From: Pleurostoma richardsiae
Taxonomy: Eukaryota > Ascomycota > Sordariomycetes > Calosphaeriales > Pleurostomataceae
Assembly: GCA_030052745.1 (NCBI GenBank)
Contig: JANBVO010000025.1
Coordinates: forward strand, 1-64,000
Direction of reading: 5' to 3'
Length of the DNA stretch: 64,000 nt
Below the pieces are notes generated by a model that did not search any database, was not told the DNA's origin, and saw only the letters and a list, made by a program, of their open reading frames with translations. Shown here in pieces: positions 1-64,000 of this stretch. The translations under genes and the position numbers were made by a program. The stretch's first letter is position 1. Every line of letters begins with the position of its first letter.

Positions 1-3000
1 ACCTAGTTTTTGTAGTAAATTTCTTAGAAATTGATACCAAAGCCTTGGTGATTGTTTTAAACTATATAAAGCTTTTAGTACTTTATAGATATATTTCTTA
101 TTTAGATTATATTTTATTCCTTTTTATTTCAATATATCTTTTATTAATTCAAAATATCCTTCGGGTAATTTAGTATATATTACTGTATCGATTTCTGCGT
201 GTACAAACGTACTTTTAACATTATATTGTTCTAATTCCCAGTTATTATAGATAGTAATAATTATAAATATTCTATAGATTTCTGGTCTACAAGTAGTAGA
301 AAACGTATTTAAATAATCGATACTATATATTTAATTAAATCCTTTAATTACCCAACGGGCTTTATATTTAATATTTTCTTCTATATTAAATTTATGTTTA
401 TATACCTATTTTCCACGTAATATATTTAATTCTTTATCTTTAGGTATTTCTATTATTTCATAAGTTTTTTTAATCTTCTAAACCTATTATTTCATTTATC
501 ATTCCTTTTATCTATTCTTTAGAATTTATACTAGTTATTATTTGTTTATATATTTTCGGTTCATTATTTATACTGTTTGTTAACGAAACTAACGCTAGTT
601 CGTCAATTTCATCTATATCCTTATTGTTTAAATAATATTCTTTAAAATTTCTTAAAGAATAATAGTCTTATATATCTTCTTATATATTTTCTTGTATATT
701 ATTATTACTAGTTAAATCTATAAATTCATCTGTAAAAGATTCTAGAAATCCTTTTATTTTATTATTATCTATATTATTTTCAATAAACTTATTTTCTAGG
801 ATTTTAACATCTCTAGACCATATAGCCTTTTTAAGCTCTAAATCCCAGATTCGGTATTAGTTTGTTCCAAAACCTATCAGAACTCCCTTTTTTACTTTAA
901 GGTCTAATTTTTTAATTTGTACGTTTTTATTTTTATAAAAGGTAATAGAACCCCATATTTTAATATTAATAATATCTAGTTTTTCTTTTGTTTTTAATTC
1001 ATATAGTGTTTTATAGTTTATTACACTATAAGGTGTACGGTTATATAAATATACCGCAACATATAGAACTTCTCCCCAAAAATAGAAAGGTAAGTTAGAA
1101 TTATATAATAAAGCTCGAACTTTATTTAATAACGTTCTATTTATTCGTTCGATAAATCCGTTTTGTTCTTTAGTATAAGGTACTAAATTCTAATAAATTA
1201 TTCCATTTTCAGTAAAGTATATTTTAAATCGTTTATTTATAAATTCCTTTCCGTTATCTATAACGAATATTCTTATTTTATAGTTATTTTTATTATTTTC
1301 TACTCTTTATTTATATTTATAAAAAACGTTAAAGGCTTCATCTTTATTTCTTAATAGTTCTACTTCTAAATAACGAGTAGATTTATTTAAGAAAGTAATA
1401 AAATATTTATAGTTATCATAAGTATATAATTTAATTTATCCGTATAAATCACTTACTACTTTTTCTAAATAATCTAATTATTTATTATTTACTTTGTAAT
1501 TTATTTTATTTATAAACTTTACTTTTATACATATTTCACAATCATCTATATTGTAATTATTATTATTATTATTATAACTAATAATAGATTCTTTTAATTT
1601 ATTTAATACGTTATTATTTATATAACCCATTCGTTAGTACCAAATACTATTATCTTCTTTTATATATAATAGTTAGTTAATTTATTCTTTTATATTAATA
1701 ATTTTAACTAGTAAATAGTATAAGTTTTCTATCTTCTCTCCTTTTATTATTATTTTATTATTTTACATTAAGACAGTGTTTGTATAAGTTAAAATTATTT
1801 TAGTTTCTTTATTAAGATTTCCTTGTAATATTAGATTTATACCTAGTTCAAGCATATAAAAACAGTTTTTTAATATAGTTTTTATTTTAGAATCAATAAA
1901 TTTAATATATACATTTCCGTATCCTTTTATATCTATTGTTTTTACATTTCCCCAACTAACTCTTTTATTACAAGGAAAAAACGAGTAAAAATAACTCCTA
2001 TCCATAACTATATACCTTGTTACAGCGCAGTCTAATATAAAATTAGTATTATATCTTATATTTTTACGAATATTAAATACCTTATGGTTTCGTGAATTTT
2101 CTTTCACGTTATCGATAGAAGAGATTAGTTTATTTAATTTTTTATTAGTTATTAATTCGTTATTAGTAGTAATATTAGTTATAAATACCTTTATATCTTC
2201 AAATTCGATATTATTTATATCGAAGTCGTTAATATCGATTAAGCTTATATCCGAATCTTCAGTTGTTTAGGTAGAAGTGTTAGTAAACAGCACTTCTTCG
2301 TTGTTTTCCCGAATATCCCTTAGATAAAGTAATTTTTCGTCACTTTAGGAAGAAAAATTAGTTAATTCCTTTTGTTTCTATTTCCAGCTTTTTAGGGCTT
2401 TATCTAGAAACAGAAAGAAGCAGTTCTTTGCTTCATATAAGGTTAGTTTACAATATTTACAAACCCTTCCTTTTATGATTTTATATAGCTTTTTACCTCT
2501 ATATTTAATATAAAAAGCGTAATTACCATTATTAATCGAGTTAATATTACATTCTCGCAATTCCTGTCTTTTAGATTTATTTAAAAGGTATGTAAATAAC
2601 GTTTCCAGTGTATAAACGTTAGAATTATTTCTAAAGCTTTAAATAACGTTAGATATAAATCCGTTGTAAATTTCGGATAGGTTATTTAATACCTAAGTAA
2701 TTATTATTTATTTAGGTAATTCTAAGCTTTTAACTTTTAATTAGTTTAATAGTTATTTTATTTTATTTAAGAATTCTTTCATAAAAAAAAACTTAAACAA
2801 GTAAAAATCGAAGAATTCCTTACAAATAAAGAATTCCGATGTAAATCCCTTTGAAGAATATAAATCTTTTAAGGAATTTCAAGCCGATTTTGTAGTATTT
2901 AAGTATTAAATCTACAGTAGGAGGCCATCTTCTATTAAAAAACGGATTGTTATAAAGGCCTTTACGTTGTTAGCCGAATTATTAGCTTTAATTACATCGT

Positions 3001-3666
3001 TTAAGCCTTCTTTCGTCAAGAAGGTAACGGTTCGAAAAGCCTAAACTTTATAGTTAAAAGTACCTTTAAACTTTTAAATAGAAACTTTCTTAGTAAACAT
3101 CTTTTATAGTTATAAATTAATTTATCAGTATATTTTATTTAAAAGTCGGGGTTTTATATAGTATTATACCTTGAAAAGTAATTCCGTTTCGATTTTAAAA
3201 ATCGACGTTATACTCGATTCGGAAGTTAGTAACTGATATTATTAATATTATATATTAGTTATATTATATATTTTTTATAATTAAAAAGCTCTTATATTCG
3301 ATTTTTAAGAAGTAATTAAAGTTAAAAATTGTATAAAAGTTACAATTACGTTCTTTATACAATTCTAATTTACAGTTACTTACTAAAAATCGAATTCTTC
3401 TTCGTTATAACAAGTTATAGTAGAAAACAGTAGATAAACCAGTTATCTTCTAATTATACTTATAGATCACGTAATCGAGTCACGGAACGTTAAGAAAACG
3501 TAAAAAAAAATACAATTTTACAATAAAGGGTATTTACAACCAATACAAAAACGTATTAAATAAATTAATTTTAACGTAGAAAATAATATAATATAATTAG
3601 TTAAAGTAAAATAAGGTTTGAAAACTTAAATGTAATTAGATAGACTTATTAGATGTAAAAGGTATA
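1..3666 (-). mobile_element. Ty1/Copia retrotransposon, internal gag-pol region (minus arm, degenerate)
   Basis: Read on the minus strand this is the inside of a Copia element, right to left gag, protease, integrase, reverse transcriptase. Near 1-100 the translation contains KALYSLKQSPRLWYQF, the Copia reverse-transcriptase signature. Around 1030-1195 it reads PYTKEQNGFIERINRTLL followed by FWGEVLYVAVYLYNRTPYS, the integrase core end. At 1763-2107 is the protease/pre-integrase part (ILDCAVTRYIV ... YMLELGINLIL). At about 2378-2560 is a zinc knuckle C-X2-C-X4-Y-X4-C whose His has become Tyr, a C-to-T change. Several in-frame stops, mostly TAA/TAG, and extreme AT richness show the copy is dead and fit RIP. 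The element runs off the left edge within the reverse transcriptase. The family call is firm; individual domain limits are approximate. Confidence 0.9.
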
Positions 3667-3685
3667 GGCAGCCGGGCTCATAACC
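3667..3685 (-). other. Primer binding site matching the initiator tRNA-Met anticodon region
   Basis: Directly inside the minus-strand 5' LTR. The plus-strand text contains GGGCTCATAACC, the anticodon stem-loop (CAT) of fungal initiator tRNA-Met. Copia of Drosophila is known to prime from a cleaved half of this tRNA rather than from its 3' CCA end. Here the match sits immediately next to the LTR end, where a primer site belongs. The tRNA comparison is from memory. Confidence 0.7.
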
Positions 3686-4005
3686 TATTAAAGTAGGTAA
3701 GGGGTTAAATGGATTCAAATTGCGATACTCTCTAGCTATCTTTCTAATTCTACAGTCTTTCTTCTAGATATATATAATTCTTATTGAATTTAGATTTGTA
3801 ATAGTTATAAAACCGGATATCTTACTTACCGAGATATGAAACCGGTTATCTCTATTCCGGAACGTTTAGTTGTTTTGGAATTCAATATTTGTGGATATAG
3901 TTGTTTTAGATTACCTAGAATTCAGCTGGAGCCTATTCTAGTGTTTTAGAGTTGTTTTGACTGTTTTAGAGTTTCATTAAACCTAAAAAGGTAATATATT
4001 TTACA
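3686..4005 (-). repeat. Copia 5' LTR, minus orientation
   Basis: About 320 bases, the reverse complement of the LTR at 4357-4705. On the minus strand it starts TGTAAAATATATTACC at 4005 and ends at 3686. The canonical terminal CA has become TA at 3687-3686, a transition. It lacks one 29-base tandem unit present in the other LTR. The first 150 or so aligned bases show about four differences, all transitions. The outer TG end abuts coding sequence of the plus-strand pol fragment with no spacer. Confidence 0.88.
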
Positions 4006-4263
4006 GGAATAAATAATAATATACCAGTAATTTTAACAGATAACCAAGCAGCCTTGAAACTATCTAAAAATACTGAATTTCATAAAAGAAGTAAACATAT
4101 AGATATATCTTATCACTTTACAAGAGAAAGTGTACAAAATAAAAAAGGAAAAGTAATACATATTCCTAGTAAAGAACAACTAGCTGATAGCTTTACAAAA
4201 GGCTTAGATATAAATAAACAAAAAACTTTTATAGAAAAACTAGGTTTAATTAAAATAAAATAA
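4006..4263 (+). pseudogene. Copia pol 3' fragment: end of RNase H
   Basis: The plus-strand frame is open from the LTR junction at 4006 to the stop ending at 4263 (85 codons) without its own start. It contains TDNQAALKLSKN, then EFHKRSKHIDISYHFTRE and the closing motif PSKEQLADSFTKGL, which together are the conserved end of Copia RNase H. Unlike the minus arm it has no internal stop. The 5' part of pol is missing because the frame begins exactly at the tip of an inverted LTR. It is followed by a short untranslated stretch, a polypurine tract and a 3' LTR in the same direction, so it is the true 3' end of a plus-oriented element. Confidence 0.9.
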
Positions 4264-4349
4264 AATAACGGTATTTAAATATAGTCCACTATATTAGAAT
4301 ATCAAAATAAATTCTATAAGCTTAAAACAGTACACTGTAATAAGCTTAC

Positions 4350-4356
4350 GGGGGGA
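4350..4356 (+). other. Polypurine tract
   Basis: GGGGGGA immediately before the LTR beginning TGTAAAAT. This is the expected position and composition of the plus-strand primer of an LTR retrotransposon. Confidence 0.75.
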
Positions 4357-4705
4357 TGTAAAATATATTACCTTTTTAGGTTTAATAAAACTCTAAAACA
4401 GTCAAAACAACTCTAAAACACCAGAATAGGCTCCAGCCGAATTCTAGGTAATCTAAAACAACTATATCCACAAATATTGAATTTCAAAACAACTAAACGT
4501 TCCGGAATAGAGATAACCGGTTTTATATTTCGGTAAGTAAGATATCCGGTTTCATATCTCGGTAAATAAGATATCCGGTTTTACAACTATTACAAATCCA
4601 AATTCAATAAGAATTATATATATCTAGAAGAAAGACTGTAGAATTAGAGAGATAGTTAGAGTGTATCGCAATTTGAATCCATTTAACCCCTTACCTACTT
4701 TAACA
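4357..4705 (+). repeat. Copia 3' LTR, plus orientation
   Basis: 349 bases from TG at 4357 to CA at 4704-4705, inverted with respect to 3686-4005. It carries two copies of a 29-base unit (core CGGTAAGTAAGATATCCGG and a slightly mutated copy) where the other LTR has one, which accounts for the whole length difference. What follows (ATAAC...) is the right flank; the matching target duplication cannot be tested because the other end lies outside the window. Confidence 0.88.
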
Positions 4706-6190
4706 ATAACTATTAAAAACTAATAAAAGAACTTTCATACGCTTAAGAAACTATTGTAGCTTATAAATAACGTTTAGAAAAATAAGTAAAATTAATAGGA
4801 AAACGTAGCTAGAAATATATTAAAAAGCCTATTAATTAAACAATTAAAAAGCCCGGAAAATATCATTGAATTAAACGTGTAATTAAGCTTTTTTTAAGCG
4901 ATTAAATTTAAACTATTTAAAAACTTATTTTACTGATAATTTAAAAGCGGAAAACCCTTAAAGGTTAGTAAGTAAGAATAGCCTTACTTTTTCCTATTTA
5001 AATAATCGTCGAAGATGACGATAGTTTTAAGGCCTAGTATTTACTACAGGAACCGTAAGAAGCTCCTATTAACTAGCCATAGCTAACAAAGCTTTTAAAC
5101 TTTAAGTTCTAAAAGTTATGTATAAATTAAATAAGACTTGAGAGTAGGATAAGAATTAACTTATTACTTAATAGAACGTTAAAGCTTTACTTCCAGGGCC
5201 TTTAGCTTTTAACTTATAGCTGGGTTTAGCTCTAGCCTTTTCCTAGATACATAACAATTCTATCTATCAGTAAAAACTAATCTTTTTTAAGGACTAATTA
5301 CTGATATTTTTATTACGCCCTTAGTAAGAACTATTACGTTTATTAAATTATTAACTAGTTAAATAAATGAACTAACATTATAGAAATAATAGTTATCAAG
5401 TTAGTTATATAATAATAGTAACTAAATATTATTTTAATAATGAATATTATTATGCTTAACGTTTTTTAAGTTATTATTATCGACGTAATCATTTATAATA
5501 ACTAGTTCTAATATAAGAAAGTTATTTCTTTCAGAGTAACGAAACTAAAAAAAGAGTTAGTTTAATACTAATCGTAAATATTACTTATTACAATAAGTTA
5601 GAGTTTATTACTTAAATTAGTACGTAAGTAGTTAAAACTAACTATGTAAAAGTTTATATAAATTAAAGTATGACGTTTAAGTTAAGATATTAAGTAATAT
5701 AGTAATAAGAGCTTAATTTTCTATTTAAAATATCTATCTATAAGGCCTACTTTATATAAAGCTAAGCTTAGTACTTTACGTATTAAATAAGTTTAAATGC
5801 TTTTTAGGAGAGTACTTAGAGTATTGTAGTAGAATGTAAAACTTTTAAGTTTATTTTATATATGAAAAAGAAAAATTATAAAATTAAAAAAAAATAAAAA
5901 GCATTATAAATTAGATTTATTTAATTTTTTACTTACTTTAATAATAACTTATATATAAATTAAAGTCTATATATAGATTATAATTACGTACTTTTATATT
6001 TAAAATAATATAATTACTTTTAAAATAAACTTAATTATAAGTTAATACGTAACTTTATACATTTAATAATAGAAGTACGTATTTTTCTCTTATATAAATT
6101 ATCTTTATTACATTTTTACTACTTCTTTAATTCATATGCAGTATGCCGTTATGTAGTTACGCTTAGAAATTAAATGAAATTCCGATTTCA
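4706..6190. other. AT-rich, RIP-like non-coding block
   Basis: Continues the extreme AT composition beyond the Copia LTR with TAA/TAG stops in every frame and no open frame of note. No second element could be identified by eye. Composition returns abruptly to gene-like GC near 6190-6260, so this is the edge of an AT-rich block. Confidence 0.6.
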
Positions 6191-6624
6191 TAGGTAATTA
6201 TAAAGGAAAATGCAGTTACTAACGGATGTAGGAACTAGGGTATTTACTGTAAGGTACGCAGGTGAATTCTACCGCCTCGCTACCGTAGGCGGTCAGAATA
6301 CTACTAGACATTGAGTCGCGGAGACGCGCTCCGCCTTATCTAATCTACAGGTGATATTAGTGCCTAACGCATCAGGCCAACAGATCTTACAGGACTGCAC
6401 CCCCCTGTCGCGGCAACACCACAATCCGGCACAAGTCGGCAGCATGCTCAAGCTGCGACAGCTTGGCTAACGAGCTGTCACGTGATGTCCACAATTTAGT
6501 GGGGCGTTATGGTTGAAAGCACTTTCCTCCCGTTCCGACGTACGTCTGCCCATCTTACGAGGAAGGGATATCCAGACGGTTGAAGGTAGTAACAGACACC
6601 AGATAGCGCGGCGGCTTTTGAATC
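6191..6624. other. Upstream region of NDUFB7
   Basis: About 430 bases between the AT-rich block and the NDUFB7 start. No open frame or repeat of note; presumably holds the promoter. Confidence 0.3.
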
Positions 6625-7067
6625 ATGGCGTTTGGAGACTCCATTGACACGTCTCGAGGTAGAGATATCCCTGGAAGCCTCACGCTCTTGCTGCTGTCCT
6701 CGACTGACTATTTCCCGATAGCCGCGACTCGAGAGGAAATGCGAGATGCAAAACTTCCCGTCCAGTACCGGGATAGCTGCGCCAACCTCCTCATTCCCCT
6801 TAATCGATGCCGGCATGAGACGTACTACCTACCGTGGAAGTGCGAGGTGAGCTAAGCAATGTTTCTTATGCGAGTCCCAGACCCAACAATATGACGAGAC
6901 TGTCGTTACGGATGCTGTCCCATTTTTGTTTCTGCGAGTTTGGTCCTAAAATCCTTTGCTAGTCCGAGCGGCATAGCTACGAGAAGTGCCAGTACGACGA
7001 ATTCAAAAAGCGTGTGGCGAAAATGGACGAATTGAGAGAATCTAAAGGTGGCGCAAGGAGCAACTGA
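6625..7067 (+). CDS. NDUFB7: NADH:ubiquinone oxidoreductase B18 subunit (NDUFB7)
   Basis: Accessory subunit of the membrane arm of mitochondrial complex I, facing the intermembrane space. Three exons are inferred: 6625-6658, 6722-6846 and 6963-7067, giving 87 residues. The protein carries the twin CX9C motif of this family, CANLLIPLNRC and CESERHSYEKC, plus YYLPWKC and a lysine-rich tail (EFKKRVAKMDELRESKGG) typical of B18. Intron 1 (63 bases, GTAGAG...ATAG, branch CTGAC) keeps the frame even if retained, so the exact N-terminus is uncertain. Intron 2 is GTGAGC...CTAG. It sits alone between a RIP-like block and a dead chloride-channel gene. I see no break, but residues such as His in CRHETYY differ slightly from the usual CRRE form. 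A decaying second copy is possible. Confidence 0.85.
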
Positions 7068-7336
7068 AGTAGGGCGCGGGTAAGAAGGCATGAGCTGGAC
7101 CGCGTCGCACACCCTGACGCTGTTCATGTCTGCATTTGTGTTCTGCGGCTTTCTGTAGGAGACAGAAAACAACAAGACACTGGAAGTATCCATGCGCCCT
7201 CAAAAGTCTAGTCCGACTGCTGGTCTCAAGGCCTCCGCTGCATTCGCTGGCCGCGAATTATCCTGCAGGATCAGACCTGTCCGAAGATGAACGACGTCAA
7301 GTAATCGGAATTGCCTCGCCCGATGTCATAACAATG

Positions 7337-9866
7337 CTACTTCTCTGCCGTCCTATCTAGATAACCCAACAGCCTCTTCTTGATAGTTACACCAAAGTAC
7401 CTAGCACTGTTCCCGACGATCACCAGGTAGCTAAGCCCCAGTTTCCCGAAGATTTCGACAGCATATTCTATGGGTGCTTTCGATGACAGTATCAGCGGTG
7501 TGCGATCTATAAACTCATTGGAGGCGCTGTTGCGCAGATCGATAAGGTCACTGTGGTGCTCGTGCGCGGAGCTTTGCTCGACATTCAAGGCGAATTCCAT
7601 CTCGGCTTCCGGGAGGTATCCGTGGCATGTACGGCAATCATTGACGAGCACTAATCCTGCATCCATCAGGCCACGCGCCTTTAACCGGGTGAGTTCCTCC
7701 CGCAATATCTGTTCCGCTACGAGATAATTCGGCCTCCGTATAGTGTAATCTGCCGCATCGTCGTCGACGGAGGGATAAGATCCTCAACCGTCGCCGGGTC
7801 CCGCCCGCGGGTCAAGGAGACCTTTGCCAGCGCATCTTCGGCGTCGAGAAAAGGGTATCCCAGGATATACTGTGTCAGATCATACACCGAACTGGAACTG
7901 ATGGCGTCCGCGACGAATTTAGAGGTCAATATGGCCATGAGTTCACCTCGCCCGTTAACTCAAACATGACAGCAGCCAGACTCACAGTCATTTGAGACAC
8001 GACAGCAAGAAATGCTGCGGCGCCGACCATGGCGAAGATACCGGGCGAGACATTCGGCACGAGTTGGCTCACCATCCGGCCAAAGCGAACGCCGGCGTCA
8101 AGTGCCGGGATGATAATACCCGATGGAACCTTGCATAAGGGATTGCTCCGATTGAGGGGCTCAGCAGCGTGACAACCGGAGAGCTTAATCTCGGTAAGTT
8201 ATAACTGTGAGGATGGGCTTGACGAGTGTTCCGCTTATGAGCCATAGGTAGTACGAGGACCGATTCTCAAGCGCCCTCAGCTGCCAGACGTACGCCTCAG
8301 TCGGCCCCTTGCAATTAGCCAAGAGTTCAGGCATGACGATGTCACCGCGTCTCCGAATGAGCCTGTGTGGATACTGGAATAGAGCCATGACGAGCGCAGT
8401 CAGAAAGTCTTCCGTCCAGGACTAGATGACCCTTGATAATGGGGAGCTTCTGGAAGAATCTAGACCATCTGAAGTTAGCCTGACAAACCCCCCTTTCGAA
8501 GATGCCGCCGCCAATCCCGAGGAACATGAAGACGAGATACTGCACGATGCCATGATTCTCGCCGTAGTCGGACTCGTAGAGGACCAGCTTGCCAATACCA
8601 CTAGGGTTCAGTTCTCTCAAGGTGGTTGCGGCGAGCAAGGAACAGAGAAATGCCTTCCACAGGACACGACGCGGGAAAAACGTGCTAATCTCGTAGCTGA
8701 AGGTGAGCGCTTGTGCCTCACTCCGTGGACCCGAGATCTGTGAGAATAGGCCTACCTCATAATTAAAGCACGCCTCTGATCGGTGCGCCAAAGGCAACAG
8801 AAAGACCTGCAGAGCACGCCACGCTCAGCATCTCCCTCATCCTCCGTTCATTCCCCCGGTATTGCGGGAGTTTAGTCGTGACGAGATGGCCGACTCACGC
8901 AGATATATGCACAATATGTCCTTACCGAGACACATGCCTGTGGACACGGCGACGGCCGCTCCCGGAGCCTTAATGACAAAGACCTTCCGGCCGAGGAAAT
9001 GGGGTATAACAAATCCCGGCAGGATGGTCTTGATCTCTGGAATGCCACTCCCGGCCGCCATATACATGCGTGGCCTTACCCTTCGCAATCTCGATGTACC
9101 GGCCTCGCCTGGGTTCTTCCTCACTCGCTTTGTCGGAGTCGTCATGGCGGCCCACTGCAACCAGCGCCGGAAGATGCGCACGTTTTACTACGGCCAAGAC
9201 GGCCAAGACGGCCCCGGATGCTACAGCCATGAGGATGTAAATGGAATAGGATACCGCATACGACCTTTGCCGGGGTTGCCATCCTGAACGTGCCTGTTCT
9301 AAGTTCATCATTCGGGAAGGCCTCCCGGGAGCTGTGTGGGTGCGGGCAACGCTAGCCTCTCTCTTGCGAGTGAGCGGCTGATAGCACTGCTCGAGGGTCA
9401 ACTACCAATGCCGGCCGCACCGGCCCTCCTTCCTGTCGGTCATAATGCCAACGCCAACGCCAACGCCAACGTCAGTGACGAAGGCCACCAGGGCCGTCAG
9501 GATGCCAGTTAATACCACAGCAACCCAGCCTAGCGTCTGATCCCACTACGACGCAAGCCGACCACGCCACCCAGTAAGGCAGTAGATTCGCTGGCGAAGG
9601 AGCGAATCCTTGAAGAGATCATGCAACTAGTCGATGGTCGCGTGGTCGTTGTACTGAAGCCGCTCGCTAACGGCCTTGCCCTCTAGTTTGCGCTCATCCT
9701 GCGACAGCCGACGCATGAAGAAGGCCTCGACGTCTCCATCGTGGACAGGACAATGACCTCCGTAGTGATCGACAAGATTGCTGAGGCGTCCATGCGTTAG
9801 AGAGGGAGAGACTAGGAGAAAAGGCACTTCCGTGGGCTCACGGCTAGGATCGCTCACTTTTGTCAT
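7337..9866 (-). pseudogene. Broken ClC-type voltage-gated chloride channel
   Basis: Read on the minus strand, pieces of a fungal ClC channel/antiporter (GEF1-like, endomembrane chloride transport) follow in correct order but in changing frames. N-terminal YNDHATID then a stop, then DQTLGWVAVVLTGILTALVA (about 9500-9660). GSGIPEIKTILPGFVIPHF (about 9000-9070). The glutamate-gate motif GKEGP reads GKDIL. Then STFFPRRVLWKAFLCSLLAA (about 8640-8700), KVPSGIIIPALDAG (about 8090-8140), AAFLAVVSQMTVSLAAVMF, and two C-terminal CBS-domain parts (7717-7938 and 7337-7705, ending GVTIKKRLLGYLD). At least two in-frame TAG stops near 9560-9626, one replacing the Trp expected after TID, and several frameshifts show it is dead. 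GC content is normal, so it decayed without becoming AT-rich. Confidence 0.85.
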
Positions 9867-11180
9867 TGCGCTCGACAGGCCAGCTAGCTAGAATCCCTAC
9901 TGGCCTCTCCAATTCTGCAGAAATGGCCAACGCCAAGACTCATGGCAGAGGAGGACGAGGAAATTGTCGCACGTGGCTGCAGACACACGCCCTTTTATGT
10001 ACTGCTATCCCGTCACGTCCGAGCGAGTGGTCAATTACTATTTGCCCTCGCCCATATCAGTTTCCCGCTGTATGTCTGCCTTATCAAAGTGGCGGCGGCA
10101 CGTTGATCTCACCTCCTGTTCGCGTTCCCGATCCAAGATAGTCAGGAGAACTGACACCGGTTTGGATCGATTTTCGAGAATAAGCCCAATGACCACTGGT
10201 GGCAGCCAAGTTGATTAGTCCTCGTTCATTTCCCTGCACTACTGGCATGATATAAAGGACTGAGCACACCGAACTCATCCATCGTGACAAGCAGATCTAT
10301 AGGTTTTACCTCATCCGTGACGAGTATTTCTGCGAGCTTCCGAGGCGGCTATTTAGGTCATTGGGGGCGATCGCAACCACCTTTTTATAATATATACAGA
10401 GGACGCTGTCGCTGCTGTACATTGTTCTGAGCAGCGGCCCCAAATATCATTGTTAATCCAAAGCTAGGGGGGCAAGGGAAGCGAGGGAGGAGGGAAGGGA
10501 AGGAGACTCAAGATGTCTACAGCGAGACCCACCCAGTCGGAGTACTAACTAGTACATTTGGGAGACTGCAGGCGTTTTCCGTGTCGAAATTTATAACGCA
10601 TTTAGAGAAAGGAAGTAGCCGCGGACGCAGCGTGGTTCAGGCATGCGACACGTAGCGTAGGTCCTCGTAGGTGCTCTCTACCGCCTTGCTCTACTGTCAT
10701 GAGTTCTCTACTGTACTGAGCTGGCCGCAGCCAAGTGTTAATTGTATTGGAAGCGTAAACACAGGAAATTACAAGAATACGAGGAGTCGAAGCTCGAACA
10801 CGAATAGCAACAAGACTGGACACGTGAAGTACGGTACACTAGGCTATAATGCCCCGATCTTCTCCTTGACATAATATCCTCGACGCCTGTGGCCACGTCA
10901 CAGCGGCTACAAAAACCCCTCCGGTACCATGACGGCGAGACACGTAGGGCAAGCGAGGCGAGAAAAGATTGCTCACTCCGTAGCGACGTCCTGCTGATGA
11001 CATGAGCCTGCCCGGACCGAGTTACGGCGGCAGGGAATTGGTATATATTAGCATCAGTCGTCGGTCCCTAGGCGTCTAGGGACAATTGAAACGACATTTG
11101 CTGTACGTACAACCTTTCATAGCGTCGTAGGTACGGTGTCCCGTGTCTACCTTCGGAGAAAGGCCCCCGCGAGAGGTGGC
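9867..11180. other. Intergenic, no gene recognised
   Basis: Small open frames on both strands (up to about 93 codons) show no family signature. A TATA-like run (TTATAATATATACAG) lies at about 10385-10400. Possible further remnants of the chloride-channel N-terminus or its promoter could not be recognised. Confidence 0.3.
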
Positions 11181-12827
11181 CTAGTCACCATCCGCGCCGA
11201 CTATGCCCTGGCTGCGTCTACCCTTAGTCGTCAGAGCCCTATTGAATCGAAAGACAAACACACTAGGCCCAGTCTCATCATCTGTCTCCCGTTTCTGTTC
11301 CATGAGCCTCTCGAGGCGCGTCGTAAGCGCGCCGTTAGAGGTGACGACGGTAGAGCACGACAGCCAGCCATAGAGGAAGGTTGAGCGGTTGGCGGGTAGA
11401 GAGAACAAATCTTTGTCAATGGCTAGAGCAGCCCTGGGCAGCCTGCCGTTATTGACCGCCTCCTGGACGTCTAGTTTAATATGATCAAGGACTCTGATCG
11501 GTAGCTTCAGATCCAACGGCAGCTTATGGATAGACAGTCGCTGCAGCCTATGGAGCAGGTCTGCGCCACTGGCCTTTGCTTCTTCATCCTCAATCCCAAG
11601 TATTATCGAAGCCCTTAGAACTTCGGTCTTACTCCCTATCAGGGAAACTATCTGACGGAAATGCTGGGCTGCATCCCAAGTACACACCAGTGCTCTCGAC
11701 CGGAGCACCGGGCTGACGTTCAAACCGATGAAGCTTTTGCCGCTGACCTCTTCCTCGATCTGTGCCCTGATATCGCCGCGATGCCACGGCTGTATCTGGA
11801 CGAACGAGTTGGCTATGTCCGACGCAAGCGCGATGAGAACGGATGTGTCGATGAGTAAGGTCGGGCTTAGACCTTTTAAATCATCCTGGGTTAGATTAGT
11901 GAGTGCCGTTTCCAATGGCGGAGATGAACTCTGACTGAACCAAGAGTTCGCACAATGAATGTTGATCACAACGTCATGCCCTCCCATGTTGCGAAGTTTT
12001 TCGAGGAGCCTGTCGACATCGGTGTTCGCCCCTTCGTCGATCCTTGTCAGGACGACGCTGAGACGCGGGTGACGGTATTTATACCTCACCGCACGGCTTG
12101 CTTCAACGAGACCGCTGATAATGCGTACCAGGGAGATGGCCCCTTCCCCATCGCTGACATCGCAGCCTTTGTCGTCCTCACCATCCGCACCCGATAGTTT
12201 GTCCGTCGAGCCATCACCATCGCCCCAGTCCCACCCACTTTCCGCCATCTCGTGTAATAGTCTTCTGTCTGTGGTGTTGACGATCCTCAGCCACTGGCTG
12301 CCGCCATCAATGGCAGCATCAACAAACGCGGTATCCCGTTTGGGCCGGAGCCTTCGCGAATCAAGAGGAGGTTGGCTTGTGGCCGTTGGCCCTTGTGTGC
12401 CCCGGCATCTGGCGAATTCCTGACCTATGGACACAAGAGCGCGGCAGCGCTTTATGATGTCCCAGTCCCTCTCCATAGCTGACAGGTTCGAGAACTCCAG
12501 GCGATTCTTAATCCTTGCCTGGACCTCGGTGACCATACCCCATTCTGCACCCGATCCAAGTGTGTCTAGGCTGTCTAGAGCCCGCTGGGCAGCTTCACGC
12601 TCAACCCGGATGCTATGTGTCATGGGGCCGAGACCAGGGAGATGGCCTTTCCGATGACAGCTATGCATCTCTCGAAGTCTCGTGAGCTCGTCTAAAAGCC
12701 TCACGCTCCTTGCAAGGATATCTTCAGCTAGTGCCGATGCGCCTATATGGTCTGGCACGGATGACGCTAGGACGGCAATCCCCTCGTCACAAACATGTTT
12801 CTTTGAATGATCAGTGCTCGATTGCAT
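11181..12827 (-). CDS. DUF1308 family protein (C7orf25-like)
   Basis: A single uninterrupted exon of 548 residues from the ATG at 12827; the frame stays open a little further upstream but has no ATG there. The family is eukaryotic with no settled biochemical role. Recognised by WLRIVNTTDRRLLHEMAESG (about residues 179-198), the block RYKYRHPRLSVVLTRIDEGA (about 248-267), and the C-terminal part opening LLIDTSVLIALASD (about 324-337). The latter resembles the first acidic strand of PIN-like nuclease folds. An Asp/Gly-rich acidic insert lies between the first two blocks. The gene is intact although both flanking genes recognised here are dead. Function is not known. Confidence 0.75.
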   Translation of the reverse strand: MQSSTDHSKKHVCDEGIAVLASSVPDHIGASALAEDILARSVRLLDELTRLREMHSCHRKGHLPGLGPMTHSIRVEREAAQRALDSLDTLGSGAEWGMVTEVQARIKNRLEFSNLSAMERDWDIIKRCRALVSIGQEFARCRGTQGPTATSQPPLDSRRLRPKRDTAFVDAAIDGGSQWLRIVNTTDRRLLHEMAESGWDWGDGDGSTDKLSGADGEDDKGCDVSDGEGAISLVRIISGLVEASRAVRYKYRHPRLSVVLTRIDEGANTDVDRLLEKLRNMGGHDVVINIHCANSWFSQSSSPPLETALTNLTQDDLKGLSPTLLIDTSVLIALASDIANSFVQIQPWHRGDIRAQIEEEVSGKSFIGLNVSPVLRSRALVCTWDAAQHFRQIVSLIGSKTEVLRASIILGIEDEEAKASGADLLHRLQRLSIHKLPLDLKLPIRVLDHIKLDVQEAVNNGRLPRAALAIDKDLFSLPANRSTFLYGWLSCSTVVTSNGALTTRLERLMEQKRETDDETGPSVFVFRFNRALTTKGRRSQGIVGADGD

Positions 12828-13919
12828 TAGGAAAACATAGGCCTGCTGCACTAGACGAGAGTGGGAGAGACGGCAAGTAATTCCTTCTCGGGGAATTACT
12901 GTATCTGTACTTCACTATGGTGCATCTGAAATCATTTACTTCCCACCTGGGAAAGCCTTGGCCCAGTAGGTTACGCCAAGCAGCCGGCCCACTAGGCTAC
13001 CTAGATATTTTTGAACGTCTGCTAGGGAGGCGCAACTACTACTAGTCGGAGGTATGATTGTACGATGTACATAGTGGGTAGGTACCGTAGTTAAGTGCTA
13101 AGTCCAGTCCCCTATGAGGTACCCAGGCACAAAGAAGTTGGAAAAAGTTCCGAGGCTCAACTAGCTAGTCATATGATACGGCACGTGCGCCATCGACATC
13201 GTCTCTAGAACGCGATATCGACACAACACCAGCGTACTAGAAACGGTCACGTCAACAGCACTGCCAATTAGTTAGGCACCAAACTTACCTACGGTTACAC
13301 ACTGTACAATAAATACGACTGGTAGATACCAAGGTACCTGGCTAGGCAACATAGACCCATTGTACTTCAGCAGTGCATACACCTAATGGCTCGAGATATC
13401 CTTTGGTCATAATCGACTGCAAAGCCCAGGCACTTCGAATAACCGAATCGCAGCCTGTCTTAGGCGGCGCCGGTACCATAATCCGGCGCCGTCATTTTCC
13501 AACGCTCGAAGCTGGAACCCGCCTCCTCGAAAGAGAGTTGTAGGGCCTGTGTCGAATCCATACGGCGATGCGACCAGCACAGCCCGAACTATTCTGCGCT
13601 GTCGCTAGAGCATGGGCATCATCTTCCAGCACCCGCCGCCGGCAGCGAGCGCATCGCCTTTTTCTGGAGGGCCTGTGGTTCCCAAACTCCGCATGTCTAT
13701 CCAGGTGGAAGCAGAGACGCACACCGACAGGACTAGGCTATTTAAGGTAGATATGTAGCTGGACATGGTCCAGTACCAGTGCCATGGCACACCGGACCAA
13801 TTAGGTCATCTACATTGACCCTGTCCTCCGATGTAACTTGCCCTGCAGAAGCAGGACTTTCGGATGCCATGGCCAGGACATCCCTGGCGACTGTGTTTCT
13901 GTAGCGCGATGTTATATCT
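12828..13919. other. Intergenic; possible lost 5' part of the downstream pseudogene
   Basis: Contains scattered GGTACC/CCTAGG motifs around 13000-13130 and 13330. Short open frames at about 13490-13790 show no conserved signature. A zinc-cluster exon for the transcription-factor remnant downstream was looked for and not found. Confidence 0.3.
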
Positions 13920-14763
13920 ATGACTAAGACACGTGTGGCCTATGCCATCGAAAAGATGAAAGGAGTATCGAAGACGATAGGACTGGGAACCGACTCCATG
14001 GTGCCCCGGCCAGCTGCACAGAGGCAATATGCCTCGCTTTATACAAGGTAAGTCATTACTGCCTCCCCTTCTCACACGCCGCAGACTTTGCTGGGCTGCT
14101 TAGCCCCAGGCGCACACGCTCCCTGTGCCCTATACATGGCGAAAAGCCTCGCCAACTCATCTGTCAAATTCCGGTCTATTGACGGCCGCGTGCAGGATCT
14201 GCTCGCCAGTCCCGCGCCAGCAACTGATGTCGAGAATCTTGCCCATATACAAGCTCTTCTCGTGTATGATGAGATAATCCGCCTCGTGGAGGGTGACATT
14301 GTTGCTCCTGCTGTCACTGAAGTATGTAAACCCCGACCTGGAGACAACCGCATTCGCTCTGACCAACAAAATGATCTGAGAGAGTGCCTCTGCTGGTGGC
14401 GCTGGGACGGAGCTCCTAGCACACTTACTAGCAGAAGCAAAGCCTTTCAGGAAGGAATGTGTATTCCAGGAGTCAGCCCGGCGTGCCGCCCTAATCTCCT
14501 TCTTCAAAAACTCTGTCGAGGGACTCTTCCTCTAATATGCCGAATGATTGTATCCGTGCTATTCATCAAATCTCTTGGCACACCTACGACATGTGCGTGA
14601 TACGTTTAAATTTGATGTTGCCTGGATGGAAGAGGAGCATCTTGTAGCCTCGAGCGCCAACCTCTCCGAGGTCAAGGACAGAGGAATTAAGAGTCTTAGA
14701 AAGATCTTGATCACTTACTTTATTGGAACAAACGAGGCTAGAAGGTGGTCTATGCAATGGTAG
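13920..14763 (+). pseudogene. Fungal transcription-factor remnant (Zn2Cys6-type middle/C-terminal region)
   Basis: Three plus-strand frames must be joined to follow one protein. The order of blocks is that of fungal-specific regulators whose body contains a CALY...QALLxYxIIRLxxGDI pattern. First comes AYAIEKMKGVSKTIG with MVPRP (about 13940-14040). A likely intron GTAAGT...GCAG follows at 14048-14083. Then PCALYMAKSLANSS, RVQDLLASPAPATDVENLAH and QALLVYDEIIRLVEGDI (about 14120-14305), ESARRAALISFFKNSVEG (about 14472-14525), and FKFDVAWMEEEHLVAS with ILITYFIGTNEARRW (about 14608-14750). Frame changes and a stop near 14534 break it. The DNA-binding zinc cluster was not found. The family assignment rests on motif spacing remembered from relatives. 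Confidence 0.6.
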
Positions 14764-15171
14764 CTCACTGTGAGATGAGATATCGCTCAAAGGCAGGAAC
14801 TTTGAGTCTCGAAAGGTCTAGCCCGAGGGGTTGCCTCGAGAAAATATACGTGCCAGTGGGTGGGCTCAATATTCTGAGCTGCGAAAGCTAAATTGCAGGG
14901 ATGGAACGTGGAGAATGGCGTAATAATAGAAACTACCTAGTTTAGCGTGGACCTGGAAGTTAGCCTTTCGAGGTTAGTTTTATTTTTGAATGTCTACGCG
15001 AACAAGGCTAGTTAATATTACGTTCTTGTGTCCTAGCAATGTAGGTAGGTAGGTAGTTATCTTGCTTCATACTAGCATTCGCAGGACAAATCGTCCGTTG
15101 CAGATTGCCTGTTGGACTCGGCGAAGTCAAGAATCAACCGAAACTCTGATCCCGTCCGTTTGTGAAAGGCC
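14764..15171. other. Intergenic
   Basis: No open frame of note; a GTAGGTAGGTAG run lies at 15042-15056. Probably contains the promoter of the thioesterase-like gene. Confidence 0.3.
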
Positions 15172-16332
15172 ATGGCATCCGCAGGACCTGTCAGCAGAGG
15201 GTGGCTCGCCCGACGCGTCTTCGCGCCCTTGGCTCTGGGACTCATGGCTTGGATGGGACACTCCGCGTTACATCTCAACCGGTCGCAGCACCTAGTACAC
15301 TTCTTCACCGGCCCAGGCCGGATCAGTAGGATTGCGCTGCTGCTTTTTGCTGTCACCAATTGGAAAAGCATGCCTTTGGCCTGGACAGTAAGTTCGCCAA
15401 CGAGGGCACCCGGACGTCACTCCCCTCATCCCATTACCTTAGTAACAGCTCGCTGCGCCATGTCTCCCTCCTCGCGACCTGCATTGCTTCCCGACCTATC
15501 GGCTTCCTGACAGCCTCTCACGCAGACTCGAGTACTTTCCGCCGTTATCCGCCATACTATCAACAAACGCAAACCTCTACCCTCGCGTGCCCTCTTTCAC
15601 CCGGTCATTTCGCAGACGTACACTTCCCTCCTTGAGACTGACTACAACCTGCACAAGTCCAACTCGACCTACTTCTCCGACCTTGATGTTTCCCGCGGCC
15701 ACTGTGTCATGCACCTCTTCCAGCCTGGCATCGAAGCCGTGAATGACAACGCAAAGACGAGGTTGGTACTCGGGAAGGATGACAGGGTGCCAGAGGGTCG
15801 CATCAGCATTATTCTAGGCTCCGTCTTCTGCTCCTTTAAGAAGGAAATTGCTCCCTACCAGGCCTACGAAATGTGGACGCGGGTGTTGGCATGGGACCGC
15901 AAATGGCTGTATATGCTCACGTATTTTGTTGTTAAGGGTAAGGTGCGGCCGACGGCGTGGGATTCAATGCAGTGCAGAGACACACGACAGAAAGGCGAGC
16001 ACACGGATTTTGAGCAGTACATCATCGCCACCGCAGTCAGCAAGTATGTTTTCAAGCTAGGAAGGCTCACCGTCAACCCGTCCATTATTATCGAGGCAAG
16101 CGGGCTTCTGCCAGAGCGACCAGGTGAGGGGTGGAGGGGAGGGCCGCAAGGAACTGGCGCCCCGGATGAGCTGGATGGCATCAATGCAGACAGCGACTGG
16201 GACTGGAAGAGAGTAGAGTGGGAAAGAAGAAAGGGCATGGTGTTTGCAGAGCAGTTCGCCGCTCTAGATGCTGGAAGCACTATGTTTGATGGGGGGGAAG
16301 ATGGCGCTTTGGGAAGATTTAGTATTGGGTAA
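15172..16332 (+). CDS. Thioesterase-like (hot-dog fold, THEM6/4HBT_2-type) membrane-anchored protein
   Basis: Two exons, 15172-15387 and 15526-16332, give 340 residues. The intron is GTAAGT...CGCAG with a CTGAC branch. The N-terminus is hydrophobic, with stretches at about residues 11-30 (RVFAPLALGLMAWMG) and 45-70 (RIALLLFAVTNW), suggesting membrane anchoring. The second exon begins with TRVLSAVIRHTINKRKPLP and FHPVISQTYTSLLETDYNLH, followed by KSNSTYFSDLDVSRGHCVM. The D-x-N-x-H-x-x-N-x-x-Y pattern is that of the thioesterase-like proteins related to THEM6. Next come LGSVFCSFKKEIAPYQAYEM and VLAWDRKWLYMLTYFVVKGK, as in the same fold. The C-terminus is Gly-rich and acidic. The substrate is unknown; fungal relatives are often mislabelled as capsule biosynthesis proteins. 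Confidence 0.75.
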
Positions 16333-17103
16333 CGATTCTGTGTCGAAGATCATTCTTGTGGCCTAAAATATGAGCGTACAAGAGACGGCCCTCAACTCCA
16401 GGGCGGAGCCTATTTCTGCACAAAAGCCTCCCTCCATTACGAAAACCCCCTTATACACTTTCACCGCCCTACGTATTTTGGAAAGAAAGACGTAATAATC
16501 TACTCGGCATGTACATGTACATACATAGTAGTAGAGGAACTCGGCGAGAAGGAGTCACAGCCGCCGCCACACAGGTAAGTGCACGTATGCAGTAAGACCG
16601 TCATAATAATCGATGCTTTTCCAAGACCCGGAAGGAAGGAAAACCAGGAAGACCTTGCTTTAACGAAAGAATTGCAATACTTACCTTAATCCAGGTAGGT
16701 ATCTTAGGCACGTGGTTATTACACTTTTCTAAGAATAATTTGAGGTCGGGTATCTCTCTGTCGAAGGTACCTTGAATTCTTATCTGAATAATGTTAGACG
16801 GGTACCTACTTGGGCGGCTAGATAGGTACCTTACGTGCCGCATCTGAGCACCCGAGCCACGGGCAATTAATCGACCTAACTGTAGGTACCCAGGTCTGAG
16901 ACTCGGCGCAGCATCTACCAGTTAGGGTAGCATCTATCCCACTTTCCTTACAACCCGGGCGGGCTAGACTAGGTACGGGGTGTATTACTGTATCCTGGAC
17001 AGTGCTATGTTGAGTGATTGTTGCTGTCACATCGTCTTATAATCGGTGTTCTGCTTGAGGTCGCCCCTCAGCTAGGGTGCCGTCAACTCATTTCGGTCCT
17101 GCC
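16333..17103. other. Intergenic
   Basis: Non-coding, with repeated TACCTA/TAGGTACC motifs at about 16690-16900. Holds the 3' end of the upstream gene and the promoter of the phosphatase. Confidence 0.35.
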
Positions 17104-17761
17104 ATGGGCTCTACACGCATCAACGACGAAGTCGCAGTCCTCTTTGTCTGCCTCGGCAATATCTGCCGATCGACCATGGCAGAAGGGATTTTCCGGTCTC
17201 TGGCTCACAAGCCACCCTACCAAGGCCGTGTGGCACGCATCGATTCTTGCGGAACAGGTACAGCGTTCCCCCAACCCCATCCCGGTGGAGGTCCAACCGT
17301 TGGGGACGAGGGGAATGAAAGCTCATCTTAGTTTAGCCGGGTACCATGTGGGAGAAGAGCCAGATGATCGGACCATGTCCACCCTGCGGGATCATGGGAT
17401 CACAGACTATGAGCACCGTTGCCGGAAGGTAGGTCCTTGGCGCGCAGCCATGGGTCCCTGCGAAGTGTTGACGCCCGCTAACTGGGGCAACGGCTCGCAG
17501 GTGCAACTCTCTGACTTCGATATCTTCGACTATATATTCGCGATGGATCTGTCTAACCTCGCCGACCTACGACGGCTGCAGAGGAGCAAACCGAACGGGA
17601 AAGCAAAAGTACAGCTCTTTGGGACATACTCGGGGACTGGAAAGGATGAAGTCGTGCGGGATCCGTACTATGGCGGACAAGCTGGTTTCGAGATGGCCTT
17701 TTCGCAGTGCGAGCGTTTCTCCGCAAACTTTCTGAGAGAGAGATTTCCGCGTCTGGGCTAG
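17104..17761 (+). CDS. LTP1: Low-molecular-weight protein tyrosine phosphatase
   Basis: Cytosolic acid phosphatase removing phosphate from tyrosine in proteins (yeast Ltp1, fission yeast Stp1). Three exons, 17104-17257, 17337-17428 and 17501-17761, give 168 residues, the normal size. The P-loop is VCLGNICRST with nucleophile Cys16 and Arg22 (C-X5-R). The general-acid loop is DPYYGG with Asp136. EEPDDRTMSTLRDHGI and FDYIFAMDLSNLADL are conserved family blocks. Intron 1 ends at the second of two possible AG sites (TTTAG at 17336), which restores AGYHVGEE after SCGT; intron 2 is GTAGGT...CGCAG. The plus frame is open through the introns, so a longer unspliced reading is possible but would disrupt the fold. 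Confidence 0.92.
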
Positions 17762-18652
17762 CCCTGGGCGCCTCGACCATGATCTTTCGCTACGGTGCAA
17801 GACGGCGAAATTTCAGGCGGTATATCCCCTATTCAGCTTTGGTTCTTGTGTAATACGACAAGCGTTGACGCGCCTGGGCAAGGCCAGCGGTAGGTTGCAA
17901 ACTCAAGTATACGCCGGCTGGCCATACCGGCGAGCATGGCGTTGAACAGAGCGCGCCCTTTCTAGGAGGAGGGACAGGCACAGACAATGGTCTCTGCGTA
18001 CGATTGTCACTGCCACCTATCAGGCCTACCAACCTAAGGTGTCTACCTAGCTAGGTACCTAGGTTGGCGAGACGACTGGGAGGGTGTCGCGCGGCTATCC
18101 CATGGAAGTTACGAGGCTAGAGCCGAATAAATTGTTCATAGAAGATCCTCGTACGAATACCCCACGCACAGGTACCTACCATCGCCATAAACACGTATGG
18201 GGAACCAGTCGCTACCTGTAACTACCTCTACCTATACCTGAACGTCGGGCCAATGCGGGGCGGAAGCGCCGTGGTGGGCCCCACCCCACCTTGTCAGACA
18301 GTCAGATTGACCCCCGTTGCACAAAAGATATGGCTGCCCCTCTTTGATCGTAGCCGCCGAGCTCAGCCCCTCCCCTGCTTTGATATCTACCTACCCAGGC
18401 TACCTCGTGGGACCTTCTCCCCTGCCTACCTCAGCGACTGTCTGCGGCAGCATATTTAATTAGAACCTCAAACGACCCGGAACACCTTTTCTTGCATTCC
18501 TTTGCTATAACGTCTGTATTCTAGCGACGGCACCAGTGTCCCTTGTCCCTCGTGTCCCGCCGTCCAGCTCCACCGGCTGCGCCTGTACTTGAGCTGGGCT
18601 TTGCCCCTCCGAATCAAGATTATCGCTGACGGGACGCTTCTGACGGCGCATC
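17762..18652. other. Intergenic, promoter of the MAP kinase gene
   Basis: About 890 bases with TACCTAGCTAGGTACCTAGG at 18045-18064 and pyrimidine-rich sequence before the SLT2 start. No gene seen. Confidence 0.35.
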
Positions 18653-20400
<1,748 letters not shown>

Positions 20401-21105
20401 AAGGTAGCTATCTTGTAGGGTACAAGGCCGAATATGCGGCCGATTTGGTCAGGCAGCTTCTGGCTCGAGGGGTGGCTTTACTTGGGTCACTACAGGCCAG
20501 TTTAGCCACCCCGACAGATTGCTTTATGCTTTTATTGTTCTTCATTACTCATGAGCCTCACCCGCGGCAACGTTGGATATGAGATCAGCCAGCTTCATGA
20601 AGGTGGTTGCGATGCCGCAAATTTTTGTGTGAGGTTCAAGCCGTACTTCCTAGGATGAATACATCTTTGGAGAAGGCTGCGCAGGCAGGGAAAGTCCGAA
20701 TGTTATCACGACTTTATTTCATCGGTTGACGGTTTCGTTTAAGTCCTACGGGTGGACTCTGATATCGCTGCATGCTTCTCTGCGCCACTGGGTGGGACAG
20801 AACATGAGCATTAAAGCTGTTGTCGGTGCTGACACAGCTGTATTTTGTGGATACGACAAAGGAAAAAGGCAGGGAGCTCTCCCGCTGTGAAGAAAGAAGA
20901 TACGAACAGATAGGCCCTTCTTCAGGAGCTGTCTGGATTCGCGATTAATATATAAACGTCTTATATGATGTGACTGTGCAAGTTCTTCAGCGCCCTAAAA
21001 AACCCACCGGATCGTGAGTATACTGTGTGTATCCGAGGAAATGCAACCTAAGCAGAATAAAATGTATCCTAACGTATAATTGGTTCTCTCGCCTCTACAT
21101 CTGTC
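20401..21105. other. Intergenic between convergent genes
   Basis: 3' untranslated regions of SLT2 and the DUF3455 gene. No conserved coding signal. Confidence 0.35.
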
Positions 21106-22006
21106 TCACGACGACGACCCATAGAACCAGTACATCGCCGCGTACGGGACACTTCCCGCTCCGGCACCTGCATCCGCACACGTATGGGGATTTCCGCCTG
21201 CAGTAAGGACGCGGTACACATAGCTCAGGCCTTGACTTCTGCCCGACCCGTTGTCCGTCAGTTGAAGCCAGGCAACGGCACCTGTTCCAAGCACTCCCGC
21301 GTCGGCCGTGGGCGGCGCGGACACACTACCCGTTTTTGCACCAATGAAATACAACCCGGAGGTGCTCGCAAGATCGAAATTAGGCGTCCCCGCCGTATCG
21401 AAGAAGTGATGGCCCAAAAACGCGGCGGGTGCTATCTCCCCAAGCACTAGATCAGCTGGAGACGGAAAGGGGTCCGAGGTCGCACCGTAAGCTGTCTCAG
21501 GGAGGTCGTTGGGGCTGTCAGGCGTACCAGGAGCTGCGGCAGTTGAGTTGTTCAGATTCAGAGGAAGGTCCTGTGACCACAGAACGGTAGATGGAAGACC
21601 TGCCCAAGCGAATTCCGAGAGACCAGTGGCGGCGGTGCCCGGATAGAGAGTGGTGATGTCGTACAGGACAGCCAGTGCTCCGGTTGCGGTAGTGCTAGCA
21701 GAAGAGTTGGCGCAGGTATAGTTCTGGATACCGTGGCCGACGGCAATCTTCTTGAGAACTAGGCCAGCAGGCGGGCCAGCCAGATCGGTGGCTAATGAGC
21801 GAGTAGGTCAACTTCCCGGATTCACCCCTGGCCGTGAGGACAAGGCACCTACCACCAGTGCTGGGGAGAGTCGGAGTCGGTGCGGAACCGGCAACGGTGC
21901 TGGTTGGTACTGCAGACGAGACTTCGGAGCTGCGCGGCCTGCAGGGCGGGGCAGCCGTCGCCGCCCCGGCGAAAGAGGTGAGGAGGAAAAGTGTCTTAGA
22001 GAGCAT
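21106..22006 (-). CDS. Secreted DUF3455 family protein
   Basis: Two exons, 22006-21853 and 21791-21106, joined over a 61-base intron (GTAGGT...TTAG), giving 279 residues. The chosen ATG at 22006 starts a clean signal peptide (MLSKTLFLLTSFAGAATA, then APP). An in-frame ATG 66 bases upstream would add 22 residues before it and is less likely. The mature protein contains KKIAVGHGIQNYTCAN, ATGALAVLYDITTLYPG, LGHHFFDTAGTPNFDL and WLQLTDNGSG, and ends in YRVLTAGGNPHTCADAG. These mark the fungal DUF3455 family (sometimes annotated malate dehydrogenase without good reason). Function unknown; it is probably extracellular or wall-associated. Ser/Thr/Pro-rich linker after the signal suggests O-glycosylation. 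Confidence 0.82.
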
Positions 22007-25000
22007 GCTAGAAGGAAGGGAAGGTGAAAACAGAGACGCCAACAGTGCACTCCCTTTGGAAAAGAAGGACAATCACCCAGATCCTGTGCGTGATGGAATG
22101 GCGGAGAGGAGCTGCAATACAGTTGGTGTTGCGAGACGTTTTCTGAGCCGTGTATATATGTAACAGTCGAAGCGGAAGGATGATGGGATCAGAGAAGAAA
22201 GGAAGGATAGAACAATGAAGACACGGGAATCTAAGTCTGTTGTCGGTTGGGTCAGTCAAGACGAAGCTAAGGCAGAGTCGGGGGTGGCTTGACGTTTATA
22301 GAGTCTCTGCTCGCTAACAGCATCGAGAGATATGAAGTCGTTTGGTCGATGCCCTTGACCGGGGAGCTGGAGCCAAAGAGCAACCAGGCGGAGACAGGAG
22401 GATCTGGATGCAGTAGTGCAGGAGGAGGATGGAACAAGCTCAAAGCTCAAGGGTCAAGCCTCGACAGGGGACAGACGAGGTCCATGCAACACGGGAGACG
22501 GCAGGGGAAATAACGGCGCCATATTGGGACGGTCGTTGTGAAAAGGCCTCGGGGGATGCGGACAGCGTTAGCGTGGCCTCAAGGGCCCGGCTAGAATCTA
22601 CGGACTCGGAAGCCTCTATGCTGTTTACTCACGGCTGTCTCTGCAGATTCTGGTGGTGGCACAGCGGAGTAGCGTCAGAGCACAGGGGAGATACAATATC
22701 AAAAGCCAGAGGATGCAGGGGTGTTCAAGAGCAGATCAGGTCCTCGTGTGATGTTGCAAAGCGGAGGTAGAAGCGGGAGAGAGCCCGAAACGAGGTAAGG
22801 GGGATGAGGCGGTATCTGGGTTGAGTCGCCTGGAGGACGAGTAGCAGGAGGCGTACGCAAGAATGCCTGGCGGCTATCGGGAGAAACTTTAATAAAAAAT
22901 AAAGGACGGCTGCGTCTACGCAAGTGACAGGGGTGCGGGTCTGTTGGTGATGATTGTGGCGTGTCTCTTCCTAATATGTGCGTGTGTGTGTGTGTCGGTT
23001 CTAGAGCTGATAGGGTTGGTGGCCTGTGGCGGGACGTACCATCTCTCCATGCCCTTACTGTGTACATGGTAGATATCGCTTTGCCTTCTTTTTCTTTTCT
23101 CTCTTTCTCTTTGCGTGGAAATCAAGGCGTACAAACAAAACGTAACAGACCTAGTGCATGTAAGCTGTTCGCCAATATCCACTTCCACCTGGTATGCCTC
23201 TCATATAGATAATAAATTTTAGACGCGATGTTATACATCTAGCAAAGCAAGGACTTTTGCGAGGGGGTCACTCGGATCTGGCCAAGCACAACACAACGCT
23301 AAACAAGCGGTGCAGAACAAGCTCGTGTGAATCAAGACATCAGACGACGGATCCACGCCTCGACCATGCAAGACTACTGAATCTGGACGCCTCCATTCCG
23401 CGTATGTTCCGTAGAGACCTGAACATCTTAGTCGTAAGCTTGCGTTGCGGAGAACTTGTCTCAGCTGAACGTATCTTGCCTACCTATGCTATACGCAAAG
23501 TCACACCGAATTGGCCTGATCCTGTCCCCTTCTTCTGTACAGCCCGTCAGCCTGTTTGTCAGCCATTCGTTCGCTCAGTCGGTCTGCTTGTACTGTCTCG
23601 TGTTCGTATATGGGTGTAAATGCCTTACCTACTTACCTGCTTCACTAAGATACTCAAAAGCCTTCATGTTCCCTAAACACCCACCCAACGTTGCACCTAT
23701 GTCGAAGTGCGGAGTAGATAGATACGCCAGCCACCTACTACGCAGTAGGTTGGTCGCTTCTTCTGCGCGGTTCGTTTTCACCTGCGCGTCTACTGCGATA
23801 GAGGGCAGTGAGGCTGTGCCTTTTCATTAGCCTGTCGGCCGAGCTTGTCGGCTTCTAAGCCCAATCAGGAAGGCCGAATATATGCGAGCGTTGTTATTTG
23901 CACCCTACCTCTTGATAATTATAGGCACTAATTTTAGAGTATTTTTAACCTAGGTAAGGTATCCTAAGAAGAACTGTCTGCTATTGATTTACATCGTAGC
24001 TGGTCTCTGTGAGAAGGCAAGTTGAGAGACCTATGAGCCGATTCCTTAACGAGCCCGACAGGGCGGTCTACAGGAGCATGTCCCGACCTGTTAAGAGAGC
24101 ACACCGGGCCAGTTACGTACACGGTACAGATTCGAACGACGCAACCAACCGCAGCCTGGCTACGCCGATAGTGGGTGTTCATATTAATTACCAATACGTC
24201 CCCATCAGAGCGCTGTCTCCATCTACTATGTATGGAATACCCACTGCCTCAAAATGCCTTGTTCCCATTCCGTAAGAGCCACGTCGAGCGAAGGATGCAT
24301 GGTGCAGCTGTCTCCGCCACCCCGTGGACGTTCGGCATGCCCCATGCGGCTCCCGGTGAGGATCCTCAGCCTGCTGTCCTCCACCCCACTCTACATAGGT
24401 ACATACTGTGTACTCTACATGAGAAAGTCATAGCGTCGGTTCAACGGCCAGTAGGCCCACAAAACGTTTCGTTTTAATACACGATGCCTGTCCGCATGTT
24501 CCATGTTGGTTGTGTGGTCTGTCACATTGCAGAGTAGGATGTAGCTCTTGAGCGGCGTCGAAGGATCCCCTACAAAACCTCCTCAAACATCCTCACCACT
24601 GTCACTGACGGGGTCTGAGGCCTTAACCAGGCGAAAGACGAGGTTACCTCCGAATACCTATGACAATAACAGCACCTGCTCCGTATCCCCGGCACATTCC
24701 TCCCTTCTTTTGGTTTCCCTCTTTCCTTTGTATTATGGTGGTTTCCCCTTTGTGTTTTCAGTTCCGCTTGCTCACCGATTTATGATCCGACAGTGGCAGG
24801 CAAGCTTCCGTCTGCATACAGATATGTGAAGAATCTGGGGAAAGTTGCGACGACACATATGTTCTTCTATCCATTGACTACACCAAGCGTTCGGGTAGCT
24901 TCCGTCTATGATACCTAGGGTGTACTCAGCGGGCAGGGAAAGCTGGAGATTAATTGTTTTGAGCATGGTTTGGTAGAGAGGTCTGTGGCTCACTCGGCGA

Positions 25001-25999
25001 CTGATTCGTCCCTCACGTGTCTCTCTCTTTCCTGAGGTGACATGTGTGCCCTAGAATACTTAATCTCTCCTTGCGCTGGATGAGAGCTCCCAAAAGGAAA
25101 GTTCATAAGCTTGAGTTCGTAACGTGATCCACCTCCGCGGACAATATCCATCACGACCGGGTGGCATTTACCTAGGTAAGTAGGAAGCAGCCCAAGGATG
25201 ATGATATATGGACCATTCAAGTCCCAAACCTGCGTCGAATTTCAACGCGAACTCGTCATGGAAACAGCAACGTTTTTAAACTGTCAACTCGACGCGCTCT
25301 ATAGTGGTCCTGTGACGTGTCCACACACCGTCTTACCCAACTTTTGCATAGAACCTCGCTGCCTGGGAACATGTTATATACCTACCTGGATAGCTCGGGT
25401 TCCCTTCACAGAGCGACGTATACTTCTCTCACAGGTGAGATAGGTCTCCAAGGACTATAGCAGGTGCCTGTCGTCGAGGGACGACCAGTGTCCCGACCGC
25501 GCGTGACACCAGAACGCGGACGGATGGAATGAAAAGGTACCTGAACATAGTGACAGGCGAGTCCTGATCATCCATCAAACACGTACCAAGGCACCTGCCT
25601 ACCTATCTACTAAGATAGGTAAGGTAGGTTACTTACCTGCGTGGCCTATACTGAACTTACGCCTTCCGTTATGGGAAGTTGCGAAGTTGAACGTAGCTCT
25701 TTGTAACAACTGAAGCTGTGGACGGTACCTTAATACCAGCTAGCCTTCCAAGGTATGCTTATCTCCATGTGACTGACCGCCGTGGTCCCCAGAGACAATC
25801 TCGTAGATTTCAGGTACCTGGGTTGCCAACCGACATTAGCTGGCGATGGACGTACCTACTAGCTTTAGCCCCTGTAACGCCGTGTTGCTGCTGTTCCGTA
25901 CCATAGTACACATTTTCTAATATTGGATCTTACCTCACACTTTATAAGCTACCTTGGATAGACTGCTTCTTTCCCCTCCCCCTCCTCGTCCTCTCCTAG
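22007..25999. other. Long intergenic stretch without recognised gene
   Basis: Nearly 4 kb. It holds the DUF3455 promoter, a short TG microsatellite (about 22977-22997), pyrimidine-rich runs, and TACCTAC/AGGTAGG motifs at 25600-25640. Open frames reach about 124 codons on either strand but none shows a family signature, a splice pattern or codon bias. A poorly conserved gene or non-coding RNA cannot be excluded. Confidence 0.35.
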
Positions 26000-26215
26000 A
26001 TGCCCCGCACTACACTACCATTTTCGCGCGCCTCCCAACTCAATCTTGGATTGTCTCCCTGGCGGCGATCATTCTACCACCAAGCCTGCTCGCGTCGGTC
26101 CCTTCAACCCTCCGCGTCCGGTCCTGTCTCCTATTACCGTTGCCGCTCCCGTCACCAGACCGCACCTTGCCGAACCTATCTCACAGACTTGATCCGAGCG
26201 CATCAAGCCCGCAAG

Positions 26216-27646
26216 ATGGCTCCTCAGTTGGACGGCTTCTTCGCCGAGGTGGATGCCTTGTCAACGCAATTCATCGACCGCTTGGCCAAGGCTGTTGCCA
26301 TCCCTTCCATCTCCGCCGATGAGGCCCGCCGCCCCGATGTCGTTCGCATGGCTCACTTTCTCGAGGGCGAGCTCAAGGCCCTCGGCGCTCAAGTCGAGCT
26401 TCGTCCCCTTGGCAAACAGCCTGGGAAGGAGCACTTGGACCTGCCTCCGGTCGTGCTAGCACGGTATGGAAGCGACAAGAATAAGAGGACCATCCTTGTC
26501 TACGGTCACTACGACGTGCAGCCCGCCGAGAGAAGCGACGGGTGGGACACGGAGCCTTTCCAGCTTCATGTTGCCGATGATGGGCGAATGCTCGGTCGCG
26601 GCTCGACTGACGACAAGGGCCCCGTCCTCGGCTGGCTGAATGCCATCGAGGCCCACCAAAAGGCCGGTGTCGAATTTCCGGTCAATCTCCTGATGTGCTT
26701 TGAGGGAATGGAGGAGTATGGCTCAGAGGGCCTGGATGACCTAATCATGGCCGAAGCGAAGAAATTCTTTGCTGATGCTGATGCCGTCTGCATCTCGGAC
26801 AATTACTGGCTCGGCACAGAGAAGCCCTGCCTCACCTACGGCCTGCGTGGATGCAATTACTATTCTGTCGAGATCTGGGGCCCCGGCGCTGACCTGCACA
26901 GTGGCGTCTTCGGGGGCACTGCACAGGAACCCATGACCGACTTAGTGCGAGTACTCGCTACTCTTGTCGACACACACGGCAAGATCCAGATTCCCAGTAT
27001 CATGGAGCAGGTAGCGCAAGTGTCTGCCGAGGAAGAGGGGCTCTATGATAGTATCTCGTTTACGATGGACACCCTGCGGGAGTCTCTTGGTAGCAGCACG
27101 ACCATTTTCGAGGACAAGAAGCCTACTCTGATGGCGCGGTGGCGCTATCCCTCCCTTTCCATTCACGGCATCGAAGGGGCCTTCGCCGCTCCCGGTGCCA
27201 AGACTGTTATTCCTGCCAAGGTTGTTGGCAAGTTCAGCATTCGGACTGTTCCCGACATGGACATTGACACGACGAACGAGGCCGTATATAGATATGTTAA
27301 GGAGCAGTTCGCGAAGCTGGGAAGCAAGAACAGTATGAAAGTTTATGCCCAGCACACTGGCAAGTGGTGGGTTGCCAGCCCCAACCACTGGAACTTCGCC
27401 GCGGCCGCCAAGGCGGTCGAGAGGGTTTGGGGGGTGCAACCAGATTTTACGCGAGAGGGAGGCAGCATTCCGGTCACGCTCACTTTCGAACAGGCGACGG
27501 GGAAGAACGTCCTGTTGCTTCCTATGGGGAGTTCGACGGATGGCGCTCACTCCATCAACGAAAAGCTTGATAAGCGGAATTACATCGAGGGCATCAAGCT
27601 GCTGGGTGCGTATCTCCACTATGTTGCTATTGAGGCAACTCCTTAG
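26216..27646 (+). CDS. DUG1: Cys-Gly metallodipeptidase Dug1 (M20 family)
   Basis: Di-metal peptidase cutting Cys-Gly and other dipeptides; with Dug2-Dug3 it degrades glutathione in the cytosol. A single exon of 476 residues from the ATG at 26216, close to the 481 of yeast Dug1. Metal and catalytic residues are visible: GHYDVQPA (His98), GRGSTDDKGP (Asp132), CFEGMEEYGSEG (Glu166-Glu167), CISDNYWLG (Asp195) and the late SSTDGAHSINEK histidine. The dimerisation-domain block GADLHSGVFGG follows the first catalytic part, as in CNDP-type peptidases. The frame is open upstream to an ATG at 26000, adding a 72-residue Arg/Ser-rich, almost acid-free leader that could target mitochondria. Confidence 0.95.
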   Translation: MAPQLDGFFAEVDALSTQFIDRLAKAVAIPSISADEARRPDVVRMAHFLEGELKALGAQVELRPLGKQPGKEHLDLPPVVLARYGSDKNKRTILVYGHYDVQPAERSDGWDTEPFQLHVADDGRMLGRGSTDDKGPVLGWLNAIEAHQKAGVEFPVNLLMCFEGMEEYGSEGLDDLIMAEAKKFFADADAVCISDNYWLGTEKPCLTYGLRGCNYYSVEIWGPGADLHSGVFGGTAQEPMTDLVRVLATLVDTHGKIQIPSIMEQVAQVSAEEEGLYDSISFTMDTLRESLGSSTTIFEDKKPTLMARWRYPSLSIHGIEGAFAAPGAKTVIPAKVVGKFSIRTVPDMDIDTTNEAVYRYVKEQFAKLGSKNSMKVYAQHTGKWWVASPNHWNFAAAAKAVERVWGVQPDFTREGGSIPVTLTFEQATGKNVLLLPMGSSTDGAHSINEKLDKRNYIEGIKLLGAYLHYVAIEATP

Positions 27647-28097
27647 GTTATGGGGAATCCTGTGGCCTTAGAAAAGCGAGATGTATAACCTTTTTCATTT
27701 ATAAGGCTATACGAGTATGTGAGATTGAAGGCTTCCATATATCCCCTTTTTAACCTGCGCTCTGCGGCTTTGTGTACTACCCCTGAATAAGCGACCATTG
27801 CGTCACGGTGATGACTCCCTCGGGAACCCCTGCTTCCGCCACCAGAACACGCCGGCCCTGCGGCCCTGGGCTTTGAAACTCCCCTGTAAGATATAATAGG
27901 GTATCATCATTCGGTAATCCTGCCCTCGAATACTAGCGGCATCTGCCCCTGTGGTGAGAAGCAAATCCTGGCAGCGAAGTATGCTGCGAAGGGGATTAGA
28001 AACCATGCTACGTAGGAAACGATACTGAATGCGTTAAAAGAAGTATCGCTCGCCGAGAACCGCCGGGCAACCAACAGAAGGAATGCAGTCGAAAACA
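27647..28097. other. Intergenic between convergent DUG1 and Yippee genes
   Basis: 3' ends only. A 63-codon hydrophobic frame on the minus strand (27907-28098) follows the Yippee stop but has no recognised relative. Confidence 0.35.
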
Positions 28098-29093
28098 TCA
28101 AGGAGAAGCCAGCTTCTTACGCCGGTCAATCTTTCGACTCCTTCTCTTAGCAACTTGCTTCGCATCCCATGTCCCAGCAAAGATGTCTTCGCATTCATCT
28201 TCATCTTCCGAATCGAAGATGACTATGTCGTTCTCATCCTCACTGTTTAAGCTCGGTCGTCCGCCAATCTCGCTGGTCTCTTCCACCACGGAACCGCAGC
28301 TGGGCTTCCGGCCGTTACCGTCTCTCTGAAAAGGAATGGGGGAGTAAAAGTGTCGGGTAGGGGAACCTGGAGGTCTCGTGGTATCTTCCCAGCTCCGGTA
28401 CGAGACGACACGCTCTGTCTCCAAAATGAATTTGCCGACTTTGTACTTCTGCGCCGGTTCTCTTGCGTCGACGTACTTCCACCCAACCTTGGCGCCGCAG
28501 ATAGCGCAGCTGATGTCGGCCACGACATGTTGGCCAGTAACAAGCTGGCGGTTCTCGTTGCGGCCGACCTTGATATTGATAAGATTGACGTAGCCGTCTG
28601 AACTGCTGGCGAGAGGAGACTGGGAACCAGGAGAAGGCGGGCAGGAAGGCGTGGCGATCGCGCTGGGAGCCGAGACAAGATAGGCTCGTCCGTGGCGGCC
28701 AGTGAAGCCCTTCGAGACAATTTGCGCACCGAAGGCCAAGTCTGCTGCACAGGTGTTGCAGCGCAGGGTGTCAGGCGCGACGCATGCTAGGTGAACGGGC
28801 TCGAAGGGGGCAGAGGCAGTACGGAAGGGGTCGTCTAGATCGTTTGGTGTCGTTGGGCTAGCCGGCGGGATTGGAGAAGATGCGGAGATGTCGACGCTAG
28901 AGCCAGGAGAGCTGCTGAGGGGCGGAGGACCGTAATGCGGTGAGACTGGGGGAGGCGAGAACGACACTGTGGCCGACGGTGAGCTCTGGCGCCGTCGGAA
29001 AGGGATCTTCATGCTCGGGATGAGAAACAGAGGGAACTGCGGACCGGAGACGGTCCTCGCGGAGCGGGTGCTGTCGCCGAACAGAACCGGCAT
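28098..29093 (-). CDS. Yippee/Mis18-type zinc-binding protein
   Basis: One exon of 331 residues from the ATG at 29093. The frame extends upstream only with a GTG, which is not used as a start. The Yippee domain is visible: RCNTCAADLAFGAQIVSK, FTGRHGRAYLV, INIKVGRNENRQLVTG, HVVADISCAICGAKVGWKY and QKYKVGKFILE. The two Cys pairs (CNTC and CAIC) form the zinc site. A Ser/Pro-rich insert of about 25 residues interrupts the domain after GRAYLV. The N-terminus is Pro/Ser-rich; the C-terminus is acidic (DSEDEDECEDIF) and ends in a basic run (KRRSRKIDRRKK), a possible nuclear signal. Yippee proteins are conserved in eukaryotes with poorly defined roles in nucleus and degradation pathways. Confidence 0.88.
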   Translation of the reverse strand: MPVLFGDSTRSARTVSGPQFPLFLIPSMKIPFRRRQSSPSATVSFSPPPVSPHYGPPPLSSSPGSSVDISASSPIPPASPTTPNDLDDPFRTASAPFEPVHLACVAPDTLRCNTCAADLAFGAQIVSKGFTGRHGRAYLVSAPSAIATPSCPPSPGSQSPLASSSDGYVNLINIKVGRNENRQLVTGQHVVADISCAICGAKVGWKYVDAREPAQKYKVGKFILETERVVSYRSWEDTTRPPGSPTRHFYSPIPFQRDGNGRKPSCGSVVEETSEIGGRPSLNSEDENDIVIFDSEDEDECEDIFAGTWDAKQVAKRRSRKIDRRKKLASP

Positions 29094-30220
29094 GTCGGGC
29101 TTCGGTCCGGAGTGTGTCGAAATCCAGCAGATAAGGGTCGGCGTGGTGAAGAGAGATCTCACATCCGGAGATGACCTTGTATTATTAGTGTAGTGAGGAA
29201 TGAAGACATGCCGCCTGGTGCTGGGTGTTTTCCGCTCGATAACGAGGGCCTTGCCGTTGGTGAGAACGAAAGCCGGAGGTACCGAAGTGCTCGTTCGGAG
29301 CTGTCGGAGCCCATATCCTTACTGCTGAGCTGTGATGATCTCATCAACTTGTGGAGGGGAAGATGGAGGGGTAGGTTGACATGCATTTGATGGCCATCGC
29401 TGGGAAGGGGAGGCACCTACCCACCACCCTGCCCGCTTGCCTTAACTGATTGACGCGGGTGGTACATGACTGATGCCCGAACCCCGCATGCAGCACCTGA
29501 CTGGGAACGCGGGAGGAGATCCATGGATTATCAGGTCATGGGGGCATACTGTACCAAAGACAGAACTCAATCGGCACAGCGGGCAGCAACAAAGCAGTAT
29601 TCGCGCTGTCAATGTAGTGTAGGATCCCCGCACCACCTCAATACGGTGGCGTCGCCCGCGGCTGTCATTTTATCGCCTTATCAATTGACCCTGCAGCTTG
29701 TCGTTTAGTTAGTGTGAAGATCCGTGCCAAAGAGACCGAGACTCCAGAGTCGATAGTACTCCTAACTGAGATACCTCCAACCGTGAACATGTTGTCAGCG
29801 TCAAGTTATTAATCTCGCTATTGCAACCTCCCAGCGGCCATGGGAGTGAGTCGGAGGTACCTTCTGTTAGGGCCGATAATCGAACGGAAAATTCCAGCCC
29901 CGTCTGCGGAGTCAACCGCACCCCCCAGACCGCCAGATCGTCTCGGTTCCCGCCCAATCCTCTTCTGCTTCACACTCATATCTCTGTCCCCAGACCTGTC
30001 AGCAACAGCAAGACTTGTACCAGAAAAGAGCGCCCGCCAACTCTCGGTGCTGCATCTCTCTGCAAACCAATTCCGCGACCGTCTTCGTCCAGCCGTACTA
30101 CACACCGTAAACAACCGTGAACGCATCAGCACCAACACCAGTCCGAGCCCGTCGAAGATCTTCAAGACCGCCTGTCTAACTCAAGAGCACTGCTCAAAGT
30201 GGCATATACTCTCTGTCAGA
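29094..30220. other. Intergenic: divergent Yippee/antizyme promoters and antizyme leader
   Basis: About 1.1 kb between two genes facing away from each other. An ATG at 29840 lies in frame with the antizyme first frame with no stop between, so either the antizyme N-terminus is longer or the leader is just open by chance. Confidence 0.35.
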
Positions 30221-31271
30221 ATGGCACCAATGAAAACTTTAAATTACAGTAGTCACAGTAGTAATTCCGGCGAGGACATTGTCCGCCAGGCCAATGTGCT
30301 CGCCAGTTGCTACCTCGTCGACGCCGCCGGGTCTCTGCGGGGGCTTCACTACTGCACTACCGGCGCCGCAGGTGCGTTCCCCGTTCTTCTTGACTCCGGG
30401 TTTCATCGTCCCGCTCCTACCTCTTTAGTTTTGCTAACGTCTTGTGTAGGGGCAGAGTGGTATTCCTGAGGTCCCCTCCTCAGGACTACCTTCACCTCCT
30501 TCAAGCCCCCCCCTCGCTGCGATCACTTCGTCCAACGAGCTTGCTCTGACGCACAAGAGCAAACGCCATCAATCCGGCAGCAGCATGCATAGCCGGCGAG
30601 GGGGGGCAACACTGCGTATCAGGGAAGAATGTGAGAGGTTCTTCTGCGAGACCATGAGGGCCGTGTTCCTTGGTGAGAGGAACACAGTCGCGCATGGCTC
30701 CGGCCTGACGGGTGTTCATCATTCAGCGAACGCTAGTAATGGTTGCTTTGCTTCTTACAACAAGCAAAACGGGCAGCTGGGCACTCCGCCCGACGAGTCT
30801 CCTCCGCGTATCCTACACCTTCGGGGGCGCGGTGTCCGAGGTAGTGCCTCCTTCACCGACACTGTCACTGCATGGCTGGAGGTGTGGGACTATGCTGGCA
30901 GCACTAGCTTCCGCGCCTTCATCGTGGGTCAGAGTGGCCAGAAGTCTCTTTTCGCCTTCTTCGATGCCAACGTCCTCAGTGGGGACCTCAAGCAGGCGTG
31001 AGTGCCAAGTCTCTCGCATTGTTCGCTGGTGTCATGTGTCCTCCAAGGCTGACGATTTCACAGACTTGTGGCTCTGATCGAGCTCGCCGATTCTGCCCTC
31101 GCATGCTCACAACTTGTCATTTGCATGGATCGCTCCGTCTCAGAGGAGGCGGCGAGGACGCTGAAAAAAGGCCTCCAATGGGCGGGATTCAGTCCTACCA
31201 CACTAGATTACTGGGCGGACGGGCTGGATGTCACTAGCAGGAAATGGCTTTTCATGGGCATGGAAATATAG
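30221..31271 (+). CDS. OAZ1: Ornithine decarboxylase antizyme (programmed +1 frameshift)
   Basis: Polyamine-feedback regulator that binds ornithine decarboxylase and sends it to the proteasome. Exons 30221-30371, 30450-30997 and 31064-31271. The first frame reads from MAPMKTLNYSS through VLASCYLVDAAGSLRGLHY and ends GAEWYS-stop at 30467-30469. Moving +1 at TCC-TGA (skipping T30467) opens EVPSSGLPSPPSS and a frame running through LRIREECERFFCETMRAVFL, VTAWLEVWDYAGSTSFRAF and GQKSLFAFFDANVLSGDLKQ. The last exon holds LVALIELADSALACSQLVIC and WAGFSPTTLDYWADG, which is the antizyme C-terminus. The total is 301 residues. Introns are GTGCGT...GTGTAG (branch GCTAAC) and GTGAGT...CACAG (branch GCTGAC). 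The start is the first good ATG; an in-frame upstream ATG exists. Without the shift only about 55 residues are made. Confidence 0.92.
30464..30484 (+). promoter_or_regulatory. Antizyme +1 recoding site with overlapping hairpin
   Basis: TCC-TGA at 30464-30469 is the shift codon and stop, the same pair used in animal antizymes. The stop lies within a perfect 7-base inverted repeat, CCTGAGG (30465-30471) and CCTCAGG (30478-30484), with a 6-base loop TCCCCT. A CCC/CTCC-rich run follows. The shift site is inferred because the conserved antizyme body is only reachable by it. The role of the hairpin is inference. Confidence 0.85.
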
Positions 31272-31691
31272 GATATTGTCTCTTTTGCGTTTACAGTCTG
31301 ATATTCTGGAAGTCTCAGGCGTGAGACAGTCCGAGCTGCTTTCTTTCACTTCCAAGTCTCTTCCGCTATGCTCTGGCGCGTTTAGGGGCTTGCTTCGCAC
31401 GGCAGTTCCGAGGGGTTGTACCGCTGGAGAGTGTCTTTCGTGGCTGGTCTGAAATGGTCTTTAGCATTGCGTACCTATTCTTGTTGTACGCTGAGCAGTA
31501 TGTTGACATACATACCTTGTCGTGCGCGCTGTCTCATGACCCTCTCTCCTCGTCAAGCCCTCTTTCCCCTTTGAACCCCTCCCTCAGCCAAGCTCATAAA
31601 AGACATGAGTACGCCATCCACGACGGATCATGCCAAGTCCATATATACAAAAACCTTGTGTGCAGACACCATCCACCTGTCGGGACTCTGT
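31272..31691. other. Intergenic between convergent antizyme and HIS7
   Basis: 3' untranslated sequence of both genes; nothing else recognised. Confidence 0.35.
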
Positions 31692-33413
31692 CTAAAGGTC
31701 GCCCTCGAACTGCCGAACCACCAGGCCCTTCTCCGCCAAATAATCTTTAACCTGCTTCACGGTATACTCGCCTCTATGGAACATCCCCGCACCGAGTGCT
31801 GCATCCGTTGGTGTTTTTTCAAAGACTTCCTTGAAATGGCTCGGGTTTCCTGCCCCGCTCGACGCTATGACGGGGATCTTGACTGCCCCCTTAACTTGGC
31901 GGATCAGTTCGAGATCGAATCCGCTGTTGGTGCCGTCCTTGTCAATGCAGTTGAGGAGGATCTCGCCAGCTCCCATCGCCTCGACAGCCTGGACTAATTC
32001 CACCACGTCCATGTCTCGCGTCTCCCGTCCACCTTTGATCGTACAAGCGTACCAACAATAATGCTCCCCCTTTGGACCGGGGAAGCTCGTCCTGATGATG
32101 TTGTGACGTGTTGCGTCTTGCTTGGGAACATACACGCGCTTTGGATCTACGCTGACAACGACCGCCTGGTTGCCATACGCCGCAGAAATCTGCTCGACGG
32201 CAGTATTTCCGAAAAGTTTCCTGCCGACTGCATAGTACTCCTCTGCGGCGATGACTGCGTCTGATCCGATAGAGACTTTGTCTGCACCGCTCTGGAAATA
32301 CATGGCGGCGATTTCAAGCGCGCTGACCTTCGTGCCGTCGACATCCACTGTGTCTCTGATACCGCCGCCTATTGTCAGGGGCACAAACACCGTCTGAGAT
32401 GTCAGTCGCAGTATCTCGAGCATGGGCAAGTCTGCAAGTGGACAGTCTCGGAAGCTGGTGATATTCAGGAAGGTGACCTCGTCGGCGCCCTGTTCGTAGT
32501 AGCGCTTCGCCATCTCCACGGGCTTGCCGAGGTTGCGGACGCTCCGGCCGTCGGATTTCTCACGTACATCGTATTGGTCACCCTTGGTCACGACAAGATC
32601 CCCCTGATCGTTTGTCCGTACGTCCAAGCAGGCGATGACTCGGCGGGTCAGACCTTCCGCTATGCTATGATTGACTGCATCATCAGGTGTCTGCAACGGG
32701 GTCCCAAGCGACTCTGCGCCATCGCCATTGAGGAAAGCTCGGAGGACCCGGAGACCGGCGACGCCGCTTTTCTCTGGGTGAAACTGGGTCGCCAGGATAT
32801 TACCCTTTGCCACGGCACCGACAAAGGTCTCGTTTCCGTACATCCCCGTTGCAACAGACCAGCCCAGGTCCTCCAGCTCGCCCTTCTTGTAGGCGTACTT
32901 GTATGAGTGGACATAGTAGTACTTGGAGCTGGGCCGTAAGTCGTATAAAGACATGCCCGAAGTGTTAGCGTTATTCCAACCAATATGGGGAACAGCCTTG
33001 TCAGAGTCGTCAAATCGATCCAGTGAGCCCAAGAGCAAGCCAAGGCCGGGGCAGTTAGGGTCTTCGACGGATCCCTCGAAAAGTGCCTGCAGACCGACGC
33101 ATATGCCCATGAAAGGCTTCCCGGCTTGTATGTGGGCGAGGATGGGGGGCAGGAAGCCCGCCGCGGCCAGCTGCCCAAGACAGTGACCAAAGTGGCCAAC
33201 ACCCGGGAGTATCAGCTTCTACACGCTGGTTAATACAGTGGTATAGGGTGTGGGCTAAGGTGCGAGCGGGCAGCTTGGATCATCATTCACCTCGGCCTTG
33301 GGCACGTCAGCGGGTGTTCTGACCCATGCTACGTCGTATCCCACTCGCTCTATGGCATTCACCAGGCTCCGCACGTTGCCCGCGACGTAATCTAAGAGGT
33401 GTACAGTTGGCAT
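31692..33413 (-). CDS. HIS7: Imidazole glycerol phosphate synthase HisHF
   Basis: Fifth and sixth activities of histidine biosynthesis in one chain: glutaminase domain feeding ammonia to the cyclase, making IGP and AICAR from PRFAR. Two exons, 33413-33291 and 33218-31692, separated by a 72-base intron (GTGAAT...GTGTAG, branch TTAAC), total 549 residues against 552 in yeast. The glutaminase triad is visible: Cys81 in [11 protein letters not shown], His188 and Glu190 in [10 protein letters not shown]. The HisF barrel starts [13 protein letters not shown] (Asp240), and has [43 protein letters not shown] and [16 protein letters not shown] with the second catalytic Asp. A Gcn4/CPC1-type site lies about 110 bases upstream of the start. 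Confidence 0.96.
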
Positions 33414-34088
33414 TGTCGGCTGCCTTGAATGAAATCCGGAACAGTAGCAAGAATTACAGGTAAACTCGAGAGACCTTGACGCGGATGTGTGGCGACGTGC
33501 TTCTGAAGGTCAGTCGCCTGGATGACTCAAAAAATTGTCTGCAACGACGGGGACGAGGAGCTAGGCATTCCCCCAAAGTACAATGCAGGGCCTGGAAGTA
33601 CCTACATGGCAATAGAACTAAGTGGAGGTACCGACATCTTGGCTTTGTACATGTGTGCCTGTCTCAGGAACGTTTAGGTTACTTGCATCCTAGATTAGGT
33701 AGATACCTAGGTAGGTAGGTAGTTACGTGCTAAACGTTACTGCCAGAACAAGTTCAACTAATACTGCCAGGAGCTACCGCTCAAGATACTTCACATGTAC
33801 CCAGTTATCTACCTACCTCGAGACCCGGAAGTTACTACTATGTACAAGGCAGGGGCGGAATCAAGAGAATACAGTACACCCATTACCCGACCACACGGAC
33901 ACTGCTCCCCACAGGCCACGCGCTGAAGTCGATTCTCGAGCCTCACGAGGAACCTTCCTACCTATCTCCCACCTACTTCTAACTCTGGTACTCTACGCGA
34001 TAGGACTGTTTCCTATACTTTTCCCTCGGCGCCTGCTAAATGCAGAATTGCACTCGCTCGTCTCACACCCAGTGCGCCTGTGTTCCTA
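33414..34088. other. Divergent promoter region of HIS7 and the TFIIIC subunit
   Basis: About 675 bases. Contains the Gcn4-like site described separately and a TACCTAGGTAGGTAGGTAG run at about 33707-33725. Confidence 0.4.
33523..33529. promoter_or_regulatory. Candidate Gcn4/CPC1 binding site
   Basis: TGACTCA, preceded by A, 110 bases upstream of the HIS7 ATG. This is the exact core of the bZIP activator of general amino-acid control, known to act on histidine genes including HIS7 in yeast. Position and gene identity support function; a 7-base match alone can occur by chance. Confidence 0.55.
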
Positions 34089-35390
34089 ATGGGTAATGCG
34101 CCGGAGAGGCTGGCCATCATGTCGGATGCGGCGGCTGCTCTCCCTCTCCGGGCTCACGTGCCCAACAGCTGTCCCGCCAGTGACGATTACGACGAATCGC
34201 AGTGGGAATACGAGTACTCGGGCACCGAAACAGAAGTCTGTGAATTAAAACCCTCAAGGGTGCCTAGAGCTTTGGACTGATTGCAACAGAACTACTACCT
34301 CGCTGTTGACCTCTCACATCCCGACTTCATCCAACGGCGAGAAGATTGGTACATACCGAATACGAGGGGCGGATACAGGACGTGGTTTAACCCGATGCTG
34401 GCGCAGAAGGCCACCCAGGATACAAACGCATCCCTGTTTGAGGAGGATGAGGAAGATCGCAGGAACGAGGACGAAGGTGTGTCAGAGAGGGTTGAAGATG
34501 ACAGAGTGCCTGAAAGAGATGAGTACGACAGCACACAGGCAGGCCCCGGCGCTATGGCCGGATCTGCTACACAGTGTACTCAGAAGCCCCTTGCAAGAAG
34601 TGAGGAAGTAAGCAGAGGCGAAGAGGGCATTCAGATCCTCGATCTGCACTCAGATAACCCGCTCATATCTTACCGAGGAAGAATCTTCTCATGCACATGG
34701 GCCAGCAACATTGGCACAGAGCTGCTCTTCGCATCTGCAAATGAGGCCCTCCCGGCGCTCCGGCATGTCTCCTCAGACATTGACCTCCTCGCAGCAAGCA
34801 GCGCCAGGCTCCTTACAAGCCAAGCGGCCCTGAAGAAGAGCGCCAGCCAACTTCGAGGGTTAGCCACGTCACAGCATCGGAGGAGCGACAGGTTGCGAAG
34901 CGTACGAAAAGATCACGGAATATTCATACCGGTGGTCGAGGACAAGACGGGAAAGAGGCGGCCACAAGCTCGGTTCCTGGAAAATTTTATGGCAATCAAG
35001 AAACTCAAGGGTGAGAAAGACGAGGTTACGACCAAGACTAAAGATACGCCCTACGACGACGTGGACGACGACCCGGATGAGATAATACAGAGACGGAAAA
35101 GAGCGAAGGCGCAGGAAAGACAGCGCAGGAGGACGGATGAGATACGAGAAGCGAACCGCAGGGCTGGAAGAGGCCGGGGAAGGGGTCGAGGCCGGGGATG
35201 GGTTGGGGGTGCTGGGTTGGTTCGGACATATAGTAACCTGGATGCCGGTGTGGATGGTGGAGTCGGCCATCCACGTCTGTCCACACCTACACCGAACCGG
35301 TGGAAAGATGTGGTGTCTTCGCGCCAAGATAACAACGACGACGGCGAGGCTTCGGATGAGATGGATCCGGGAGGTGTACGTGCGCTATGA
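34089..35390 (+). CDS. TFIIIC triple-barrel subunit (Tau55/Sfc7/GTF3C6-like)
   Basis: Subunit of the RNA polymerase III assembly factor TFIIIC, bound to tRNA gene promoters. Exon 1 ends at 34235 and exon 2 runs 34290-35390, joined over a 54-base intron (GTCTGT...CAACAG, an uncommon donor). From the first ATG at 34089 this makes 415 residues; a second in-frame ATG at 34119 would make 405. WEYEYSGTETENYYLAVDLS spans the junction and NPLISYRGRIFSCTWASNIG with TELLFA follows about 100 residues later; both are the family's triple-barrel signature. Between them lies a long acidic Glu/Asp insert. The C-terminal third is a highly charged DDVDDDPDE run, then KRRKR-like basic sequence and an RG repeat (GRGRGRGRGRG), suggesting nucleic-acid contact. 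The start codon is the main uncertainty. Confidence 0.82.
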
Positions 35391-36455
35391 CAACAGGCCG
35401 GGGGCTTTTGAGAGCAAGACTATCGCAAGACCAGAATAATGACGCCCTGGGACGGCAAGCCTATCATCAAGAAAGATGAAGACAGGAACGAGAAAGGCCC
35501 GTAGTCGAGCCATTGTGACTGAATCGAACTCACCGCCAATTCGTACCCGCCAGTCCGCTGAGAGCGCCGGACTATTAGCATCGGCTATGAGCCGATGGAC
35601 AAGCTTCTCCGCGAGGTGGGCGAAGGTTCTGGTAAATAGTCGATGGCTGCTGGTTCGACTGTGGGCCTTTGTGGTCCGGGTTGGATAGCTTCCCTGGGTA
35701 AGTGCTAGTATGATTTTGTCGAGCATCTGGTTATGACACCCATGGAAGGCACCATGGTGATGTGCTTAAAAGTGTCAAGAGGCAGGCGTGGACAAGACGT
35801 GTCGGTACCTGTGAGGTACTGCGTACCTTAGTCAATACATACCAGCTACCTGCGTACGTACATAGGTACTCGGGTACCTACCTAAACCTCTCTCATGCTG
35901 TCCGCCGAACCCCGCCGCCCGCTTCACAACCCCCCCCCCCCCCCCCCCCCCTTCTCCTCTCAAACACTTAAGATCCCCGGTCCGCTTTCGCATTCCTCCC
36001 CTTCGTCTTCTTGGTTAGTCAGCTCAGTCAGTCTGACAACGAACCGACGCCGCTTCCTTCCAGTCTCTTCTCTCCATCATCTATCTTCCGTTGACTCAAG
36101 AGCAGGCTCGGTCGCTTTCACCCTGACGATGCAGTGCGATACAAATCAGTCATTTCTGATTATCCCCAATCGTTTCGTTCTATAGGCCACTGGCTGTTTA
36201 TTGCGTCGCCGAGTTATCTCCTACGCTCCTCACCGACCGGTCGGAATAGCAGCTCCAGCCCAACCCAGCCCCTCCGAGACAACCTACAGCAGCTAAATAC
36301 AGGACCTCGACTGCCGGAATAAGCACCCACCACGACTCCGAATCCGGACGTTCCGGACCACAAGGATATTATAAGACCGCCTCTCTGCCACTCTTACCTC
36401 CCAGCGCGCATAGAGGCTGTCACGGGCTGTACCGATTATTGGATCTGTTGGGCCG
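35391..36455. other. Intergenic, promoter of VPS62
   Basis: Contains GTACGTACATAGGTACTCGG-type motifs (about 35850-35880) and a pure C tract (separate entry). No gene recognised; a 113-codon minus-strand frame at 35385-35726 has no signature. Confidence 0.35.
35930..35951 (+). repeat. Homopolymer C tract, 22 bases
   Basis: An unbroken run of 22 C, about 505 bases upstream of the VPS62 ATG. It sits in pyrimidine-rich sequence. Length in the genome may differ from that in the assembly because such runs sequence poorly. Confidence 0.9.
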
Positions 36456-38237
36456 ATGTACTACTTGCGTCGTGCGGTCATTCTTGCCGTTCTTATCGGC
36501 ATCATCATCATCTCTGCAGCGGTCTTGCCCAAGGCCCTTAACCCCCTGCCGCCTTCCCCCGAGGAAAAGCGCCGAGATAAAAGATGGGTAAGGTCGTCTC
36601 CCTACTGGGCTGACCGTCAGGTCTGTCGCTGGTTTGGTCTCTGTGGCGTTCATCATCTGCGCTGGGACGCCCCAGCCCTTCCCGGGGAGAAGAGCCGATA
36701 CGATGAAATAAGGCCTCTTGAGCTGAGGAGCTTACGGAGAGATCGCGGGGCGGAGACCAGCTGGGAAATCGCCGGCACGGTGCAAGCACGACGACAAGGT
36801 GCCATGTCCATGGGCACAAGACGAGGCGTCGCAGAGCAACCGCAGGACCACTCTGGCGCGAGCCAAGATGAGTTGCAAGACATACCAGACTATGTGCTAC
36901 GGCATGCGCCGCTTGTGCACCTCTTCTCCGGGGAAAACTTCTGGCCAGCGGACATTGCGGAACATGTCCAGCACATGACACCATTCGTGAACGGCTCAGT
37001 GGTAAACGCATCTGAACCCCTTTCATTGGCCAATCTGCACAAGTTAGACTTGCCCGGACGGACTTTCCTGACGAGTATCGACGACGTCGAGGAACGTCCA
37101 GAGTGGCTGCACAGCCATGGTGGGATTCCGGGTTCACTCGCCGGACCGCAACGCCAGGATATTCGTGATCAGAGCATAGACGAACCGGCCTCGAGCGACG
37201 ATGACTCAAACTGGGACACGGAGGGCGGGAACATCCATCTGCACAAGATTTCTGACCCTCTCAGGCTCTCGAGGTCCGTATCGCCGGATCCCCACTTGCT
37301 TGCCGGCCGGGCAGTTCGGGACAAGCGTCTTCAGAGAGACGGAGCCCGACAGCGGGCAGAGCAGCAGCTATTGTCGGTGATGTCTGAGGTGCCAGATGGC
37401 AAGCCTAATGCTAGCGGCTATTCTGGCAGCCCAGCTGTCCTTGTTATGGTGGATAAGGGCTCAGGCATCTTGGACGCCTTCTGGTTCTTTTTCTATTCGT
37501 ACAACCTTGGCCAGACAGTCTTTGACATCCGCTTCGGCAACCACGTCGGCGACTGGGAGCACTGTATGGTGCGCTTTGAGCATGGCCACCCGCGCGCCAT
37601 GTTCTTGAGCGAGCACGAGGGTGGTCAGGCGTACGCTTGGGCTGCTTTGGAGAAAAAAAATGTTGAGATTCGCGGCACCTCGGGGAACACTCTCATGGCT
37701 GAGCGGCCCGTCATCTACTCCGCCGTCGGGAGCCATGCGATGTATGCCTTCCCCGGCGACCATCCCTACATTCTGCCCTTCAAGCTCCTTAAGGATCAAA
37801 CGGATCGCGGTCCGCTCTGGGACCCTTCCCTCAATCACTACGCATATTTCTACGACTATCGTGCTACTCCTCCAGCTGATGACGACACAACGGATGAGCG
37901 ATCGATAGACGCGTCGTCCCCGTATCCCTTCGATACCGGAAGCCTCGAGCGCGTCCCCATTCCGGAGGCTACCGAGAAAGAGCCGCAGTCGCTCACTCCA
38001 GCCGGATCTAACCCTGATGCACCCACATCCTGGTTCCACTTTGACGGCACCTGGGGTGACGAACTTTATGGCCTGGGTGACATACGGCAGTGGCGGTTAT
38101 TTGGACAGTATCACTACGTAACAGGCCCACTCGGCCCCAAGTTCAAACATCTGGGCCGGGAGAAGGTCTGCCAGACAGATCGGTGCCGGGTCCTCCAAAG
38201 CATCGAGGAAGGGAAGAGGAAGTCTTGGTATAGCTGA
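36456..38237 (+). CDS. VPS62: VPS62-family vacuolar protein-sorting protein
   Basis: One exon of 593 residues. A short cytosolic N-terminus (MYYLRRA) precedes a membrane segment at about residues 8-27 (VILAVLIGIIIISAAVLP), making a type II signal anchor. Family blocks: YVLRHAPLVHLFSGENFWPA, VNASEPLSLANLHKLDLPGR, FLTSIDDVEERPEWLHS, VLVMVDKGSGILDAFWFFFY, SYNLGQTVFDIRFGNHVGDW, EHCMVRFEHGHPRAMFLSEH and RPVIYSAVGSHAMYAFPGDH. Yeast Vps62 was found in cytoplasm-to-vacuole protein targeting screens; its molecular action is unsettled. The linker between anchor and domain is Arg-rich and probably disordered. No break is seen. Confidence 0.92.
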   Translation: MYYLRRAVILAVLIGIIIISAAVLPKALNPLPPSPEEKRRDKRWVRSSPYWADRQVCRWFGLCGVHHLRWDAPALPGEKSRYDEIRPLELRSLRRDRGAETSWEIAGTVQARRQGAMSMGTRRGVAEQPQDHSGASQDELQDIPDYVLRHAPLVHLFSGENFWPADIAEHVQHMTPFVNGSVVNASEPLSLANLHKLDLPGRTFLTSIDDVEERPEWLHSHGGIPGSLAGPQRQDIRDQSIDEPASSDDDSNWDTEGGNIHLHKISDPLRLSRSVSPDPHLLAGRAVRDKRLQRDGARQRAEQQLLSVMSEVPDGKPNASGYSGSPAVLVMVDKGSGILDAFWFFFYSYNLGQTVFDIRFGNHVGDWEHCMVRFEHGHPRAMFLSEHEGGQAYAWAALEKKNVEIRGTSGNTLMAERPVIYSAVGSHAMYAFPGDHPYILPFKLLKDQTDRGPLWDPSLNHYAYFYDYRATPPADDDTTDERSIDASSPYPFDTGSLERVPIPEATEKEPQSLTPAGSNPDAPTSWFHFDGTWGDELYGLGDIRQWRLFGQYHYVTGPLGPKFKHLGREKVCQTDRCRVLQSIEEGKRKSWYS

Positions 38238-38959
38238 GCCTGTCATCAGCGTCAACCCCGACAAGTTTCTCGTCCCTCCCTCTCCTTCCTTTCCTCTGTT
38301 TTCCGAGTTCCTGCTGGTTCTTTCACCTCCTTTGGAATAGATGGTATTGGGCTATCCTGTCTTTCTACAAGCTAGAGTCCTACTGCGGTGCCCGGTGTTA
38401 TCGCAAGACTAGAGATAGATAGAGGACACGAAGACGCGAAGGGAAGGGGGGAAAGGGGCGAAGGGGCGCGTGGCCCAAGAGCCACGCCAACCCCCGGTGT
38501 TGTTCCAATAGCTTGCTTGCGCTGCCCACCTAGATACCCATAATTTTCATGAAGTTCTCGTACCATTCCTTCACGTAGCACGCTTTGGTAACGTGTGGGA
38601 TGTCGATCGTGATCCATGAGGCCGGGTGCCTGTTTCTATCTAGACATGAGAGCTAAGAATGTTCAGCCATTATAACAGCGGGGTATCTATTTGCAGAAAG
38701 CACATTTTGATGATAGAGCATGAAACAGAGGGGGGACAGGCAACAACGAAGAACCTCTTGAAGTGCAGCCGTCGCCGAGCGCCAAACACCATTTGACTCT
38801 GTTTAATATCACCGCGGTCGTGTTCATACATCCATTCCTGCGTACCAAATCTCGAAAAGAAATTGAACGCTTCGTGAAATCCAGGAGACTAACTAATCGG
38901 GTCATCATCATGTATCGTCGAACATTCCGTTTTTCATGTTTCCAAGGTTCATATCCTTA
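38238..38959. other. Intergenic between convergent genes
   Basis: 3' untranslated regions of VPS62 and of the large unknown gene. No conserved coding signal. Confidence 0.35.
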
Positions 38960-41900
38960 CTAGTTCCATCGTGTGACCGACCCACGAACGCCAGTCTCGA
39001 TTCCGTCTTCGTGGATCTTGAAACCAGTATTACTGCCCGGGTCGTCCATGTTATCATCATCTACGACGTGCCAGGCACGCTGAGTGCTAGGATATTCCGA
39101 GGGCTCGGAACCGGAATCGCTGCCATCCATATCCGTGTCGAGGGGATCCATGTTTTCACCGTCTGACATGTCGTCCTCGATGCCAGGCCAAGGTTCATCT
39201 TCAGGCAGGGTTACGGCGCTCTCGACATGCCAAGATTGCTGGCGAGCATAATAACTTCGAGGGAGCTGCTGTGAATCCGGGTCTTCAGATCCTGCACCGA
39301 CTTCATTCAAATGGCCGGCATCGTCCTCGTAGACAGGAATGTCGACTTCGCTCGAGTTATTAGCATCTCGATACCGGTCGAGCGGGCAAGTCTCGTGGGA
39401 CATTATCTCGCTGTTGCCGTCATAAAGATCTGTCAAATTCCCCCGATCGCCATCCTCCAATAGTACATCTCGGGAGACTTCGTCGGCCGCCACGATGTGG
39501 CGGGCGTGTTGTCCATGTAGCTGGTGGTCCGGTGGTGCGTTGCTGTACGGAGTAGCATAGCAAAATGGTGTGGTCCGTCGTTCCCCTCGTTCATCTTCAA
39601 TGAGCAACGTGGGGCCACCCGCAGGCGCGAGGCTAGGGCTGCGGCTGAGACTACGGTTGCTCCAACGCGGTGTGTTACGCGGCCGGAGACTCGGCGATCG
39701 TGTGCTGCGCCGACGTTGCTTAGATATTATGGCGATAGACGACAGTGAGAGGGGCATGCGCGGGCTTGAGCGGGTGGCCAGAAAAGGCGAGGGTCGCCGC
39801 TCGTTCGCAGCGTGCGCAAGCGCGTTGACACCTGCAACGTTGTTTGATGCCACAGGCCGGTTTCGAGCCATGGGTGGTGAGACGGTGGCTGGTAGACCTG
39901 GAGGCAAAGATGTTGTTCTGATCGGAGCTGGACGGGAGCATTTGCGCTCTCTGCTTATCGCGGGAGATTGTCCTTTCTCGTAGATTGGGCTAGCGGATAG
40001 GATAGGAGACTGCGCACTAGGGAACGGGTCTCGAGATGGCTCGTCGGGCGCTCGGGAAATATGTGACTGTTGAGGCTGACGGTGCCATAGACTCAATGAT
40101 TGTGTGCTAGGCTGTCCATCTAGGCGATCATTCCACGTCCAATAGCTCTCCAAGGCGTCTGCTTCGGGTACATCGGTGCTGCCAGTGCTGCTCTGGGAAT
40201 CTGGATAAACGCGGCTAAGCTCCCGCAGCTTCTGCCACGACCATCCAAGGTCATTAGGGGGGTGACTGAGAGCATCAGGGTCTTGCAGGTAAGCTTCCGG
40301 CTGGGTCAGGTAAAGGCGCTGCATGCCGCTGGCCTTCATGACGACAGTAGACATGAGGAAGGCAGTGTCCCAGATTGCAGGTGTCAGCATCTCAGCTGGT
40401 GAAAGAAAGCGAAGTCGCGAGTCCTTGTGGAGCTTGCGAAGCGGAATCCAAGGTTGATGCAAGCCTAGGAATTTTGAAACTCTAGGATCGGACGTGTATG
40501 TCGGTCGCTGGGAGAGTGACTCCGGCGACAAAGGCATGGCACGAAGGATAGTGCCAAGAGCATCGTTGACAGCGAGTTGGACGCTCCGGGCATCGCATCC
40601 TCTGACGCAGGCTGTCTTGATCAGTCCACGGCTTCTCAGCCGTTGATCGATCATTCGTCCTGGAGCACAGGCTCTAGGCAGCAACCATTCCGAGCCGGGA
40701 GCAGCCCACTCGGCGTTGAACGGGGATTGCGGATCGGGCGTTGCTCTGCTGTGCGTGTTAGGTATCTGGGTCCAGTCATCGAAGTCGGGTCCGTCGTTCC
40801 CGGGAAGCCTCTGCAAAGGGGCAAAGTCTCCCAACTTCATCCAAATGCCCCTGAGAGGGAAGGGGAGGAAAACCACCTCCAGTTCCCAAGGTCTGTTGTA
40901 TGATGGGGGAGATGTGGCCTGGAGCTCACGGATCTGAGCCTGGAGAGCCTCGAGCTGGCTGTAAAGATCAGTGCGAGCCGAGTTGCACCCTGACCCGCTC
41001 AGGGACACAGACTTCTCGCTGTTCATCACATCTCCAACGTCAGTGATGGCCCGACGACTGGAGGCAAGACTGCCATTATCGTCATACAATCTTTTCTCTA
41101 CTTCTTCGACCCGTGATTCAAGCTCGGTCACTCGAATATCCGTATGATCGTGCTTATCCTGGCAGTCTTCATGGCCAGCGACAGAAAATGAAGCACTTTC
41201 TAGTTTGTCAAGTCGCTGTTCATGGCTGCTAACGGTATCAGACAGCTGATGAAACGCTTGTTGACGGATGTCATCCAGAGGTGAGTCCGCGGCGAGCCCA
41301 TACAAAAGATCTTGTGTGGTCTGCGCCATCGGAGTGGGGGCCCCGTCATCCACCGGAGGCATATTCGCTGAGGGCTGGTTCGAACTGGCAATTTCCGGAA
41401 TAATATCATCTAGCATGACGCGATGTTCGGCTTGATCCCTCAAGGCATCACGAACTTGTCCTAAAGACGTACCACTTAGTGTCTGAAGGCCCTTTCCAGC
41501 AAAGGGCCGGAGATATCTTAGCTGACTTGCAGTATTGGTCGAGCCTGACTGCGAAGGCAGTAAACATTGGGACGGAATGGGCGGCAGGGTAGTGTGCCCG
41601 CTTTGCGATTGGGCTTGAATCCCCCAGCTCAACGTATCCGGCATCGAGCTGCCGGGGCCCGCAAAATCAGCCTTCTCAGCCTGTGGAAGGGCGTTTTGCA
41701 CCGCGGCACCATGAGTAGAGAAAGATGTAAAGTCCATCGCGGTCAGTTCCGTAGCAGGAATCTCTCCAAAGTCCGGCGGAATCTGGAAAGATGAGAGGCC
41801 CTGGACTGGACTCAGAGGCTCTCGGTTTCCCCTTGGTTTCTCGTTCTCCTGGCCAGAGGACATTTCTGGCCTGGACGACGAGAGGGATGGACCGGCTGCG

Positions 41901-42175
41901 GTATCGTCATGGAAGCAGGCATGATGAGAACACATGCAATATAGCAGGTGATCAGAATCGAGGCCGGCGGCAAGAGCTGCAGTGGAAGCATGCCGACTCC
42001 AGAATCGGCGGCAACCGCATTTCACTCCGCTCGCGCCGGGACGGAGGTCCACAAAGTTGCAAGGACCTCCAGGCAACTGAAGGCCGGGAAAGTCGCGGGG
42101 CGCGGGGCTTTCATCGTTGTATATATCAAACAGAAAGGGAGTAGTATGGATAGCCTCGAACGGTGTGGCGGCCAT
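38960..42175 (-). CDS. Large protein of unknown function with N-terminal Cys/His cluster
   Basis: One uninterrupted exon of 1071 residues from the ATG at 42175. I do not recognise a named family. Near the N-terminus (about 38-90) is CNFVDLRPG then CGCRRFWSR and CMCSHHACFHDD, a Cys/His cluster (C-x-C, then C-x-C-x4-C with neighbouring His) that could bind metal. About residues 310-360 contain a short coiled-coil-like stretch (HTDIRVTELESRVEEVEKRL). The middle (about 430-640) is the best folded-looking part, with WMKLGDFAPLQRLPGN, FNAEWAAPGSEWLLPRACAP and AIWDTAFLMSTVVMKASGMQ. The C-terminal 400 residues are Ser/Arg/Pro-rich then acidic and look disordered. The long unspliced frame with this domain texture supports a real gene. 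Confidence 0.75.
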   Translation of the reverse strand: MAATPFEAIHTTPFLFDIYNDESPAPRDFPGLQLPGGPCNFVDLRPGASGVKCGCRRFWSRHASTAALAAGLDSDHLLYCMCSHHACFHDDTAAGPSLSSSRPEMSSGQENEKPRGNREPLSPVQGLSSFQIPPDFGEIPATELTAMDFTSFSTHGAAVQNALPQAEKADFAGPGSSMPDTLSWGIQAQSQSGHTTLPPIPSQCLLPSQSGSTNTASQLRYLRPFAGKGLQTLSGTSLGQVRDALRDQAEHRVMLDDIIPEIASSNQPSANMPPVDDGAPTPMAQTTQDLLYGLAADSPLDDIRQQAFHQLSDTVSSHEQRLDKLESASFSVAGHEDCQDKHDHTDIRVTELESRVEEVEKRLYDDNGSLASSRRAITDVGDVMNSEKSVSLSGSGCNSARTDLYSQLEALQAQIRELQATSPPSYNRPWELEVVFLPFPLRGIWMKLGDFAPLQRLPGNDGPDFDDWTQIPNTHSRATPDPQSPFNAEWAAPGSEWLLPRACAPGRMIDQRLRSRGLIKTACVRGCDARSVQLAVNDALGTILRAMPLSPESLSQRPTYTSDPRVSKFLGLHQPWIPLRKLHKDSRLRFLSPAEMLTPAIWDTAFLMSTVVMKASGMQRLYLTQPEAYLQDPDALSHPPNDLGWSWQKLRELSRVYPDSQSSTGSTDVPEADALESYWTWNDRLDGQPSTQSLSLWHRQPQQSHISRAPDEPSRDPFPSAQSPILSASPIYEKGQSPAISRERKCSRPAPIRTTSLPPGLPATVSPPMARNRPVASNNVAGVNALAHAANERRPSPFLATRSSPRMPLSLSSIAIISKQRRRSTRSPSLRPRNTPRWSNRSLSRSPSLAPAGGPTLLIEDERGERRTTPFCYATPYSNAPPDHQLHGQHARHIVAADEVSRDVLLEDGDRGNLTDLYDGNSEIMSHETCPLDRYRDANNSSEVDIPVYEDDAGHLNEVGAGSEDPDSQQLPRSYYARQQSWHVESAVTLPEDEPWPGIEDDMSDGENMDPLDTDMDGSDSGSEPSEYPSTQRAWHVVDDDNMDDPGSNTGFKIHEDGIETGVRGSVTRWN

Positions 42176-44069
42176 CGGGACACGGCGGCGTCATTTCCTA
42201 TTGCAGGACGGAGTGTTGAGCGCGAGCCTGGCGGTGGCAGCGGCGGAAGTCGTTGCAGCGGCTGATGTGCGGTTCACATGGGACGAGAAACAGCGCGCTT
42301 CCGTCAAGCGAAACCAACCAGGCCAGAGAAGTCGCACTCAGGAAAGGTTGGTGAGGCCCTCGCATGGAGCACTGCGATTATCAGCCCAGGCTCGGTGGCG
42401 GAAGCGCGGCAGCTGGCTCCTAAGACAGATATTACTGACCGCATTGAGATGGAATGGAATTGACGCGGGTGCGCTGAGTGGCAGAGAAGGAGGCGCAGAG
42501 TATTTATGCACTGCCTGTTGAGGCAAGTCGATGATTGCGGAACTGGGGCGCGCACCGGAATCAGAGCCGGTAGGATGAGAAAGGAGGACTGCTCAGCATG
42601 CAGAGATGCAACCGAGCACAAGGAAAGGAAGCTAGACCGCGAAGCAAAAAGTGAGGCGGAGAGACCGAGTCGGCTCTGGTAAGAGGACGGTGAAGAGGGG
42701 TAAAGGATACCTAACTGGTCGAAGCGGCACGTACCACCTTATACTTGAGGTGCCCCTACCTCCGGTACCAAAGTTAGGTACCTAGGATATGTCGCAGCGG
42801 CCGCCTGCAGCAAGCTAAAATGTGACCTCCATCAACAGCACCCTGACACCCCCAGTATGTATCCTCTTTTGCCCATGGGTCCCCGCTGACAGGCGGGCAT
42901 TATCACTTTTACATGCGTAGCAGCTGTTAGCGATATGAATGGGCAGTGGTAGTAATTATCTACCTGCCTACTCAGATACAGGGTGGACCGCCTCCTCGGC
43001 TCTTTGAGTGTTGTGTTATGACTCGATTAGTTACAGCGGGACGCGGTGCTGGGTCCACATCTTTCATTGGCTGAGAAGCTCTTGAACCCCAGCGCGCGCC
43101 GTGTTCGCGGCACCGCGTTCCGTCCATCAGCAAGTAACCGGGAAAAGCGTGACGAGTTTACGTCCAATTCATAGGCTCATCTGCCTACTCAGGTCCCTCG
43201 CTTGTCCACCTGAGCCGGTGTTCAAACCGTCCATCTAGTTTCCAAATACCTCAAAGTACCTATGACAGTACTTATGGCGCCCAACTGATGCTAGTTTTTG
43301 CCCCGTGCAAGGGATCGCCCCGAGAACCCCGAGCTGAAGCAGTTGAAGCGCCTTGATGTAGTGATCGTTTGTTCTACTTGCAGCTCGACATGATTTCGTG
43401 CGTTAGCTGCTGTGAAGAAGCTCATGCTTAGATGACGCACCGTAGATGACCCGAAGGACCTGTGCCGGCGGTTTCTGGCAGGAGACTTGATATTCACGCT
43501 TGTGAACTAGATGTCTACAGCCTCTGAGGCGTGACGAGCGTTACACCTGCCGTGCCTTACTAAAGCGATGCTGATCAAGTGCTCCTCGCTTTGCATAGTG
43601 CCAATTCCCGGGAAGCCATAGAATACCATCCTTCATTGAACGCATCACCGAGACATGCGGTTATAAACACAAGGCGAAAAGACACAATTTCAGCATTGCG
43701 ATGCTCTATTCGGAAGCTCCCAGACACCGGGGCGAACTATCTAAAGTATCGCGTCATCATACATGGCGGCTATGCATGTGGACATTCGTGCAGCTGACCG
43801 CCGGATACGCCTGCCCAGAGTCCTGATCCCAGCTATGTGTGTTGTGCGTGTATGACAGAGGGGGAGACAGACGCAAAAGAAGTAGTGAGACGAGGGAGAC
43901 GGAAACGAAGGGAAATGCTCGTCAGCCTGCCACCTGTGGGAGCTGGCTGGCGCCAACCAACAATATCCTGACGTATCGTACACGGGATCGCTGGGCCATC
44001 GCCGCGCCCCCTTTCCCATTTCGCGAGCATAGAGAGATACTGACAACCCTCTAGCAGGAAGAGCCGTGT
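42176..44069. other. Intergenic
   Basis: About 1.9 kb. Contains the promoter of the 1071-residue gene and the 3' end of the next minus-strand gene. GTTAGGTACCTAGG lies at 42773-42786. No gene recognised. Confidence 0.35.
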
Positions 44070-45836
44070 TCAACATTCGGCCCAGCTACCCATCGGCCCA
44101 GTACTAGCGATCAGACTCCCTGTGCCGATGCTACCACCAATGTCCCAATAATGACGGCTCGAGTGTCTGGAGCTCATGGTAATGCTTCCTCTACGGCCCG
44201 ATTTCTTGGTACTGTGGCTAGCGCAGCTGGAATTATGACGCATCGCAACATTGTTCTGCGTCGACATCCGAAATGTTCGTCGGTCTGCCTGCCTGGCCCG
44301 GGAAACCAACGGGTGGTACTGTCTAACTCGCGCCGCCTTGGCTGCGGCGTCCTGTGCACTCGACGCTGCGAGGTGCGTCGGGGTAGAAACGAACGGCACA
44401 GAAGGAGGGGTGTGGCTCATGAAGCGGCCGCGTAAGTACCGGAAGACCAACTTGACATCAAGATCCTGCTCCCACTCCTGTTGCGTGAATATCATGCTCG
44501 ATGATCCTGTTTGTTGAATGGCGGAAAGTTCGACATTACAACCAAGACTATCCTGAGCGGGTCCTTGGGCCACTGTTGGCAGAAACTGTGGCAGAGATGG
44601 CGTACTCTTGTCTGCTGTCCCTGTCGCCATGTCGTTGCTGTCTGCTACAGCCTCCGGGATGGCCGGTAGTCCAGCATAGGGCAGTGGCATCTGCTGTACT
44701 TGAACGTACGTCGAAAACGCTCCTGGGTGCGGATGCGACGTGAAGTGATTTACTAGCAAACCGAGCTCTCGCGCAACTCGTTCAAGAATGCGCAGTTGCC
44801 ACGATGAATCGCCTAGTGACGACCTCTGGTCATTCTTCGTAAAGGCGTCAGGTGATGGGCTGGCCGTAGAGGAGAGATCGTCAGTATCGTCTGGCAGCGC
44901 CTCGTTGAGTAAGATAGAGAGCAGCTTGGTATCGATCCCCATCAGGTCGCAGATTACTGTTCGGGTAATTCGAGACAGTAGCCCATCGCCTTCTCTCGCC
45001 GGACAGGATGCGTCCTGGTCGTGCCAGTCCTGGTGGCTTCCGAGCGAGGTGGGTGTTGTGGGTCTAACGACCGTACTCAGTGTTGCTTGCTCTTCATCTT
45101 CTGATGCTCTCGCGCGGGTCCACCTCTGCACTGAAGTCTCTGATAGCCTTCTTCGTCTCGTCTCCTTCCGAATTTCCTCAAGGAGCACACGGCTCTGTTC
45201 CAGCTGCCATTCCTCAATTCGCCTCACCCGCTCCAGTTCCCGGGTGTCCTCGTCTCCCAGGTCAAGCCGGGCAAGTCCTAAGCTCTCCCGTCTCCTCTTT
45301 ATTCTTCGAGGGTTGAATCGCTCAAAGGCGAACATCCTGTCCTGCATCTCTGACTCTGTTCCCGGGACATCTATCCTGAACGACCCTAGCCCATCATGAG
45401 CGGGTAGAATCTGCGAGGCTTGTGTGAATACCTGACTGTTTTGGGCACGAAAGTCAGGCAGATGGCTGTCTAGGCTGTCTAGTTCAGCATCATCTTCGAG
45501 GTTATTCTCGTCGTTGTCGTCGCCTATTATGGCCTCTGATGTAACGACAGAGCCAGTGGGGTTCAGACCGCTGAGCTCTGACCGGGCGATAGTGTTGAGA
45601 CTGCCAATATCGCTAAATCGAGAGCGGCCAGGTGTCGGACTGGAGTTCTGCACGGAGCTTAAATAGGTTGTATCCTCGCCGCCATCTGTAGCCGGAGAGA
45701 AGACAACCCAGGTCTGGTTATCATGGTGCACATCTGTAGGGAAGACCGGAGCAGCAGAGGTCCACGACTCGATCGACTCCGCATCTGGACGGACGACACG
45801 CTGCGAGAGCCGCCGCGTTGGTTGTCGAAAAGCCAT
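44070..45836 (-). CDS. Protein of unknown function, acidic/Arg-rich, 588 residues
   Basis: One exon from the ATG at 45836. No named family recognised. The N-terminal half is acidic and Ser-rich (DDNDENNLEDDAELDSLDSH). It is followed by a charged helix-like region at about 175-235 (FNPRRIKRRRESLGLARLDL ... RVRRIEEWQLEQSRVLLEEI) that could be a coiled coil with a bipartite basic signal. A conserved-looking block LLSRITRTVICDLMGIDTKL lies near 285-305, and EQDLDVKLVFRYLRGRF near 465. The C-terminus is Ser/Arg/His-rich with SRHSSRHYWDIGGSIGTGSL. The length of the unspliced frame and the domain-like texture argue for a real gene; function cannot be assigned. Confidence 0.72.
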   Translation of the reverse strand: MAFRQPTRRLSQRVVRPDAESIESWTSAAPVFPTDVHHDNQTWVVFSPATDGGEDTTYLSSVQNSSPTPGRSRFSDIGSLNTIARSELSGLNPTGSVVTSEAIIGDDNDENNLEDDAELDSLDSHLPDFRAQNSQVFTQASQILPAHDGLGSFRIDVPGTESEMQDRMFAFERFNPRRIKRRRESLGLARLDLGDEDTRELERVRRIEEWQLEQSRVLLEEIRKETRRRRLSETSVQRWTRARASEDEEQATLSTVVRPTTPTSLGSHQDWHDQDASCPAREGDGLLSRITRTVICDLMGIDTKLLSILLNEALPDDTDDLSSTASPSPDAFTKNDQRSSLGDSSWQLRILERVARELGLLVNHFTSHPHPGAFSTYVQVQQMPLPYAGLPAIPEAVADSNDMATGTADKSTPSLPQFLPTVAQGPAQDSLGCNVELSAIQQTGSSSMIFTQQEWEQDLDVKLVFRYLRGRFMSHTPPSVPFVSTPTHLAASSAQDAAAKAARVRQYHPLVSRARQADRRTFRMSTQNNVAMRHNSSCASHSTKKSGRRGSITMSSRHSSRHYWDIGGSIGTGSLIASTGPMGSWAEC

Positions 45837-46896
45837 CTATGGTGACAAGGCGTATGTGCTCACAGAAGATCGGGGTCTAGTGTGGAGGGTTGCCGGTGCG
45901 GCTTGAAGTTGAAGCAAGATGCTTAGCGAGCTCGACCAGTGTGCCTTACGTGAAACCGTCGTCCAACGGATTCGCCCTGTAGTGTCGGCTATATACCTTG
46001 TAACTGCTAGCAACCAGCGATAAGAAACAATCGTCAGGCGACTCTGGGCTCGCTTGCTGCCAGTCAAATGATTAAGCCTCGCGAAGCGGCGAAAGCTCTG
46101 GACGTATTGCTTTTAACAGGTGGAGAACGAGATAGAAGACAACTTAGGGTCTCAGAGGGGAGGAAGGAAGATACGGAAGAATCGAGGGTACGAGTGGAAG
46201 GGCTGTTCAAGACGGCGGCTCTAGATATGCTCGGTCCAAGTGTAATACCACGCGTAGTAGACGGTGTGTATATCAGCCGCCGGTTCCGGGACCACAGTGA
46301 CATGAATCTTGGCGGTGTTGTCCTCGCCGCCCCGCCCCCACCTCAGTGTGACGCTGCACCACCAGTTCTGACTCAATCCTGACAAGGCCTTCGGTCGGAT
46401 GTTATTACAGCACAGCTGTGTTCTGACAGCAGAACTCTGAATATAACCCAAGCAAGCGTTGTGCTAAGTCATGAAAGCCTCTCTCAAGACACAGGCAGCA
46501 AGCACATCGATAAAATAGAGTTCACACTGCCAAGGACATTACAAGCTCGTGGACAGATGGCCCCATGGGCAAGCTGAGCCAGGAGATACTGCACTCATCC
46601 ACGAGAAATGCTGGGGAAACGAGCTTTCTTAGTAAGAAGTCCGACCCGCAACATCATTGGTCAGTTTTCCCCCCAGGTTCGGAGGCTGGAGCGCTCCAGG
46701 GCAAAGCAGAGACACCGGCCAGACAGACACGCTGCCTCATCAGTGACAGGGGAATAGCAATGAATCTGAGCCAGATAGGGTAGATCTAACTAGGTCATGT
46801 ATTCTTCTAAGAACAGAGAAACATGCAGCTAACCAGGCCTCTCAAAATCATTTTACGCCACCCCTGACCCTCGAGCAAATGGATCTGACACTCTCA
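45837..46896. other. Intergenic
   Basis: Promoter of the 588-residue gene and the 3' flank of RPL10. No gene recognised. Confidence 0.35.
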
Positions 46897-47965
46897 CTAA
46901 GCCTCCGTGAAGGCTTCGGGGAAACGCTTCATGTTGTACTCGAGAGGGCCATGGTTGGCAAGGAACTGAACGTAGGCCCCATCGACCTTGACGCGACCTG
47001 CCGCCTTCTTCTCGAGGTACTCCTCACGTCGAAGAGGTGTGAAGCCCCAGTTCTTAGAGATGATGATCTTCTGTCGGCCGGGGAACTTGTACTGGGACCG
47101 CCGGAGAGCCTCTAGGGCGATGGCACGATCTGCGTATTGTCAGAACACTACTGTTCCACAGGTGTTACACAAGGGGGGGAGAAAGAAGGGGGGAGAAAGA
47201 AGGGGGGAGAAAGAAGGGGGGGGGGGGCATACTGGAGTCACGCGTGCGCACGCTCATGATGATCTGGCCAATGTTGACACGGGCAACGGTGCCGTCTAGA
47301 CGATTGAGCATCAGTATTTTCACACTTCAATCGAGCCCGAGAGGGCATGGGCATGAGCAACATACTGGGCTTGCCCCAGGCTCCGCGCATTCCGGTCTGC
47401 AGTCTATCCGCACCGGCACAAGACAACATCTTGTTGATACGGACGACGTGATACGGGTGGGCTCGGACACGCAGATGAAAGCCTTCCTTTCCAGCCATCT
47501 TGACGAGGTACTTGTTGGCGCAGATACGCGCAGCCTCGAGGGCCTCGGAGCTCAGCTGCTCATACTCGTTCGACACAAGGTGAATGCAGAGGGGGAAATC
47601 GTCGACAGTCGCGCGCTTTCGACCAAGGTCGAAAATTCGGATCTTGGGGTCGGGGACACCACGGTTGAACCGAGACTTGGGGTACGGCTACGAATATCTT
47701 GTCAGCGCGAGATAGAGCGTGTTTTCCCTCTTAGTTTCCCTGATTCACTCATGCATAGTATCCGGAGCAAGTCATCTGTCACAGAGCGCGACGCTCAGCG
47801 TGACGGTCGGCCATGCATCCCGCTTGATCCGCACCAAACATACGCCCGCGCGCGGCGAGTGCTGAATTTTCCCTCCGTCTCTACTCATCGCAAAGCCTTG
47901 GACCTCGGAATGTCGCTCACCTTGTTCTTGCAATACCGGTAGCAACGGGCTGGACGGCGCGCCAT
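46897..47965 (-). CDS. RPL10: 60S ribosomal protein L10 (uL16)
   Basis: Large-subunit protein loaded last during 60S maturation and lying near the peptidyl-transferase centre. Four exons on the minus strand: 47965-47921, 47687-47366, 47295-47233, 47129-46897, total 220 residues (yeast 221). Blocks read [95 protein letters not shown] and [15 protein letters not shown]. The loop between HVVRINKM and [13 protein letters not shown] (LSCAGAD) is the P-site loop region. Intron 1 is 233 bases; intron 3 is a polypyrimidine tandem repeat. Shares its upstream region with divergent RPL30. Confidence 0.95.
47171..47228 (+). repeat. Tandem repeat of a GGGGGGAGAAAGAA unit in RPL10 intron 3
   Basis: Three units of a G-run plus AGAAAGAAG, ending in a run of 12 or more G at 47216-47227. 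On the RPL10 coding strand this is an almost pure pyrimidine stretch filling over half of the 103-base third intron. Confidence 0.85.
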
Positions 47966-48359
47966 TTCGTTGATTGATTTTTGTGATATTTGCTGCGTAG
48001 ATGGATTGTCGTTTGAAGTGGGGATAAATTTGAGAGGGCTTTGCCTGTAGGAATTGTCTTCCTCTTGATCCACGGCGAAGTAGTTTTGACCTCACGCTTG
48101 ATTTCAAAGCAAATGAGATCAGGTAAGCTCGCCGCTCTGAGGGTTGCGCCGACCGGCTCGCCTAATGTGGGGCTTTAGGGTTTTTCCAGAATTTCCTCAC
48201 ACTTCCGGCTCTGGCCAATGAAAACTACGCGTCGCCAACGGACTTTTCTGTCTGATTTCAGGTTCTTGTCGCCTACAATCTTTCAAAGTTTCTAACACGA
48301 CAGCCAACAAGCACCTAACCACAACCTCAAGAGGAGAATCAAGAGATTCAGTAGTCAAA
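47966..48359. promoter_or_regulatory. Shared promoter of divergent RPL10 and RPL30
   Basis: The 394 bases between the two start codons. Contains TTTAGGGTTTTT at 48174-48185, a telomere-like box of the type bound by Tbf1-like factors at ribosomal protein genes in several fungi. The site is seen; its use here is inference. Confidence 0.5.
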
Positions 48360-49145
48360 ATGGCACCCAAGAAGAAGACTAAGACCTCCGACAACCTCAA
48401 CGCCCGGCTCGCCCTCGTTATCAAGTCTGGCAAGGTCACCCTTGGCTACAAGTCGACGCTCAGTACGTTCTTCTCCAGGCATCTAAGCATCTGTCGAGGA
48501 GTCTAAAAGCTGGATGTATCCCACCGCTCGCAGTCGGATGCTAACATACACGCAACAGAGGCTCTCCGCTCCGGGAAGGCTAAGCTCGGTATGTAATTTT
48601 TCGGTGCTCCATGGTGTTCAATTTCTCCAAGGCTAACAGTTGTCTTTGCAGTCCTGATTGCAGGAAACACTGTATGTGCTTCCCAGTTCGAGGCCCCTAT
48701 GCACTATGTCTCGTTAGACTCTGCAGGCTTCTTTTTCTCTATCGATGCACATACGGAGCTATCACTGACGTGGCTAAATACAGCCCCCATTGCGTAAGGG
48801 AGAGCTCGAGTACTACTCCATGCTGTCAAAGGCCCCGGTGCATCACTACGCGGGAACCAACGTGAGTAACTGATAAACCCCAGGCCTTGTCATTTTTGCT
48901 TTGCTCTGCGCGTGTCAGTCATTTTCGGCACGTAGCACACGCTTGCCAGGAAGACTTTCAGCCTCCAATTGGCTTGCCCAGCGAAGAAGTCTATCTCATG
49001 ACTTCGGAGGGTATATGTTCTCAGGCTTACCTTTCCTTCCCGACAGATCGATCTGGGCGTCGCCTGCGGAAAGCTCTTCCGCTGCTCCACCATGGCTGTG
49101 CTCGACGCCGGTGATTCTGATATTCTGAGCGAGCAGCAGTCTTGA
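48360..49145 (+). CDS. RPL30: 60S ribosomal protein L30 (eL30)
   Basis: Large-subunit protein at the subunit interface; in yeast it also represses splicing of its own transcript. Five exons: 48360-48462, 48559-48588, 48652-48671, 48784-48861, 49047-49145, total 109 residues, normal size. Sequence blocks: [77 protein letters not shown] and [20 protein letters not shown]. Exons 2 and 3 are only 30 and 20 bases, so the gene is easily missed by automatic annotation. All introns have GT-AG ends. The gene faces away from RPL10. Confidence 0.95.
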
Positions 49146-50701
49146 GTGGACCCTGTCCTTTTTCGGCATTGCACGGCGTCAAGGTTCGGATTGTGTAAAG
49201 GTGGGCATACCAGGTGATGAATTTGCGGTCCATCGATCGCCTTTGGCATTCAATCGAAGCTGGTAGCAAAAGGCCCGGAGACTTTCTCAGGCTTAGCCGC
49301 TTCTCTTAGGCTAGATGTTGCCGTAGACTTCCAAATCAATGCAGCGGCTATAGCCACAATCCGAATCAGCAGCATCTGTTCTAACGTATCGTTCTTGCCT
49401 GCGCATCTAAGCCGCTTCACCTGCCAGAGAATGATGACAACCGCCTTTCTAAACTTTCCGGGGATTTTGCAGCAGCGCCATGGGAGGTCTGCGTATCTTT
49501 TCTACCATCCGCCACGCACATAACTAGGTAGTTACTTTGTCGTGTGCCCTGCCATCGTTTCCGCGATGATCAATGCATACGACAGAGACTGGTAATTCAT
49601 GGCCAGGTTCCTGCATTCCTGCATCAGCTGCCTCGCGATGCCCTCTTCGCGCCCGATGCCAGGACATTTCGCGGTGCGGCGACCCGCAACCAGTTTACTT
49701 ACCAGGCTGCTCACATAATTGCTTGCTGTCCCTATTTTAAAATTAGGTACTTACCTACGTAACATCCATACAGATTCCGTGCAGTTCCGAAGGTAGCTGT
49801 AGAGTCATCCCTTGCTGAGAATGTGGAACCTAGGGCATGTGATGTTCGTTTCAGGCAATCAATGTCTTCTAGGGTCTTGGGATCTGGGGTCCTCTCATTC
49901 CCGACAGCGGCGGTACATACGTACGGAATACAAGTCACTGTTGTCGCGACGATGACGGGAGCTTTCCATCCTCCCTTGAACGGGGCGTGTTCCCCTTTCT
50001 GGCGTGAAGGGGTTATTGTCAGGCTGTTAAGGTAATGAGAACAAAATGATACAGGAGTACCTAGGCTAGGTACTCTCCGACAAGGTACCCGATGAACCTG
50101 TAAGCCATACACGCCAATTCTTGAGACGCACATCCTACCGTGGATCGTAAGATAGGTACCTAGCTATCTAAGTTACTTTGCCCAACATTTGGGCGGTCAG
50201 TTAGCCAGATACTTAAATAAGGGAGGTATGTAGGTATGGACCAGACTCCCGACGGTACACAGTAACAGATTCCACTTACATTAACTCCCTATCTCACCTT
50301 TATTACGGAGCAGTGTGCCTACACTGTGGTAATTAAGTAAACGTGGCTTGGCCGCCGATGGGACAGCCCAAGTTCCAGTCAGCCTTTCAGCGTAAGATTG
50401 ACGAATCCCGTCTACCCACACAGGAACGCTTCTCCTTAACAAGGTCGAATGGCCAGACGCAGAGAACGTGCACTCCCGACCGCCGCTGCTTCAGAACAAC
50501 AAATCAAATACGGACGAGCACGGCAGAGTCTACCAACACTGCCGAGTTATTTCGCCGCAGCACTACGAGGTTGCGTCTCAGCCCACTCTTAAGCGAATCT
50601 CCTTGCCAACCTCTCGCGACTGTCCTCGAGGAGATTTCTTTGGCATCGTCGCGACGTCCCATCTTGCAACTCGAGTAGTAAAGTGAGTATTTTTGACAAT
50701 C
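49146..50701. other. Intergenic
   Basis: About 1.55 kb with AGGTACCTAGCT-type motifs near 50060-50170. The last 300 bases before 50702 are probably a leader, and GTGAGT at 50682 could be a leader-intron donor. No other gene recognised. Confidence 0.35.
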
Positions 50702-52658
50702 ATGTCCACTGCCGCGGCAAAAAAGCCCCCTCTGTCGACCGGTCGGGATCCAACAGCCTCGGCATCTTCTTCATCGCCCTCGCGTGTCCCTTCTCGAGCG
50801 TCTACTCCGTCATCGTCTTCTGCTGGCAGCAGCTCGGTGACTCGCGCACGGTCAATCCGCTCGGCGCCTTCTATTTCTGCCCGTGCCGCAGCGACGCAAA
50901 GGAGAGACTCGCCTCTGGGCGCGAATAGCAGCGTGAACAATGCCGCCGTCGAAGCAGAAGAAAATGCACGTGCGGAGACTCTCGCCTTGCTGGACGATCT
51001 GAAAGACCGGCTAGCCAAGGCGGAAGGCGCTTCCGAGCAGTACAGGAAGCAGGCCGAGGTCTTGCAAAGCAGATTCGACGAAGCAATCAAAGAACAAGCC
51101 AAATTCGAGGAGAAGGTCCACGAGAGTGAAGAGCAAATTGAAACATTGCGCAATGAGAAGCGAGAGGCAGCCAGGCAAATGCGGGAGATGGAGGCCATTT
51201 ACGAAGCCGAGCGAAGTGCGATGACGAAGGAGAAGGAAGAGCTGGCCAACCGTGAGGAGGAGATGCAAGCCATCATCCAGCGATTGAAGGACAGCTTAGC
51301 CCAGAGGAATAACAATGCTGACGACGAGAGCCGAGCCTCGAGACAATGTGAGTAATAGCCTCTCATGAGCACTCGTCGTAGTTGATGCCACCATCGCTGA
51401 CAGTATTCGCTCGTCTTCAGCAAACACCTCGCCCAATGTTGAAGGGGCTAGTTTTGCACCGCCCTCCTCTATTCAGCGCAGCGACTCCAGAAACAATTCG
51501 AAATTGCTGCTGCAGAAAGACAAACTGATCGAATCTTTGCGACTGGAATTGGCTGAGGCCCAGATCAAGCTCGTGGAGTCAGAAAATCAAGGCGGGGGCA
51601 GGCTGCAGGAGGTCGAGCGCCTGCTTGTGGAGGCTCGCATGGCCAATGCGCGCCTGATGGAGGACAACGAGAGCTACCAGCTTCTGTTGCAGGAGAAGAC
51701 ACTGAACGGTGACTTCGCCAAGAGCGACTTCAGCTATATGGGCGGGGCGCAGACTAATGAGGACGCTTTGAACGCCCTTGAGGGTAGGGCCGGTGGCTGT
51801 TCCAGTCTCGCCGATGAGCTGCACCAGGTGGCGGAGGGAGAGAGCGAGAATTACCGCCGACTTGAGGCTGAACTACGGTCTTCGAAGGACCAGAACAAGG
51901 CATTGACGCTGTACATCAATAAGATCATTGAGCGTCTGCTCCAGCACCAGGAATTCGAGTCTATTCTCGACCAGTCTGCTGACTCACGGCCGCCGAACAC
52001 CAACAAGGAGCTTCCGGCACCACCCAAGGAACAAGGTCCCCCGCCATCGATGCTCGAGCGAGTCAAGTCGATAGCTATCGGCGGCAATGCCACTTCGACA
52101 AGACCACGACCCAGACCAATGTCAGTCATGCCGACCGCAACATCTGCGCACAACAATCCAGAAACTGCACCGAGCATCCCGATCGGGTTGACACGGTCTG
52201 CCTCGACGCGCCGAACCGGCCGTCCCATGAGCGAACAGTACACAGGGGCCGGTGCAGCTTCCCTCGTAAACCACATGTACAAGGGACCGGATGGCCCTCT
52301 GTCGCCGACTCTTCGCTCGTCCCAGACCTTCTTCCTGCCCTCTGGTAACCGTGCACCCAGCGGGTCATCTGTCCCTCCATCGACCAGCGGCAACTTCCCT
52401 GGGATGAAGTCAGAGACCTCGAGCACGAGCGGCGACTCCCTCGGAGATGCGGCACCGTCGCCGAACCAGAGCCCACCACGGCATGCCCATCATGAGAAAT
52501 CGACCACGTTTGCGGGCAATAAGCCACGTCCCTTAAGACTACTGCAGGAGAACCCTGAGTCGGCTCAGCAAGTGGGAAACAAGCGTGCCAGTTTATTTGG
52601 TGGCTGGTGGGGGGCTAAAAAGGATGAGCCGGCTGTTGGTGATGCAGTCCGCGAATGA
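50702..52658 (+). CDS. Coiled-coil protein, Ser-rich ends (function unknown)
   Basis: Two exons, 50702-51347 and 51421-52658, joined over a 73-base intron (GTGAGT...TTCAG), give 627 residues. Residues 1-75 are Ser/Arg/Pro-rich and disordered. A long coiled coil follows at about 85-215 (EENARAETLALLDDLKDRLA through EEEMQAIIQRLKDSLAQR) and again after the intron at about 240-400 (LLQKDKLIESLRLELAEAQI, RRLEAELRSSKDQNKALTLY). The phrase NKALTLYINKIIERLLQHQE looks like the most conserved part. The C-terminal 200 residues are Ser/Pro/Arg-rich with several RSAS/RPMS-like phosphosite candidates and end in SLFGGWWGAKKDEP. Such proteins are common in filamentous fungi, often mislabelled after streptococcal M protein. 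A cytoskeletal or trafficking scaffold is possible but not shown. Confidence 0.8.
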
Positions 52659-54312
52659 TTGGAGTTTGGCGATGGATGGATGGATTGTGGGCATGATTTA
52701 TGACGGGCGGCGCGTTCACCTGTTTCCCGCTTTCACGATACACGATAATGCCGAGTTTCTTCACGAGAGACAGTTAGGATACCCTTGGCTACATGGCGCT
52801 CTGGGCCGATTGTCTCTATACTTTATAGAAGCATACAATGTGTATTACAACATAGGTAAGGTTCACGTCATCGGGCGAAGGCTCCTGCGTCCGTTGCTTG
52901 CCGCCCGAGTTACCGGGATCGCGGGCTACCGTCTCTGACAACGAGGTTGAGCCTCGGCGTTTCAAGAACTCGAGCCGTCCGCGTTCTCACAAGCGTATCT
53001 GTGGACAAGTCGAATTCTCGGCATACCCATGTAGTGTAGGGGAGCGCCATTCACTCTCCATCTCCGAAGAGAATTGAGACGAGAGATTATAGAAGGCATT
53101 TTGCCAGTATAAAACGGTGTTGATATCTAGCGCGTCTCAGGCGTTTCCATGTTGCGTAGTTCTCCGTGGCTGCTAGAAGGCCGACCAATGCACTCCTAAC
53201 CTTGCCACGATTACAATACCTACCTAGGTAGGTTAACGTTAGGTACTTTAGGTTCGTACCATAGTAGAACTTATCAGTCCTCTTAAACAATACCATGTGC
53301 CTACTGTAGGTACCATTGGGACACGAGAAGGAGCCGACTTGCTCGCGCCACGTTGTCCACTTGGCTGTCTGTGAGAGGCCGAAGCACTTGCAGGCTATCC
53401 AGGCACATTCTCTCCACTGTGTGGCTACTTGAGGGACGTCTTACCATGAGGTATTGGAAACACTTCACGACGCGAATATTAAGATGAACATGAACGATGT
53501 TCGGAGAACCGACGTGGGTGCTCTAACACAGCAGCTCGCGAAGAGTTAAGACACTTAATCCAACGGTTTCCACTGGACGTTTTTGCAGGTACCTATCTGA
53601 TCGACCAAACTGGTACGTACCTAGGTACCTCCGGTATTTCCACGCCTGCTACCTGTTGAAGAAACACGGCTCACTTACCTAATGAATAAGGTACCTAGGT
53701 ACCTACTACCTTGGTACCTGATTATTCACAGACACGTTCCATAGGTGCAAGTACACCTATCCCTACCTAATGCACTCCAAAGCCGAAGACATCATCCGCG
53801 CCTCACACAAAGACTACAGGCACCTCCACCTTGTCCCCGAGCATCATTATACCACAGCAGCGACAGGTCCTGTCTTTCTGCCTACGACGCAAATACACAA
53901 GAAGACGATCCAACTTTCCCGCTATTTCCCGCCCACCCATCGCTGGGCTTGGATGTTCCCCCTTTGACCGGTGTGCACCCGAGCGGCACCGTCGTTCGTG
54001 GTCAACGAAAACTAAAGCGCACGTCGAAACTGTGAGAAGTCACAGACATATTACCGGTCGGGTTTGGCTGGAATTTCGGCCTTCATCTTGTACTGTCAAC
54101 AACGTGGTGAAGGAGAAGCTGGTAAGGCCACTACCACATCCGCGCTGAACACCGACGTAACGGTACTCCGTGGCAGCTAAGACATTGATGCGGCTGCTCC
54201 CTTGTTCTCAGTTATGGTAGCCTGTCAAACCTGCGAACAAGACTCTTCTGGCATGATCGCCTAGACGAGCCTCCATTCCTCCCCTCTGACCTACCACCAG
54301 CACTCTGCAGCT
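52659..54312. other. Intergenic rich in palindromic AGGTACCT motifs
   Basis: About 1.65 kb. Clusters at 53216-53250, 53610-53630 and 53690-53720 (GGTACCTAGGTACCTAC). No gene recognised; the VAC7 promoter lies at its right end. Confidence 0.4.
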
Positions 54313-57138
54313 ATGGACAGGTCACCCGCCGTGGGGAATGAAGTCCCGGATTCCAGCCCGTCGGCCGCCGCCGCCGCCGCCGCCTCCCAGATTACCCAAT
54401 CCGTTCTCAACCGGCAATCATCCACATCTTCTTTCTCAAAGGGAGATTCCAGCGTCCGAGTGCCCCAGCAAGGGCCACATTCTTCCCGATCCTCCCCTCT
54501 AGCTTCGAGGGAGCCGTCTCCTAGTAGGCCCTTGCGATCGACCGCTGCAAAGACGTCCACTAGCCCTGGCGCACGATCTCGGAAAAACAGTCAGACAGGT
54601 CAAAGTCCCTCGCGACAGGCCGGATCTCACGCTGGGGCCCATGCATCTGCAGCAAGGACATTGTCCGCTGCCACTATACCGGCCCTACTCCCAGTCTCGA
54701 CAGATTCTCAACTTCGGTCATCGGGATCTGGCCCTCAAAAGTCACCATCTACCAACGACCACATCCGGGATACCCCCAAGTGGCCCATATCGCCGCGACT
54801 ACGGTCTCCACCTCCCATGCTCAACCGACCGAGTCTCGGTCCTCCACGGAAAGGCGACCACGACGCCTTATCGCTTAGTGTACAGCGGTCTACGCCGTCG
54901 CCGTCCTCGCATTTCGATCACTGCCAGTCCGATAATGACATAGACGATTCACATCTACAGCCCGGCACGAAAACACCTACTCGTTCTGGGAACAGCGGCG
55001 CGTCGACTCTTGAAACGGTTCAGGAAGCTAGCCCACTGTCATCTCCCAAAACAAGTATTGGCGACGCCATGGACAAGGGCGAGAACAGCATAACAGTGGA
55101 GGGAGAGTCTCAGTCTGATATTGGTGATAATACTGCTTCGAAATCATTCAAATCCAGAGCGAACGTTGCAGCTCATGAGAGTGGAAGTGATAGCGGAAGT
55201 GTCAGAGCAGGTCGCAGGCCGGCGGCTTCTGCTTCAGCACCACCCCCTTTGACAGCTCGACAGTCTAGCACATCCAACAAGAATGGGCCCAAGGGGAAAC
55301 CGGCGGAAGGCGCAGTGCAGAGCATGACTGTGGAGACTGAGACAGTTACATCGATACCCCAAGTTGCGGTCGCCCCAGCAGCCGGCAAAGAAGGGTCAAA
55401 CGGGAGCCTCAGGACAAAACCAAGTTCAGAGACAATCCGGCCCAAGAAGGATAAGAAGAAACTGTCACGGAAGCAACCGTCCGTTACGGCCAGCAATGGT
55501 GAGCGCCAAAACCACCCATATTCCATCTCTCTCTATGCTACACCTACGGATACTCGAGTCTCTTGTGATGGGTCTCCTTGCCACAAGCGCTCAGAGATGG
55601 CTTACCGTTGAGTCCCTCGCGCTGACCGCCGCCCGAGGAGTGGCCTGCGTCTGCCCTAAGCCAAAGCCAAGGATACATATTCTATTGTAGGCGTGCTACT
55701 GACCAGACTGTGTCCAGCGTCATCTAAAGCAGATATATTCGAAGCCAAAGTGGCGAGCGCGGTTGACGAGGCCAATACGTCCGACTCGGAAGAGACCTTC
55801 GTCTACGACTCTAATCCTCCGGACGGCGGCGATCGACCGCGGCGATTCCATTCACGCACCCCGAGCGCGACGTCCATGGTCAGCCAGGTCGACCGGAACG
55901 GCATGCGGTCAATACACAGCGTCATGGAAGGCGCTGGCCCTAGCGTCGCGGTCAAGAAAAACATGAAATTCGTGAGCACTTTCAATGGTAGCGGAAACGA
56001 CAGTGGCATCGGTGATGACGAGACCAAAGGCACTGGTCGAAGCAATGCTGGCTCAGGCCGAGGAACGTCCCGTGGATATCATCACCACATCGGCCGCTGG
56101 GGCCGCAGTGGCGGCGGTAATGGCCATACGTCGCTTTTTGACAACGAAGCCCCTTTCCATATAAACGCTGCCACAGTGCAAAGATCAAGGTTCCCGACCA
56201 ACAACTCGAGACAGTCATCTGGTCCACCCAGTCCTCGATTCAACTCTAGCCGAGGCGCGGCCAACGGGAAGCGTGGCCTGCAGATGGCGTCCGCGTATGA
56301 TATGGACGATACAACGGGCGCGGACGACGAGAGGACACCCTTGATACAGGGTTCCATGCGCTCCGGAAGATCTGGGAGATCCCGACGCCATGCGATGACT
56401 GTGAGGGCACTTGAGGGTCAGGATTACCGCGGAAACCCTTCGTTCCTCAACCGATTCGCGAGCTGTCTCGTGCTCACAGTCATGCTGCTGCTTGTCGTCT
56501 CGGGAGCGATTGGGTTCATGTTCGCGACCTCACAGCCCCTGACAGACATCGAGCTGGTGGCTCTGAGGAATGTGGTTGCCAGCGAGCAGGAGCTCATGCT
56601 GGATGTCACGGTGAAAGCACACAATCCAAACGTTGTGGTTGTCATCATCGACTCGGCCGACGTGGAAGTGTTCGCCAAATCTCCTCACGCGGGTACAGAT
56701 TCGGAATGGTGGAGGCGACCGCACGATTCCGATGCATTTGCGATGGGAAACAAACGGGATGGGGACTTGCAATCTCAGGACGACCCCACCACCGACCCAC
56801 CATTAGATGATACGGCTCCAAACATGCGCTTAGGCACAATACGCGAATTCGATAGCCCCCTATCCTTTGAGGGTTCCTTCTTCCATCAAGGGATATCTGC
56901 CTCTACCGGTGAAGTCCGACTGAAACAGCCAGGAAACGGCACTGATCACGGCACAGAACGGTGGGAGCGGATCCTACAAGATGAATTCGACTTGATATTG
57001 AAGGGAGTTCTTAAATACTCTCTCCCGCTGAGCCAGCGGATACGAAGTGTGGCCATATCCGGGAGGACAACTGTGAAGCCTAATTCAGCCAATGACCCGA
57101 CCCTGCGGCCCAACATCACGGATTCCTGGATGTCTTAA
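54313..57138 (+). CDS. VAC7: Vac7-like vacuolar segregation protein
   Basis: Vacuole-membrane activator of the Fab1 lipid kinase complex that makes PI(3,5)P2. Exons 54313-55498 and 55718-57138 give 868 residues. The first 600 or so are Ser/Pro/Thr-rich and disordered, with a short poly-Ala tract and a basic run (RPKKDKKKLSRKQ). The conserved part is C-terminal: DDERTPLIQGS, then FLNRFASCLVLTVMLLLVVS at about 635-660 as the single membrane segment. After it come QPLTDIELVALRNVVASEQE and LMLDVTVKAHNPNVVVVIID, the family's lumenal LEA-like domain, with EWWRRP further on. The intron is long (219 bases, GTGAGC...TCCAG, branch CTGAC); a small extra exon within it cannot be excluded. Tail-to-tail with DIM1. 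Confidence 0.88.
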
Positions 57139-58118
57139 GCCCTGCCTTGTCATACTTCGCGGAGTTTGGAGCCACGCTCACATCTGTTTCTTCTGTCCGT
57201 TGAACCTGCATTTAGTTCTGTATACTGAGCGTGCATGGAAGGCGCATTTTTGGGGCTTGTGGCGTTGGATGGTAGGAGAAAGAACCAGGCTTGCAACCAG
57301 CTCGCCTTCTCGTCTCAGAACGGGCGAGGGCTTGGTCCTAGCATGCCCTACATTCGCTTTCTACTTGAATCTTCTGGTTTTCTTCTCTATCATACATGTC
57401 ACGGTTTAGAGACGGGAGACTTATCAGCTTATATGGAATATGCCATGCATCTATATGGAACGGGAAGAGAAAAGGGACGCACACTAAAGTCGCCCCAGGA
57501 CTGTCTCGTCTTCAGCTCTCGTGCTTGACAAAGCGGGGCAGCCATGGGCGGCTTTAGAAGACTACTACGCTCGTCTGCCTTTTCATCTAGCTGCTAGACG
57601 CATTGCGAAGGGAGAGCTGTCGTTGGAAGAAGGTACAGCAGCAGTAATTCCTTCTGGTGTTTCTTGATACGAAACCGGTATTGCCGCGCCTCCTTTACTC
57701 TGGTCGAGTAGCGTGAAAAGAAGATATGTTGCTCACGGCCCCGAGTATATACAGCGAACTAAAAACGATACGTTTATGACTGATTAGTACAATTGATATG
57801 GTTCGATAGGAACACAAGTGCTGCCACTTTAAGATAGATGTTGCATGTCCAGCGTCACGCGTCTCCGGGGGATAGGTAATGTTCTCTGCTTATGCACTTT
57901 ATGCTCCATACCGCCCAGTACAATCTAGATACGTCTCGCAAGGGGTCATGACATCTAAATCGCACCGACACTCTTATGTACAAGCCGTCTCTCTCTTGTC
58001 CACCGCCCATTCCATAACATGCAGCAGTCGTCTCGTCATTTTGCTGAGGCCATCCTAATATTCTGCCGCAAACAATACCAATCCTGACGCCTGCGCCTGT
58101 TCCCTTCTTCTATCTATG
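57139..58118. other. Intergenic between convergent VAC7 and DIM1
   Basis: 3' untranslated regions; nothing else recognised in about 980 bases. Confidence 0.35.
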
Positions 58119-59626
<1,508 letters not shown>

Positions 59627-60471
59627 CTCATGAGTCTGTAACAAAGAACAATGAGCAAGGCATCTGTACAAATCGTCGGTATTCAATTTTTTCTTGCTAT
59701 TGCAAGCGGCGCCGCCTGCGATAAGATAGCGATAGGGTTATCGTAAGGTGCACCAATTATTACCCCACACTCCGCCACCATAGGCGCTGTCTTTCGGCCT
59801 TGACTACCTAGAGGTTCCTAAGTATTCCGTACCCAAATAGGTACCCAGGCACCTAAGACCCGCATGCTGTCCAGAGTAAGAATTGTGTACGGAGAACTGA
59901 CTTAGGTACTTGTGGTGTACTGTACACACATGTAGCAATACATAGGTAGGTAGGTACCTAGGCAGCTAGGTAAGGTCCATGCACGTCTCTCGCGAAGCCG
60001 TACGTCATTACCACGCTCGATTTTCCACCCTGCAGACGGGATTGATAGTTTGACATGCCTGTAGCCGGCCAGCCGGGCTCCCTACGCCAAAAGCCACGCC
60101 AATGCCCACCAGGTGAGGCGAAGAAGCTCGAGAGTAAGAGAGCAATTCGACGCTCATCTGTCCTGGGGCGTCACAGTGTGGAGGAACCTGACCACGACCA
60201 CCGGTGAGGCTTAGCATGCACGCTGCGTAAGGCATAAACAGCTCTGGGACATCTGTTGCCGTACGTGGGTGGCCTACAAGCCGAGCCTAATTCCTCAGGC
60301 GATCCGCAGGCGTTCTCATTCAAGAGGCCACAACCTTTCTCCAGCAGCCGGCCTCATTAACGTGACCGGCCGCCCCCGAACATGCCGCAGCAGCTCGCTC
60401 ACACTCCTCGCTCACGACTCAGTTCTTCGCCGGCTTGAAACTAGCGACAGAGCCGGTCTGCGTCAGACAGC
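59627..60471. other. Divergent promoter region of DIM1 and the arrestin-like gene
   Basis: About 845 bases with AGGTAGGTAGGTACCTAGG at about 59944-59962 and further GGTACC motifs. No gene recognised. Confidence 0.35.
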
Positions 60472-62127
60472 ATGTCGATCCGTATCTCTCTCGACAACCC
60501 TCCGGAGTTCTACACCAACCTCGACCATATCAATGGCCAGATTGTGCTCGGCCTGAACCGCGCTGAGCAGGTCGGCGCCATCGTTGTCAAACTGGAGGGC
60601 GAGTCCAAGACGGCGCTTGGCGTGCCAAATAGCATCCCAGACAATGCCGGCCACGGCCGCCATGCTGGTCAGGCAGGAGAGATCATACATGAAAACCACA
60701 AGATCCTATACAAGATACAGCAGGTCTTCCCTGATGCAAACGTTTCCGCCCTGGCAGGCGCTGCCCTCCTCGGTCCGGGTCAATATCAGTGGCCGTTCCG
60801 TTTCCGCGTGCCATTTAACAATGCTTGCGGCGACCCGCAGGCCATGGCTCGTATAGGCGGCCTTGCTGGCCCCGGCGGCTTTGCCTCCGGGCCTGGCCTC
60901 TTCGGCTTTGGCGGTATCAGAGTCATGGATGGCAGCAAACAGTTGATGTATCCTCACGTCACTCGAACTCTACCTCCCAGCTTCACAGGCTTCCCGGGGG
61001 AGGCCGAGATACGCTACTACATCAAGGTCACTATACAGCGTCCAGGCTTGTTCAGGGAGAACTGGCGATATCAAGTCGGCTTCAAGTTCCTCCCCGTTGA
61101 GCCACCAAGACCACCACCCACCAACCAGGAAGCGTACGCCCGTAGACCCTTTGCTTTCACTCCGCGCAGCTCGGCCCCTATCTTTTCGACAAAACGTTAC
61201 ACGATGTTCGGACGCACGCCGAACGAAGCTCAAGCCTCTGGGATATCTCCCACTCCTGATGCTAAGGATCTATCAGCTTCTTCGGAGCCCGATCAACAGC
61301 CGCCTTCTGTTGAGATGTCCGCCAGACTTCCACATCCCTCAATTCTGACCTGCAATAAGCCCCTACCCCTCCGTCTTATTGCGAAGAAACTTGTTCCATC
61401 CCGCGAGCAATGTTACCTCATTTCGTTGGAGATTCACCTTGTCGGATCTACTCGTATCCGATGTCAAGATCTCGTCCACACAGAGACCACGCGCTGGGTC
61501 ATCGTTTCGCGAAGCGGCTTATCTATTCCGCTCTGCCCCCCTGAGGACCCTCCCGGTGCTGAGACGGTCCTTCCTGACCAATTGTGGCACTCCCAGCCCC
61601 TGCCAAACACCGTCATGCCCTCTTTCATTACCTGCAACATTAGCAGGGCATATCAGCTCGAGGTGAGGCTTGGTGTCAGCTGGGGTATACGGCCACAGGG
61701 CCATTCTAGCTTTCGCTTGGGAAAGCCCAAGGACTCAACAGCGGAGCTTCCCCAGACCATCTCTCTCCCCCTTCACTTCAGCTCCGTTGAAGTTCATTCT
61801 GGAGTTACGCCTCCGGCTTCCCTTATAGAGGCCACGCGCCAGAGCCGTCGGCCAAGGCTACCGCCACGGCCTTCGGGTGCACAAACCACACCCGCCACGC
61901 CACTTTTGCCGAGTACCGACCCGTTGTATCCGCCGCAGTTAAGGCCTGGCCAGACACAGGGGCAGGGAGGAGCGGTGGCTCCGCCTTACGACGACGCGCC
62001 GCCAAGCTACGATGAGGCTATGGCGGAGTCCATGACAGGACCATTGCTCCCTCCTGGACGTGGACGACCGGCCTATAGTGGCGTCACCGACGAAAACGCG
62101 CCGGATTCTTTACCCGAGAAGAGATGA
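60472..62127 (+). CDS. Arrestin-like trafficking adaptor with PPxY motifs
   Basis: One exon of 551 residues. The N-terminal arrestin fold begins MSIRISLDNPPEFYTNLDHI and has INGQIVLGLNRAEQVGAIVV, the usual first strands. YQWPFRFRVPF and PPSFTGFPGEAEIRYYIKVT follow as in fungal arrestins. A C-terminal half arrestin domain includes PLPLRLIAKKLVP and YLISLEIHLVGSTRIRCQDL. The tail carries APPYDD and PPSYDEAM, of which PPSY fits the PPxY signal for a NEDD4/Rsp5-type ubiquitin ligase. Proteins of this kind recruit the ligase to membrane transporters for endocytosis. Which cargo is served cannot be told. No break seen; the start is the first ATG of the conserved domain. Confidence 0.87.
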   Translation: MSIRISLDNPPEFYTNLDHINGQIVLGLNRAEQVGAIVVKLEGESKTALGVPNSIPDNAGHGRHAGQAGEIIHENHKILYKIQQVFPDANVSALAGAALLGPGQYQWPFRFRVPFNNACGDPQAMARIGGLAGPGGFASGPGLFGFGGIRVMDGSKQLMYPHVTRTLPPSFTGFPGEAEIRYYIKVTIQRPGLFRENWRYQVGFKFLPVEPPRPPPTNQEAYARRPFAFTPRSSAPIFSTKRYTMFGRTPNEAQASGISPTPDAKDLSASSEPDQQPPSVEMSARLPHPSILTCNKPLPLRLIAKKLVPSREQCYLISLEIHLVGSTRIRCQDLVHTETTRWVIVSRSGLSIPLCPPEDPPGAETVLPDQLWHSQPLPNTVMPSFITCNISRAYQLEVRLGVSWGIRPQGHSSFRLGKPKDSTAELPQTISLPLHFSSVEVHSGVTPPASLIEATRQSRRPRLPPRPSGAQTTPATPLLPSTDPLYPPQLRPGQTQGQGGAVAPPYDDAPPSYDEAMAESMTGPLLPPGRGRPAYSGVTDENAPDSLPEKR

Positions 62128-64000
62128 CGCGGAAGGCCGGATTTCCCGCTTCTTATATTCAGAGATGTCGCGCACGTATAGGCGTTCTCTCAAGCTGAGC
62201 GCCAGCCATATTCCAGTACATTGTGCTGATCCTTCCGACGGTAGAAACCTCAGCTCGTTCAATGTCTGGTGCGAATGGGCTTGCCTCGTCCACTCCCCAA
62301 GTGTTGTCCGCGCAGGTGGCACTAGAGGTGTCAAGGGACAGACAGACATGCAGATAATTACTCATCCATGGTCAAGTCAATCAAGGAGCCTCCTTGACTG
62401 TGCATCGCCTCTTCTCCGATGCAGTTCGTTTAGGAGTGCGCCGCGCTTCCTCTACCTGGATTGTTAAGCTTCTCAGTTGTTCTACACCCAAATTCGGTGG
62501 GCTAAACAACAGAGATCAATTCGAAGGCTGTATTGATCACATCATGCATTGGACAAGATCTCAACTGGCGAATTAAGCCTTCCCCTCAACGCTAAAGCCT
62601 TTTAATTTACACCCAGAAGAGGCTACGGATGGCGTAGACGATGAGTCGGCCGAGCCCAATGCCAACCTCCTTTCAGATCAACACCACTATAAGTGACGGT
62701 CGAGTTCTTCTCTGTGTGATATCACGCGTCACAAACCTGGATATCCCTTTCGCAGTGCCGTAGCCGCCTTAGGGGTTGGAATGCACTACGTGTTGTCATG
62801 CATTGGACACACCGATCCTTGGTCCGATACAAAGTCGCCTTTGAAGATATCCCATGCAGTCGCGAGGCGGCCGGCCTACTTAAAGCCAATTGGAACCCCC
62901 CGGAGCGCGACTTTTCTCAATGACGCGACGCTAATGATTTCCCACCGCCGTGATGCTGTTCATGGCCAGACCTAAGAGGTTGGTGCGTACGTTGGGTCTC
63001 GCTATCGGCATAAACGCCGGGCGACTACAACCCTAGCCTCGCAACTGGCATTTCAGAGTGGCAGCATAGTCATCTTGTGAACTCGCCTGAGTATATACTT
63101 GCTGCCATGGACACATTCGTTCGCGGGTGAGGAGTGAACAATTTCCAACTGGATAGATGGCACAGCCCGCCGGCATTTTCTAGGAGGGCATGCCTTGGAT
63201 TGGAGAGAACATCGATGTGTCGGAATTGTAAAGGCCATGTTCGGGAAAGGGCCACACAAATTTAAAAACACACAATGTCATCATGCGTGATAGGACGTTC
63301 TGAACAGTCCGAGTGCCGTCACTATAAATGTAGGCACAGGAGGTATCCAGTTGAGCACTGCGTATGGGATGGGATCATGGTACGAGGCGCACGAAAACGA
63401 GGTCAGCCCGTTCTGATTGTCCAGGGAATACCCAGGTTCCCGAATGGTCTGCCGCGTGGAACGCCGGGTTCTACATGGGGTATCTGCCGTTCTGGTATGC
63501 AATAATTTCTGTTCCCTGGATTGCGGGCCTCATACACCCTCAGAAGGACGTCCGTCTTAGGGCTCTGTATCCCAACGATCAAACGTCGTTGCCTTTCTAG
63601 GGTGCCGCCACCCTGAACTTTCATCGGTCTCCTTAGTTCTCGCATCTCCACTCCTGCGTGAAATCCCCATCTGAATAGCCCAGAGCCAACGATGTGAAGC
63701 ATGTGTCCTTTCCACATCCACTCCCAGGCGGATGATGCTCCTGTGTGCGAAGTCGACGCTGGTGTAGAGGATGCCCCTGTGATACAGGAAAGAAGGCGGC
63801 TCAAAACTGCTACAGGAGAACCAAGTAGAGAAGCCGCAAGATATTGACCCATGCGACAGCGTTCTTATTGGCCGATAGAGCGGTAGCTCTCGCAAAGCGC
63901 TCATCTGGGTATTCTCTCTTTCTGAACGCGAGTCACCTCTAAAGCGGACTCTTCAATCGTCGTCCAGGAGCTCAATGACTGCAACATTAGGCTCCGCGGA
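62128..64000. other. 3' flank of arrestin-like gene; no further gene recognised
   Basis: About 1.9 kb. Small open frames on both strands (up to about 149 codons, for example 63403-63852 minus) show no family signature. It may contain degraded coding sequence or the edge of a gene beyond the window. Confidence 0.3.

Follow-up and report, generated by a model that had tools for sequence, protein, structure and literature searches.

An ornithine decarboxylase antizyme gene with a probable +1 frameshift at UCC_UGA in Pleurostoma richardsiae

The locus at 30221-31271 on the plus strand of the analysed window, a 64,000-nt stretch of Pleurostoma richardsiae DNA, is very probably (about 0.93) an ornithine decarboxylase (ODC) antizyme gene whose product is made through a +1 frameshift at UCC_UGA. 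Antizymes coded in two frames, with a programmed slip from one to the other, are well known from yeast to humans. The gene is of a well-understood type and adds one more classic case of recoding, and antizymes of filamentous ascomycetes have already been published. The part of PMC3432380 used here names those of Emericella nidulans and Botryotinia fuckeliana, which belong to the same protein family and probably come from the same subphylum.

The gene has three exons and two reading frames, the first ending in TGG TAT TCC TGA and the +1 frame continuing from there. Exon 1 (30221-30371) starts with an ATG in the context AGAATGG and carries the first 50 codons of ORF1 and one further base. Putative intron 1 (30372-30449) is 78 nt long, reads GTGCGT...GTGTAG, and has TGCTAAC just 5' of its AG. 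Exon 2 (30450-30997) contains the end of ORF1 (GAEWYS), the shift site TCC TGA at 30464-30469 with TGG TAT directly before it, and the first part of ORF2. Putative intron 2 (30998-31063) is 66 nt long and reads GTGAGT...TTCACAG; the borders of both introns, all on the plus strand like the exons, were set from the sequence. Exon 3 (31064-31271) codes for the remainder of the antizyme domain and ends with a TAG stop at 31269-31271. When intron 1 is removed, translation in frame 0 from ATG 30221 gives 56 residues ending EWYS-stop, and when one base is skipped after TCC, the spliced translation runs as a single protein of 301 residues up to TAG 31269-31271, with ...EWYSEVPSSGLPSPPSSPPL... as the predicted junction peptide across the shift site. 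Because the 78 nt of intron 1 (26 codons) contain no stop in the frame of ORF1, ORF1 is open whether this intron is spliced or kept. Read-through of intron 2 meets stops, and its removal is therefore needed for the whole domain.

This agrees with the first-pass annotation of the window, which had described a first frame ending WYS-stop and a +1 move at TCC-TGA joining the frames into 301 residues with two introns. Its statement that the second frame lacks a start was wrong, as two ATGs 5' of the antizyme domain, at 30585 and 30654, are in frame with ORF2. A gene caller could for this reason report a truncated gene in the second frame, rather than miss the gene.

The joined, spliced protein matches the Pfam family ODC_AZ over its full length (profile positions 1-114 of 114) with 146.2 bits and an E-value of 4.4e-43, the cut-off of the family being 24.2 bits. 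No other Pfam family was found at E up to 1. The match covers residues 189-301 of the 301-residue protein, or 30864-31268 (+) on the DNA, where the domain is interrupted by intron 2. Exon 2 by itself reaches ODC_AZ positions 1-45 with 48.3 bits, and both reference readings of ORF1, with intron 1 kept, had no Pfam match. The identification as an antizyme made in the first-pass annotation is thus borne out by a complete domain across the joined frames, and the search of both frames against antizyme profiles that it had proposed gave a full match for the joined protein, a partial one for exon 2 alone and none for ORF1. Searching all six frames of the assembly (39,432,242 bases in 136 contigs) with ODC_AZ gave one candidate and one match, at this gene. 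A phmmer search of PDB with the full protein returned nothing at E up to 10, though structures of human antizyme 1 are present there; in one single comparison, human antizyme 1 and the C-terminal part of ORF2 were identical at 15 of 61 positions (E 1e-4). A search for relatives of the 301-residue protein in viral contigs gave no pattern match, and among bacterial and archaeal genomes there were 28 pattern matches, none of them confirmed.

A single copy of the motif TGGTRYTCCTGA lies in the window, where 0.02 are expected; two of 100 shuffles contained a match. Frames, shift site and domain together are not a chance finding. The arrangement is that of two overlapping frames with a +1 step at NNN-UGA, and the site proposed in the first-pass annotation, TCC-TGA, equals UCC_UGA, which is the commonest antizyme shift site according to the part of PMC5009743 used for this comparison. 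The same part gives a Trp two codons 5' of the shift codon as strongly conserved among antizymes and a Gly/Pro pattern at codon -7 as frequent. The Trp is present here (UGG UAU UCC UGA); codons -8 to -5 encode G A A G, with no Gly/Pro pattern at codon -7.

Vertebrate antizyme 1 resembles the gene in the majority antizyme site UCC_UGA and the Trp two codons 5' (PMC5009743, in part), and its C-terminal domain is alignable; in the gene described here, UGA is followed by G. Saccharomyces cerevisiae OAZ1 is likewise a two-frame antizyme with a +1 shift, but its site is GCG_UGA_C, compared with UCC_UGA_G here (PMC5009743, same part). The antizyme mRNAs of Agaricomycetes are also fungal, of two frames and shifted +1 at UGA, but all those analysed in PMC4505036, as far as its portion used here goes, have UUU_UGA with a conserved nascent peptide, whereas the present site is UCC_UGA. 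In basidiomycete antizymes, the 3' structure is abutted by AAAU (PMC4505036, same portion); unlike there, no AAAU was found between 30467 and 30540.

Codon preference was scored with tables built on 5721 codons, taken from ten further long frames of the window. After the shift, ORF2 scored +0.121 per codon in its own frame; the two other frames were negative (-0.080 and -0.094), and ORF1 had +0.063. No coding bias was seen over codons 1-60 of ORF2 (-0.004), a stretch that gives no support. Frame 0 is also open for 136 codons 5' of the antizyme start (29813-30220), with an ATG in good context at 29840 and no ATG between 29840 and 30221. An N-terminal extension starting at this in-frame ATG 29840 was considered and rejected: its codon preference is -0.007 vs. 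-0.015 and +0.016 in the other frames, which is about 2 sd below known coding stretches of equal length (0.142, sd 0.066), and the upstream stretch has no Pfam match.

It is very improbable that the frameshift is bypassed by alternative splicing, with the TGA excised and ORF1 fused to ORF2 to give an antizyme. Such splicing would use the donor at 30372 with a hypothetical alternative acceptor CAG at 30481-30483 (+), with the sequence TCCCCTCCTCAG, and the resulting 112-nt intron 30372-30483 does preserve the frame and leave one ORF to the same stop. However, 75 GT-AG pairs at distances of 40-250 nt join ORF1 to ORF2 in frame, so a chance match is easy; donor 30372 occurs in two of the 75, just one of which has a pyrimidine-rich CAG (30483). 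The spacing of branch points does not support this acceptor either: eight branch-point-like 5-mers were tried, and the interval 10 to 45 nt 5' of AG 30483 has none of them. The branch A of CTAAC (30434-30438) precedes the end of TAG 30449 by 12 nt and 30483 by 46 nt, and that TAG holds the first AG downstream of it. The acceptor at 30483 is thus poorly placed, and its use would throw away the shift-site motif of the antizyme family. An automatic annotator might nevertheless draw the 30372-30483 intron to bridge the frames, and automatic annotation of such a gene may either truncate it or bridge it with a false intron.

Still less credence is due to expression of ORF2 alone from the internal ATG 30585 or 30654, which would give an N-terminally short antizyme; both codons are in frame and lie 5' of the antizyme domain, but the well-placed ATG 30221 comes earlier, and an internal start leaves the shift-site motif unexplained. 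Least likely is a pseudogene or an ordinary gene split by a one-base indel in sequencing: although a single base does separate the frames, the break coincides precisely with TGG TAT TCC TGA, and domain, both introns and codon bias are all intact.

With frameshifting at UCC_UGA as the preferred reading, its course in this organism can be predicted from the antizyme family. The two short introns, which fit the splice consensus, would be removed as drawn, and ribosomes would translate ORF1 (56 codons), most of them terminating at UGA. A fraction depending on polyamines would slip +1 while UCC occupies the P site, read GAG as the next codon and complete the antizyme of 301 residues. By analogy with known antizymes, frameshifting would respond to polyamines and the protein would have the family's targets: it is expected to bind ODC, disrupt the ODC dimer and hand ODC to the proteasome, and also to restrain polyamine uptake, by which the feedback loop would be closed.

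An inverted repeat at 30459-30490 (+) encloses the shift site. Its 13-nt arms (30459-30471 and 30478-30490) are paired at 12 of 13 positions and separated by a 6-nt loop. The repeat was noticed after the fact, and it is a lead, a candidate stimulator of frameshifting. A spliced stretch of 57 nt containing it has a folding energy of -27.1 kcal/mol (z -3.85); none of 200 dinucleotide shuffles was as stable, and one of 557 windows from ten other coding frames was. Of 5000 synonymous shuffles, 103 equalled or exceeded its stability, and 518 had every base of the shift site paired. Within the antizyme coding sequence, 6 of 284 windows are as stable, counting the repeat window and one overlapping it. 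The window has 15 perfect 8-bp hairpins (loop 3-10 nt) in 58,000 positions, and the 907-nt spliced coding sequence has two, the second of these lying elsewhere in the antizyme gene. Most known stimulators are wholly 3' of the shift site, as stated in the part of PMC5009743 used here, and the pseudoknot of vertebrate antizyme 1 is 3' of the site too, whereas the stable repeat here includes the shift site instead of following it. A point against a stimulator role is that the stem must be open by the time UCC occupies the ribosomal P site.

The usual target of antizyme, ODC, is not in evidence in the assembly, and binding to it is predicted from the family. Searches of the whole assembly with the Pfam profiles PF02784 and PF00278 gave nothing, with no first-look candidates for either. 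The two profiles matched 13 and 12 of 14 control genomes, respectively, these controls being prokaryotes with no fungal ODC among them. A 231-residue segment of human ODC, matched to human ODC chains, also gave nothing in the assembly at E up to 10 and no first-look candidates, an empty result that alone shows nothing. A search of the assembly with a degenerate DNA motif coding for [FY]AVKC and then N or K came back empty, and neither a bacterial-type OKR_DC_1 decarboxylase nor a PF02784-type arginine decarboxylase was found. Matches of the arginase/agmatinase family number 21 on seven contigs (C43, C49, C61, C75, C80, C82, and C110). AdoMetDC (394.6 bits) and deoxyhypusine synthase (363.7 bits) are both present, as is spermidine synthase, with three consecutive matches on C49 plus one weak match on C93; spermidine is therefore presumably made and used.

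The absence of ODC is probably due to an assembly gap or a search miss. It is unlikely that the canonical ODC was lost while antizyme and its frameshift sensor were kept, with antizyme acting on uptake or another target and putrescine coming from outside or by another route. Fungi without ODC are not reported in the titles or abstract openings of the literature searched. For human antizyme 1, mutation of Lys153 weakens ODC binding, and Glu219 and Leu193 are named together with it (PMC4595762, in the part used here). In the alignment with human antizyme 1, with numbering worked out from that part of PMC4595762, the equivalent of Lys153 is kept; that of Glu219, judged by eye beyond the aligned stretch, is apparently kept, and that of Leu193 is Ala. 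The kept Lys153 and the apparently kept Glu219 hint that an ODC-type target still exists. If ODC were truly lost, an antizyme without it would offer a natural case in which control of uptake is uncoupled from control of the enzyme.

The window starts at base 1 of its contig (C55), with an AT-rich block at 1-6200. In twelve 500-base windows, the first 6 kb have a G+C content of 17-27% vs. roughly 49-58% beyond, TpA/ApT of 1.16-1.66, and (CpA+TpG)/(ApC+GpT) of 0.18-0.69. Such dinucleotide ratios we take to be the signature of repeat-induced point mutation (RIP). Stop-to-stop frames in 1-6200 reach at most 167 aa. No tandem TTAGGG repeat was found in the window, and no tRNA in a search of it run with the bacterial code. 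Long uninterrupted frames are present, with a match to Vac7 protein of 428.1 bits. In the assembly, 104 HET-domain matches were obtained, some of which are pieces of one gene, and they point to a large heterokaryon-incompatibility-like repertoire. Taken together, the HET matches, the RIP-like contig end, the long frames and Vac7 suggest a filamentous ascomycete (Pezizomycotina). A search for 5.8S rRNA gave no match (1113 candidates, 39 scored). Tail to tail with the antizyme gene lies a bifunctional histidine biosynthesis gene of HIS7 type (GATase and His_biosynth) at 31692-33218 on the minus strand.
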